Under the pieces are notes generated by a model. It was not told where the DNA came from and searched no databases. It worked only from the letters and a program-made list of their open reading frames with translations. A program made the translations under genes and the position numbers. This document shows, in pieces, positions 1 to 45,238 of a DNA stretch of 45,238 nt (within the stretch, counting starts at the first letter, position 1; every line of letters begins with the position of its first letter). The DNA is from Acidimicrobiia bacterium (lineage in GTDB: Bacteria > Actinomycetota > Acidimicrobiia > Acidimicrobiales > Bin134). Where the stretch lies: positions 1 through 45,238 of the forward strand of contig JAJDTA010000038.1 in assembly GCA_022827405.1 (NCBI GenBank). Direction: 5' to 3'.

Positions 1-255
1 GGCGGGAAGGTTCCCTGATTGACCTCCCGAAGCGAAGAACTCCACAGATTCCGCGGAGGCTTGAAGCAAATCCCGAATTTTGGAGAGTGACTGAGTGTCG
101 ATCTCGTCAAGTGGACAATCGTGTTCCAGCTTGTGCATGGCCGAAGCTGCCCGACAGGAAACCAGCCCTAGGTCTATCAGCGCGGAACCGCCACGAAGTA
201 GGTCCTGCGAGCGAGACGATGGCACCGCTGAACTCTTCAGACTAGCCACTCTCAC
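1..255 (-). CDS. Possible partial unknown protein running off the left edge
   Basis: On the minus strand a frame stays open for 85 codons from a GTG at 255 to the window edge, with no stop. Its product has a helix-like middle (for example LEHDCPLDEIDTQSLSKIRD) and no domain I recognise. A second GTG at 249 follows a GGGGGTGA stretch and could be the better start. Codons are less GC-biased at the third position than in the neighbouring genes, so this may be acquired DNA or not a gene at all. Between 256 and 348 I see nothing beyond AT-richer spacer. The short plus-strand frame at 95-310 looks non-coding. Confidence is low because only a fragment is visible. Confidence 0.35.
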   Translation of the reverse strand, partial: MRVASLKSSAVPSSRSQDLLRGGSALIDLGLVSCRAASAMHKLEHDCPLDEIDTQSLSKIRDLLQASAESVEFFASGGQSGNLPA

Positions 256-348
256 CCCCGTGCGACACCAGCGTGTAATTCCATTTTTGTATCGTACCCA
301 CCAGCTATGACATAGCTAGCGGATACTCCTTGGCCAGATCAGAAGATT

Positions 349-879
349 TCAAGCGGTGAGGCGGGCGACGGCTTCGTCGATGATGGTGGTAGCCAGCTTT
401 TGGAGGGATTCGTCGTCGAGGGTGGAGACGGGGTGGGGCACGGTGACCGCGGGGTAGGTGGCCATGCCCACGGTGGGGGCGAAGGATTCGACCACCGGCT
501 CAAACGGCTCGGTGATCAGAAGCATCGAGGGGATTCCTCGGGACTCCATATGAACGGCGTCGTGCAGACTGCACGCGGTGCAGGCCCCTCAATCGCCCAG
601 GCCGGAGATGATGAGGTGGGCGCGGGCGGCCAGCATCTCGGCGTCGTCGGCGTCGATGGGCTTGCCCGCCGCCGACTTGGAATGGACCACGATGTCGGCC
701 ACCGGGAGGCGGTCGCACAGGCCCTCGGCCACATAGGTGAGCAGTTCCTTGGCGTTGTTCTTGGCGTTGTCGATCACCCCAATCACCACCGGCTCGCTGG
801 GGGTGCGCCGGGGGGCCATCGCCACCTCATCGATTTGGGCTTCCTCGTACACCGGAGACAAAACAGTTACCGACGACAT
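349..879 (-). CDS. UGSC-family selenoprotein, Sec at in-frame TGA 589-591
   Basis: This reads as one 176-residue protein if the TGA at 589-591 is translated as selenocysteine (residue 97). The segment before it ends in LIISGLGD. The segment after it, in the same frame, begins GACTACSLHDAVHMESRGIP, giving Sec-Gly-Ala-Cys, a U-x-x-C redox motif. This is the layout of the UGSC family of (seleno)proteins, named for Sec-Gly-Ser-Cys, and the downstream part continues with the expected VTVPHP segment to a true TGA at 349. The ATG at 879 follows a strong Shine-Dalgarno (GAAGGAGGTCGC), 10 bp after the upstream gene's stop. The biochemical role of the family is not known to me; a redox or reductase function is inference. 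A nonsense mutation is the alternative, but conservation-like sequence on both sides and the position exactly at the family's Sec argue against it. No Sec machinery genes are in the window. Confidence 0.82.
569..583 (-). promoter_or_regulatory. Candidate bacterial SECIS-like hairpin after the Sec codon
   Basis: Five bases after the in-frame TGA the transcript can form CTGCAC-CGC-GTGCAG, a perfect 6-bp stem with a 3-base loop. An alternative overlapping stem (GTGCA-GTC-TGCAC) follows. Bacterial SelB recognises a stem-loop located just downstream of the Sec UGA inside the coding region, so position fits; the short spacer and loop sequence are not a textbook match. Support is by position and base pairing only. 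Confidence 0.45.
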
Positions 880-889
880 GCGACCTCCT

Positions 890-1951
890 TCACGCCAAGG
901 GTAGTCCATCACCGGGAGCAGCCACCTTCCGGGTGACGGCCACCGAGTGCACAACCGGAGCCCAGTTGGGGATGTAGGCCGACCAGCCGGCCCCCGCGCT
1001 GCCCGCGGTGACCAGGAAGATGTCGTCGGGCCCCCGCACCGTGTTGAGCTTGCCGTCAGGGTCGGGGGTCATGTCGTTTTGCGCGGTGAATTCCTGCAAG
1101 ACGCCGCCCGCGTTCAAGTGCTCGGGAGTCACCCGGCTGTGCTCGGCCAAGAACTCTCGCACCATCTGCTTGGTCCATCCGGCTTCGGCCAGGATCTGGC
1201 GGTGCTCGTGGCCGATCACCAGCAGCACCTGATGCTTTTTTGCCACGGCGTAGGTGGCCGGGTTGGTCATGGCGGCGGCAAAGGTCAACAGGATCCCCTC
1301 GGGGTCGCCGTTGAGGTGGTTGGCCACCTGGTGGGGACCCTCGGAGGGGAACATGGTCACCGTGGTGTCAGCCTCGCCAAAGCCCAGCTCCACCCGCAGT
1401 GGCGGCCAACCCTCGGGCGGGGGCTCCTCGGCCACCAGCATGGTGTATTTACCGGGATGGCCCAGCGACGATCCGTCGAGGGTGTCCGACCGAGCGCCCA
1501 GCACGTTCATGGCCACCAACCGCAGAGCCCGGCCCACGGTGGCGTTGGCCCGGTAGCCCGGCCCGAGCGCATTGCGGGCCGTGTTGAACCCCAGCTCTGC
1601 CACCAGCGGGCCGCTCACCACCGCGCACAGCGCGGCCCCGCCGGTGCTGGTCACCACGGTGTGGCACCCGAATCGGGGGTCGAACATGGCCGACAAGCCG
1701 GCCAGCACCACCGGGAAGTACTCGGGTCGGCAGCCAGCCATCACCGCATTGACGGCCGCCTTCTCCGCGGTTACCTCCCTAGACCGCTCCGGCACGCGGC
1801 CCACGATGTCGCCCGGGACCAACCCGGCGTAGTCGAGCATCGCCTCAACCCGCTCCGGCGTGGGGGGCACCACCGGCAGCCCGTCGGTCCAACCCCGGTC
1901 GAAGAACTCCTCTTGCACGTCCCCCGTGTCGAGTACCAACTCCTGAGCCAT
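890..1951 (-). CDS. Conserved GWTDGLPVVPPT-type protein, partner of the UGSC selenoprotein
   Basis: A 353-residue soluble protein beginning FFDRGWTDGLPVVPPTPERV after about 15 residues, a block I recognise from uncharacterised proteins that sit beside or are fused to UGSC-type domains. It has no signal peptide or membrane segment. Cysteines occur at GCRPEYF, RFGCHTV and ALCAVV in the first third. It lies directly upstream of the selenoprotein on the same strand with a 10-bp gap, so both are probably co-translated and act together. The start at 1951 is an ATG 27 bp from the divergent SDR start, implying a shared promoter region. No enzymatic function can be assigned from sequence. Some databases label such proteins thioredoxin, but I see no thioredoxin CxxC fold motif. 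Confidence 0.72.
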   Translation of the reverse strand: MAQELVLDTGDVQEEFFDRGWTDGLPVVPPTPERVEAMLDYAGLVPGDIVGRVPERSREVTAEKAAVNAVMAGCRPEYFPVVLAGLSAMFDPRFGCHTVVTSTGGAALCAVVSGPLVAELGFNTARNALGPGYRANATVGRALRLVAMNVLGARSDTLDGSSLGHPGKYTMLVAEEPPPEGWPPLRVELGFGEADTTVTMFPSEGPHQVANHLNGDPEGILLTFAAAMTNPATYAVAKKHQVLLVIGHEHRQILAEAGWTKQMVREFLAEHSRVTPEHLNAGGVLQEFTAQNDMTPDPDGKLNTVRGPDDIFLVTAGSAGAGWSAYIPNWAPVVHSVAVTRKVAAPGDGLPLA

Positions 1952-1978
1952 GGTGCGAAACTAGTAGGGTTCGCCGCC

Positions 1979-2773
1979 GTGACAGGAAGACTGGCAGGCA
2001 AGAGGACCATCGTGACCGGGGCGGGCTCGGGGATCGGCAAGGCCGCGGCCCAGCTGTTCGCCGCCGAGGGGGCCCAGGTGATGTGCGCCGACATCAACGG
2101 CGACGCCGCGGCCGCCACTGCGGGCGAGATCGGTAATCAGGCCATCAGCATGCCGGTGGACGTGACCCAGCCCGACGACTGCCAAGCCATGACCAGCCAA
2201 GCCGTGGCCACCTTCGGCGGCCTTGACGCGGTCTACTCCAACGCCGGGGTTGACGGGCCGGGCCGAGCCGGCGATCTCAGCTTGGAGGAGTGGAACCGGG
2301 TGATCGGGGTGAACCTCACCGGGAAGTGGCTGTCGGTCAAATACGCCATCCCCCATCTCGTCGAGGCCGGCGGAGGCTCGCTGGTGCTCCAGGCCAGCGT
2401 CGGCGGGGTGATCGGCGTGCCGGGCATCGCCGCCTATTCCGCGGCCAAGGCCGGGGTGATCGGCCTCACCCGGCAGATGGCGGTGGACTACGGCCCTGAC
2501 AAGATCCGGGTCAACGCCATCTGCCCGGGGACAGTGCCCACCCCCCTGGTGCGGGCTACCTACGAGAAGCGGGGCGGATTCTCGGCCACCGCGGCAGTAG
2601 CCGCCGACGCCACCGTGGATGAGATGATTGAGGCCGCCGTGGTGCGCCACCCCATCGGCCGTCTCGGCACCACCGCCGACATCGCCCAACTGGCCCTGCA
2701 CCTGGCCTCCGACGAGTCGTCTTGGACTACTGGCACCGCCATTGTCATCGACGGCGGCATGTCGGTGGCTTGA
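1979..2773 (+). CDS. Short-chain dehydrogenase/reductase (SDR), NAD-type
   Basis: Classical SDR of 264 residues catalysing NAD(P)-dependent oxidation of an alcohol or reduction of a ketone; the substrate is unknown. The cofactor motif TGAGSGIG lies at residues 13-20, NAG at 88-90, and the catalytic triad is Ser140, Tyr153 and Lys157 (YSAAK). Asp38 at the end of the second strand favours NAD over NADP. The C-terminal GTAIVIDGGMSV is typical. I chose the GTG at 1979 because family similarity begins there; the frame is open far upstream but that part is antisense to the neighbouring gene. It is divergent from the UGSC unit and convergent with the SnoaL-like gene, 13 bp apart. Confidence 0.93.
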   Translation: MTGRLAGKRTIVTGAGSGIGKAAAQLFAAEGAQVMCADINGDAAAATAGEIGNQAISMPVDVTQPDDCQAMTSQAVATFGGLDAVYSNAGVDGPGRAGDLSLEEWNRVIGVNLTGKWLSVKYAIPHLVEAGGGSLVLQASVGGVIGVPGIAAYSAAKAGVIGLTRQMAVDYGPDKIRVNAICPGTVPTPLVRATYEKRGGFSATAAVAADATVDEMIEAAVVRHPIGRLGTTADIAQLALHLASDESSWTTGTAIVIDGGMSVA

Positions 2774-2786
2774 ACAGACCCCCGTC

Positions 2787-3350
2787 TTAGCCGACTGCGG
2801 CGAAGAACTTCTTCCAGGTGTCGAGGCTCTCGGGGAGCTCCGAGGGACCGACCGTGCCGAAATAGCGCTTGCGGTCCGACTCGGAAAGGCCGCCGTCGAC
2901 CAGCGCAGCCATGTCCATGTAATAGATCATGGCCACCTTCCGCTCCACGAAGCGCCAGCGGCCGTCCTCCACCCGATATTCGTCGAAGTACCGAAGCGCA
3001 GTCACCAGAGTGCGCCCGTCGAGGGCCAACTCGGCGTGGGCGTTGACCATGCCGGTGGCCCGACCGGGGCGGTCGGGATCGAGTTCGATGACGTGGCTGT
3101 GGGGGTAGTGGTAGGTAGCCCCGAACGCCGCCATGCGCTCGGTGTAGAACTCGATCACCGCCTCGCGCCCCTGATTGGCCACCGTGCCGTCGGCCTGGCC
3201 GAACTTCGCATCGCTGGTGAACATATCGGCGAGCCCCTCCACGTCTCGGTCGTCTACCGCCATGCCGTAACGGGCCACGAGCTCCCGGATTTCCTCCCGA
3301 GCCTCCAACTGAGCGATTCGCTCGGCCAAGCCCTCAGATGCGCCAGTCAT
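2787..3350 (-). CDS. SnoaL-like / NTF2-fold protein
   Basis: A 187-residue protein with the N-terminal pattern of the SnoaL-like family: IAQLEAREEIRELVARYGMA followed by DRDVEGLADMFTSDAKF. These alpha+beta barrel proteins are small hydrolases, isomerases or binding proteins that act on steroid- or polyketide-like ring compounds, and many have no proven activity. The ATG at 3350 has an AGAGGAAA ribosome site. Longer in-frame extensions overlap the promoter region of livH and lack family similarity. It is divergent from the transporter operon (118 bp to livH) and sits with an SDR, which fits a role in breakdown of an imported compound. Confidence 0.85.
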   Translation of the reverse strand: MTGASEGLAERIAQLEAREEIRELVARYGMAVDDRDVEGLADMFTSDAKFGQADGTVANQGREAVIEFYTERMAAFGATYHYPHSHVIELDPDRPGRATGMVNAHAELALDGRTLVTALRYFDEYRVEDGRWRFVERKVAMIYYMDMAALVDGGLSESDRKRYFGTVGPSELPESLDTWKKFFAAVG

Positions 3351-3468
3351 GCCGTTTCCTCTCCGTTCGCGAACTTCTGCTGTCCCAGCCTGGTTTGCCG
3401 ATACCAGCCAGCGAAAACTACCGTCGCCCTTCGTTGACGGGCAAAGCCCGGTCAAATCTAGGGGGGCC

Positions 3469-4377
3469 ATGCTTCTAGCCTTTGGCAACTTCACAGCCGA
3501 CCCAAGCGTCAACCTGCAACTGTTGATCGGCGGATTGGCACTGGGAGCCATCTATGCCGTGGTGGCTCTCGGCTTCGTGCTGGTCTACAAGAGCACCGAC
3601 GTGTTGAACCTGGCCCACGGAGAATTCCTCATGCTCGGGGCCTACTTCGCCCTGACGTTCTTGATTTCCGAGAACCTCAATTTCTTCCTGGGCGTATTCG
3701 TGCTGCTGCTGGTCATGCTGGTCTTCGGCTTGCTGGTCCACTACGGGATCATGCGACGAATGGTGGGCCAGGGCTTTTTCGCCATTGTGCTCATAACCCT
3801 GGGCATCGCCACGATCATCCGCGCCCTTTTGCTGATCTTCTACGGCCCCACGGAGCGAGGCAGACTCGACTTGCTGCCCCAGGGCAGCTTCGAGGTGGGC
3901 GGAGCCACCGTGAGGCACGTAGACCTGATCATCTTCGCGGTGGTGGCAGCTTGCGTGCTGCTGTTCTTCTTCTTCTTCAAGTACACCCGACTGGGGCTGC
4001 ACATGCGGGCGGTGGCCGACGACATCGAGGCCGCCGCGGCTATGGGGATCGACCCCGACAAGGTTTATGCCATGACCTGGGCCGCGGCCATGGTCATGGC
4101 CGGCGTCGGGGGGCTGCTGTTCGGCCACGTCACCGGGGCCATCGACCGCAGCATCGAGGCCATCGGCTTGCGGGCCTTCCCCGCCGCGGTGGTGGGCGGT
4201 CTCACATCTTTGGGCGGCTCCATCGTGGGCGGCCTGGTGGTAGGGGTGATCGAGCAGTTCGCCAACGGCCATTTGGGCACCAAGTGGCGTGAGCCGGTGG
4301 CCTTCTCGGTGATGTTCGTGGTTCTTCTGGTGCGCCCGACCGGGCTGTGGGGCCGAAAGGACCTGGAGCGGGTATGA
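3469..4377 (+). CDS. livH: Branched-chain amino acid-type ABC transporter permease (LivH)
   Basis: A 302-residue, strongly hydrophobic inner-membrane permease with roughly eight membrane segments, including a phenylalanine-rich one (LLFFFFFKY). The loop TRLGLHMRAVADD followed by AAAAMGID is the cytoplasmic coupling region of LivH-type permeases, and GLTSLGGSIVGG near the C-terminus is also typical. It pairs with the next gene (LivM) to form the membrane channel of a HAAT-family importer. The ATG at 3469 follows AGGGGGG. The substrate need not be leucine; actinomycetes use many such systems for aromatic acids, amides or other small carboxylates. First gene of livHMFG plus receptor. Confidence 0.93.
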   Translation: MLLAFGNFTADPSVNLQLLIGGLALGAIYAVVALGFVLVYKSTDVLNLAHGEFLMLGAYFALTFLISENLNFFLGVFVLLLVMLVFGLLVHYGIMRRMVGQGFFAIVLITLGIATIIRALLLIFYGPTERGRLDLLPQGSFEVGGATVRHVDLIIFAVVAACVLLFFFFFKYTRLGLHMRAVADDIEAAAAMGIDPDKVYAMTWAAAMVMAGVGGLLFGHVTGAIDRSIEAIGLRAFPAAVVGGLTSLGGSIVGGLVVGVIEQFANGHLGTKWREPVAFSVMFVVLLVRPTGLWGRKDLERV

Positions 4378-4414
4378 GCCAGGGCTTGAATGGCGCATTC
4401 TTGCGAGGCGGACA

Positions 4415-5758
4415 ATGACGGCCGTCGAGAACCCCGCCCCCCAGCAAGAAGAGTCCCCGACTTACCGCCCGACGACGATCAAGCGGTTCCTTCCCTTCGT
4501 CATCGCCGCGGTAGTCCCATTTATCTTGGGCTCGACCACTGAGAACGTGAACTTCTGGTGGAAGGCGCTGATCACGGTGGTGGTCTTGGCCGTGGTCGCC
4601 CGAATGGCCTGGGTATGGACTCCTCGGGGCGAACTCACCCACCGTGAGGATATGCGGCTGTGGCGCACGCCCAGCGACCGGTCGTGGGCCGCGCTGACCA
4701 CCTTCGGGTTGTTGGTTTTGCCCTTCATCCTGGCCTCCGACTTCACCCCGCCCATGGACTTCCCGTGGGCCACCTGGTTCGCGGTGGTCAACCTGGTGCT
4801 GATCTTCGCCATGGGCGCCGCGGCCTTCAACCTGCTGGTGGGCTACTCCGGCCAGATCAGTCTGGCCCACGTGGCGTTCTTGGCTTTGGGCAGCATCGTC
4901 GGCGGCATCGTCGGTGTGCAGTGGAGCGGCGGCAATATGTGGGTGGCCCTGCCCGCTGCGGCCTTGGCCGGAGCCGTCGTGGGCGCAATCTCCGGTCTGC
5001 CCGCCCTGCGGCTCAAGCACCTCTACCTTCTGCTGGCCACCTTCGGATTCCACTTCGTGATGATGCTGGTATGGCGGGAATACCTCCAGGAGTACTTCGG
5101 CTTCGTCGGCATCCGTTTCAAGGGCGAGAACTCCCCGCGGATCGCCTCGTGGCTGCACTGGCTGCCCGGCATCGACCCTGACGACAACGGCGAGTTCGTC
5201 ATCACCGGTCAATTCCGGTGGTACTGGGTGCTCATGCCCATCACCGTGCTGTCGATTCTGTTCATGGTGAACGTGGTTCGGACTCGAGAGGGGCGGGCCT
5301 TCGCCGCGGTGCGCGACCGAGATGTGTCCGCCTCGCTGCTGGGCATCAACGTGGCCCGATCCAAGCTGTTGGCCTTCGCACTGTCTTCTGCGGTGGTGTC
5401 CATGTCAGGTGTGCTGGCCTCGTTCTACATCGGCTCTCGGGGAGAGGACAGCTTCAACGTCCAGACCGTTCTGAACTACGCCATCATCATCGTGGTCGGC
5501 GGTTTTTCCAGCATCCAGGGGGCCATCTTCGGCTCAGCGTTCTTCTGGTTCCTGCCTGAGTGGTTCAAGTGGGCTCGAGAGGAACTCTGGATCGTGAGAG
5601 ACATCGACTTCCTCAGTGACTACCCCAGTGAGATTGACCTGGCCATCAAGGGCTTCTTGGTAGTGATCATTCTGATGTTCAAGCCTGATGGTCTGGCCGG
5701 CCTTTGGAGGGACTTCAAGAATTGGCTGGGCCGATCACTGACGAGGAGCAACCCATGA
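4415..5758 (+). CDS. livM: Branched-chain amino acid-type ABC transporter permease (LivM)
   Basis: A 447-residue permease, longer than usual because of an N-terminal extension with two extra hydrophobic segments (about residues 25-65) and a charged linker (WTPRGELTHREDMRLWR). The core carries the LivM signature NLLVGYSGQISLAHVAFLAL at about 138-157 and the coupling loop with AAVRDRDVSASLLGINV. It forms the heterodimeric channel with LivH. Its stop overlaps the next start in an ATGA arrangement at 5755-5758, showing translational coupling. The gap to livH is 37 bp. Confidence 0.93.
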   Translation: MTAVENPAPQQEESPTYRPTTIKRFLPFVIAAVVPFILGSTTENVNFWWKALITVVVLAVVARMAWVWTPRGELTHREDMRLWRTPSDRSWAALTTFGLLVLPFILASDFTPPMDFPWATWFAVVNLVLIFAMGAAAFNLLVGYSGQISLAHVAFLALGSIVGGIVGVQWSGGNMWVALPAAALAGAVVGAISGLPALRLKHLYLLLATFGFHFVMMLVWREYLQEYFGFVGIRFKGENSPRIASWLHWLPGIDPDDNGEFVITGQFRWYWVLMPITVLSILFMVNVVRTREGRAFAAVRDRDVSASLLGINVARSKLLAFALSSAVVSMSGVLASFYIGSRGEDSFNVQTVLNYAIIIVVGGFSSIQGAIFGSAFFWFLPEWFKWAREELWIVRDIDFLSDYPSEIDLAIKGFLVVIILMFKPDGLAGLWRDFKNWLGRSLTRSNP

Positions 5759-6552
5759 GCAACGGCGGGCTCGACCTGAGGATCCAAGGCCTTACCGTGG
5801 TTTACGGGGGCGTTACCGCGCTGGACAACGTGAACATCAACGTGCCCTCGGGTGGCTTTGTCTCGGTGTTGGGTGCCAACGGCGCGGGAAAGACCACCCT
5901 GGTCCGTTCGATCACCAGCCTGCTCTACCTTCACAAGGGCCGTGTGCGCCGGGGCGACATCGAGTTGGGCGGCGAGTCGATTCTGGGTAAGAAAAGCCCC
6001 GACATCGTCGCCGCCGGCGTGGCCCAAGTACCCGAAGGCCGCAAGCTCTTTCCCAATCTGACGGTGAAAGAGAACTTGTTGTGCGGTGCGGCCAGCCGAA
6101 AAGACCTCTCTGGCATCGACGAGTCGCTGGAACAGAATCTGGAGTTGTTCACCCAGCTTCGGCCGCTTCTCAACCAGACCGCCGGTCTGCTGTCGGGAGG
6201 CGAGCAGCAGATGGTGGCGGTGGGCCGGGCCCTCATGTCACAGCCATCGTTGCTCATCTGCGATGAGCTGTCGTTGGGGCTGGCCCCCAAGATAGTCCAC
6301 CGGCTTTTCGAGCTGCTCAGCGAGATCAACGAGACCCGGGGGACCTCGATACTGGTCATCGAGCAGAATGCCAGCCTGGCGTTGCAGCACGCCAACGACG
6401 CCTACGTACTGGAGTTGGGCCGGGTGCTGATGGAAGGCACTGCGGCCGAACTTCGAGGCAATCCGATGGTGCAGGAGCTGTATCTAGGGGGCGGCGGCGA
6501 AGCTCACACCTCCTATGCCGCCATCGAGCGACCTGGTGCCAAAGAGTCATGA
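5755..6552 (+). CDS. livF: ABC transporter ATPase (LivF)
   Basis: A 265-residue cytoplasmic ATPase that powers the importer. Walker A is GANGAGKTT (about residues 42-50), the ABC signature is LSGGEQQM, and Walker B with the catalytic Glu is LLICDELSLGLAP; EQN supplies the switch-region histidine-equivalent segment IEQNASLAL, which is typical of LivF. The ATG at 5755 overlaps the livM stop by 4 bp, and its own stop overlaps livG by 4 bp (ATGA), so livM, livF and livG are translationally coupled. Confidence 0.93.
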   Translation: MSNGGLDLRIQGLTVVYGGVTALDNVNINVPSGGFVSVLGANGAGKTTLVRSITSLLYLHKGRVRRGDIELGGESILGKKSPDIVAAGVAQVPEGRKLFPNLTVKENLLCGAASRKDLSGIDESLEQNLELFTQLRPLLNQTAGLLSGGEQQMVAVGRALMSQPSLLICDELSLGLAPKIVHRLFELLSEINETRGTSILVIEQNASLALQHANDAYVLELGRVLMEGTAAELRGNPMVQELYLGGGGEAHTSYAAIERPGAKES

Positions 6553-7343
6553 GCGATCCCATCTTGAGCTTCGACGATTTGACCGTGCAGTTCGGCGGCG
6601 TGCGGGCGTGCGATTCGATCAGCGGCAGTGTGGAGCGGGGTTCTCTATTCGCCCTCATCGGTCCCAACGGTGCCGGCAAGACCACGCTGGTCAACGCGGT
6701 GTCCGGTGTCTACAAGCCGCTGCCCGGTGCCCAGGTGCAATTCCACCCCGCGAGCAAACCCAGTGAGGACCTGCTCTCGTACCGTCCCTATCAGATTGCC
6801 CGCCTCGGCTTGGCCCGGACGTTTCAGAATCTCGGGCTGTTCATGGGGGAGAACGTGCTAACCAATCTGCTTCTGGGCCGATATATCCACGAGCACACAC
6901 GGCTCATAGAGGGCGGCTTGTTCACCCGGCGGGCGGTCAAGCGGGAATTGGCCGCCCGAGCGGCCATCGAGCGGGTGGTCGACTTGTTGGACCTGCGCGC
7001 CTACCGCCGGGAGCCGGTGGGCGATTTGCCCTACGGCGTGCAGAAGCGGGTGGAGTTTGGCCGGGTGCTGGCCATGGAGCCCGAGCTGTTGATGCTGGAT
7101 GAGCCCATGGCGGGCATGAGCGTGGACGAGAAGCAGGACATGATCCGCTACATCTACGCCGCCCAGGACGACCTCAACATGACGGTGTTCCTCATCGAGC
7201 ACGACATGGGCGTGGTGATGTCGATTGCCGACCACGTGATGGTGCTTGACTTCGGGCAGAAGATCGCCGAGGGAACGCCCGCAGAGATGCAACAGGACGA
7301 GCGGGTGATTGCCGCCTATCTCGGTACCGAAGTCGAGGTGTGA
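6549..7343 (+). CDS. livG: ABC transporter ATPase (LivG)
   Basis: A 264-residue ATPase, partner of LivF. Walker A is GPNGAGKTT near residue 37, the Q-loop region is ARTFQNLGLF, the signature motif is the LivG-type variant LPYGVQKRVEFGRVL in place of LSGGQ, and Walker B is LLMLDEPMAGMS. The switch histidine lies in FLIEHDMGVV. The order livF before livG is less common than G before F. The last codons form one arm of a 13-bp inverted repeat (7327-7369) that separates this gene from the receptor gene. Confidence 0.93.
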   Translation: MSDPILSFDDLTVQFGGVRACDSISGSVERGSLFALIGPNGAGKTTLVNAVSGVYKPLPGAQVQFHPASKPSEDLLSYRPYQIARLGLARTFQNLGLFMGENVLTNLLLGRYIHEHTRLIEGGLFTRRAVKRELAARAAIERVVDLLDLRAYRREPVGDLPYGVQKRVEFGRVLAMEPELLMLDEPMAGMSVDEKQDMIRYIYAAQDDLNMTVFLIEHDMGVVMSIADHVMVLDFGQKIAEGTPAEMQQDERVIAAYLGTEVEV

Positions 7344-7369
7344 GCCGCTCGGCGGTACCTCGACTTCGG
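7327..7369 (+). terminator. Long hairpin at the end of livG
   Basis: CCGAAGTCGAGGT (7327-7339) and ACCTCGACTTCGG (7357-7369) form a perfect 13-bp inverted repeat with a 17-base loop, spanning the livG stop codon. Only CCGCCCTTTGT follows, so there is no proper U-tract. It could be a partial terminator or an mRNA-stabilising hairpin that lets the receptor gene downstream be expressed at a different level from the membrane components. The rest of the 154-bp spacer shows nothing else clear. Confidence 0.6.
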
Positions 7370-7497
7370 CCGCCCTTTGTCCACCTTCCAACATTCGGAC
7401 TTGCATGTTTCGGCACTGCAATGGCTAGGGTGGCGGCTGGTTCGCGCCTCATTTGGAGTGCGGGCTGTTAACAACAAATGATGGAGGGGGACCCCAC

Positions 7498-8862
7498 ATG
7501 TTGAATCGCTGGCTCAAACTGGCAGTCGTACTCTTTGCGTTCGCGCTGATCGCAGCGGCGTGCGGCAACGATGACGACGATGCACCGGCTGCTCCGGCAC
7601 CGACTGCTGCCGCGACAGAAGCACCGGCACCAGAACCAGAGGCCACTGAGGCACCTGCCCCAGAAGAAGAGGCACCTGCGGAGATGACGGTTCCCGACAA
7701 CCCGGACAACGGCGTTACCTCCGACTCGATCAAGGTCGGCTGGATGGGAGACCTGACTGGGCCGACGGCATCGTCGCAGTCGTTCAACAGCCACGGCATC
7801 GAGGCCTATTTCGAATGCGTCAACGAGGGTGGCGGCATCTTGGGGCGGATGATCGACTATCTGCCCGAGGATGACCAGTTCAACGCCGACAATGCCGCGA
7901 TCAACTTCACCAAACTCACCGAAGACGACAAGGTAATTGCCCTGCTCGGCTTGGGCGGCTCGCACATCAGCACCCAGCTCCAGCCCGATGTCGAGGCCCT
8001 GAACCTGCCGGTGATTGGCCCACCCCAGACCATCGACATCCAACTCGAGGGTGACCAGTACTTCAACAACCTGGCCCACTACGGCGACCAGGCCGACCTG
8101 GCCGCCGGACACATTGCGGCCTCCGTCGGCGGCATCGAGAACGCCGTAGTCATGGGCATCAGCCTTGAGGTGCCCTCCGGCACCGAGTTCGCCGCCTACG
8201 TCGAGCAGTCGGTACTCAAGGGTGGCGGCACCTACGTCAACACCCTGTATGTGGCACCGGGTGCCACTGAGGTCACCGCCCAGATGGTGGAACTGCAAGA
8301 GGGCATCGATGAGCAGGGCGTGAACTACGTGACCCTCCACGGCTCGCCGGGCGCGGGCCTGGTGGTTATGCAGGGCATGGCCGACTCGGGCATCACCGAC
8401 ATTCCCATCATCGGCATCCACGGCATCGCGGCCAACTCGATCTGGACCGAAGGCCCGGAGTCGGTCAGCGATCAGACCTTCGGCATGCACTCCTTCATGA
8501 CCGCCAACAACAACATCGCAGCCTCGGCTGACATGGAGCGGTGTGCAACGCTGGCTGGCTACGGCGGCGAGCACCTGAACCTGAACTTCTCCCACGGCTT
8601 CCTCAACGGCTACGTGTTCCACCAGGCCGTGGAGCGGGCTGCTGAGACCGGCGAATTGAGCCGAGAGAGCCTGACCGAGGCCCTGAAGGGCACATTCGAC
8701 ACCATGGGCATCACCTGCCCGATCGACTGGAGCGCTAGCAACCACAGCCAGTGCGGCGCGGCGTTCTCGCTCGATCCCGCCTCCGGCGGCATGGTGCCGG
8801 CCAATCCGTTCGCCTTCTACGCCGACAGCTTCGACGGCGAGTACGGCATCGAGATCGGCTAG
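7498..8862 (+). CDS. Lipoprotein substrate-binding protein of the ABC importer
   Basis: A 454-residue extracytoplasmic receptor of the type I periplasmic-binding-protein fold (Peripla_BP_6, LivK-like). It begins with a lipoprotein signal peptide ending FALIAAAC, so Cys21 should be lipidated and anchored in the membrane. A linker rich in Ala, Pro, Glu and Asp (about residues 22-63) precedes the binding domain, which opens with ITSDSIKVGWMGDLTG-like sequence around 75-90 and has the expected GGGILGR segment. The ATG at 7498 follows GGAGGGGG. It is last in the transporter operon, downstream of a strong hairpin. The ligand cannot be read from sequence; the co-located SDR, SnoaL and P450 suggest something other than an amino acid. 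Confidence 0.9.
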   Translation: MLNRWLKLAVVLFAFALIAAACGNDDDDAPAAPAPTAAATEAPAPEPEATEAPAPEEEAPAEMTVPDNPDNGVTSDSIKVGWMGDLTGPTASSQSFNSHGIEAYFECVNEGGGILGRMIDYLPEDDQFNADNAAINFTKLTEDDKVIALLGLGGSHISTQLQPDVEALNLPVIGPPQTIDIQLEGDQYFNNLAHYGDQADLAAGHIAASVGGIENAVVMGISLEVPSGTEFAAYVEQSVLKGGGTYVNTLYVAPGATEVTAQMVELQEGIDEQGVNYVTLHGSPGAGLVVMQGMADSGITDIPIIGIHGIAANSIWTEGPESVSDQTFGMHSFMTANNNIAASADMERCATLAGYGGEHLNLNFSHGFLNGYVFHQAVERAAETGELSRESLTEALKGTFDTMGITCPIDWSASNHSQCGAAFSLDPASGGMVPANPFAFYADSFDGEYGIEIG

Positions 8863-8881
8863 CCGAATCGTTTAGTGGAAA

Positions 8882-8954
8882 GGCCCCCACGTTGCCGGAT
8901 TCCAGATCGGTCGCTGAAGACTTCAACGCCTATCTGGCCGACAACGTGGGGGCC
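8882..8954 (+). promoter_or_regulatory. Inverted repeat sequestering the P450 start codon
   Basis: GGCCCCCACGTTG (8882-8894) and CAACGTGGGGGCC (8942-8954) are perfect 13-base complements. The first arm covers the end of the ribosome site (GGAAAGG, 8877-8883) and the TTG start codon; the second arm lies in codons 17-21. In the mRNA this GC-rich stem with a 47-base loop would hide the start. Regulation of translation is inference. Confidence 0.5.
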
Positions 8955-10124
8955 GACCCCTTTCCTATCTTCCGCCGGATGCGGGAAGAGACTCCGGCGT
9001 TGTGGGTCGAGCCGCTCCAAGCGTGGGTGTTGACCCGGTGGGATGACATCACCTCGATGCTCGAGGACGGTGAAAAGTTCGGCCCGCTGATGAACCAGCC
9101 GGGCACTTCCAGCATCTTCGGTCGGGCCATCCTGCAAATGTCGGGCGACGAGCACCGCCGCAAGGACGCCATCTTGGCCAAACGGCTGCGGGGCCCCCGC
9201 TATCTCGGTTCGACCATCGAAGAGATCGTCTCCGGGCTGGTCCTGGAATATGGCGAGCAGCTCCCGGTGGCTCCCGAAGCCGCCGACCTGCGCACTGGGC
9301 TCACCGAGCCGGTTCCGCTGGGTGCCATCGCCGAGCTGATGGACATGGGCGAGGCCAGCAACTTCCGCAACTGGTACAACGACATCGTCGCCGCCGGGAC
9401 CTCCAACGTGACCCGCGATCCGGTGGTCCACGCCCAGGGAGAGGCCGCCCGAGACGAGCTCTACGACTTCGTCACTCCCAGCATTGAGGAACGACGCGGT
9501 TGTCCCGGCGACGAATTGCTGTCCGACCTGTGCTCGATGGAATACGAGGGCGAGCGGCTATCTGACGACGAGGTCCGCAGCTTCACGGCGTTCTTGCTGT
9601 CGGCCGGCATCGAGACCACCGACCGGGCGCTGGCCAACCTGGTCAAGCACCTCATCTTGCAACCCGTGCAGTGGCTGCGCCTGAAGGACGAACCCGAGCT
9701 GGTCAGCTCGGCAGTCACCGAGATTCTCCGATATCGGCCCCCGGTACACGTCACCATCCGCATGGCCAAGCACGACTTGGACGTGGAGGGCACCACCATC
9801 CCCGAGGGAAGCAAGGTGATGTCGTTCGTGTCTAGCGCCAACCACGACACCTCTCGGTTTGAGGATCCCGAGGTGTTCGATGTGGGTCGCTTCCAGGGTG
9901 AGGAGCGCCCCAACTACACCCCGATCGGCCCAGTTCGGGCCTTCGGCGGGGGGGCCCACACCTGCACTGGCTCGCTCTTGGCCAAGTTGGAGATGGAGCG
10001 CACCCTCGAGTACCTGCTCGACCGGTTCGACCGCTTTGAGTTCGCCGGCGACGTGCCCCCCGACACCGGCATCGTGCTCCGCTCCCCCACCAGCCTCGAC
10101 GTAGTCCTCCACCCCGCGGGCTGA
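8892..10124 (+). CDS. Cytochrome P450
   Basis: A 410-residue soluble bacterial P450 monooxygenase. The I-helix oxygen motif is AGIETTD (238-244), the ExxR pair is Glu277-Arg280, and the heme-binding loop FGGGAHTCTG (351-360) provides the thiolate ligand Cys358. The TTG at 8892 is chosen because it gives normal family length and follows GGAAAGG; no ATG is available before residue 30, and a GTG at 8946 is a second choice without a ribosome site. It sits 29 bp after the receptor gene and likely belongs to the same transcription unit, suggesting hydroxylation of the imported compound. Electron-donor ferredoxin and reductase genes are not in the window. It converges with the XdhC gene, 5 bp apart. 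Confidence 0.93.
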   Translation: MPDSRSVAEDFNAYLADNVGADPFPIFRRMREETPALWVEPLQAWVLTRWDDITSMLEDGEKFGPLMNQPGTSSIFGRAILQMSGDEHRRKDAILAKRLRGPRYLGSTIEEIVSGLVLEYGEQLPVAPEAADLRTGLTEPVPLGAIAELMDMGEASNFRNWYNDIVAAGTSNVTRDPVVHAQGEAARDELYDFVTPSIEERRGCPGDELLSDLCSMEYEGERLSDDEVRSFTAFLLSAGIETTDRALANLVKHLILQPVQWLRLKDEPELVSSAVTEILRYRPPVHVTIRMAKHDLDVEGTTIPEGSKVMSFVSSANHDTSRFEDPEVFDVGRFQGEERPNYTPIGPVRAFGGGAHTCTGSLLAKLEMERTLEYLLDRFDRFEFAGDVPPDTGIVLRSPTSLDVVLHPAG

Positions 10125-10129
10125 CCGGT

Positions 10130-11128
10130 CTAGGAGACGAACACCTCCGGCTCAGATTCAAAGCGCTGTTGGCAGCCGGGAGCGCAGAAGTAGTAGGTGG
10201 TGCCGCCGTGGATGGAGCGGTAGCGGGCGTCGGCCACCAGCACGGTCATGCCGCACACCGGGTCGACGGCCTCTTCTGGGCGGTCTCGGGACGCGGCTTC
10301 AGTGTCGGCTGCGAGGTGGCCCTCGGCCCGACGAGCCACCAGGTCGGCCATGATGGCAGCCGCAATCTCCCGGTTGGGAATGCGGCCCAAGTTCAAGCCG
10401 GCCGGGGAGCTGATCCGGGCCAGATCGTCGTCACCAAACCCCTGGGTGCGGAGGTAATCGTTCATGGCCTCGGCCCGCTTGGCCGATGCCACCAGTCCGA
10501 TGTAGCCGGCATCGGTGCCCAAAGCGGCCGCCAACGCTACGTCGTCGTAGTGCCCCTGGGTGGCCACCACCACTGCGGTGGCCTGGTCGACGGTCAGGCC
10601 GCTCAAATCCAGGCTGGTGCGCACGAGCTCGGGGTGCGCATGGTCGTCGGGCTGCCCGCCGTCGTCGACGATCACCGCGTCCCAGCCGATGGCGGTGGCC
10701 ACCGCGGCGATGGCGTCTACCGCCGGAGATCGTCCGATCACCACCACCTGGGGGGCGGGCAGGCTCGGCTCCAGATAGATCTCCATCGCACCCTCCGAAT
10801 CACACGCCATAGCAATTGAGCGCAGCCCGTCGCTGTGCTCATCGCTTTGACCAGTTCCCGCGCTCCTGTGGTGGTCCCGGCCGTCCGATGGACCCAGACA
10901 GAGCAGCCGGGGCTCGCCGTGGTCCAAGCAGGCCAGCGCCTCCACAATCACGGTGGGCTCGGCGCACGCCCCGCCCAGCCAACCCCGCACCGAGCCGTCG
11001 GCCAGGATCACCGCTTGCGATCCCTGCTGGCCCGACGACGGTGCTCGCCGCCAGATCACCGAGGCCATGACGAACGGCTGGCGCTGCTGGCGCAACTCCA
11101 CCGCCCGTGCCATGACGTCAACATTCAC
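10130..11128 (-). CDS. XdhC/CoxF-like maturation protein fused to a YHS domain
   Basis: A 332-residue two-part protein. The N-terminal XdhC/CoxI-type part has RGWLGGACAEPTVI (about 48-61), and the Rossmann part has VVVIGRSPAVDAIAAV and the ATQGHYDDVALAAAL and LGRIPNREIAAAI segments; such proteins help insert or sulfurate the molybdenum cofactor of xanthine and CO dehydrogenases. The last 45 residues are a YHS domain (VDPVCGMTV, then YYFCAPGCQQRF), a metal-linked module with three cysteines. The GTG at 11128 or an ATG at 11113 could be the start; neither has a clear ribosome site. It follows coxL by 78 bp on the same strand and probably serves that enzyme. Confidence 0.85.
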   Translation of the reverse strand: MNVDVMARAVELRQQRQPFVMASVIWRRAPSSGQQGSQAVILADGSVRGWLGGACAEPTVIVEALACLDHGEPRLLCLGPSDGRDHHRSAGTGQSDEHSDGLRSIAMACDSEGAMEIYLEPSLPAPQVVVIGRSPAVDAIAAVATAIGWDAVIVDDGGQPDDHAHPELVRTSLDLSGLTVDQATAVVVATQGHYDDVALAAALGTDAGYIGLVASAKRAEAMNDYLRTQGFGDDDLARISSPAGLNLGRIPNREIAAAIMADLVARRAEGHLAADTEAASRDRPEEAVDPVCGMTVLVADARYRSIHGGTTYYFCAPGCQQRFESEPEVFVS

Positions 11129-11206
11129 GCCACGAGTGCCAATTCAGCTCTCAGCGCCAATGACCGCCCACACCCCGCGATATCAACATTCATGGCATCG
11201 ACCCGA

Positions 11207-13558
<2,352 letters not shown>

Positions 13559-13567
13559 GATCGCTCC

Positions 13568-14047
13568 TCAGCTTCCGTTGGACGATTCGGCCACCCGAGC
13601 GGCCGCCGTCTGAATGGCCTTGACGATGTTGATATAGCCGGTACACCGGCACAGATTCCCCGAGATGGCCCAGCGGACCTCGTCGTCGGATGGGTCGGGG
13701 TTCTCGGCGATGAGCGAGGCACCCACCAGCATCATGCCCGGCGTGCAGAACCCGCACTGGAGGCCGTGGTCATCGGTGAATGCCGACTGGATGGGGTGCA
13801 GACCGTCGGCGCCCTTGAGCCCCTCCACGGTGGTCACTTCGGACCCGTCGGCCTGGGCGGCCAGCACGGTGCAGGCCTTGACCGGCGTGCCGTCCATGAG
13901 AACGGTGCAGGCCCCGCAACTGGTGGTGTCGCAGCCCACGTGGGTGCCGGTGAGTCCGACCGTGCGGCGGATGTGGTCCACCAGCAGGGTGCGGGGCTCC
14001 ACATCGCTGGCGTGCTCGGAACCGTTGATGGTGATGTTGACTTCCAT
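13568..14047 (-). CDS. coxS: Carbon monoxide dehydrogenase small (2Fe-2S) subunit
   Basis: A 159-residue iron-sulfur subunit. The N-terminal plant-ferredoxin-type cluster is bound by Cys39, Cys44, Cys47 and Cys59, and the second cluster by Cys98, Cys101, Cys133 and Cys135 (QCGFC and CRCTGY). It passes electrons from the molybdenum site of CoxL to the FAD of CoxM. The ATG at 14047 follows GGGAG and sits one base after the coxM stop, so translation is coupled; longer in-frame extensions would overlap coxM and lack similarity. Confidence 0.95.
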   Translation of the reverse strand: MEVNITINGSEHASDVEPRTLLVDHIRRTVGLTGTHVGCDTTSCGACTVLMDGTPVKACTVLAAQADGSEVTTVEGLKGADGLHPIQSAFTDDHGLQCGFCTPGMMLVGASLIAENPDPSDDEVRWAISGNLCRCTGYINIVKAIQTAAARVAESSNGS

Positions 14048-14048
14048 G

Positions 14049-14912
14049 TCAGCTCCCTTCGGCCTGCTGGGCGGCGGCGGCCAGCCCCCGCTTGGTGTAG
14101 GTGCGGACCACCTGGCGCTTCCAGGCGGCGGTACCCCGGACGTCGTCGCGGGGCTCAGCAGCGGCCGCAGCCAACTCGGCGGCCTCAGCAAACAGTTCCT
14201 CTGAGGGCTGTTGCCCCACCATCAGAGCTTCCGCATCGCCCACTTTGGTGTTGATGGGGTTGACCGAAGTGAGGGCCAACCCGGCAGCGGAGATGGCCCC
14301 GGAGTCATCCAGCTCCAGATGGGAAGCCACCGCCACGGTGGCGTAGTCGCCGATCTTGCGCTCCAGCTTGAGGTAGGCCCCTCCCGAGCGGCCCGACGGA
14401 ACGGGGATGCGGAGCCCTACCACAAGCTCCTCTTCGCCCAGCGTGGAGGTGAACGCCCCATCAACAAAGTCGGCAATAGAGATCGACCGCTCGCCGCCGG
14501 GCCCCTGGGCAATGACGTCGGCCCCGGTAGCCAACAGCACCGAGTTCCAGTCGCCCTCCGGATCGCAGTGAGCCACCGAGCCGCACATGGTCCCCCGGTT
14601 GCGCACCAGCGGATCAGCTACCCATGGGGCAGCGGCGGCAATGGCCCCAAACGTGTCGCCGGAAGCAACCACATCAGCGTGTCGCACCAGCGCCCCCACC
14701 CGCAGATGCCCGTTGGCCCGCTCAATGGCATCCAAGCCGCCGATGCGGTTGATGTCAATCAACGTCTCAGGAAACGCCACCCGCATCTTCATCATGGGGA
14801 TGAGACTCTGGCCCCCAGCGAGGAACCGACCCCCCTCCCCCGCGTCCACCTTGGCCTCCACCGCCTCCGCGACGGTCTGAGCCACGACAAGGTCGAACCG
14901 AGACGGGAACAT
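14049..14912 (-). CDS. coxM: Carbon monoxide dehydrogenase medium (FAD) subunit
   Basis: A 287-residue FAD-binding subunit of the CO dehydrogenase family. The first FAD motif is AGGQSLIP (about 32-39). The second, normally NRGTIGGS, reads RNRGTMCGSVAHCDP, with Cys replacing the first Gly of the TIGG pair and another Cys nearby. The C-terminal CO_deh_flav_C domain follows from about residue 175. The ATG at 14912 is preceded by GGAGGAGGG. It is the first gene of coxMSL. Confidence 0.93.
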   Translation of the reverse strand: MFPSRFDLVVAQTVAEAVEAKVDAGEGGRFLAGGQSLIPMMKMRVAFPETLIDINRIGGLDAIERANGHLRVGALVRHADVVASGDTFGAIAAAAPWVADPLVRNRGTMCGSVAHCDPEGDWNSVLLATGADVIAQGPGGERSISIADFVDGAFTSTLGEEELVVGLRIPVPSGRSGGAYLKLERKIGDYATVAVASHLELDDSGAISAAGLALTSVNPINTKVGDAEALMVGQQPSEELFAEAAELAAAAAEPRDDVRGTAAWKRQVVRTYTKRGLAAAAQQAEGS

Positions 14913-14955
14913 AGGCCCTCCTCCCCTGGGCTTCAGTTGTCCCCGCCACCCTACC

Positions 14956-14979
14956 CCTCAGCCCAAATCCCCGCTGAGG
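14956..14979 (-). terminator. Hairpin between the NYN gene and coxM
   Basis: CCTCAGC (14956-14962) and GCTGAGG (14973-14979) make a perfect 7-bp stem with a 10-base loop in the 90-bp gap downstream of the NYN gene and upstream of coxM. No U-run follows on either strand, so termination is only suggested. It may help isolate the cox operon from its neighbour. Confidence 0.35.
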
Positions 14980-15002
14980 AAGTCAAGGTGTTCATCTCAG
15001 GT

Positions 15003-15377
15003 TCACCCCAACCGACGATCCAGCCGATCGCGAAATGCCCGAGCACCAACGACAACGGCGCCGTGGTGGCGGACTCGGCGGGCCAATTCGCGGTCGGAGG
15101 TGACCACGGTGGCCGCCGACGGATCATCCATAGCAGCAACCTCATCGGCTATACGGTCATCGGCCGCGTTGGGACCACGGCGCGAGGCGTAGGCCAACTC
15201 GACTAGGCCGTGATGCCCGGAAGGCAGGCTTGGCACTGGTCGGCCGTCCGCAACTACCAGCGCCGGCACCCCAGCGTCATCCAAATCTCCAACAAGCCGG
15301 ACCAAAGCGCCATCCCGATCAGCCCACCACCCATCAGGCCGACACCCAATCACGTTCATAGCATCAACCACCAACAC
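15003..15377 (-). CDS. NYN/PIN-like domain protein (YacP-type)
   Basis: A 124-residue protein with the NYN (PIN-like) nuclease fold. The first strand MLVVDAMNVIG carries the conserved Asp and Asn, DDRIADEVAAM the middle acidic residues, and TVVTSDRELARRVRHHGA the last conserved Asp motif seen in YacP/NYN RNases. These residues bind the metal in RNA-cleaving PIN-like enzymes, so an RNase role is likely but unproven. The GTG at 15377 follows GGGGGTGA. It stands alone, 144 bp downstream of the DyP gene; that spacer is GC-rich and repetitive with no gene I can support. Confidence 0.82.
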   Translation of the reverse strand: MLVVDAMNVIGCRPDGWWADRDGALVRLVGDLDDAGVPALVVADGRPVPSLPSGHHGLVELAYASRRGPNAADDRIADEVAAMDDPSAATVVTSDRELARRVRHHGAVVVGARAFRDRLDRRLG

Positions 15378-15521
15378 TGCTAATCACCCCCAAGCAGCAT
15401 GGCTGAGTCCACAGATGTCCCGACGGTAGGGCCGGGGGGTGGCGTCGGTGGCGGACCTGGCCGCACCGTCGGCCAGGCCGGCCTCCGGCGACAGGACCCG
15501 CCGGCCCGGTTGCAGCAAAAA

Positions 15522-16442
15522 CTAAGCCAGGCTGGCGTCGAGGCACTCCACGGAGGGAGCGAAGTAGTAGCTGCCCGAAGCCGGGTTCGAGAAGTCGGTG
15601 AGCATGTCGCGCACCTGGCCGTTGCGGCCGTACATCGCATCCATGCGCTCCCGGAACGGGGCCTGGGTCTTGCAGAAGGCCATGAAGTAAAGGCCCACGG
15701 TGCCATCGTGGAAGGCATACGGGGTAGACCGGCGGGCGATCTCGTCCCGCTTGGGCTTGGATGCATCGGCGGTATCGCCGTCGCGCAGCTCCACGTGGGA
15801 GAGGTGCGAATGCGGGGCCTGCTCGTCGAGGCGGGTGGAGTCGGCCTTGGTCCGACCGAAGTTCACCTCTTGGGTGGGCACATCAAGCTGCTCCCAAGCC
15901 ACCAGGTCGTGGACCCAGCGCTGGGCGATGATGAAGCTTCCGCCCGCACCGGCTTCGCCGTCGGGGATGATGGCCACTGCGGGCTGGTCCTCATCCTCTG
16001 GGTTGCCGGTGCCGTCGATGAAACCGGTCATGTCCAGGCTCTCGCCGTAGATGAAGGTGGGGGTCTCCCGGGCCACGCTCATCCCACCGGCGATCAGGGC
16101 CATGCGGGCGTCCCATTGGGCTTTCCACACCAAGTCCTTCTCGTCGTGGGTCATCCAAAGCAGCAGCTCCTCTTGGGTGCCCTTGGCCTCGCGGCCACTG
16201 CCGTCGATGGACTCCACCGTGTGATACGGCTGAAAGTCGCCGGGAACGTCGTCGGTAAGGTCGGCCAACAGAGTGGGGCCGAGCCCGATGACGAGGTTGA
16301 TCCCCTGGGCGTCGCAGTTGCTGCGGCAATCGGAAATAGCCGACTTGATAGCCCCCAAATCGGCGCCGTCACCGCGACTGAGGTGGACGTACCATTGGTA
16401 TTTGCCCATTTCGTTGAAAATTGCCGGCTGGCAGGTCGCCAT
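15522..16442 (-). CDS. Dye-decolorizing peroxidase (DyP, B-type)
   Basis: A 306-residue heme peroxidase. The diagnostic GxxDG motif is GFIDG (140-144) within FIDGTGNPE, with Asp143 the distal catalytic residue, and the proximal heme ligand is probably His213 in HSHLSHVE. Short length and lack of a Tat signal fit the B-type (YfeX-like) class acting in the cytoplasm. The ATG at 16442 follows GGGAGGAG. B-type DyPs are often cargo of encapsulin shells, but no encapsulin gene is nearby and the C-terminus (SVECLDASLA) does not look like a cargo peptide. It is divergent from the crotonase gene; the 116-bp gap holds the promoters of both. Confidence 0.93.
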   Translation of the reverse strand: MATCQPAIFNEMGKYQWYVHLSRGDGADLGAIKSAISDCRSNCDAQGINLVIGLGPTLLADLTDDVPGDFQPYHTVESIDGSGREAKGTQEELLLWMTHDEKDLVWKAQWDARMALIAGGMSVARETPTFIYGESLDMTGFIDGTGNPEDEDQPAVAIIPDGEAGAGGSFIIAQRWVHDLVAWEQLDVPTQEVNFGRTKADSTRLDEQAPHSHLSHVELRDGDTADASKPKRDEIARRSTPYAFHDGTVGLYFMAFCKTQAPFRERMDAMYGRNGQVRDMLTDFSNPASGSYYFAPSVECLDASLA

Positions 16443-16558
16443 TGCGCATCTCCTCCCTGAAAATGTTGGCTTGGAACGAAGTCTGGCACTATTGCCGGGC
16501 AGATTCACCTTGAAGCGCAAAAATCCAGAACCCATCCCGGTAACCGCAGGAGGAGCCC

Positions 16559-17353
16559 ATGAATCCCGACGACTATGGCGCATTGGAGGTGTCCACCGTC
16601 GATCGCATCACCACGGTGGTGCTCAACCGGCCCGAGGCTCGCAATGCCATAAACGCGGTGCTGCACGATGACCTGTCCCGGGTGTTCACCGACCTGGATC
16701 GAGACCCCGACACCGATGTGGCTGTGCTCACCGGGGCGAGCGGTTCCTTCTGCGCTGGTGGTGACATTCCCTGGCTTCGAAGCATGGCCGGAGACCTGAG
16801 CGCAGTAGAGCGGGTGATAAGGGCCGATCGGCGCATCACCGAGTCGGCGCTCACCCTGGAGAAGCCCATCTTGGCCAGGGTGGACGGCCCCGCGGTGGGT
16901 CTGGGTTGCTCGCTGGCGCTGTACTGCGACTTCGTCTACGCCTCCGAGCGGTCGGTGTTCGCCGACCCCCACGTGTCGGTGGGATTGGTGGCCGGCGACG
17001 GCGGCGCGCTGCTGTGGCCCCAGTTGGTGGGCTACGCCCGGGCCCGGCGCTACCTGCTCACCGGCGACCCCATCAAGGCCCCCGAGGCGGCCGACATCGG
17101 CCTCATCACCGAGTGCGTGCCCGGCGACGAATTGGACGACACCGTGCAGGCCATGGCCGAGCGCATGCGCGACGGTGCCCGCATCGCCATCAACTACACC
17201 AAGGCGTCCATCAACGCCGGGCTGCGGCAGGTGGCCAATGCGGTGGTTGATCGGGCGGCCTCCACCGAGGGTCTCACCATGTTGACCGAGGACTTCGCCA
17301 TCGCCCTGGATGCCTTCATGGCCAAAGAGCCTCCCGAGTTCATCGGGCGCTAG
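16559..17353 (+). CDS. Enoyl-CoA hydratase/isomerase-family (crotonase) protein
   Basis: A 264-residue crotonase-fold protein acting on acyl-CoA thioesters. The first oxyanion-hole segment is GSFCAGGDIPWL (about 62-73) and the second is VDGPAVGLGCSLALYCD (108-124). Aligning with rat enoyl-CoA hydratase, the two catalytic glutamates (Glu144 and Glu164) fall on Ser118 and His138, so classical hydration is doubtful and isomerase, hydrolase or other chemistry is possible. The ATG at 16559 follows AGGAGGAG. First gene of a three-gene unit with an acyl-CoA dehydrogenase 10 bp downstream and an APH-like kinase. Confidence 0.9.
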   Translation: MNPDDYGALEVSTVDRITTVVLNRPEARNAINAVLHDDLSRVFTDLDRDPDTDVAVLTGASGSFCAGGDIPWLRSMAGDLSAVERVIRADRRITESALTLEKPILARVDGPAVGLGCSLALYCDFVYASERSVFADPHVSVGLVAGDGGALLWPQLVGYARARRYLLTGDPIKAPEAADIGLITECVPGDELDDTVQAMAERMRDGARIAINYTKASINAGLRQVANAVVDRAASTEGLTMLTEDFAIALDAFMAKEPPEFIGR

Positions 17354-17363
17354 AGCAGAGATC

Positions 17364-18530
17364 GTGGAATACCCCCAAGAAGCTGAGCACCACGCGCTGT
17401 TGCGGGAAACCGTCCGGCGCTTCGTCGAGGCGGAAATACCCCGAGAGCTTGCCCGCCAGTGGGACCAGACCAACGAGATCGACCGGGGCGTGCTGTACAA
17501 GCTGGCCGATCTGGGGCTGTTCGGCATCACCATCCCCGAGCACTTCGGCGGGTCGGGCCGGGACATCACCGCCACCATGATCGTGATCGAGGAGCTGTGC
17601 CGCCGCAGCACTGCGGTGGGCAGCGGCTACGTCTACGGGGCCTGCTATGCGGGTATGAACCTGGTGGAGACGGGCAGCGAGGCCCAGCGCCAAGCGTGGC
17701 TGCCCAAGGTGGCCCGGGGGGAGATGCTGTTCTCCTACGGGCTGACCGAGCCCGACGTGGGCTCTGACCTGGCCAGCGTGTCCACCACCGCGGTGCGCGA
17801 CGGCGATGTGGTGCGGATCAACGGGGCCAAGCGGTTCTGCTCGGGCACCACCTACACCGACTACATCTACGCCCTGGTCAACTCGAACCCCTCCGGCGAT
17901 CGCTACCACAACCTGTCGTTCGTGCTGATTCCTCCACGGCAGCCGGGGGTGACCATCGAGCCCCAGCACGCCATGGGACTCAAGGGGTCGATGACTACCG
18001 ACGTCACCTTCACCGATGTGGAGGTGCCCGCCGGCAACATCGTGGGCGGCGACGAGGGCTGGAACCAGGGGTGGGCCAAGCTGGCCGGCCCGGGTTTGGA
18101 CGTGGAGAAGATCGAGGTGGCCGCCATGGCCCTGGGCATCGCCACCGGAGCGGTTGAGGACGCCTGGGCCTACGCCCAAGAGCGGGTGCAGTTCGGCAAG
18201 CCCATCAGCAGCCACCAGTCCATCCGCCACATGCTCTCCGAGGCCCGCACCCGGCTATTGGCCTCCCGGCTGATGACCTACCACGCCGCCCGATTGCTGG
18301 ATGAGGACAAGCCAGCTGCGGTGGAGACCTCCATGGCCAAGCTGTTCGTGTGCGACACCGCCAAAGACATCGTGCTTTCGATGCAGCAGGTGATGGGCGC
18401 CTACGGCTACGTGGAGGACTTCGACATGGAGCGCTACGTTCGCGACGTGCTGGTGATGCCCATCATCGGCGGCTCCTCCGCCATCCAGCGGAACAACATC
18501 TCCAACCGACTCAAACTGGCAAAGGAATAG
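17364..18530 (+). CDS. Acyl-CoA dehydrogenase
   Basis: A 388-residue FAD-dependent acyl-CoA dehydrogenase forming a trans-2,3 double bond. GLTEPDVGSD (126-135) and KRFCSGTTYTDY (156-167) are the FAD and substrate segments, and QFGKPISSHQSIRHML is in the C-terminal helical domain. The usual catalytic Glu near the C-terminus (YEGTS) is replaced by IGGSSAIQRN, but Glu248 in GLDVEKIEV matches the position used by isovaleryl-CoA dehydrogenase, so activity on branched or modified acyl-CoA is likely. The GTG at 17364 gives normal family length. It lies 10 bp after the crotonase and 6 bp before the APH-like gene. Confidence 0.93.
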   Translation: MEYPQEAEHHALLRETVRRFVEAEIPRELARQWDQTNEIDRGVLYKLADLGLFGITIPEHFGGSGRDITATMIVIEELCRRSTAVGSGYVYGACYAGMNLVETGSEAQRQAWLPKVARGEMLFSYGLTEPDVGSDLASVSTTAVRDGDVVRINGAKRFCSGTTYTDYIYALVNSNPSGDRYHNLSFVLIPPRQPGVTIEPQHAMGLKGSMTTDVTFTDVEVPAGNIVGGDEGWNQGWAKLAGPGLDVEKIEVAAMALGIATGAVEDAWAYAQERVQFGKPISSHQSIRHMLSEARTRLLASRLMTYHAARLLDEDKPAAVETSMAKLFVCDTAKDIVLSMQQVMGAYGYVEDFDMERYVRDVLVMPIIGGSSAIQRNNISNRLKLAKE

Positions 18531-18536
18531 GTTGCA

Positions 18537-19901
18537 ATGACCGTCACCAAAGACCCCATAGACACTGATGCTGCTACCGAGAAGGTAGTGGCCTGGCTGG
18601 AGGGCAATCTGGGAGGCACGGTCACCCATATCGAGCGACAGGCCCGCTGGCGGCCGGTGTGGTTCGCCGACGTGGAGCGCAACGGCGAGCGGCTCGAGCT
18701 GTGCGTGCGTGGCGACCGCACCGACATGCCACTGGTTTTTCCGCTCGACCACGAGATGCGGCTGCAAAAGGTGCTCGGCGACCACGGCATTCCCGTGGCC
18801 CAGGTACACGGTTGGATCGACGATCCTACGGCCTACGTGATGGACCGGGTGCCGGGCGAGAACCACTTCGAGAACTGCACCGACGCCGAACGCGACGCGG
18901 TGGTGGACGACTACCTGCACATCCTGGCCCGAATGCACGCCCTGGACATCGGACCGTTCGTCGAGGCCGGAATCATGCGAGCAGAGCGTCCCGAGGAGTC
19001 CGGCTTGCTGGGTTTGCGGCGCTACGAGCAGTTGTACCGCAGCCAGAAGACGCTCCCCGACCCGTTCCTCGAGTTCTGTTTGGGCTGGCTGCGGCGCAAT
19101 CCCCCGTTCTCCCGAGGCCGGGAGTCGGCCATCGTGTGGGATACCGGGCAATTCCACCATCAAGACGGCCGAGTGGTGGCCGTCCTCGATGTAGAGATCG
19201 GTCATATTGGCGACCCGATGATGGACTTGGCCGCGTGGCGCCAGCGCGACACGGTGCTCGGCTTCGGCAACTTCGCCAAGCTCTACGACCGCTACGGCCA
19301 GTTGGCTGGCGAGCCGGTGGACTTGGAAGCCATCCAGCGCCACCACTTCATGTTCACCCTCTCCAACCAGCTCCCGTTCAGTGCCGCGCTGCGGGAGCCG
19401 GCCCCCGACTCCGACCTTATGACCAACCTCCAGTGGTGCTACGAGACCAACCTGTTCGCCACCGAGGCCCTGGCTGAGATCCTCGATGTGGAACTGCCCA
19501 CCGTGGAGATGCCCGAGCCCCGGGAGTCGCGAGCCGAAGTGGTGCTCAACCATCTGGTGCGCAACCTGCGCACCGTGCAGATCGAAGACGAGTACCTGCG
19601 CTACAAGCTGCGCACCATGTTCCGCATGGCCCGCCACGCGGCCCGCATCGACGAGATCGGCGACGCCGTCTCGGCCGCCGATCTGGACGACCTCCACGAG
19701 CTGCTCGGGCATCGGCCAGCGTCATGGCTGGAGGGAGAGGCCGAATTGGAGCAATTCGTGCTGGCCAATGGCGACACCGACCGCTACAACGAAGACCTGG
19801 TGAAGCTGTTCCACAAGCGCAACCTGCGGGCTCAGATGCTCCTCGGCCCGGCCGGCTCGGCCATGGCCCGCCACCTGCGTATTCAGACGTTCAGCGACTA
19901 G
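18537..19901 (+). CDS. Phosphotransferase (APH family), possible acyl-chain hydroxyl kinase
   Basis: A 454-residue protein of the aminoglycoside-phosphotransferase fold; homologues encoded with acyl-CoA dehydrogenases (as in ACAD10/11 and Pseudomonas LvaA) phosphorylate hydroxyacyl chains rather than drugs. The catalytic loop, normally HGDxxxxN, reads VWDTGQFHH: the catalytic Asp is kept, the metal-binding Asn is His. The second metal Asp is kept in VLDVEIGHIGDPMMDLAAW. The last 120 residues are an extra helical region. The ATG at 18537 follows the dehydrogenase by 6 bp. Pathway placement is inference from neighbours. Confidence 0.8.
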   Translation: MTVTKDPIDTDAATEKVVAWLEGNLGGTVTHIERQARWRPVWFADVERNGERLELCVRGDRTDMPLVFPLDHEMRLQKVLGDHGIPVAQVHGWIDDPTAYVMDRVPGENHFENCTDAERDAVVDDYLHILARMHALDIGPFVEAGIMRAERPEESGLLGLRRYEQLYRSQKTLPDPFLEFCLGWLRRNPPFSRGRESAIVWDTGQFHHQDGRVVAVLDVEIGHIGDPMMDLAAWRQRDTVLGFGNFAKLYDRYGQLAGEPVDLEAIQRHHFMFTLSNQLPFSAALREPAPDSDLMTNLQWCYETNLFATEALAEILDVELPTVEMPEPRESRAEVVLNHLVRNLRTVQIEDEYLRYKLRTMFRMARHAARIDEIGDAVSAADLDDLHELLGHRPASWLEGEAELEQFVLANGDTDRYNEDLVKLFHKRNLRAQMLLGPAGSAMARHLRIQTFSD

Positions 19902-20004
19902 TGGTAGGCCTGCACTGAGAGCATTCATGCGCCCTGCAATGCCAGCAGTGCGCAAGCCTGGCTCAACCGGCTGAGAACGGGCGCAGCCCTCGCCCTCTGG
20001 TCGC

Positions 20005-20685
20005 TCAGCCGCCCAGGACGCGGTAACTGTCGTCGAGAACCAGGCGAATGGAGGCGTACAGGCCTACAAGCGGGCACAGAACCCAAGGGGCGTTGGTACC
20101 CATGATCAGCACATAGAACTCGCCTCTTGGGATGTCTCGATGCCGCTTCGCGACGAAGAAGCTCATCCAGTACGCGGACGTCGCATAGGTCCATTGCCAG
20201 AACATCATGATCCCTACGATTCCTGCCGTGACCGGCGACAGGAATTCTGTCGCAAGAGCTGCGTAGAGAATCACCGTAGGTATGGCCGTGACGAAACCGT
20301 TGGCGACGTCCACGTTGAACCCGTAGGTACGACGATCAGCGAATGAGCCGTCGGACACCGAGTACGTCGCCCATACGTCGGCCCACACAGTCGGTGAGAG
20401 AGCGGCCTTCAGCGGCACCTTCGAGGTGAGGAACTCCGCTGCCGGGCTGCGGCCGGTCTGTTGTCGTCTCTCACGCCAATAGGTGTTGCGAGATTCGATG
20501 TAGTCCCGCTTGAAGAAGAGGCAGATCTCCCAGTAGCAGATCACGAGGTTGGTCGAAAGGAAGAAGGCCAGTACCAGAAACATGATCCCGATATCTGGGT
20601 GCCAGTACTGGCGCAGCGCAATACCCACGACCACGAGCAGCGCGATCTTCAGTACCGCCAACAGCCCGGCTGGCAGCGTCGCCAT
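20005..20685 (-). CDS. Uncharacterised multi-pass membrane protein
   Basis: A 226-residue protein with about five hydrophobic helices: two near the N-terminus (LLAVLKIALLVVVGIAL and IMFLVLAFFLSTNLVICYW) and three in the second half (around VTAIPTVILYAALATEFL, IVGIMMFWQWTYATSAYW and FYVLIMGTNAPWVLCPLVGL), with a charged loop between. I do not recognise the family. A TTG at 20721 would add 12 residues; the ATG at 20685 is chosen because nothing resembles a ribosome site at either. DNA here is less GC-rich than in neighbours, which fits acquired DNA. It is convergent with the APH gene; the 103-bp gap shows only weak inverted repeats. It is divergent from the DUF4143 gene. Confidence 0.65.
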   Translation of the reverse strand: MATLPAGLLAVLKIALLVVVGIALRQYWHPDIGIMFLVLAFFLSTNLVICYWEICLFFKRDYIESRNTYWRERRQQTGRSPAAEFLTSKVPLKAALSPTVWADVWATYSVSDGSFADRRTYGFNVDVANGFVTAIPTVILYAALATEFLSPVTAGIVGIMMFWQWTYATSAYWMSFFVAKRHRDIPRGEFYVLIMGTNAPWVLCPLVGLYASIRLVLDDSYRVLGG

Positions 20686-20753
20686 GCCGGTGACGATACA
20701 AAACAGCCGCGTCGGGTACAACGAACGTGTCCGCCAATTGCCTTACTGCGAGT

Positions 20754-20767
20754 TTGTCAAGTGACAA
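20754..20767. promoter_or_regulatory. Perfect palindrome TTGTCA-AG-TGACAA
   Basis: TTGTCA and its exact complement TGACAA are separated by two bases, 12 bp upstream of a TATAAT box and between two divergent genes. The left half also resembles a -35 element. Location and symmetry suggest a dimeric repressor's operator controlling the ATPase gene; the binding protein is unknown. Confidence 0.5.
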
Positions 20768-20779
20768 GCTGCGATTCTG

Positions 20780-20785
20780 TATAAT
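20780..20785 (+). promoter_or_regulatory. Consensus -10 box upstream of the DUF4143 ATPase
   Basis: TATAAT at 20780-20785, a perfect -10 consensus, lies 41 bp before the ATG at 20827. The TTGTCA half of the palindrome is 20 bp upstream, longer than the optimal 17. An unusually good -10 in a GC-rich genome supports a genuine promoter. Confidence 0.55.
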
Positions 20786-20826
20786 AGAGACCTGCGGAAA
20801 TGATGATTTGAGCTAGGATTTGGGGC

Positions 20827-22104
20827 ATGGAACTCATCGCCCGGCATATTCGACCAGAAATCGAAACTGCGCTGGAGTGGTCGCGGGTGGTGATGATCCA
20901 TGGAGCACGGCAGACCGGCAAGACGACGCTGGCTCGGGGAATCGCCGAAGCCCAAGGCGGCACATATGTATCTCTCGACGACGATGAGCAACGCGAGAGT
21001 GTGATGCTCGACCCGGTGGCCTTCTTGTCCAGCCAGCGCTACCCCCTGGCCTTGGACGAAGTCCAACTCGGTGGAAATAGGGTTATCGTCGCCGTGAAAC
21101 GGCTGGTGGACGAGGACCAGACTCCAGGGCGATTCATCCTCACTGGGTCCACCAACTTCCTCACCTTGCCCGGCATCAGCGAGTCGCTCGCGGGACGAGT
21201 CCGAATATTCAGGCTATGGCCCCTATCCGAAGCCGAACTGGCTGGAGTTGCCCCCACCGAGATCGACAACTGGTTCGAAGGCGACCCCAGGCCAGCACCG
21301 GCATCCGATCTAAGCCGGGAGGACTACTTCGCCCGCGCCTGTCGGGGGGGTTATCCCGAGGTCGTGGGCTTGGACCCGAAGCAAAGGCAGCGCTGGTTTG
21401 ACGACTACGTCGAAACGGTGGTCCAACGCGACATCCTCGCGCTCGCCGATATCCGCAAAGCCGCCTCGCTGCCGCGATTGCTGCGCTGGGCAGCAGCCTT
21501 CACCGGCAGCGAGATCAACCAGACGGACGCCGCCAAGGAACTGGAAGTAAGCCGGCCGGTGATCGCCTCGTATCTCGAATGGCTCCAAACCGTCTTCTTG
21601 CTTCATGAGCTGCCGGCCTGGTCTCGAAACCTCTCGTCCCGAACGACCTCGCGGCCCAAGGTCCACCTAAGCGACGCCGGACTGGCCGCCAGCCTGCTGG
21701 GGGTCGAACCCGGGGCGTTGGCCTCGCCCACCGCCCCGGCATCAGGGCCCCTGTTGGAGACATTCGTCGTCGATGAAGTCGCCCGTCAACTCGCCGCTTC
21801 GCCTCGAAAGCGCGTCCTCTATCACTGGCGCAACCACCAAGACCGCAACTACCGGGGCCGGGAGATAGACCTGATTATCGAAGCTCCCAACGGCGATGTG
21901 GTAGCGGTAGAGGTCAAGGCCACCTCCTCCCCCGCCCGCCAGCACACCGACCACCTTCGTTGGTTGCGGGACAAGCTCGATGCTGTATCCCCCGGCTCAT
22001 TCCGGGCTGGCATGCTGCTGCACACTGGCCCACTCACCCTATCTCTCGGTGACCGCCTGCATCTTCGGCCCATCAACTGCCTGTGGTCGAAACCACCCAG
22101 CTAA
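20827..22104 (+). CDS. AAA ATPase with DUF4143 and nuclease-like C-terminus
   Basis: A 425-residue AAA_14/DUF4143 protein. Walker A is GARQTGKTT (26-34), Walker B is YPLALDEVQ with Asp77 and Glu78, and sensor 1 is FILTGSTNFL. A winged-helix-like middle follows (about 215-265, with DAAKELEVSRPVIASYLEWL). The end has YRGREIDLIIE and VVAVEVKA, the acidic and Lys pattern of a PD-(D/E)xK nuclease fold. The family is widespread and of unproven role, often suspected in defence or mobile-DNA contexts. It stands alone with its own promoter in a lower-GC patch, with weak ribosome site AGGAT. Confidence 0.9.
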   Translation: MELIARHIRPEIETALEWSRVVMIHGARQTGKTTLARGIAEAQGGTYVSLDDDEQRESVMLDPVAFLSSQRYPLALDEVQLGGNRVIVAVKRLVDEDQTPGRFILTGSTNFLTLPGISESLAGRVRIFRLWPLSEAELAGVAPTEIDNWFEGDPRPAPASDLSREDYFARACRGGYPEVVGLDPKQRQRWFDDYVETVVQRDILALADIRKAASLPRLLRWAAAFTGSEINQTDAAKELEVSRPVIASYLEWLQTVFLLHELPAWSRNLSSRTTSRPKVHLSDAGLAASLLGVEPGALASPTAPASGPLLETFVVDEVARQLAASPRKRVLYHWRNHQDRNYRGREIDLIIEAPNGDVVAVEVKATSSPARQHTDHLRWLRDKLDAVSPGSFRAGMLLHTGPLTLSLGDRLHLRPINCLWSKPPS

Positions 22105-22119
22105 TCGCCAAAGGCAAAC

Positions 22120-22995
22120 TCAGAGCAGAACTCGGCCGGCGACAGCCGCCGCGCCGATCAGGCCGCCGTCGGGGCCGAGGGGGCTGGGGATGATGCGGGT
22201 GCCACGGGAGTGGTCCAAGCGACAGATCCGGTCAATCTCAGCTTGGGCCGCTTCGAGGAAGTCTTCGCCGTAACCCAGCGCTACTGACCCGCCGACCACG
22301 GCCAGGCCCAGGTCCAGCAGGTTGGCCACCGAGCCCACGCCCCGGCCCACCAGCGTGCCCACCCGCCGCCGCATCTCTGTCGGCGCGTCGGCCGGCGCGA
22401 TCCCGTCCAGTAGATCGGCGATGGCGGTGCCCGAGGCCTGGCCCTCCAATAGGCCCACAGCTCCGGCCGCATCGGCCCGACCGCCCTCAGCCACGAAGAT
22501 GTGGCCGATATGGCCGGCGTTTCCGTCGGCCCCATCAAGAAGCTTCCCGTTCAGCACAATGCCGCCCCCAATGCCGGTTGACACCACCATGGCCAGGTAG
22601 TTGTCCACGCCTACGGCCCCGCCCACCCAACCTTCGGCCAAGGCGAGGGCCTTGGCGTCGTTGTCCACCGCTACCGGCAGGCCGAGCGCGTCTGACAGGC
22701 GTTCTCGCAACGGGAAATCCCGCCACACGGCGATGTTGAGGGGTGACAGGAGCCGATGATTGTCCCGTGACGGTCCGCCGCTGCCCACGCCGCAGGCACT
22801 TACCGGCTGGCCATGCTCTTCAAGAACTTCGCGGGCCAACTCCACTACCAGGGCGAACAACGCCTCCTCATCGGCGGCCTGAGATGGCCCTCGTCGCTGG
22901 GCCAGCACCTGTCCGTGGGGGTCAACCACGCCGACGGCCACCTTGGTACCGCCGATGTCCACGGCCAGCACCGGACCGTCGAGCGCTATCTCCAC
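22120..22995 (-). CDS. ROK-family sugar kinase
   Basis: A 291-residue ROK (repressor, ORF, kinase) family protein without a DNA-binding domain, hence a kinase, probably glucokinase-like. The phosphate-1 motif is AVDIGGTK (11-18), the catalytic Asp lies in VAVDNDAKALALAEG, and GIGGGIVLNGKLLDGADGNA gives the sugar-binding segment with GHIGH carrying the conserved His. The usual zinc motif CxCGxxGC is replaced by a stretch reading GRADAAGAVGLLE with no Cys, so it lacks the structural zinc. It starts with GTG at 22995, 9 bp after the aquaporin stop, so the two form an operon; the substrate may be what the channel admits. Confidence 0.9.
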   Translation of the reverse strand: MEIALDGPVLAVDIGGTKVAVGVVDPHGQVLAQRRGPSQAADEEALFALVVELAREVLEEHGQPVSACGVGSGGPSRDNHRLLSPLNIAVWRDFPLRERLSDALGLPVAVDNDAKALALAEGWVGGAVGVDNYLAMVVSTGIGGGIVLNGKLLDGADGNAGHIGHIFVAEGGRADAAGAVGLLEGQASGTAIADLLDGIAPADAPTEMRRRVGTLVGRGVGSVANLLDLGLAVVGGSVALGYGEDFLEAAQAEIDRICRLDHSRGTRIIPSPLGPDGGLIGAAAVAGRVLL

Positions 22996-23004
22996 GGTTT
23001 GAGG

Positions 23005-23685
23005 TTAGGAGACAGAATCCCCGGCTGGTTTGTCCTGGGGGTACACAAACCGAATCAACAGAACCGCGGCCACCAGCCCGATGATCTGCATCACGATGAA
23101 CATGGGGGCCGACGACGGCTCGATGCCGGCAAAGGTGTCCGAGAACATGCGCCCCACGGTCACCGCAGGGTTGGCGAAGCTGGTTGACGAAGTGAAGTAG
23201 TAGGCCCCGCCGATGTAGGCCGCCACCCCACCAGCCACATACCGGACCCTTTCGGTGCGCACCAGCGCAAAGATCAGAGCCACCAGACCGGCGGTGGCGA
23301 TCACCTCGCCCAGCCACAGATGGCCGGCCGAGCGGTCCTTGGTCGACCAATCCACCGCATCGAGGTCGAACATCAGGTTGGCCAGCACCGTCCCGGCCAC
23401 CGCTCCAGCAACCTGGGCCGCGATGTAAGGGGCAATGTGGCGGCGAGGGAAGTCTCCCAGCGCCCAGTCGGCCACCGTGACCGCCGGGTTGAAGTGGGCC
23501 CCCGACGCCGGACCGAACATCAAGATGATGGCGAACAGCACCGCCGCGGTGGCCGCCGCGTTCTGAAAGAGCTGCAATCCCACATCAGTGGGCGACAGCC
23601 GCTCAGCCATGATGCCCGAACCCACCACGCCGATGAGCAGCAGGGCCGTGCCCACGCCCTCGGCAACCAGCTTTCGCGTCAGCAT
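23005..23685 (-). CDS. Aquaporin / MIP-family channel
   Basis: A 226-residue six-helix channel of the major intrinsic protein family. The two pore loops are HFNPAVT (NPA at 66-68) and FANPAVT (NPA at 172-174). The sequence type (GPASGAHFNPAVT, and YYFTSSTSFANP) resembles bacterial channels annotated as aquaporin or AqpS-like, which pass water, glycerol or arsenite-type neutral solutes; no arsenic genes are adjacent. The ATG at 23685 follows GAGGTACC. It is the first gene of a pair with the ROK kinase, suggesting a polyol or sugar uptake role, which is inference. Confidence 0.93.
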   Translation of the reverse strand: MLTRKLVAEGVGTALLLIGVVGSGIMAERLSPTDVGLQLFQNAAATAAVLFAIILMFGPASGAHFNPAVTVADWALGDFPRRHIAPYIAAQVAGAVAGTVLANLMFDLDAVDWSTKDRSAGHLWLGEVIATAGLVALIFALVRTERVRYVAGGVAAYIGGAYYFTSSTSFANPAVTVGRMFSDTFAGIEPSSAPMFIVMQIIGLVAAVLLIRFVYPQDKPAGDSVS

Positions 23686-23760
23686 GCCTGGTACCTCATG
23701 ACAACAGGATGGTCGGCGGACCTCTCATAGGGAAACTGGCATTGAGAAACTGGGAACCTC

Positions 23761-23894
23761 GGCAGGGTGCAGATGGAGGGGTTTCACATGCACCCCGCCA
23801 AGGTTCAGTTTGACGCAGTGCCGGAGGGATTTAGCACCGGCGTCTTTTTGATGGGGCTTTCACCACCACTGAAAAGCTAGGTGGCCTGGTGAAA
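23761..23894 (+). ncRNA. Candidate structured leader or small RNA with three hairpins
   Basis: The 294-bp gap 23686-23979 has no gene but shows three inverted repeats in series. Hairpin 1 is GGCaGGGTGCA (23761-23771) with TGCACCCcGCC (23789-23799), ten pairs with one mismatch. Hairpin 2 is a terminator-like stem (see next entry). Hairpin 3 is TTTCACC (23858-23864) with GGTGAAA (23888-23894). A GGGGTTTCAC stretch in the loop of hairpin 1 could pair with the 3' arm of hairpin 3 instead, so alternative folds are possible. This arrangement fits an attenuator, riboswitch or small RNA in front of the xanthine-dehydrogenase-type operon. I recognise no known aptamer. Confidence 0.4.
23818..23849 (+). 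terminator. Rho-independent terminator-like hairpin in the leader
   Basis: GCCGG (23820-23824) pairs with CCGGC (23837-23841) and the stem can extend by two G-U pairs, followed by TCTTTTT at 23843-23849. No plus-strand gene lies immediately upstream, so the terminator would act within a leader or end a small RNA. It lies 130 bp before the start of the xanthine-dehydrogenase-type gene. Confidence 0.5.
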
Positions 23895-23979
23895 CGCACG
23901 AGCTACCCGGACTTTCGCCGAGGTGGAAATCAAGTGAACATTGCCTTTCTCAGACCGAGAAAAAGTACGCTCAGCGGCC

Positions 23980-26334
23980 ATGCGGTTCACCGGCGCCAGC
24001 GTCCCCCGACGGGAGGATCCGCGCCTTTTGGCCGGTGCCGGACGATTTGTGGACGACATCGACCAGCCCGGCATCCTGGAGGCGACGTTTGTTCGCAGTC
24101 CGGTGGCCCACGGGCAACTGGTTTCCGTTGACGCTGAAGCCGCTTTGGACACCGAAGGCGTGGTGGCCGTGCTGACCGCCGAGGATCTTGCCGAGTGCTG
24201 CTCCCCCATGGGGTTGGGGATGACCGGGCCTCTGATCGTGCCCGCCCATCACCCCTTGGCCGACACCAAGGTTCGCTTCGCTGGCGATCCTGTCGCGGTG
24301 GTGATTGCCACCAGCCGGGCCGCAGCTGAAGACGGCGTCGATGCGGTGGAGGTGGACATCGAGCCGCTGCCCCCGGTGACCAATGCCGCCGCGAAAGGCG
24401 AAAGCGCCGCCGCCGTGTGGGATGAAGCCCCCGACAACGTGCTGTGGTCTGGCGAGGAGGTGTGGGGCGATCCCGACGAGGCATTCTCATCCGCCGCCCA
24501 TGTCATCACTCAGACGCTCACCCAGCACCGCCACACCTGCGTCCCCCTGGAGACCAGGGGCGGGGTGGCCCAATACGACCCGTCCACCGGCAGCCTTCGC
24601 TACGAGGTCTCCCACCAGAACCCCCACGCGCTGAGGGTGCATTTGGCTGCAATCCTCGGGCTGCCCGCCTCCCAGATTCGCATCATTTGCGACAGCATCG
24701 GCGGATCGTTCGGCCTCAAGTCCAACCCCACCCGGGAGGATGTGGTGGTGTGCGCCGCCGCCCGGCTGCTGGGCCAGCCGGTGCGGTGGGTGGAGGACCG
24801 GGCCGAGAACCTGGTGGCCGGCGGCCACGCCCGCGAGGAGCAAGTGCATGTTGAGGCTGCGCTCGACGAGAACGGGGTGGTCATCGGGCTCCGGGCCGAT
24901 TTGGTGATGGACCACGGGGCCTACCCGTTCTTGAACCTGCCTCTGTCGCTGTTCGCCAACATCATCAAGGTGCTGCTGCCCGGCACCCTCCGGGTGCGCC
25001 ACTACCAGTTCCGGGGTTCGGTGGTGGCCACCAACAAGGCGTCGTTCGTGGCCTATCGGGGGCCGTGGGAGATTGAGTGCTGGGTGCGGGAGCGCCTCAT
25101 GGACCTCATCGCCCGTCAACTCGACCTTGATCCTCTGGAAGTGCGCCGTCGCAACTACATGGGCGACGACCAGTTCCCCGGTGCCATGCTCACCGGCCCC
25201 ACCCTGGATTTCATGACCATCAACCAGACGCTGGAGCGGGCGGTGGAATTGGCCGACTACCAGGGCTTTCGGGACGCCCAGGCCGAGGCCCGATCAGAGG
25301 GCAAATATCTGGGCATCGGGCTGTGTACCTATTTGGAGCCCGGTCCCGGTCCCACCAACTACGGCCAGGCGCTGGGCTTCACCTACGAGCAGCGCTCGAT
25401 GCAGCGGGCTCGGGTGAAGCTGGAGCCCGACGGCTCGGTGACCGCGTTCACCAGCCAGCAGCCCCACGGCCAAAGCCATGAGACCACCCTGTCGCAGGTG
25501 GTGGCCGACGAGCTGGGGGTGCCCATCGACAGCGTGCGGGTGGTGGTCGGCGACACCGACCAGGTGCCCTTCAACATGGTGGGCACCGGCGGAAGCCGAG
25601 CGGCCACGCTGGGCGCCGGAGCGGCCCAGGGCGCAGCCCGCATCGTGCGTCACAAATTGCTCGCGGTGGTGGCTGGCATGCTGGAGGCCAATCCCGATGA
25701 CCTGGAGATCGTCGACGGGGTGGTGGCCGTGCGGGGATCGCCCGACCGATCCAAGACGGTGGCCGAGGTAGCCCGGCTGTCATACATGGCCCCGTTCACC
25801 TTGGACGAGGCGCTGGGCGACGGGTTCGACGCATCGTTCGACTTCGAGACCCCCGTTGGCGGCTGGACCCAGTCGACCCATGTGTGCTGGGTGGAACTCG
25901 ACCCCGGCACCGGACTGGTGAACGTGCCCCGTTACCTGGTGGTGGAGGACTGCGGGGAGATGATCAACCCCGCCGTGGTGGAGGGGCAGATCCGAGGCGG
26001 GGTGGCCCAGGGCATTGGCAGCGTGCTGCTCGAGAAGATCGTCTATGACGACACCGGACAGTGCACCACGTCGACCTTCATGGACTACCTGTTGCCCACC
26101 GCCGCCGAGATACCCCGCATCGACATCGAGCACATCGAGGGGCCCTCGCAGGGCGACGTCCCCTGGCGGGGCGTGGGCGAGGGCGGCGCCATCGGTTCCC
26201 CCGCCGCGGTGTGCAACGCCATCGAAGATGCCCTTTCCCCTTGGGGCGTGGAGATCACCGAGCAACATCTGCCCCCCAGCCGTATCCTCCGCTACCTCAA
26301 TGCCGCTTCAGTACCCATTGCAGCCGACCACTAG
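23980..26334 (+). CDS. Xanthine dehydrogenase-family molybdopterin subunit, orphan
   Basis: A 784-residue homologue of CoxL/XdhB-type catalytic subunits. It has the family N-terminus (RREDPRLLAGAGRFVDDI), GGSFGLK (241-247) and the C-terminal GVGEGGAIGSP that holds the active-site Glu. The active-site loop is AYRGPWE (358-364), neither the CO-specific AYRCSFR nor the form II AYRGAGR, so it is a different hydroxylase of unknown substrate. No small iron-sulfur or medium FAD subunit gene is beside it. The ATG at 23980 is where similarity starts, though its ribosome site is poor. A cupin gene follows after 10 bp. Confidence 0.92.
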   Translation: MRFTGASVPRREDPRLLAGAGRFVDDIDQPGILEATFVRSPVAHGQLVSVDAEAALDTEGVVAVLTAEDLAECCSPMGLGMTGPLIVPAHHPLADTKVRFAGDPVAVVIATSRAAAEDGVDAVEVDIEPLPPVTNAAAKGESAAAVWDEAPDNVLWSGEEVWGDPDEAFSSAAHVITQTLTQHRHTCVPLETRGGVAQYDPSTGSLRYEVSHQNPHALRVHLAAILGLPASQIRIICDSIGGSFGLKSNPTREDVVVCAAARLLGQPVRWVEDRAENLVAGGHAREEQVHVEAALDENGVVIGLRADLVMDHGAYPFLNLPLSLFANIIKVLLPGTLRVRHYQFRGSVVATNKASFVAYRGPWEIECWVRERLMDLIARQLDLDPLEVRRRNYMGDDQFPGAMLTGPTLDFMTINQTLERAVELADYQGFRDAQAEARSEGKYLGIGLCTYLEPGPGPTNYGQALGFTYEQRSMQRARVKLEPDGSVTAFTSQQPHGQSHETTLSQVVADELGVPIDSVRVVVGDTDQVPFNMVGTGGSRAATLGAGAAQGAARIVRHKLLAVVAGMLEANPDDLEIVDGVVAVRGSPDRSKTVAEVARLSYMAPFTLDEALGDGFDASFDFETPVGGWTQSTHVCWVELDPGTGLVNVPRYLVVEDCGEMINPAVVEGQIRGGVAQGIGSVLLEKIVYDDTGQCTTSTFMDYLLPTAAEIPRIDIEHIEGPSQGDVPWRGVGEGGAIGSPAAVCNAIEDALSPWGVEITEQHLPPSRILRYLNAASVPIAADH

Positions 26335-26344
26335 CGTGGGAGCC

Positions 26345-26818
26345 GTGAGCGACAGCCCCATTGGCGAGCGGCGCCCGATCCGCATCGCCGACATCGAATG
26401 GGAGGATTTCACCGACCCTGATGAGCCTGACCGGGAACCGGGGCCGTTCGTGCGCTGGCTGGTGGATCCGGCTTCGGGCAACCGGGTCATGCATGTGAAG
26501 TCGTGGTCGGGCCGTAATGCGGCGGCCCACTGGCACTTGTCCGACACGGTGTACTTGGTGACCAAGGGCGAGTTCATCGTGGAAGGGGAAGAGCCCTACC
26601 GGGAGGGCGACCTGCGCTGGGTGCGGGGCGGGTTCGCCTACGGCCCGGAGCGGTCGGGCCCCGACGGCTGCGAGTATCTGTTCTTCAGTCTCGGCCCCTA
26701 CGACAAGCTCGACCCCGACGAACACCCACCTCCGCTGGGCCGCTGGGACGACCCCTCCACCTGGGTGGAGGGCTACCCCCAAGTCGAGCGGACCAAGCTG
26801 ACGGACAGCCCCCGATGA
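26345..26818 (+). CDS. Cupin-domain protein
   Basis: A 157-residue single-domain cupin. AAHWHLSDTVYLVTKGEF (60-77) gives the first cupin box with the metal-binding His62 and His64 and a downstream acidic region; the second box is poor, around YGPERSGPDGCEY. Such proteins bind metals in small-molecule oxygenases, isomerases or sensors. The GTG at 26345 follows GTGGGAG, 10 bp after the xanthine-dehydrogenase-type gene, and the stop overlaps the TauD start by 4 bp. Its role is probably with those two genes, on an unknown small substrate. Confidence 0.85.
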   Translation: MSDSPIGERRPIRIADIEWEDFTDPDEPDREPGPFVRWLVDPASGNRVMHVKSWSGRNAAAHWHLSDTVYLVTKGEFIVEGEEPYREGDLRWVRGGFAYGPERSGPDGCEYLFFSLGPYDKLDPDEHPPPLGRWDDPSTWVEGYPQVERTKLTDSPR

Positions 26819-27672
26819 GCCTGACGATCACCCCTCTTAAAGCCCCCCTCGGTGCTGAGGTAGCCGGCTACAGCTTCGCCTCCCCTCCGGACCAAGAGGC
26901 GGCCGCCGAGTTGCTGGCCGCGGTAGACGAGCACCTGCTCCTGCTGTTCCGCAACCCCGAGCCGCCCACTCCCGCCCAGGTGACCAACTTTTGCGAGTCA
27001 TTTGGCCCCCTGCGGCCCACCCTGGCCGACAAATCCCGGCTTCCCGGCTTCCCCGGCATCAATCGGGTGTCCAACGTGGACGTCGACGGCGTGGTCGGCA
27101 CCGGTGGCACCGACGTGGTGACCTTCCACTCCGACCTCAGCTTCAACCCGCCGCTGATTGAGTTCCTCTACTTGGACGCAGTGACGCTGCCGTCGGAGGG
27201 CGGGGCCACCAAGTGGCTGAACCTGGTGGCCGCCTACCAAGATCTGGACGACGAATTCAAGGCCCGCATCGACGACATCGGCGTTGTCTACCGCCTGCGC
27301 GACGGCTTGGACTTCGGCGGCTACTTCAAGGCCACCGACGGCGAGGCGCTGTTGGCCGATCGCACCTGCATATCCCTGGTGCAGACCAACCCCCGCAACG
27401 GACGCCGTAGCGTGTGGCCCAACACCGGACCGGATTTCGCCGCCGACGTGGAGGACCACGGCCCCGACGAGGGCGCCGCCCTGCTGGCCGACCTGTTCGC
27501 CCACTGCACCCAAGACCGTTACGTCTACGAGCACCACTGGAGCGTCGGAGAGTCCGTCTTGTGGCTCAATACCCAGACCATGCACCAGCGCGAGGCTTTC
27601 CCTCCCGACCAAGTCCGCGAGCTCCGCCACGTGAACATCCTCGGCCACACCGACCCCCGCCAAGTCGCCTAG
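26815..27672 (+). CDS. TauD/TfdA-family 2-oxoglutarate-dependent dioxygenase
   Basis: A 285-residue Fe(II)/2-oxoglutarate oxygenase. The iron facial triad is His105 and Asp107 (FHSDLSF) plus His257 (MHQREAF); Arg268 or Arg271 after it binds 2-oxoglutarate. Family members hydroxylate taurine, chlorophenoxyacetate, carnitine precursors and other carboxylates. ATGA overlap with the cupin stop shows coupling. With a molybdenum hydroxylase and a cupin upstream, it probably takes part in stepwise oxidation of one compound. The Rpf-like gene follows after 6 bp but is likely a separate function. Confidence 0.93.
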   Translation: MSLTITPLKAPLGAEVAGYSFASPPDQEAAAELLAAVDEHLLLLFRNPEPPTPAQVTNFCESFGPLRPTLADKSRLPGFPGINRVSNVDVDGVVGTGGTDVVTFHSDLSFNPPLIEFLYLDAVTLPSEGGATKWLNLVAAYQDLDDEFKARIDDIGVVYRLRDGLDFGGYFKATDGEALLADRTCISLVQTNPRNGRRSVWPNTGPDFAADVEDHGPDEGAALLADLFAHCTQDRYVYEHHWSVGESVLWLNTQTMHQREAFPPDQVRELRHVNILGHTDPRQVA

Positions 27673-27678
27673 GAAACC

Positions 27679-28719
27679 ATGACCACACGCCAACGCTGGT
27701 TCCGCTATGTGACGTTGATCACGGCTATCGCTCTCATCATTGGAATGGCTGGTTCATCGGCAGGTGGTCAAGACCCCGATGAACGGGATGCGCTGATTGC
27801 CCGCCAGCAGGCGCTCATCACCGAGCAGGCGACATTGATTGCCGCCCAAGAGGCGCTGCTCAACGAGTACCGATGCTTATTCGATATTGACACCCAACTG
27901 GTTCCCAACGGCTGCCCTGAGCCAGCCCAGCCCACCCCCACTCCGACACCCACCGGTACGCCCAGCCCGACTCCAACGTCAATGGCCACCCCCACCCCAA
28001 CGACCACCCCAACGGCGACGGCCACCCCCACACCAACGCCCAGCCCGACTCCGACGGCAACGGCCACCCCCACCCCGACGCCCACCCCCACGGAAACCCC
28101 TGAAGACCAGACCGACGAGCCGGCAATTCCCGCCGGAACCACTGAGGAGCAGTGGGAGCAACTCCGCCAGTGCAATGCAAACGGCGACTACCAACACGTC
28201 AATTCCAGCGGAATCCACTTCGGTGTTTACGAGTTCCGACAAACCAGCTGGAACGAGCTGGCTCTTCGCCATTACCCCCGGCTGGTGGGAGTGAACCCCC
28301 GAGATGCCGCCCCCGACGACCAGGACCGCATGGCCTATCGCCTCTACGAAGAGCGAGGATGGGAACCCTGGCCTATCTGCGGGGCGTCACTGCCATCGCT
28401 CTTGTCGGATGACACCGCTCCGGAGGATTCAACCGGATTCCCCGCGATCCCGGCGGGCACCACCCAAGCGCAGTGGGATCACCTCGTCCGGTGCGAATCC
28501 CAGGGCAACTACCGGGCTTATAGCTCCGTCGGGCCATTCCTGGGGGCCTTTCAATTCCTCCAAAGCACCTGGAACTGGGTGGCCGGTATCCATTACCCCC
28601 GCCTGGTGGGGGTGGACCCTCGAGACGCTGCCCCCGCAGACCAGCATCGCATGGCCTATGCCCTCTACGGGATGCAGGGCTGGCGACCGTGGCCCGCCTG
28701 CACCGCGGCTTTCCGCTAG
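27679..28719 (+). CDS. Secreted protein with two Rpf/transglycosylase-like domains
   Basis: A 346-residue exported protein. An N-terminal signal or anchor helix (about 9-30) is followed by a short coiled-coil-like stretch (35-64), a Thr-Pro repeat linker (84-140) and two copies of a resuscitation-promoting-factor-type muralytic domain (about 154-234 and 262-341). The copies share AIPAGTT, HYPRLVGV and DPRDAAP-like segments and the WPxC ending. The second has RCESQGNY with the catalytic Glu273; the first has QCNANGDY, Asn replacing that Glu, so it is probably inactive and may bind peptidoglycan. Such proteins cleave cell-wall glycan and help dormant actinobacteria resume growth. The ATG at 27679 follows TAGGAAA. 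Confidence 0.88.
   Translation: MTTRQRWFRYVTLITAIALIIGMAGSSAGGQDPDERDALIARQQALITEQATLIAAQEALLNEYRCLFDIDTQLVPNGCPEPAQPTPTPTPTGTPSPTPTSMATPTPTTTPTATATPTPTPSPTPTATATPTPTPTPTETPEDQTDEPAIPAGTTEEQWEQLRQCNANGDYQHVNSSGIHFGVYEFRQTSWNELALRHYPRLVGVNPRDAAPDDQDRMAYRLYEERGWEPWPICGASLPSLLSDDTAPEDSTGFPAIPAGTTQAQWDHLVRCESQGNYRAYSSVGPFLGAFQFLQSTWNWVAGIHYPRLVGVDPRDAAPADQHRMAYALYGMQGWRPWPACTAAFR
27928..28098 (+). repeat. Thr-Pro coding minisatellite
   Basis: Irregular 6-18-base repeats of ACCCCCACNCCGACG type encode a low-complexity (TP)n linker with a few Ser, Ala and Gly, residues 84-140 of the Rpf protein. Such wall-spanning linkers are often extended and length-variable. The repetition is coding and not a CRISPR array. 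Confidence 0.8.
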
Positions 28720-28778
28720 TAGCAACTGGCCACTAAACACTTCGCGGTCAAGCAATCAGCCGAGATAGGAGCACAGCG

Positions 28779-29726
28779 ATGCGGGGCATGAGGATTGGGG
28801 CGATGTCGGCTGAAGGCACGGGTGATCCGCCGGTACCGGGGATGAGCGGGCCGCCCAGCCTCGACGAAATCGTTGACAACGTCCAGCGGTTCGAAACGCT
28901 GGGCCTGGACACGGCATGGATCGCCAACATCGAAATCGACGCCGTCACCGCCTCGGCGGTGGTAGGCACCGCCACCAGCCGCATCGAGATCGCCACCGGG
29001 GTGACCCCCACCCCCATGCGCCACCCCTTCGCTCTGGCCCAGCAGGCCGTTACCGCCCAAGCAGCCTGCGGTGGGCGCTTCACCCTGGGTATCGGCCTGT
29101 GCCACCAGGGAATGGTGGAAAACCTGATGGGCCTGTCCTACTCCCGCCCGGCCCGCCAGATGAAGGAGTACCTGGAGATCGCCGGACCGATGCTGCGCGG
29201 CGAGGGCATGAACTACGAGGGCGAGATCTACACCACCCGCTGGCGGGGCCTCTCGCACGCACCTCCCACCGAGATCATCGTGGCCGCCATGGGGCCGATC
29301 ATGCTGGGCCACGCCGGACGCCTGGCCCGCGGCACCTTCGTGTGGGCCACCGGCCTCAATACGCTGACCGACTACGTGGTGCCCACCATCACCGCCGCCG
29401 CTGAAACCGCCGGACGGCCCATGCCGAGGGTGGCGGCCGGATTCCCGATCTCGGTGACCGACGACGCCCAAGCCGGCTATGAGGCTGCGGCCCGCACCTT
29501 TGCCCACTACAAGGACATCCCCTCCTACCGGGGCATGCTCGACCGAGAGGGAAAGCCCGGCGTTGAAGATCTGGCCATCACCGGTAACGAGGCCGCGGTT
29601 GCCACCCAGTTGGAGCGAATCCAAGACACCGGCACAACCGACTTCGTCGCCTTCACCTACGACACCGACGGCCAATCCCGAGCCCGCACCGAGGCTCTCT
29701 TGGGCGAACTGTCCGGAGACAGCTGA
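28779..29726 (+). CDS. LLM-class F420-dependent-type oxidoreductase
   Basis: A 315-residue luciferase-like monooxygenase-fold oxidoreductase. The type, beginning with a SAEGTG segment and followed by IEIATGVTPTPMRHPFALAQ (about 66-85), belongs to the coenzyme F420-dependent families of actinomycetes; GRFTLGIGLCHQGM and the C-terminal LERIQDTGTTDFVAF fit. It transfers hydride to or from a substrate that is not evident from sequence. The ATG at 28779 has TAGGAGC upstream. Its stop is 2 bp from the convergent small gene. F420 use is inferred from family, not from a visible motif. Confidence 0.88.
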   Translation: MRGMRIGAMSAEGTGDPPVPGMSGPPSLDEIVDNVQRFETLGLDTAWIANIEIDAVTASAVVGTATSRIEIATGVTPTPMRHPFALAQQAVTAQAACGGRFTLGIGLCHQGMVENLMGLSYSRPARQMKEYLEIAGPMLRGEGMNYEGEIYTTRWRGLSHAPPTEIIVAAMGPIMLGHAGRLARGTFVWATGLNTLTDYVVPTITAAAETAGRPMPRVAAGFPISVTDDAQAGYEAAARTFAHYKDIPSYRGMLDREGKPGVEDLAITGNEAAVATQLERIQDTGTTDFVAFTYDTDGQSRARTEALLGELSGDS

Positions 29727-29728
29727 GT

Positions 29729-30013
29729 TCAACCCGACGCAAGCAGGTCGATGTAGGGCTCGGGATTGCCGATCCACCGCAGGTGTCGCAGCTCATCAGC
29801 GCTCCGTAGTCCCGACAGCACGGCGTGAAGCTCGTCAAGGGGCGCTTCAAGCGTGGCCGCCGGAGGCATCCGATCGGCCACCCCCACGATCCGGGTCTCG
29901 TCGCCGAACCGCAACACCAGGCCCCGTAGCCCGGCCTCGATGATGTGCCGGCCCAGATCAGCGGCCAGCTCCTCGAATTCAGGAGTTACCGCGGCCGACA
30001 AGTTGCCGCTCAA
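29729..30013 (-). CDS. Small unknown protein coupled to an amidohydrolase
   Basis: A 94-residue soluble protein I do not recognise, with helix-strand pattern (EFEELAADLGRHIIEAGLRG, then LVLRFGDETRIVGVADRM). It starts with TTG at 30013, which overlaps the amidohydrolase stop by 4 bp (TTGA), so it is probably translated by coupling and may modulate or pair with that enzyme. No alternative ATG or GTG exists nearby. Confidence 0.65.
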   Translation of the reverse strand: MSGNLSAAVTPEFEELAADLGRHIIEAGLRGLVLRFGDETRIVGVADRMPPAATLEAPLDELHAVLSGLRSADELRHLRWIGNPEPYIDLLASG

Positions 30014-31239
30014 CCCCGCAGCTCGGCGGCCGTGGGCAGATCCAGGCCCAGCATCCGTATGGCGTTGTCCCGGCAGATGGCGTCCACCTCAGGCTGGGTC
30101 AAGTGCGCCATCTGCGAGGCCAGCAGCTTCTTGGAATGCGGCCAGGTGGAATCGGAATGGGGGTAGTCGGTCTCGGTGGTGATGGTCTCCAGGCCGATGG
30201 CGTCGATGTTGGCCAACCCCACCTTGTCGTCGAAAAAGCACACGAACACGTGGTCTCGGTAGTAGGTGGACGGCGGCTCGGGCACTTTGTCGGCCACCCC
30301 GCCCCAGGCGGCGTTCTCCTTCCACACCACGTCCACCCGGTCCAAGATGTAGGGCAACCAGCCCATCTGTCCCTCGGAGTAGGCCACTTTGAGGCCACCG
30401 AAGCGGACGAATACCCCCGACATCAAAAAGTCCACCAATGAGTACGTGGCGTTGGAGTGGACCAGCGCAGAGCCCACCGCGCCAGGGGCGTCGGCCGAAG
30501 TGGACACCATCTTCGAGGACGACCCAATGTGCATGCACACCACGGTGGCGGTCTCCTCGCAGGCGGCGAAGAACGGGTCCCAGTACCCGGAGTGGATCGA
30601 CGGCAGGCCCAGATTGGGCGGAATCTCCGAGAAGCACACCGCCCGCACGCCCCGCCCGGCGTTGCGCCGGACCTCGGCTGCGGCCAACTCCACGTCCCAC
30701 AGCGGAATGAGGCACAGCGGGATCAGTCGCCCGCCGCTCTCACCGCACCACTCCTCCACCATCCAGTCGTTGTAGGCCTGCACGCACAACAGGGCCAGGT
30801 CCATGTCGGAGGCCTCGGCAAAGGCCTGCCCGCAGAACCGGGGGAACGAAGGGAAGCACAACGAGGCGTCCACGTGGCCGATGTCCATGTCACCTATTCG
30901 GGGTGCCACCTGCCAGGCCCCGGGTTGCATCTCCTCAAAGGTGATCCCCACCATCTGAAGCTGATCGCGGGGGAACGCCACCGCAGAGTGGGTGCGGACC
31001 ATCGGATAGTGGAGATCCTCGTAGTACCAATACGAGGTGGGCCGACCCTCGCCCTCAGTCCACGCGAACACGCCCCCCTCATAGGAGATCTCGCACGGGG
31101 CGGTCACCACTCGGGGGCCGATGTCGGCATAGCGAGCGGGCAAACGCGACTGCCAGACATGGGGTGGCTCGATGACGTGATCGTCTACCGAGATGATGGG
31201 CGGGATCTCGATGGCCGCTTCGGCAGCGGGCACAGCCAT
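30010..31239 (-). CDS. Amidohydrolase-family (PF04909-type) metal-dependent hydrolase
   Basis: A 409-residue TIM-barrel hydrolase or decarboxylase. SVDDHVIEPP (17-26) is the N-terminal metal segment, a mid-barrel His lies in VCMHIGSSS, and the C-terminal Asp motif is TETDYPHSDSTWP. The product is a paralogue of the amidohydrolase at 34574-35794, with shared NLGLPSIHS and CEET blocks. Relatives include decarboxylases and uncharacterised hydrolases in actinobacterial degradation clusters. The ATG at 31239 overlaps the P450 stop in TAATG, and its stop overlaps the small gene, so three genes are coupled. Confidence 0.9.
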   Translation of the reverse strand: MAVPAAEAAIEIPPIISVDDHVIEPPHVWQSRLPARYADIGPRVVTAPCEISYEGGVFAWTEGEGRPTSYWYYEDLHYPMVRTHSAVAFPRDQLQMVGITFEEMQPGAWQVAPRIGDMDIGHVDASLCFPSFPRFCGQAFAEASDMDLALLCVQAYNDWMVEEWCGESGGRLIPLCLIPLWDVELAAAEVRRNAGRGVRAVCFSEIPPNLGLPSIHSGYWDPFFAACEETATVVCMHIGSSSKMVSTSADAPGAVGSALVHSNATYSLVDFLMSGVFVRFGGLKVAYSEGQMGWLPYILDRVDVVWKENAAWGGVADKVPEPPSTYYRDHVFVCFFDDKVGLANIDAIGLETITTETDYPHSDSTWPHSKKLLASQMAHLTQPEVDAICRDNAIRMLGLDLPTAAELRG

Positions 31240-32474
31240 TACTGCACCGTAATGGGATACATGCCCAGCACCCCGTCACCTTCGGGCTCGCTTTGGGTGA
31301 ATTCCACATTCAACCCCTCCAGACCTCGGGTGAACGCGCCAGGACGGAACTTGGGCTCGTAGAAGGGCTCCAGCCTCATGTCGGGAAGCCGTCGCGTCAG
31401 CTCCTCGAACATCACCTTCAGTTCCAGTCGGGCCAGCGACGCCCCTAGGCAGAAGTGGGTGCCGAATCCAAAGGAAACGTGGTGGCGGGCGTCACGGCGC
31501 ACGTTCAGCTCGTCGGGATTCTCAAACGCCTCCGGGTCGCGATTGGCCGAGGCGTACATCAACAGCACCTGTTCGCCTTCGTTGAGGGTCTTGCCGTGCA
31601 ATTCGTGGGTAGCGGTCACCGTGCGGCGCATGTTCAATATGGGCGACACGTAGCGGATGAACTCCTCCACCGCGGTCTCGCCGACCACCTCGGGCTCGTC
31701 TATGAGGATCTGGCGCTGGTCGGGGTTCTCCATCAGCGCCAAACAGGTGGTGCCGATCACCGTTCGGGTGGTCTCGGCCCCGCCGTCGAGCACTAGGAGC
31801 ACCTCGTGCATGATGTCCTCATCGCTCAGCGGCTTGCCGTCCAGCTCTTTGTGGGCCCACAAAGAGATGAGGTCGTCTTGGGGATCGGCCTTGCGCTTCT
31901 GAATCAGCTCATAGGTGACACCGGCCCACTCCTCGATGGCCCGCTCCCCCTGGATGGTGTGGTAGCCAGGACCGCCGCCGCCCTGCATGGTGGCCTCCGA
32001 CCAGTGCATGACCCGGGACCACAACTCCGGGGGATACCCCAGCCGCTCGCCGATCATGTACGCCGGCAGCGGGGCGGCCAAGTCGTACACCACGTCGCAC
32101 CACCCCCGGGGCGCCACCCGGTCGATCAGCTCGGTGACTACCGCTCTGATCTTGTCCTCCTGCTTGCGAACCGCCCGGGGGGTGAACTCCCGGGCCACCA
32201 GCATCCGCTGACGCTGGTGGTCGGGGTCGTCCATGTTTATCATGGAGTCGGACATCTCGATCTTGGGGCGGCTGCCCGAGGCAGAGCTGTAGAGGCCGGT
32301 GTTCTTCTCCACCGCCAACAGGTCGGCGTGGCGGGACACGCCCCAGATCTCGTTCTTCTCGTCCCAGTACACCGGGTCGTTGTCCCGCAACCAGGCATAG
32401 GCCGGATACGGGTCGTGGGCGTACATGTACCCGTCCAACAGATCAACGGGTTGGGTCACCTCAGCAGTCGCCAT
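31239..32474 (-). CDS. Cytochrome P450
   Basis: A 411-residue bacterial P450. The I-helix motif is GGAETT (231-236), ExxR is Glu271-Arg274, and the heme loop FGFGTHFCLG (335-344) provides Cys342. The type resembles steroid- and terpene-oxidising P450s of actinomycetes. It is followed directly by an amidohydrolase (one-base overlap) and preceded by sodB (66 bp, containing a tandem repeat). No ferredoxin partner is nearby. The ribosome site at the ATG 32474 is weak. Confidence 0.94.
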   Translation of the reverse strand: MATAEVTQPVDLLDGYMYAHDPYPAYAWLRDNDPVYWDEKNEIWGVSRHADLLAVEKNTGLYSSASGSRPKIEMSDSMINMDDPDHQRQRMLVAREFTPRAVRKQEDKIRAVVTELIDRVAPRGWCDVVYDLAAPLPAYMIGERLGYPPELWSRVMHWSEATMQGGGGPGYHTIQGERAIEEWAGVTYELIQKRKADPQDDLISLWAHKELDGKPLSDEDIMHEVLLVLDGGAETTRTVIGTTCLALMENPDQRQILIDEPEVVGETAVEEFIRYVSPILNMRRTVTATHELHGKTLNEGEQVLLMYASANRDPEAFENPDELNVRRDARHHVSFGFGTHFCLGASLARLELKVMFEELTRRLPDMRLEPFYEPKFRPGAFTRGLEGLNVEFTQSEPEGDGVLGMYPITVQ

Positions 32475-32482
32475 AAGCGGCG

Positions 32483-32553
32483 ATGGTAGTGGGCGCGCTC
32501 GGTTCAGTCGGAAGCGCCAATGGCAGTGGGCGCGACTCGATCAGTCGGAAGCG
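32483..32553. repeat. Imperfect tandem repeat derived from the sodB tail
   Basis: Two 34-base copies (32483-32516 and 32520-32553) start every 37 bases. Both have ATGG(T/C)AGTGGGCGCG and TCAGTCGGAAGCG, differing only in five central bases and one near the left end. The second copy includes the final codons and stop of sodB; the first lies in the leader of the P450 gene. It looks like a local duplication of the sodB 3' end. Confidence 0.65.
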
Positions 32554-33125
32554 AGGTTCTTGGCGGCGAATTCCCAGTTGATCAGGTGGTCCAAGAACGC
32601 CTCTACATAGGCGGCCCGAGCGTTCTGGTAGTCGAGGTAGTAGGCGTGCTCCCACACGTCCACCACCAACAGGGCCCGACGATCGTGCAGCAAGGGCAGG
32701 TCGGCGTTGGGGGTCTGCACGACGTCGAGTCCATCGTCGTCGGCCACCAGCCAGGTCCAGCCGGAGCCGAACAGCCCCACGGCCGCGTCGGCAAACTGGC
32801 GGCGGAACTCGTCCATGGAGCCGAATGACTCATCAATGGCCGCCCTAACGGGCCCCGAGGGAGCACCGCCCCCGTCCGGGCTCATCGAATGCCAGTAGAA
32901 GGTGTGGTTCCAAATCTGGGCTGCGTTGTTGAAGATCAGACCCTCAGCACCCAAGACAACCTTCTCAAGCTCGGTGCCCTCCCATTGAGTGCCAGAGGTC
33001 AGGCGGTTCAAGTTGGCCACATAGCCGGCGTGGTGCCGCTCGTAGTGGAAGCTCATTGTCTCGGCGCTCACATACGGTTCGAGCGCGCTTTGCTGGTAGG
33101 GAAGGGGGGGAAGCTCAAACGCCAT
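32541..33125 (-). CDS. sodB: Superoxide dismutase, iron type
   Basis: A 194-residue Fe/Mn-family superoxide dismutase converting superoxide to oxygen and peroxide. Metal ligands are His27, His74, Asp156 and His160 (FHYERHH, WNHTFYW and DVWEHAYY). Gln70 in NNAAQIWNH is the outer-sphere Gln placement of iron enzymes, whereas manganese types use a Gln from the C-terminal half. Cytoplasmic, with no signal peptide. The start lies 11 bp inside the end of the upstream amidohydrolase, so expression is coupled to a degradation operon containing a P450, an oxidant source. Confidence 0.95.
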   Translation of the reverse strand: MAFELPPLPYQQSALEPYVSAETMSFHYERHHAGYVANLNRLTSGTQWEGTELEKVVLGAEGLIFNNAAQIWNHTFYWHSMSPDGGGAPSGPVRAAIDESFGSMDEFRRQFADAAVGLFGSGWTWLVADDDGLDVVQTPNADLPLLHDRRALLVVDVWEHAYYLDYQNARAAYVEAFLDHLINWEFAAKNLASD

Positions 33126-34524
33126 AACGGGCTATAACGGTACCGGCAAAAAAATCGGGATTGATAGCCGTATACATCCGAAACGGGTTGTCGAACACGA
33201 ACGCCCGGAAGTCGTCCGCAGTGATCAGCCCTTCTTCCACCAGGCCATGGGCCTCGTCCATGATCGTGCCGATGTCGGTCACGTCCCAGTGGCCGATGTC
33301 GGAGGAGAAAATCGCGTTGAGCTTCACGCCGCAAGGGTTGGCCGGACCGAAGGCCACATGCACGCCCCGATCGTCGGCTTCGCAGCCGAAGTAGAGCGAC
33401 GATGCGAACGACTCGGCGATCTCCTCCTCTGAATCCACTCCCAGCCGGGTCCACTCGTCGGGCTCTTCGGGAGTTCCCCCGTGGATGGGCATTCCGTGGG
33501 CGTAGGAGGCCAGGTCGTCTCCGAGGGTGGCCCGAAAGTCCCCGCCGTAGCGTTCGAAGTACCCGCCCAGCTCTTCGATATCCAGCAGGGCGGGATCGAA
33601 GTTGCGCTGGATGGCGTCCCAGCTGCGCTTCTCCCAGTGCTCGATTATGTCGCACAGAAGCTGGGTGCCCCACGAGACGCCGCACTCCAAGAACACGAAC
33701 GGCAACTCTGGGATGCGACGGGTGACCCCGCCCAAGAACAGGGCCTTGCACAGCTCGTACATGAGGGCTTGGAACTGGCCGATGTGATTGGCGGTGTAGC
33801 TCGACACGTAGTTGTGGATGCCGGGGCGAAAGGCCAGTCCGCCGTGGAAGGTGGCGGCGTAGCCGAGCTCTGCGCAGCGGCGCCACACCGGGTCGTAGTC
33901 AAAGGCGGAGTCGAGGCCGTAGCAGTCGAACCAGTGACGCTGGCCAGGCCACAGCCAGCCTGAGCGGGTCTGATGGTCGGGATCTTCGATGGGCCGCATG
34001 ACCCCCTCGGCAAACACCACCACCTTCAAGCCCAGCGCGGCGCAGTGCTCCAACTCGGCGATGGCCTCATCGGGGGTGTGGGCGGGGATGATGCCGGCCA
34101 TGGCCATGCGGTCGGCGTAGGGGTTGTACACGTCGGCGTAGAACTCGTTGAACGCTCGACACAAGCCGGCGCGGTAGTCGGCATCGTCCACCGCACAGCT
34201 GGTGAGGGTGTTGGTGGGGTACAGCACCGTGTAGTCGATGTCCACTTCGGGCAGCCGCTCATACAGCAGGGCGGGCAGCATGGCGGTGGCCCGATCCAGG
34301 GCGTTGGCGGTGTGGGTCCCCCACCAAGCCCCCTGCGGCGAGCGGGTCCGACGGCGCTCGTCGAGGCTGCGGGCCTTCTGCGCGTTGCGCATGGGCAGGC
34401 CCTCCGACAGATACCTCCCGTACAAGTCGGCGCCCAGCACCCGCTCCAGGTGGGGCTGTTGGGCCGCGGTGATCTCCAGCACATGGCCATCGGCATCGAT
34501 GACCGGGTGCCCGAATCGGCTCAC
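33115..34524 (-). CDS. Amidohydrolase-family metal-dependent hydrolase
   Basis: A 469-residue TIM-barrel amidohydrolase (PF04909 type) and a distant relative of the two flanking ones. The N-terminal motif is VIDADGHVLE (8-17), the mid-barrel His is in YAATFHGGLAF, and the late acidic residue is in IFSSDIGHWDVTD. It has a longer middle region than its neighbours. Decarboxylation or hydrolysis of an aromatic or cyclic acid is possible. The GTG at 34524 follows a GGGGGGGGA stretch. Its last 11 bp overlap sodB. Confidence 0.88.
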   Translation of the reverse strand: MSRFGHPVIDADGHVLEITAAQQPHLERVLGADLYGRYLSEGLPMRNAQKARSLDERRRTRSPQGAWWGTHTANALDRATAMLPALLYERLPEVDIDYTVLYPTNTLTSCAVDDADYRAGLCRAFNEFYADVYNPYADRMAMAGIIPAHTPDEAIAELEHCAALGLKVVVFAEGVMRPIEDPDHQTRSGWLWPGQRHWFDCYGLDSAFDYDPVWRRCAELGYAATFHGGLAFRPGIHNYVSSYTANHIGQFQALMYELCKALFLGGVTRRIPELPFVFLECGVSWGTQLLCDIIEHWEKRSWDAIQRNFDPALLDIEELGGYFERYGGDFRATLGDDLASYAHGMPIHGGTPEEPDEWTRLGVDSEEEIAESFASSLYFGCEADDRGVHVAFGPANPCGVKLNAIFSSDIGHWDVTDIGTIMDEAHGLVEEGLITADDFRAFVFDNPFRMYTAINPDFFAGTVIARYGV

Positions 34525-34573
34525 GACAGTCCCCCCCCGTCACGTCCAAAGGCGAGCCGCTAGCGAGTCTGAG

Positions 34574-35794
34574 CTAAGGAACGCAGACGTCGGGCAGCGG
34601 GTGACGGAACAGGCGGGCGGCGTTCTCGTGGGTGAGCTGGCGAATCACATCGTCGCTCAGGTGGCTCAGCTTCGACTCCAGGGTGTCCTGGCAGCCGGGC
34701 CAGGTGGAATCGGCGTGGGGATAGTCGGTTTCCACCATGGTGTGGTCGAGATTGAGCGCGATCACCGCGTCGATGGACGAGGGGTCGTTGATCGTGCAGT
34801 AGTAGAAGTTGCGCATCAGAACTTCGTGGGGACCGATGTCGGTGCCGCCGGGCCATACCCCCCGCCCGTGACCGGAGATCTCAATCTGGTGCTTGAGCCG
34901 GTCGTACATGATGGGCACCCAGCCGCAGCCCCCTTCCGACATAGTGATCTTGATGTTGGGATATCGCACAGGGATGCCCGACCACACCCAGTCGGCTGCG
35001 GCGGCATAGGCGTGCATTTGGAACATGGTGGCCCCCACACCAATGGGTGGCCCGCCGGGATCGGTGGGCATGATATGGCCCGACGACGCCACATGTAGGC
35101 AGATCACGGTGTCGGTCTCCTCGCAGGCCTTCCACACCGGCTCCCACCAGTCGCTGTGGATGGACGGCAGGCCGAGATTGTGAGGTATCTCGGGCAGCGT
35201 GACCGCCACAAAGCCCCGCTCGGCGTTGCGGCGGATCTCGGCCGCGGCCAGATCGGCATCCTTGAGCCAGGTGATGCCCATGGGGATGATGCGATCCGGA
35301 TAGGAGCCCCACCACTCCTCGTACACCCAGTCGTTGAACGCCCGGGTCACGGCCAGGCCCAACTCCGGGTCGGAGCAGTCGGAATACACCCGTCCGCAGA
35401 ACCCGGTGATTTGGCTGGGGAAGCAGATCGATGCCCAGATGCCGCCCAGGTCCATGTCGTGGATGCGGGCCTTGATGTCCCAGGAACCCCGGCGCATATC
35501 GGAGAAGCGGGCCGGTTCCATGGTGAAGTCGTTGCGGTCAGCCCGCCCCACCAGGGCGTTCAATCCGAGCTGGGCGTAGATCTCGCCGTCGAACTCCCAG
35601 TGCTGGCCGCCGTCATCGCTCTCGACCACCTTCGGGGCTCGATCGGCGAAGCGGGCGGGCACCCGGCCCTCGAACAGCCAAGGAGGCTCAACCAAATGGT
35701 CGTCTACCGAAATGAGCGTGTAGCGGATCCGCTGGGGCTCGGGATCGGGAAGCAGCAGATCGCTGGGCTTCTCATGAATGTCGACGATGGTCAT
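34574..35794 (-). CDS. Amidohydrolase-family metal-dependent hydrolase
   Basis: A 406-residue TIM-barrel amidohydrolase with SVDDHLVEPP (29-38), the mid-barrel His in ICLHVASSG and the C-terminal VETDYPHADSTWP. It is a paralogue of the one at 30010-31239, matching over the length including NLGLPSIHSDWWEP and KACEETDTV. It opens the minus-strand run of six genes (49 bp to the next). The substrate is unknown. The ATG at 35794 lacks a clear ribosome site. Confidence 0.9.
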   Translation of the reverse strand: MTIVDIHEKPSDLLLPDPEPQRIRYTLISVDDHLVEPPWLFEGRVPARFADRAPKVVESDDGGQHWEFDGEIYAQLGLNALVGRADRNDFTMEPARFSDMRRGSWDIKARIHDMDLGGIWASICFPSQITGFCGRVYSDCSDPELGLAVTRAFNDWVYEEWWGSYPDRIIPMGITWLKDADLAAAEIRRNAERGFVAVTLPEIPHNLGLPSIHSDWWEPVWKACEETDTVICLHVASSGHIMPTDPGGPPIGVGATMFQMHAYAAAADWVWSGIPVRYPNIKITMSEGGCGWVPIMYDRLKHQIEISGHGRGVWPGGTDIGPHEVLMRNFYYCTINDPSSIDAVIALNLDHTMVETDYPHADSTWPGCQDTLESKLSHLSDDVIRQLTHENAARLFRHPLPDVCVP

Positions 35795-35873
35795 AGCCGC
35801 AGCCTACGGTCCTTCAAGCGACCGGCGCTAGAAGCCAACCCCCAAACCCGAATTTCGTGCTGGCGGTTTCGGC

Positions 35874-36248
35874 TCAGTCCAGGCCGGCCGCCCGGAACGC
35901 CCGGCTGAGCAACGGGGGAACCTCTCCTACCGCAGCCTCGTCCATGTCCTCTTCTTCGGCTTCGTCCATGGTGGGAAGTCGGCGGGCGCCAGAAGATCCC
36001 GACGAGTCGGACGTAGCATCGTCGACCAGCACCAACTCGGGCTCAGGTGCCCGGGTCCGCCAATCCTCGAGAGTCCACCCCAGCGGCACGACAACCGCAT
36101 CGGCATGCATCCGGCACAGCCGCACACCGGCGATGCCGGTGTCCTCCTGAAGGTCAACTATCTGCGCCGACAGATCCCGTGCATTGATCAAAAGGATCGC
36201 CGACGCACGCTCACTGCATAGAACCCGCGCGCAATACTCTCCCGACAT
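35874..36248 (-). CDS. DUF3499-family protein
   Basis: A 124-residue protein of the Actinobacteria-specific DUF3499 family: Cys6-x4-Cys11 near the start and Cys45-x2-His48 followed by PLGW, a likely small zinc-binding site. An acidic C-terminal tail (DEAEEEDMDEA) follows. The function is unknown. Its presence is a lineage marker. It is divergent from the gene at 36332, and the 83-bp gap carries a CTGCCGGCAG palindrome. Confidence 0.75.
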   Translation of the reverse strand: MSGEYCARVLCSERASAILLINARDLSAQIVDLQEDTGIAGVRLCRMHADAVVVPLGWTLEDWRTRAPEPELVLVDDATSDSSGSSGARRLPTMDEAEEEDMDEAAVGEVPPLLSRAFRAAGLD

Positions 36249-36263
36249 ACTGAGAAAATACTC

Positions 36264-36273
36264 CTGCCGGCAG
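36264..36273. promoter_or_regulatory. CTGCCGGCAG palindrome between divergent genes
   Basis: A perfect 10-base palindrome lies in the 83-bp gap between the DUF3499 gene and the NicX-like gene. It could bind a dimeric regulator, but palindromes of this length also arise by chance in GC-rich DNA. Confidence 0.25.
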
Positions 36274-36331
36274 CAGAATTGATGGATACTCGCGGTTGCG
36301 CCTCCAGCTTCGACGTTGTAGATAGCAGGTA

Positions 36332-37345
36332 ATGGAAAACAGAGCGGTACACCGACAGGCCGTCGAAGTACTGGCCCGCCAGCTTGAGCTGTGCCGGGCG
36401 GTACCGGGCCGGGTCGGGGTGGTGCTAACCGACGGCACCACCGACCCCGTTCTGGAGGCCAGCGCAGTCCAGGCCCTGATCCAAGTCGGTGCCCACCCGC
36501 AGACCGTCTCGATCGACGGCCAACCGCCGACCGGGCCTGGGGCCGATCTGGCGGCTTCAGGCCGACCCGACATCATCATCAACCTGTTCAACGGCTACTT
36601 GGACCCGTTGGACACGATGATCCCGGCCTACGCCCGAATGCTCTCGGTGGTGGCCAACAGCACCGGCGATCTGCGGGGCATCGTGCCCCATGCCGGTCTG
36701 AGCCGCCGAGTGAGAAGAGGAATGGACCTGCTGAGAGCCGGCCAAGAGCTGCATGTCGGCGATCGCGAAGGCACCGACCTGCGGATCGGTCTTGACGGGA
36801 CTCGCCAGTGGAAGCACGACGGCCTGGCCGCCGCTCCCGGCACCGAGGCCCAGTGGCCCCGGGGCATGATCGGAACGGCCCCAGCCGTGGGAACGGCCAA
36901 GGGCACGGTGGTGATGTCCCCCGGTGACATCTGGCTGCCGATGGGCTGGTACGCCCGCTCGCCGGTGACCTTGACCATCGAAGGAGGGCGCCTGGTGGGC
37001 ATGGAAGGGCCGAGAAGCGAGACCGACGCCATCCGAGCCCATCTGGCCTCAGTCGGCTCTCCGTCGGCCTATCGTCTCGACGCGGTAGAGATCGGGCTGT
37101 TGTGGATCGATCGGCCCCGACCCCCGGCGCTGTTCGAACCAGATTTCGCCGATTCTTTCGGGATCGCCGACCGTTATGGCCATGTGGTGATCGCCACGGG
37201 CGACTATCCCACCGTCGGCATCGCCTGCTGCCTGAGGAGCGCCACCGTGGCCGTGGATGAGATAGCCGCGGTCCGCTCCGGGAGCCTTCAAGGCGACCTC
37301 GCGCCCGACGTCTACGAGCAGGCTGCCCACCGACATCCCCTGTAG
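36332..37345 (+). CDS. NicX/aminopeptidase-T-like protein lacking iron ligands
   Basis: A 337-residue protein whose layout follows 2,5-dihydroxypyridine dioxygenase (NicX) and the related M29 aminopeptidase fold: AGQELHVGDREGTDLRI, then EAQWPRGMIG, then TAKGTVVMSPGDIWLP, then VTLTIEGGRLVGMEG. At the places where NicX has its iron ligands (His265, His318 and Asp320), this protein has Leu/Glu-rich and Gly-Ile-Ala-Cys-Cys sequence, so ring-opening activity is doubtful. It may be a metal-free or differently metallated relative. The aldo/keto reductase overlaps or nearly overlaps its stop (TAGTG), suggesting co-transcription. Confidence 0.6.
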   Translation: MENRAVHRQAVEVLARQLELCRAVPGRVGVVLTDGTTDPVLEASAVQALIQVGAHPQTVSIDGQPPTGPGADLAASGRPDIIINLFNGYLDPLDTMIPAYARMLSVVANSTGDLRGIVPHAGLSRRVRRGMDLLRAGQELHVGDREGTDLRIGLDGTRQWKHDGLAAAPGTEAQWPRGMIGTAPAVGTAKGTVVMSPGDIWLPMGWYARSPVTLTIEGGRLVGMEGPRSETDAIRAHLASVGSPSAYRLDAVEIGLLWIDRPRPPALFEPDFADSFGIADRYGHVVIATGDYPTVGIACCLRSATVAVDEIAAVRSGSLQGDLAPDVYEQAAHRHPL

Positions 37346-37356
37346 TGTCCACGCGC

Positions 37357-38289
37357 ATGGAGATGCGCAGCATTGGAAGCTTGTCGGTTTCGGTTGTCGG
37401 GCTGGGGTGCAACAACTTCGGCATGACCATCGACGCCGATGCCAGCCAGACGGTGGTGGACGCGGCAATCGACGCCGGGATCAACTACTTCGACACCGCC
37501 GACCTGTACGGCCGGGGCAAGTCGGAGGAGTTCCTCGGTGCGGCGCTGGGCGGTCGGCGCGACCAAGTGGTCATCGGTACCAAGTTCGGCCATCCCGGCG
37601 CGTTGCCAGAAGGGCAGCGGGGAGGCGATCCAGCCTGGATTCGCCAGGCCGCGGAGGCCAGCCTGTCCCGGCTGAACACCGACCGCATCGACCACTACCA
37701 ACTCCACATGCCCGACGCCGACACGCCCCAGGCTGAGACCCTGGGCGCGCTACAGGAGCTGGTGGACGAGGGCAAGGTGCTGGAGATCGGCTGCTCCAAC
37801 TTCAGCGCGGCGCAGATCGACGAAGCGGCTGGCGCCGCCGCGGAGACTGGGGCGGGCAACTACTCAAGCGTGCAAAACCACTATTCGGTGCTGACCCGGG
37901 CCGTGGAGGACGAGGGAGTGATCGACGCCTGTTCGCGCACCGGCATGACGGTGGTGCCCTACTTCCCCCTGGAGTCCGGGCTGCTCACTGGCAAGTACTC
38001 CGGGCTGACACCACCCGAGGGCAGCCGCTTGTCGATGTGGAAGGGCGAGATGCGGGACATGTTCTTGAGCGAGGACAACCTGGCGGCCGTAGACCGTCTT
38101 ACCAGCTACGCCGCCGAACAGGGCCACAGCATCTTGGAGCTGGCCATCGGGTGGCTGGTCTCCAACCCGGCGGTGGCCTCGGTCATCTGTGGTGCCACCA
38201 AGCCCTCCCAAGTGGCCTCCAACGTGACTGCGGCCAGCTGGTTGATGTCGCCTGCTCAGCGGTCTGAGATCGCCAAGCTGGCCTCATAG
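37357..38289 (+). CDS. Aldo/keto reductase
   Basis: A 310-residue NADPH-dependent oxidoreductase of the AKR superfamily. The active-site Asp and Tyr lie in YFDTADLYGRG (about 45-55), the Lys in VVIGTKFG, the His in YQLHMPD, and the cofactor segments GCSNFSAAQ and VICGATKPSQV follow. The ATG at 37357 gives the standard N-terminus; a GTG at 37345 overlapping the upstream stop would add four residues. Neither has a strong ribosome site, so coupling with the NicX-like gene is likely. Its last 6 bp overlap the convergent phosphomutase gene. Confidence 0.93.
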   Translation: MEMRSIGSLSVSVVGLGCNNFGMTIDADASQTVVDAAIDAGINYFDTADLYGRGKSEEFLGAALGGRRDQVVIGTKFGHPGALPEGQRGGDPAWIRQAAEASLSRLNTDRIDHYQLHMPDADTPQAETLGALQELVDEGKVLEIGCSNFSAAQIDEAAGAAAETGAGNYSSVQNHYSVLTRAVEDEGVIDACSRTGMTVVPYFPLESGLLTGKYSGLTPPEGSRLSMWKGEMRDMFLSEDNLAAVDRLTSYAAEQGHSILELAIGWLVSNPAVASVICGATKPSQVASNVTAASWLMSPAQRSEIAKLAS

Positions 38290-39927
38290 ATCCAGAATCA
38301 GCTCTCGCACCGACTCACTCAAGGTATGGAGGGGGTCGGGGAACTGGATGTCGCCTACTACTTCTATGTAGCCCTTGATCTGGGGCTCGGTGCCGCTGGG
38401 GCGCAGGGACACTCGGCTGCCGTCGGCTAAGTCGAACCTGAGCACATTGGCGGGGTAGAGACCGCCGACACCGTCTCGATAGTCGGTGGTCTGCACTACT
38501 TCGATGTTGCCGAACCGGTTGGGCTGAGCGTTTCGGATGGCCTCCATGAGTTCTGAGCCCCGACGGCCGTCCAGTTCTACGCTGACCTGATCAGTGCGAT
38601 GCAGGCCGAACTCGTCCATTAGCTCGGCGAGCCGCTCGATTGGGGTGCGTCCGTCTTCGTAGGCCAGCCACCTGCACATCATGGTGAAATGGACTGCTGC
38701 GCTGATGCCGTCTTTGTCCCTCACCCTGTTGTTGCAGGCGAAACCCAATGCCTCTTCGTAGCCGAACACGAACCTCCAGGGCAGGTGGCCGGGCCGGGGT
38801 TTGAGGCTGTCGGCGGCCCGGGCGATCCATTTGAAGCCGGTCAGTGTCTCCACATGGGTAGCGCCCCGGGCTTCTGCGATGCGGCCCACTAGTCGACCCG
38901 AGACGATGCTGCTGGCCACAACGCGCTCGTCGCCACCTGACTCGGCCCTCAATCCCAGAATCCAGTCGCAAAGCAGCGCTCCGATCTCGTCGCCGGTCAA
39001 TACGCGCCACTCGTTCTCGTAAGCCCACACCACGGCCGCCATCCGGTCGGCATCCGGGTCGTTGGCTATCGCCAGGGGGGTGTCGATCTGCTCGGCTCGC
39101 TTGATCACCTTGGCCAGGGTGTCGTGGTTTTCGGGGTTGGGCGACACAACATTGCGAAAGAGGGGATCGGGATCGGCTTCGTCTTCCACTACGAAAGGCT
39201 CCCCATTCTCCAGCACAGTCAACGCGAAGTTCACGTAGTGCAGCCCCACCCCTTGGAGAGGGGTGTAAGCCAGCGGGTGGAACGAGTAGAGCCGGGGAAC
39301 GTTGGCCAAGATGGCTGCTATGTAATCCACTTCAACTGAGACCCTTTGCGGCCATTCCGGGTCGGGACCTCGATCGGGCAGGTCCAAGGGCGGCAGCGGT
39401 TGGGCTGCCATGGCCGCTTCGATGGCCTGATCGTGGGGCGGGATCACCTGGGCGCCGTCAGCCAGGTACAGCTTGAGACCGTTGTCACCGACGGGATTGT
39501 GACTGGCAGTAACCATTACACCCGCCGCACAGGTGAGTTCGGTGACAGCGAAGGCCAGCACCGGGGTAGGCGAGTTGGGAGGCAGCGTCACGGGCCAGCA
39601 GCCAGCCGCGGCCAGAATCTCAGCGATGTCGGCGGCGAAAACGTCGGAGTTATGGCGGGCGTCGTGGGCGATCACCACCCCGCCACTACCACCGAGCCAC
39701 TCGGCCAGCGCGGCAGCAAACTGACGTACCACCACTCGGTTTATGCGGTTGGGGCCCGCGCCCATGGGGCCCCTGATGCCGGCGGTGCCGAAGCGGAGGC
39801 GGTCGCCGAAGCGGTCGTCGATCCCGGCTTGGTCATCCGTGTCGATCAGCTGTTGCAACTCGGCTCGGGTGACTGGGTCGGGGTCGGCGGCTAGCCACTC
39901 CAAGGGTGTCGGGGCCTGGGGACTCAC
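38284..39927 (-). CDS. pmmB: Phosphomannomutase/phosphoglucomutase family, likely phosphopentomutase (PmmB/PGM2-like)
   Basis: A 547-residue alpha-D-phosphohexomutase. The phosphoserine is Ser142 in TASHNP, the magnesium loop is DPDADR (290-295), the sugar loop is GYEEALGF, and the phosphate-binding loop is RPSGTEPQIKGY. The start region GTAGIRGPMGAGPNR fits the PGM2-like branch that includes phosphopentomutases. It starts with GTG at 39927, overlapping the PNP stop by 4 bp (GTGA), as pmmB lies beside PNP in mycobacteria. It probably converts ribose-1-phosphate from PNP to ribose-5-phosphate; that is inference. Confidence 0.9.
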   Translation of the reverse strand: MSPQAPTPLEWLAADPDPVTRAELQQLIDTDDQAGIDDRFGDRLRFGTAGIRGPMGAGPNRINRVVVRQFAAALAEWLGGSGGVVIAHDARHNSDVFAADIAEILAAAGCWPVTLPPNSPTPVLAFAVTELTCAAGVMVTASHNPVGDNGLKLYLADGAQVIPPHDQAIEAAMAAQPLPPLDLPDRGPDPEWPQRVSVEVDYIAAILANVPRLYSFHPLAYTPLQGVGLHYVNFALTVLENGEPFVVEDEADPDPLFRNVVSPNPENHDTLAKVIKRAEQIDTPLAIANDPDADRMAAVVWAYENEWRVLTGDEIGALLCDWILGLRAESGGDERVVASSIVSGRLVGRIAEARGATHVETLTGFKWIARAADSLKPRPGHLPWRFVFGYEEALGFACNNRVRDKDGISAAVHFTMMCRWLAYEDGRTPIERLAELMDEFGLHRTDQVSVELDGRRGSELMEAIRNAQPNRFGNIEVVQTTDYRDGVGGLYPANVLRFDLADGSRVSLRPSGTEPQIKGYIEVVGDIQFPDPLHTLSESVRELILDL

Positions 39928-40733
39928 AGCACTTTGATGACGTTTCTCAGCACTTCGGTGACCCGGACTTGGGCGGCTTGGCCGGCGTCCAGCACTTCTT
40001 GGTGATCTAGCGCGGCCCCCATGCCCGCGGCTGCGTTGGTGACCAGCGACACCCCGGCCACCTCGGCTCCGAGATGGCGGATGGCGATGGCCTCCAGCAC
40101 GGTGGACATGCCCACCAAGTCGGCGCCCATGCGGGCCAGCATGGTGATCTCCGCCGGGGTCTCGAAGTGCGGCCCCACCAGCCCGGCGTACACCCCCTCG
40201 CCTATCGATGGGTCGATCTGACGCACGGCCTCGCGAATACGGGACGAATAAAGATCGGTCAGATCGGTGAAGCGGATGGCGTAGCCCTCGGGCGGGGCCG
40301 GGCCAAACAGCGGGGACTGGCCGGTGAGGTTGATGTGGTCGCTGATCAGCACCGGCTGGCCCACTCCGAAGGCGGGGTTCATGCAACCAGCGGCGTTGGT
40401 GAGCACAACGGTGGAGCATCCCGCCGCCACCGCGGCCCGCACGCCGTGAACCACATCGGCTGGCGGGTGGCCCTCGTAGAGGTGGACCCGGCCCGCCATC
40501 ACCAGCACCCGCCGGCCGTCAACGGTCACCGATCGAAGGGTTCCACCATGGCCGGGCACCGACGGGGGGTGGAATCCGGTGATGGTCTCGGCCGCGACCA
40601 CCGCATCCGCTGCCCCCAACCCTTCGGCGACCTCGGCCCAGCCCGAGCCCAGCACCACGGCCGCGTCAAAACGGCTGCCCAACCGCTCGACCAGCTCGGC
40701 TCCGGACTGCTCGGCCCGTTCGAATGGGTTCAT
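39924..40733 (-). CDS. punA: Purine nucleoside phosphorylase (trimeric type)
   Basis: A 269-residue trimeric-type purine nucleoside phosphorylase. AGRVHLYEGH (79-88) binds phosphate, LTNAAGCMN is the mid-sequence motif, GPHFETPAEI carries the purine-binding region, and GMSTVLEAIAIRHLG binds the ribose. It cleaves inosine and guanosine to free base and ribose-1-phosphate. The ATG at 40733 lies 54 bp after the adenosine kinase gene. Its stop overlaps the mutase start, so the two are coupled. Confidence 0.94.
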   Translation of the reverse strand: MNPFERAEQSGAELVERLGSRFDAAVVLGSGWAEVAEGLGAADAVVAAETITGFHPPSVPGHGGTLRSVTVDGRRVLVMAGRVHLYEGHPPADVVHGVRAAVAAGCSTVVLTNAAGCMNPAFGVGQPVLISDHINLTGQSPLFGPAPPEGYAIRFTDLTDLYSSRIREAVRQIDPSIGEGVYAGLVGPHFETPAEITMLARMGADLVGMSTVLEAIAIRHLGAEVAGVSLVTNAAAGMGAALDHQEVLDAGQAAQVRVTEVLRNVIKVL

Positions 40734-40787
40734 ACCCCGATGGTAGAAGGCATTGATGACACATCCCGCACCGCGTTCGGTGGGAAG

Positions 40788-41768
40788 CTACCGGGCCAAA
40801 TGGGCCAGCGAGCCAGAGGGGCGGGCGCCGAACTGGCTGATGGTCTCGGTGGCGGCCAGAGAGCCCAGCCGCCCGCACTGGGCCAGGTCCATACCCCGAG
40901 TCCAGCCGTAGAGGAAACCGGAGGCGTACAGGTCGCCCGCACCGGTGGTGTCCACCACTTCCGCCGTGGGGGCAGCCGGTACCTCGATGATCTCGGTGGG
41001 GGTGACCAGCACCGATCCCCGCTCGCTCCTAGTCAGCGCGGCCACTTGGCACCTTCCCTGCACCGCGGCCACCGCAGCCTCGAAGTCACCGCCGGTCTCG
41101 TACAGCGTGCAGATCTCGTGCTCGTTGCCGAACAGCAGGTCGATGGGGCCGTCCACCAGGTCGAGCCATTCTTGGTGGTGGCGCTCCACGCAGAAGCTGT
41201 CCGACAGCGTGAACGAGATTGTCCCCCCGGCAGCCGAGCAGATGGAGATGGCCTTGCGGATGGCCTCCTTGGTGATGGCCACGTCCCAGATGTAGCCCTC
41301 GCAGTACAGCACCTGCGCCGCGCCCACCAGGTTTGGATCGATGTCGTCGGGGTGCAGTTCGGTGCTGGCCCCCAGGTAGGTGTTCATGGTGCGGGCCGCG
41401 TCGGGGGTCACGATGATGAGACAACGGGCGGTGGGCGGCCCATCAGCGGCCCGAGCCACCTCGAAGCGCACCCCCAGCGCCCCGATGTCGTGGGCGAACA
41501 CCTCGCCGAGCTGGTCGTCGCGCACCTTTCCGATGTACCCCACCTGTCCGCCGAACGAGGCCACCCCGGCCACCGTGTTGGCCGCCGAACCCCCCGACGT
41601 CTCGATGGCCGGTGCCATGGCTCCGTAGAGCTCCTCGGCCCGCTCGGCGTCGATCAGCGTCATCGCCCCTTTCACCAGGCCATAGGCGTCGATGAACTCA
41701 TGATCCTCAGTGCTGATCACATCAACAATGGCGTTGCCAATCCCCACCACGTCTAACGCCCCACTCAT
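40788..41768 (-). CDS. adoK: Adenosine kinase (PfkB family)
   Basis: A 326-residue PfkB-family kinase. ETSGGSAANTVAGVASFGG (about 56-74) is the substrate-binding hallmark and DTTGAGDLYASGF (273-285) carries the catalytic Asp279. Similarity is to bacterial adenosine kinases that make AMP, and the neighbouring PNP and phosphopentomutase support a nucleoside role; other PfkB sugars remain possible. The ATG at 41768 has no clear ribosome site. Confidence 0.85.
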   Translation of the reverse strand: MSGALDVVGIGNAIVDVISTEDHEFIDAYGLVKGAMTLIDAERAEELYGAMAPAIETSGGSAANTVAGVASFGGQVGYIGKVRDDQLGEVFAHDIGALGVRFEVARAADGPPTARCLIIVTPDAARTMNTYLGASTELHPDDIDPNLVGAAQVLYCEGYIWDVAITKEAIRKAISICSAAGGTISFTLSDSFCVERHHQEWLDLVDGPIDLLFGNEHEICTLYETGGDFEAAVAAVQGRCQVAALTRSERGSVLVTPTEIIEVPAAPTAEVVDTTGAGDLYASGFLYGWTRGMDLAQCGRLGSLAATETISQFGARPSGSLAHLAR

Positions 41769-41807
41769 AGCGAACCGAGGCTACCGAGCACCCCGGCAAC
41801 AGAACCA

Positions 41808-41829
41808 AGACGGGCAACTCAACCCGTCT
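41808..41829. promoter_or_regulatory. AGACGGG/CCCGTCT inverted repeat between divergent genes
   Basis: A 7-bp perfect inverted repeat with an 8-base loop lies in the 112-bp gap between adoK and the phytanoyl-CoA dioxygenase-like gene. It could be an operator or a small hairpin; I have no further evidence. Confidence 0.25.
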
Positions 41830-41880
41830 CGCCATAACCACTACCCCTGAATCTAAGGTGGAATCGATGGGATCACGCTC

Positions 41881-42699
41881 ATGAGCGACCGAATCGACGG
41901 GGACGAGTACCGGGTTTCCGATGAGGAGAAGGCGTACTTCTCAGAGAACGGCTATGTGCATCTGCGGGGGGTGCTGACCGACGACGAGGTGGGCGAGCTC
42001 GAGGCTGTCTACGACCGGTTCTTGCGCCGGGAGATCGAGGTGCCGGGCAAGGACTACTGCGACATGGCCGGCGACTACGGCCGGAACCCGGAGGACTTCT
42101 CGATCATCAACGTGATGCTGCCCCGGCGCTACTACCCGGCGTGGCAGGGCAACATCTACGAGCGCCGAACCGCCTCAGCCGCCCGCCAGCTATGTGGCGA
42201 CGGGATGGCCATCGACTATGACCAGATCTTGGCCAAGCAGCCCTTCAAGCTCGATGCGGTGTTCGCCTGGCACCAGGACATGGCCTATTGGCCCGATACC
42301 CCCGACACCCGCACGGCCACGTTCTGGCTGGCCATCGACGATTCCACCGTCGAGAACGGCTGCATGCGCTTCGTGCCGGCCACCAATCGGGAACCGGCGC
42401 TGCGGCCCCACACCCCCCAGTACGGCGACCGGGGCGAGTCCCACGCCTTGGGAACCGAGTTGCAGGAAGGCGACGAGCCGGTTCCCGTGCCCATCAGCCG
42501 GGGCGACGTGACCGTGCACAACGAGCGGGTAATGCACGGCTCCGGCGGCAACTCCACCGCCGGTTTCCGCCGGGCCTACGTGATCGCCTATCGATCCGAG
42601 GACACGGTGGCCATCGAGCGCCAACTCGGGTTCACCCACAGCCACAACGACAGCGGCGAAGTGCTCGACCAAGTAGGCGTGGAGGGCCAGACCCGCTGA
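41881..42699 (+). CDS. Phytanoyl-CoA dioxygenase (PhyH)-family oxygenase
   Basis: A 272-residue Fe(II)/2-oxoglutarate oxygenase of the PhyH family. The iron triad is His131 and Asp133 (WHQDMAYW) plus His219 (VMHGSGGN), with Arg230 for 2-oxoglutarate. Substrates in this family range from phytanoyl-CoA to small alkaloids and antibiotic precursors; no pathway is evident here. The ATG at 41881 has a weak GATGGGA upstream. It converges with the AKR gene (3 bp). Confidence 0.93.
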   Translation: MSDRIDGDEYRVSDEEKAYFSENGYVHLRGVLTDDEVGELEAVYDRFLRREIEVPGKDYCDMAGDYGRNPEDFSIINVMLPRRYYPAWQGNIYERRTASAARQLCGDGMAIDYDQILAKQPFKLDAVFAWHQDMAYWPDTPDTRTATFWLAIDDSTVENGCMRFVPATNREPALRPHTPQYGDRGESHALGTELQEGDEPVPVPISRGDVTVHNERVMHGSGGNSTAGFRRAYVIAYRSEDTVAIERQLGFTHSHNDSGEVLDQVGVEGQTR

Positions 42700-42702
42700 G
42701 AT

Positions 42703-43671
42703 CTAGCCCGAGAAGATGTAATCGACCTCGTCGGCCGACAGCTCGGCTCGTTCGGCGGCGGTGCTCTGCTCCACTTCCTCCAGCGAGGCGTTGCCCACGA
42801 TCACCAGCGGTTGGAACTCGGCGTGCAGTGCCCAGGCCAGCGCCACTTGGCTCAGGCTCAATCCGTGCCGGCGACCCACCTCGGTGGCCCGCTCCCGCCG
42901 CGCCCAGTTGACTTCGTTGAGATAGCACCGGGCGGTGTCGGCCAGATGCCCCTCGGTGGCCGATTCGAGCTCATCTCGGCCAATCCGCTCGCTCAGGAAA
43001 CCCCCGGCCAGCGGCGACCAGGCGACAACCCTCACTCCCCGCTCTTGATGCCAGGCCCGATCGGCCGCTCGGTGGGCGCCGGTGAGCGTAACCACATCGT
43101 CCCATGGCTCGTCGAGCTGGTCGACGAGGCTCCAGTGGGCGCTGTTGGCCACCGGTCCCCTCAAGTCGTGGGCACCGGCGTACTCCACGGCCGCCTCAAC
43201 CCGGGCCGTCGTCCAATTCGACACGCCCCACGCCCCAATGTGGCCCTGGTCGATGGCGGAATTGACCGCCTCAACCAGAATGCCGATGTCCATGGCGGGA
43301 TCGTCGCGGTGGAACATCCACAGGTCGAGCTGGTCGACGCCGATCTGGCGTCGCGATAGTTCCATGTCTTCGGCTATGGCCTCGGGGGTCACCCGGGGGG
43401 TCCAGTGGGGATGTTCGGGGTGGCACCCTTTGGCGAAGAAGACGATGCCCTCTCGCCCACCCCGATGGCGTACCCATCGTCCGAGGATGGCGTCTACCCC
43501 GTCGCCGCCGAAGGCGTAGTTGACCGCGGTGTCGAAGGCATTGATCCCCGCCTCAACCGCGGCATCGAGCATGGCGAAGCGAGCCGGGTCGTCTTGGGCG
43601 AACAGGCCGATGGCCCCTTGAACCACCCGGCTCACCGGGGTGGCGACTCCGGGAAACTCCACGTACTCCAC
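42703..43671 (-). CDS. Aldo/keto reductase
   Basis: A 322-residue AKR. FDTAVNYAFGG (about 46-56) carries the catalytic Asp and Tyr, FFAKG the Lys, LWMFHRDD the His, and GVSNWT and IVGNAS the cofactor segments. It is the last gene of a three-gene minus-strand run. GTG at 43671 overlaps the upstream stop as TAGTG, so translation is coupled to the Gfo/Idh gene. A role in sugar or keto-sugar metabolism is inferred from neighbours. Confidence 0.93.
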   Translation of the reverse strand: MEYVEFPGVATPVSRVVQGAIGLFAQDDPARFAMLDAAVEAGINAFDTAVNYAFGGDGVDAILGRWVRHRGGREGIVFFAKGCHPEHPHWTPRVTPEAIAEDMELSRRQIGVDQLDLWMFHRDDPAMDIGILVEAVNSAIDQGHIGAWGVSNWTTARVEAAVEYAGAHDLRGPVANSAHWSLVDQLDEPWDDVVTLTGAHRAADRAWHQERGVRVVAWSPLAGGFLSERIGRDELESATEGHLADTARCYLNEVNWARRERATEVGRRHGLSLSQVALAWALHAEFQPLVIVGNASLEEVEQSTAAERAELSADEVDYIFSG

Positions 43672-44660
43672 TACTGCCCCATTTCGGTTTCGAAGGGGTA
43701 CACAACCCCGATTCGGGCTCGGATCTCATCGCACAAGCCGGCCATCTCCAACGTCAGCGACAGCGGCATGCGCTCGCTCTCGGTGCGTCCGGCCCGAACG
43801 CAGTCCACCACCTCTCGGATCTCGTATTCGAACCCGTTGGCCGGATGGGGCATGGCCTCGGTCGCCTCCTGACCCCCGGCCCGCAGGATGGCCCGATCGG
43901 CGGCCCAAAAGACCGGTATCTCAATCGACCCGTCGGTGCCGGCGATCACGGCGCTGGACTCGAGGTTGGCCACCACGGAACTGCTGAGCTGGGCCAGCCC
44001 TCTCCCCGGATACGACGCTGAAATGGAGACGATCTCATCCACATTGGTCTCGCCCACCCGGGCCACCACCCCGTAGTCCACCGGTGGTGCGCCGTACAGC
44101 CACCGGGCCAAGTGCAGCGGGTAGACCCCAACGTCGAGCAGGCTTCCTCCGGCCAGGTCGGGATTGAACAGCCGGTGCTCAGGCATCACCGGAGCAGCGA
44201 AACCGAACGAGGCCGTTATCTGCCGGACGTCGCCGATGCGCCCGTCGTCGATCCAGCCTCGCACCACCTCGTAGATGGGCAGGAACCGGGTCCACATTGC
44301 CTCCATGGCGAAGACGCCGGAAGCCTGGGCGACATCGACTATGCGGGTCGCCCCCTCCAGGTTGGGGGCGATGGGTTTTTCCACCAGCACCGCCACCCCG
44401 GCATCAATGCAGGCAATGGCCGCCTCGGCATGGGACGGGTGGGGCGTGCAGACATACACCGCGTCGAGCTCCTCGGCCTGGAGCATGTCGTCCACTGACC
44501 CGTAGCTCGCCGCGATGCCGTTCTGCTGGGCAAACGCGCCGGCCCGGCCCGCGTCCCTCCCTGCCACCGCCGCAACGTGTGCCCCCTCCACAACCTCCAT
44601 CGCCCCCAGAAACTGACCGGTGATGTGGCCGTGGCCAACCATCCCGAAACGAAAATCCAT
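43671..44660 (-). CDS. Gfo/Idh/MocA-family oxidoreductase
   Basis: A 329-residue NAD(P)-dependent sugar or inositol dehydrogenase. The Rossmann motif is MVGHGHITGQ near the start, VEKPIA (about 95-100) is the conserved Lys motif of the family, and LLDVGVYPLHLARWLYG (about 173-189) carries the Asp and His that act in catalysis. The ATG at 44660 follows GTGGGGGA; a GTG at 44669 adds three residues. It lies beside a GH3 glycosidase, so it may oxidise the released sugar. Confidence 0.93.
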   Translation of the reverse strand: MDFRFGMVGHGHITGQFLGAMEVVEGAHVAAVAGRDAGRAGAFAQQNGIAASYGSVDDMLQAEELDAVYVCTPHPSHAEAAIACIDAGVAVLVEKPIAPNLEGATRIVDVAQASGVFAMEAMWTRFLPIYEVVRGWIDDGRIGDVRQITASFGFAAPVMPEHRLFNPDLAGGSLLDVGVYPLHLARWLYGAPPVDYGVVARVGETNVDEIVSISASYPGRGLAQLSSSVVANLESSAVIAGTDGSIEIPVFWAADRAILRAGGQEATEAMPHPANGFEYEIREVVDCVRAGRTESERMPLSLTLEMAGLCDEIRARIGVVYPFETEMGQ

Positions 44661-44669
44661 ATCCCCCAC

Positions 44670-45238
44670 TCATACCACCCGCGACGGGGTGGTGAACGAA
44701 GTGCGGTGGTCGAGCTTGAGACTGTTGGTTAGCTCGAGATTGGCCCTGAGGGGGAGATCCGTCGACGACCGCCCCACCATCACCTCGATGTCGCCCTCCT
44801 CCACCACCAATTCGAAGTCGCGGTTCAGAAAGGCGAGCTGGCTGGTGTCGAATTCAAACTCGACACGGCAGCTCTCGCCGGGGTCAAGCGACACCCGATG
44901 GAATCCGGCCAGTTGGCGCACGGGCCGGGTGACCGAGCCGACCACGTCTCTCACATAGAGCTGCACCACCTCGTCTCCGGCGCAATCGCCGGTGTTCTTC
45001 ACCCCACAGCCGACCACAACCACATCGCCCGCGGGGGCGCTGGCGTCCGACAAGGTGAGATCGCTGATCTCGAATGCGGTGTAGGAGCGACCGTGGCCGA
45101 ATGCCCAGACCGGCTCACTTGAGCCGTCCACGTAGGCCCGGTCGGATGAGAATCCGCTGCCGTGCTTGTGGCCGTGATACGTGGGCGATGCCCCCACACC
45201 AGCCGGGAACGAAACGGGAAGCTTGCCCCCGGGGTTCA
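44670..45238 (-). CDS. Glycoside hydrolase family 3 beta-glucosidase, C-terminal part (truncated by window)
   Basis: The frame runs off the right edge; about 189 codons are visible. They contain NPGGKLPVSFP and VWAFGHGRSYTAFEISDL, the end of the GH3 C-terminal domain, and then the fibronectin-like domain (VVVVGCGVKNTGDCAGDEVVQLYV). The enzyme cleaves beta-linked glucosides, but the catalytic residues lie outside the window. Its stop TGA at 44670 directly abuts the Gfo/Idh start region, so the three genes form a sugar-use operon. Confidence 0.9.
   Translation of the reverse strand, partial: NPGGKLPVSFPAGVGASPTYHGHKHGSGFSSDRAYVDGSSEPVWAFGHGRSYTAFEISDLTLSDASAPAGDVVVVGCGVKNTGDCAGDEVVQLYVRDVVGSVTRPVRQLAGFHRVSLDPGESCRVEFEFDTSQLAFLNRDFELVVEEGDIEVMVGRSSTDLPLRANLELTNSLKLDHRTSFTTPSRVV

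Follow-up and report, generated by a model that had tools for sequence, protein, structure and literature searches.

Does the interval 349-879 of the window (the whole stretch of 45,238 nucleotides analysed here, from an Acidimicrobiia genome assembly) encode one selenoprotein split by its selenocysteine (Sec) codon, and what might such a protein do? Translation of the interval revealed a reading frame of 176 codons on the minus strand, running from an ATG at 879 to 349; the earlier note had left the strand unstated, and the plus strand of the interval carries an unrelated frame. The protein begins with MSSVTVL, reaches GLGD in front of the single internal in-frame TGA (591-589), continues with GACTACSLHDAV and ends with ARLTA before a terminal TGA (351-349). 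The standard code leaves the two halves of the gene separate. The split frame with an in-frame TGA at the Sec position of the UGSC motif, as described in the earlier note, was confirmed with exact coordinates, and the translation also agreed with its reading of the motif as Sec-Gly-Ala-Cys rather than Sec-Gly-Ser-Cys. The literal tetrapeptide U-G-S-C is absent from this gene; with the TGA read as Sec, its motif is U-G-A-C-x-x-C, which follows a UxxCxxC pattern. The gene comprises the following features.

349 to 879, minus strand: coding sequence of a UGSC-family selenoprotein (176 aa, UGAC variant), including the terminal TGA at 351-349; from translation and profile matches.
589 to 591, minus strand: in-frame TGA, very probable Sec codon (codon 97); at this family position TGA is found in 152 of 159 genes and Cys in 7 of 159.
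883 to 890, minus strand: Shine-Dalgarno-like AAGGAGGT upstream of the ATG at 879, abutting the stop codon of the upstream partner gene; read from the sequence.

The joined 176-residue product, which the earlier note had proposed to align with UGSC-family proteins, matched the UGSC model PF24696 with 155.5 bits (E 2e-45, cut-off 25). The match spans residues 13-182 of the translated stretch 900-340 and positions 2-171 of the 172 in the profile, i.e., the full length. The score against the equivalog model NF041046 was 123.6 bits (E 6.5e-36), 1.4 bits under the curated cut-off of 125, so no equivalog status is claimed. The gene adds a new member to a family already known, which is covered by these two existing models and is widespread but functionally unexplained. 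UGSC selenoproteins already appear in the excerpts seen of the GOS study (PMC2398784), and the gene shares with them the full-length PF24696 match, the Sec position and the UxxC motif. It differs from the family in reading UGAC rather than UGSC and in scoring below the NF041046 cut-off. A further difference is the partner gene described below, which does not occur in the partial descriptions of the family that were consulted. The excerpts of the literature on UGSC selenoproteins name no function, partner gene or GrdB/PrdB relation, and the word UGSC does not occur in the excerpts of the Sargasso Sea paper (PMC1088965). Literature searches for selenoproteins together with Acidimicrobi returned nothing apparently related, and none was found together with soil metagenome.

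The genome contains six UGSC genes, each with exactly one internal TGA. A UGSC match was present in 150 of 298 genomes of the order, and two same-genus genomes among the 298 had no UGSC match. In a first set of 36 UGSC loci, 35 have one TGA at the same motif position and the 36th has Cys. Alignment of 159 family genes to one profile placed TGA at the Sec position in 152 genes, this one included, and Cys in 7; this sample is biased, since it contains this gene with its eight orthologues from congeners as well as loci selected for similarity. Locus L081 was left out of one alignment of the analysis (A2). The tetrapeptides were UGSC (129), UGAC (17), CGSC (5), UGGC (4), CGAC (2), UAAC (1) and UGSS (1). 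The single U-G-S-S variant, with TGA in L131, is without the resolving Cys. Because 35 of 36 loci and 152 of 159 genes share the TGA at the motif position, it is not there by chance. Sec and Cys have been exchanged in three changes on the family tree, and the in-frame TGA with Cys homologues at the same position (152 and 7 of 159) is the pattern by which bacterial selenoproteins are recognised.

The separate halves left by the standard code could also belong to a pseudogene, with the TGA as a simple nonsense mutation and a decaying downstream half. The earlier note had held that stop codons scattered over different positions in the homologues would point this way; instead, the TGA occupies one fixed position throughout those 152 genes. 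It is found there in all nine congeneric orthologues compared, including this gene, and the six paralogues of the genome have a single stop that is always TGA. Codon differences among the nine orthologues (36 pairs) after the TGA were 578 synonymous versus 134 non-synonymous, so the downstream part is constrained as protein-coding. Before the TGA, 831 differences were synonymous and 324 non-synonymous. The suggestion in the earlier note that both sides look conserved therefore holds, with purifying selection on each side in these nine orthologues, and the C-terminal half is constrained at least as much as the N-terminal half. A tRNA-Sec was not found in this assembly (see below), which would fit a pseudogene; against the evidence listed, we consider that explanation very improbable. 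Reassignment of TGA in this organism, for example to Trp, is more improbable still. TGA terminates the partner gene, the short-chain dehydrogenase (SDR) gene and the UGSC gene itself, the family members without TGA carry Cys and not Trp, and no evidence supporting reassignment was found. Pseudogene formation, scattered stops and stop-codon reassignment were rejected on the grounds of the conserved TGA, the exchange with Cys, the selection and the ordinary TGA stops.

Analysis of the sequence downstream of the TGA revealed a candidate Sec insertion element.

561 to 575, minus strand: SECIS-like hairpin CGUGCA-GUC-UGCACG, with 6 of 6 pairs in this gene; coordinates derived from alignment offsets.

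The apical loop of this hairpin lies at 569-567, its first base being the 20th after the TGA, and most of 107 Sec genes have an apical loop of their minimum-energy fold that begins at this 20th base. In the 107 Sec genes, the 45 bases after the TGA fold more stably than synonymous recodings (mean z, -1.03), an effect that is smaller for two control windows (-0.40 and -0.15). For this gene, the fold of lowest energy is another hairpin, which overlaps the SECIS-like one and competes with it. The fraction of core pair cells paired in the six-pair stem was 0.965 over 104 distinct sequences, compared with 0.115-0.635 for six slid versions of the stem and a mean of 0.846 (maximum, 0.869) for 500 permutations of the 3' halves. 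Several stem pairs show changes on both sides. The required 48 bases were available for 150 of the 152 Sec genes and all seven Cys genes. In the Sec genes, all six pairs were formed in 132, five in 13 and three in 5, and the loop began with GU in 143 of the 150; none of the seven Cys homologues had all six pairs, one had five, and one loop began with GU. This gene thus has the stem-loop downstream of the UGA with a G in the apical loop that is expected of a SECIS element (six pairs, loop GUC), and its own value in the recoding test (z +0.23, no extra stability) is unsupportive.

The earlier note had called for a search of the genome for selA, selB, selC and selD, and three of these four genes were found. 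The assembly is fragmented (237 contigs, 3.77 Mb, 95.67% complete, 5.34% contaminated). selA and selB are present on two contigs each. selD is also present, and SelD (L011, G000:C40:5922-6866) looks like a selenoprotein itself, having one in-frame TGA. The tRNA-Sec gene selC was not found in this assembly, in which 150 of 803 candidates were scored and none exceeded the cut-off. ARAGORN reported no tRNA on the contigs with selA, selB and selD, and it identified the best matches among the tRNA-Sec-like candidates submitted (three of seven) as Leu and Ser tRNAs. The end of contig C226 was considered as a selC site, since the flank of a congener's tRNA-Sec matches nearby; the sequence beyond differs, and ARAGORN found no tRNA there. 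All five single-contig relatives tested, two of them congeners, have a tRNA-Sec above the Rfam cut-off, and ARAGORN gave tRNA-SeC with anticodon tca in all five. We infer that the absence of selC is an assembly gap. The lack of any Sec machinery, which according to the earlier note would make the gene a pseudogene, is not what the genome presents, with selA, selB and selD in place and tRNA-Sec in two congeners. The two selA-selB copies (L070 and L071; G000:C226:1-5238 and G000:C163:2-5221) are 87% identical over 5.2 kb of DNA. From this identity and the bin contamination of 5.34%, two related strains or species were probably binned together.

Taken together, the Sec machinery, the fixed TGA position, the exchange with Cys, the SECIS-like hairpin and the purifying selection support reading of the TGA at 591-589 as Sec, which, judged from sequence comparison, is almost certain. 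SelB and the Sec-tRNA would use the hairpin downstream of the TGA to insert Sec, giving U-G-A-C-x-x-C.

The UGAC motif had been noted as unusual. It is indeed a minority form (17 of 159 genes), but it is also the main state of one well-supported clade. Nine of the 17 UGAC genes are this gene and its congeneric orthologues. Ala occupies the third motif position in 20 of 159 genes, and in a family tree built after masking of the four motif columns, 18 of these 20 form one clade of exactly 18 members with a support of 98. The clade holds UGAC and UAAC genes and two CGAC genes, i.e., two Cys homologues; the U-A-A-C variant, with TGA, belongs to L083. Two UGAC genes lie outside the clade (L093 and one match of L121). 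Since the 18 genes group with this support and include both Sec and Cys, the alignment and tree indicate that UGAC is the mark of a subfamily, within which Sec and Cys swap, and not a defect.

Inspection of the region upstream of the selenoprotein gene revealed a second gene in the same orientation, followed by a divergent gene.

890 to 1951, minus strand: partner gene (353 aa) with no Pfam/NCBIfam match; 10 nt separate its stop codon from the downstream ATG of the selenoprotein gene; identified as a partner by co-occurrence and fusions.
1979 to 2773, plus strand: divergent short-chain dehydrogenase gene (PF13561, 4.9e-64); a neighbour whose link to the pair is not established.

Genes of a branched-chain-type ABC transporter are also present in the window. 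The partner of the window matched neither Pfam nor NCBIfam models. Nine diverse relatives of it had no Pfam match over the cut-off, with three weak ones (E 0.029-0.17), and the partners from two named plasmids had no Pfam match. A comparison of the partner with PDB sequences (alignment A3, which included L042) gave no meaningful match. The residues D23, G24, L25, P26, C74 and others are invariant in a 24-row partner alignment (A4), from which L042, part of which reads N, was left out.

Of the 36 loci in the first set, most of which extend only 1.5 kb per side, 33 contain the partner, and in 28 its distance from the UGSC match is about 100 nt or less. In this genome, each of the six UGSC genes has an adjacent partner within 73 nt. 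Among the 298 genomes of the order, 146 have both genes, 4 have UGSC only, 4 have the partner only and 144 have neither (raw counts, with kinship ignored). Conversely, a UGSC gene is present in 74 of 80 partner loci, which were kept from at least 584 relatives in species genomes, and in four of the six loci without it a contig end is no more than about 250 bases away from the partner. The partner is annotated as a hypothetical protein or is unannotated in 24 named plasmid records, which were found with a betaproteobacterial partner (of L116) and not with that of the window. Fourteen plasmid regions, chosen by us from the 24 matches, were examined. Fusions of UGSC and partner were found in three of the 14, in Variovorax boronicumulans, Sporomusa termitida and Vibrio europaeus; the fusion test covered only the three regions with a partner ORF of >500 aa. 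The Variovorax boronicumulans fusion keeps a CGSC motif, and in the Sporomusa termitida and Vibrio europaeus fusions the motif is replaced by MGTS. The latter two (L226:5317-7041 and L232:5371-7056) lie near aconitase X and DUF126 genes. The tight operon, the co-occurrence and the fusions show, at the level of genomic sequence, that the UGSC gene is kept together with an upstream gene of about 350 residues. The excerpts of the GOS paper (PMC2398784) likewise describe a fusion of UGSC to an unnamed conserved domain, Unknown_1, which may be the same partner.

Several plasmid loci differed in other respects. In haloarchaeal plasmids (L223, L225, L229 and L235), UGSC adjoins the partner, and the two that were translated, L223 and L225, are Cys forms. 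The Arthrobacter UGSC protein (L222:7021-7836) has a C-terminal extension matching the NifU-like PF01106 (27.2 bits, cut-off 27). In Paracoccus ferrooxidans (L228), selB and genes for cysteine desulfurase, TusA and DsrE are found no more than about 4 kb from a partner gene.

Clustering of the neighbouring ORFs of the 80 partner loci (up to three per side) grouped 412 ORFs into 333 clusters. The largest cluster, short-chain dehydrogenases, occurs in just 9 of 80 loci, so no single pathway emerges. The neighbours are varied and largely catabolic, including short-chain dehydrogenase, TctC receptor, amidohydrolase, luciferase-like monooxygenase, TauD and CoA-transferase III. This variety suits a module reused for different substrates, and it names no substrate. 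Of 13 annotated plasmid regions, three have a thioredoxin reductase gene close to the pair, with the order trxB-trxA-partner-UGSC on the Arthrobacter plasmid (L222). TrxB or TrxA occurs in 2 of the 80 partner loci, and neither was found in the window or in the own-genome loci searched.

The predicted structure of the UGSC protein (pLDDT 95.5) shows alternating strands and helices in parallel-type repeats, and in this model Sec would sit directly ahead of the helix after the third strand. A Foldseek search with the model returned a flavodoxin-like protein first, with TM values of at most 0.58 among the 50 matches listed, which leaves no close solved relative among them. Against PDB sequences, the best E was 0.001, to the ATPase ARSA1, for the single sequence and 0.24 with the profile, which was treated as chance. 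For the partner model (pLDDT 85.6), the best TM was 0.28 among the 50 matches listed, and the best rows were class I fumarate hydratase and Toblerone-fold hydrolases (TM at most 0.28). The excerpts of the GOS paper (PMC2398784) suggest a Trx-like fold for UGSC. A thioredoxin fold is not supported by the predicted model or by the Foldseek matches listed.

A profile comparison with hhalign aligned the C-terminal half of UGSC with the Sec-bearing C terminus of GrdB (probability, 75.2; score, 41.0; best of 100 column shuffles, 22.2). The probability was 69.6 with four motif columns masked and 57.7 with seven masked. Four Sec proteins that we call PrdB-like, a label coined in this analysis for a PF07355 match combined with a UxxC motif, gave 84.3 with a score of 41.4 (best of 100 shuffles, 21.2). 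Both alignments place Sec on Sec and share the following helix and a GIP/GVP segment. The comparison with GrdB was weaker when made with a first, smaller profile (probability, 52.8; one of 20 shuffles, 20.6). The relation between GrdB and the PrdB-like set is itself clear (99.5). A Pfam search with the UGSC protein at E 0.001 did not return PF07355. These profile comparisons suggest, without being conclusive, that the C-terminal half of UGSC is distantly related to the Sec domain of GrdB/PrdB.

In gene order, too, the two systems resemble each other: in the loci examined, grdB follows a larger companion (an ORF of about 430 residues), as the UGSC gene follows its partner. There are also differences. 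The alignment is limited to the C-terminal 75-85 or so residues, UGSC is far shorter, and the GrdB sequences compared here read U-G-T-G-T, not UxxC as in UGSC. The GrdE-like companion of GrdB shows no relation to the UGSC partner (hhalign probability, 0.3), in a comparison with ORFs from 12 loci that left out L162 and in which at least one ORF (L172) looks wrong-frame; the partner gave no signal against GrdE, GrdB or PrdB-like profiles. The UxxCxxC pattern occurs in 19 of 35 Sec loci, this gene included, and is absent from the other five paralogues of the genome. All 13 GrdB-like genes read from genomes of the same phylum (L162-L174) carry a stop where GTGT has its Sec position (U-G-T-G, not UxxC), and most of them follow an ORF of about 430 residues. 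The genome itself has a C-terminal PF07355 (GRDB) match of 31.1 bits (G000:C155:4950-5372). In other genomes, stand-alone PF07355 matches (L178-L181) extend past an in-frame stop, with a U-x-x-C PrdB-like domain beyond it.

According to the excerpts of a review (PMC13188914), glycine reductase carries out a reductive deamination in which GrdB, with the motif UxxCxxC, releases ammonia and thioredoxin takes part, and proline reductase performs a reductive ring cleavage with Sec in PrdB. Because of the UxxC motif, the similarity to GrdB/PrdB and the thioredoxin reductase genes near some pairs, a two-part reductase is proposed in which the partner would hold the substrate. The selenolate would attack an activated bond of the partner-held substrate, a Sec-Cys bond would then form with the neighbouring Cys, and thioredoxin or another thiol would reduce this bond again. 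If so, the six paralogous pairs of the genome would have different substrates. We regard as probable the explanation as a whole, i.e., a UGSC selenoprotein with Sec inserted via the hairpin and coupled to its partner in a two-component reductase. The part of it that has the pair working like the Sec subunits of glycine and proline reductase is drawn from analogy, and we put it at slightly under an even chance.

A UxxC motif would also fit a thioredoxin-like general redox protein, with the partner as merely its substrate or chaperone. However, the confident UGSC model has parallel-type strand-helix repeats, no thioredoxin is among the 50 Foldseek matches listed, which the flavodoxin-like protein leads, and the profile similarity, in comparisons made with GrdB and PrdB-like proteins, is to GrdB/PrdB. 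We therefore judge a thioredoxin-like role to be decidedly unlikely. Somewhat less unlikely, though still improbable, is a non-redox enzyme of the hydratase, lyase or isomerase type, in which Sec or Cys would be structural or bind a metal. The two fused homologues from Sporomusa and Vibrio, without a Sec/Cys motif and near aconitase X/DUF126 genes, are in keeping with such an enzyme, as are the fumarate hydratase and Toblerone-fold rows of the partner, at their low TM values. The fusions imply that the module can exist without redox residues, and they argue more strongly than any other observation against a role that is purely redox. Against a non-redox enzyme stand the retention of Sec or Cys in all 159 genes (Sec in 152), the presence in this gene of the UxxCxxC pattern described for GrdB in the excerpts of the review (PMC13188914), and the TrxB genes near some pairs. 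Within the preferred reductase reading, we tentatively suggest that UGSC and its partner may form a separate class, a two-subunit, thioredoxin-fed selenol reductase that would be a distant cousin of glycine and proline reductase with many catabolic substrates, the UGAC clade being one substrate-specific branch; this extension is rather less likely to be right than not.

The UGSC gene illustrates how such proteins escape notice: the TGA splits the frame, and even the Sec read-through product scores just below the NF041046 cut-off. As the UGSC family itself was already known, the interest lies in the partner and the mechanism. Given the near-obligatory partner, the fusions and a probable relationship to GrdB/PrdB, an orphan family becomes a testable hypothesis of a two-component enzyme.
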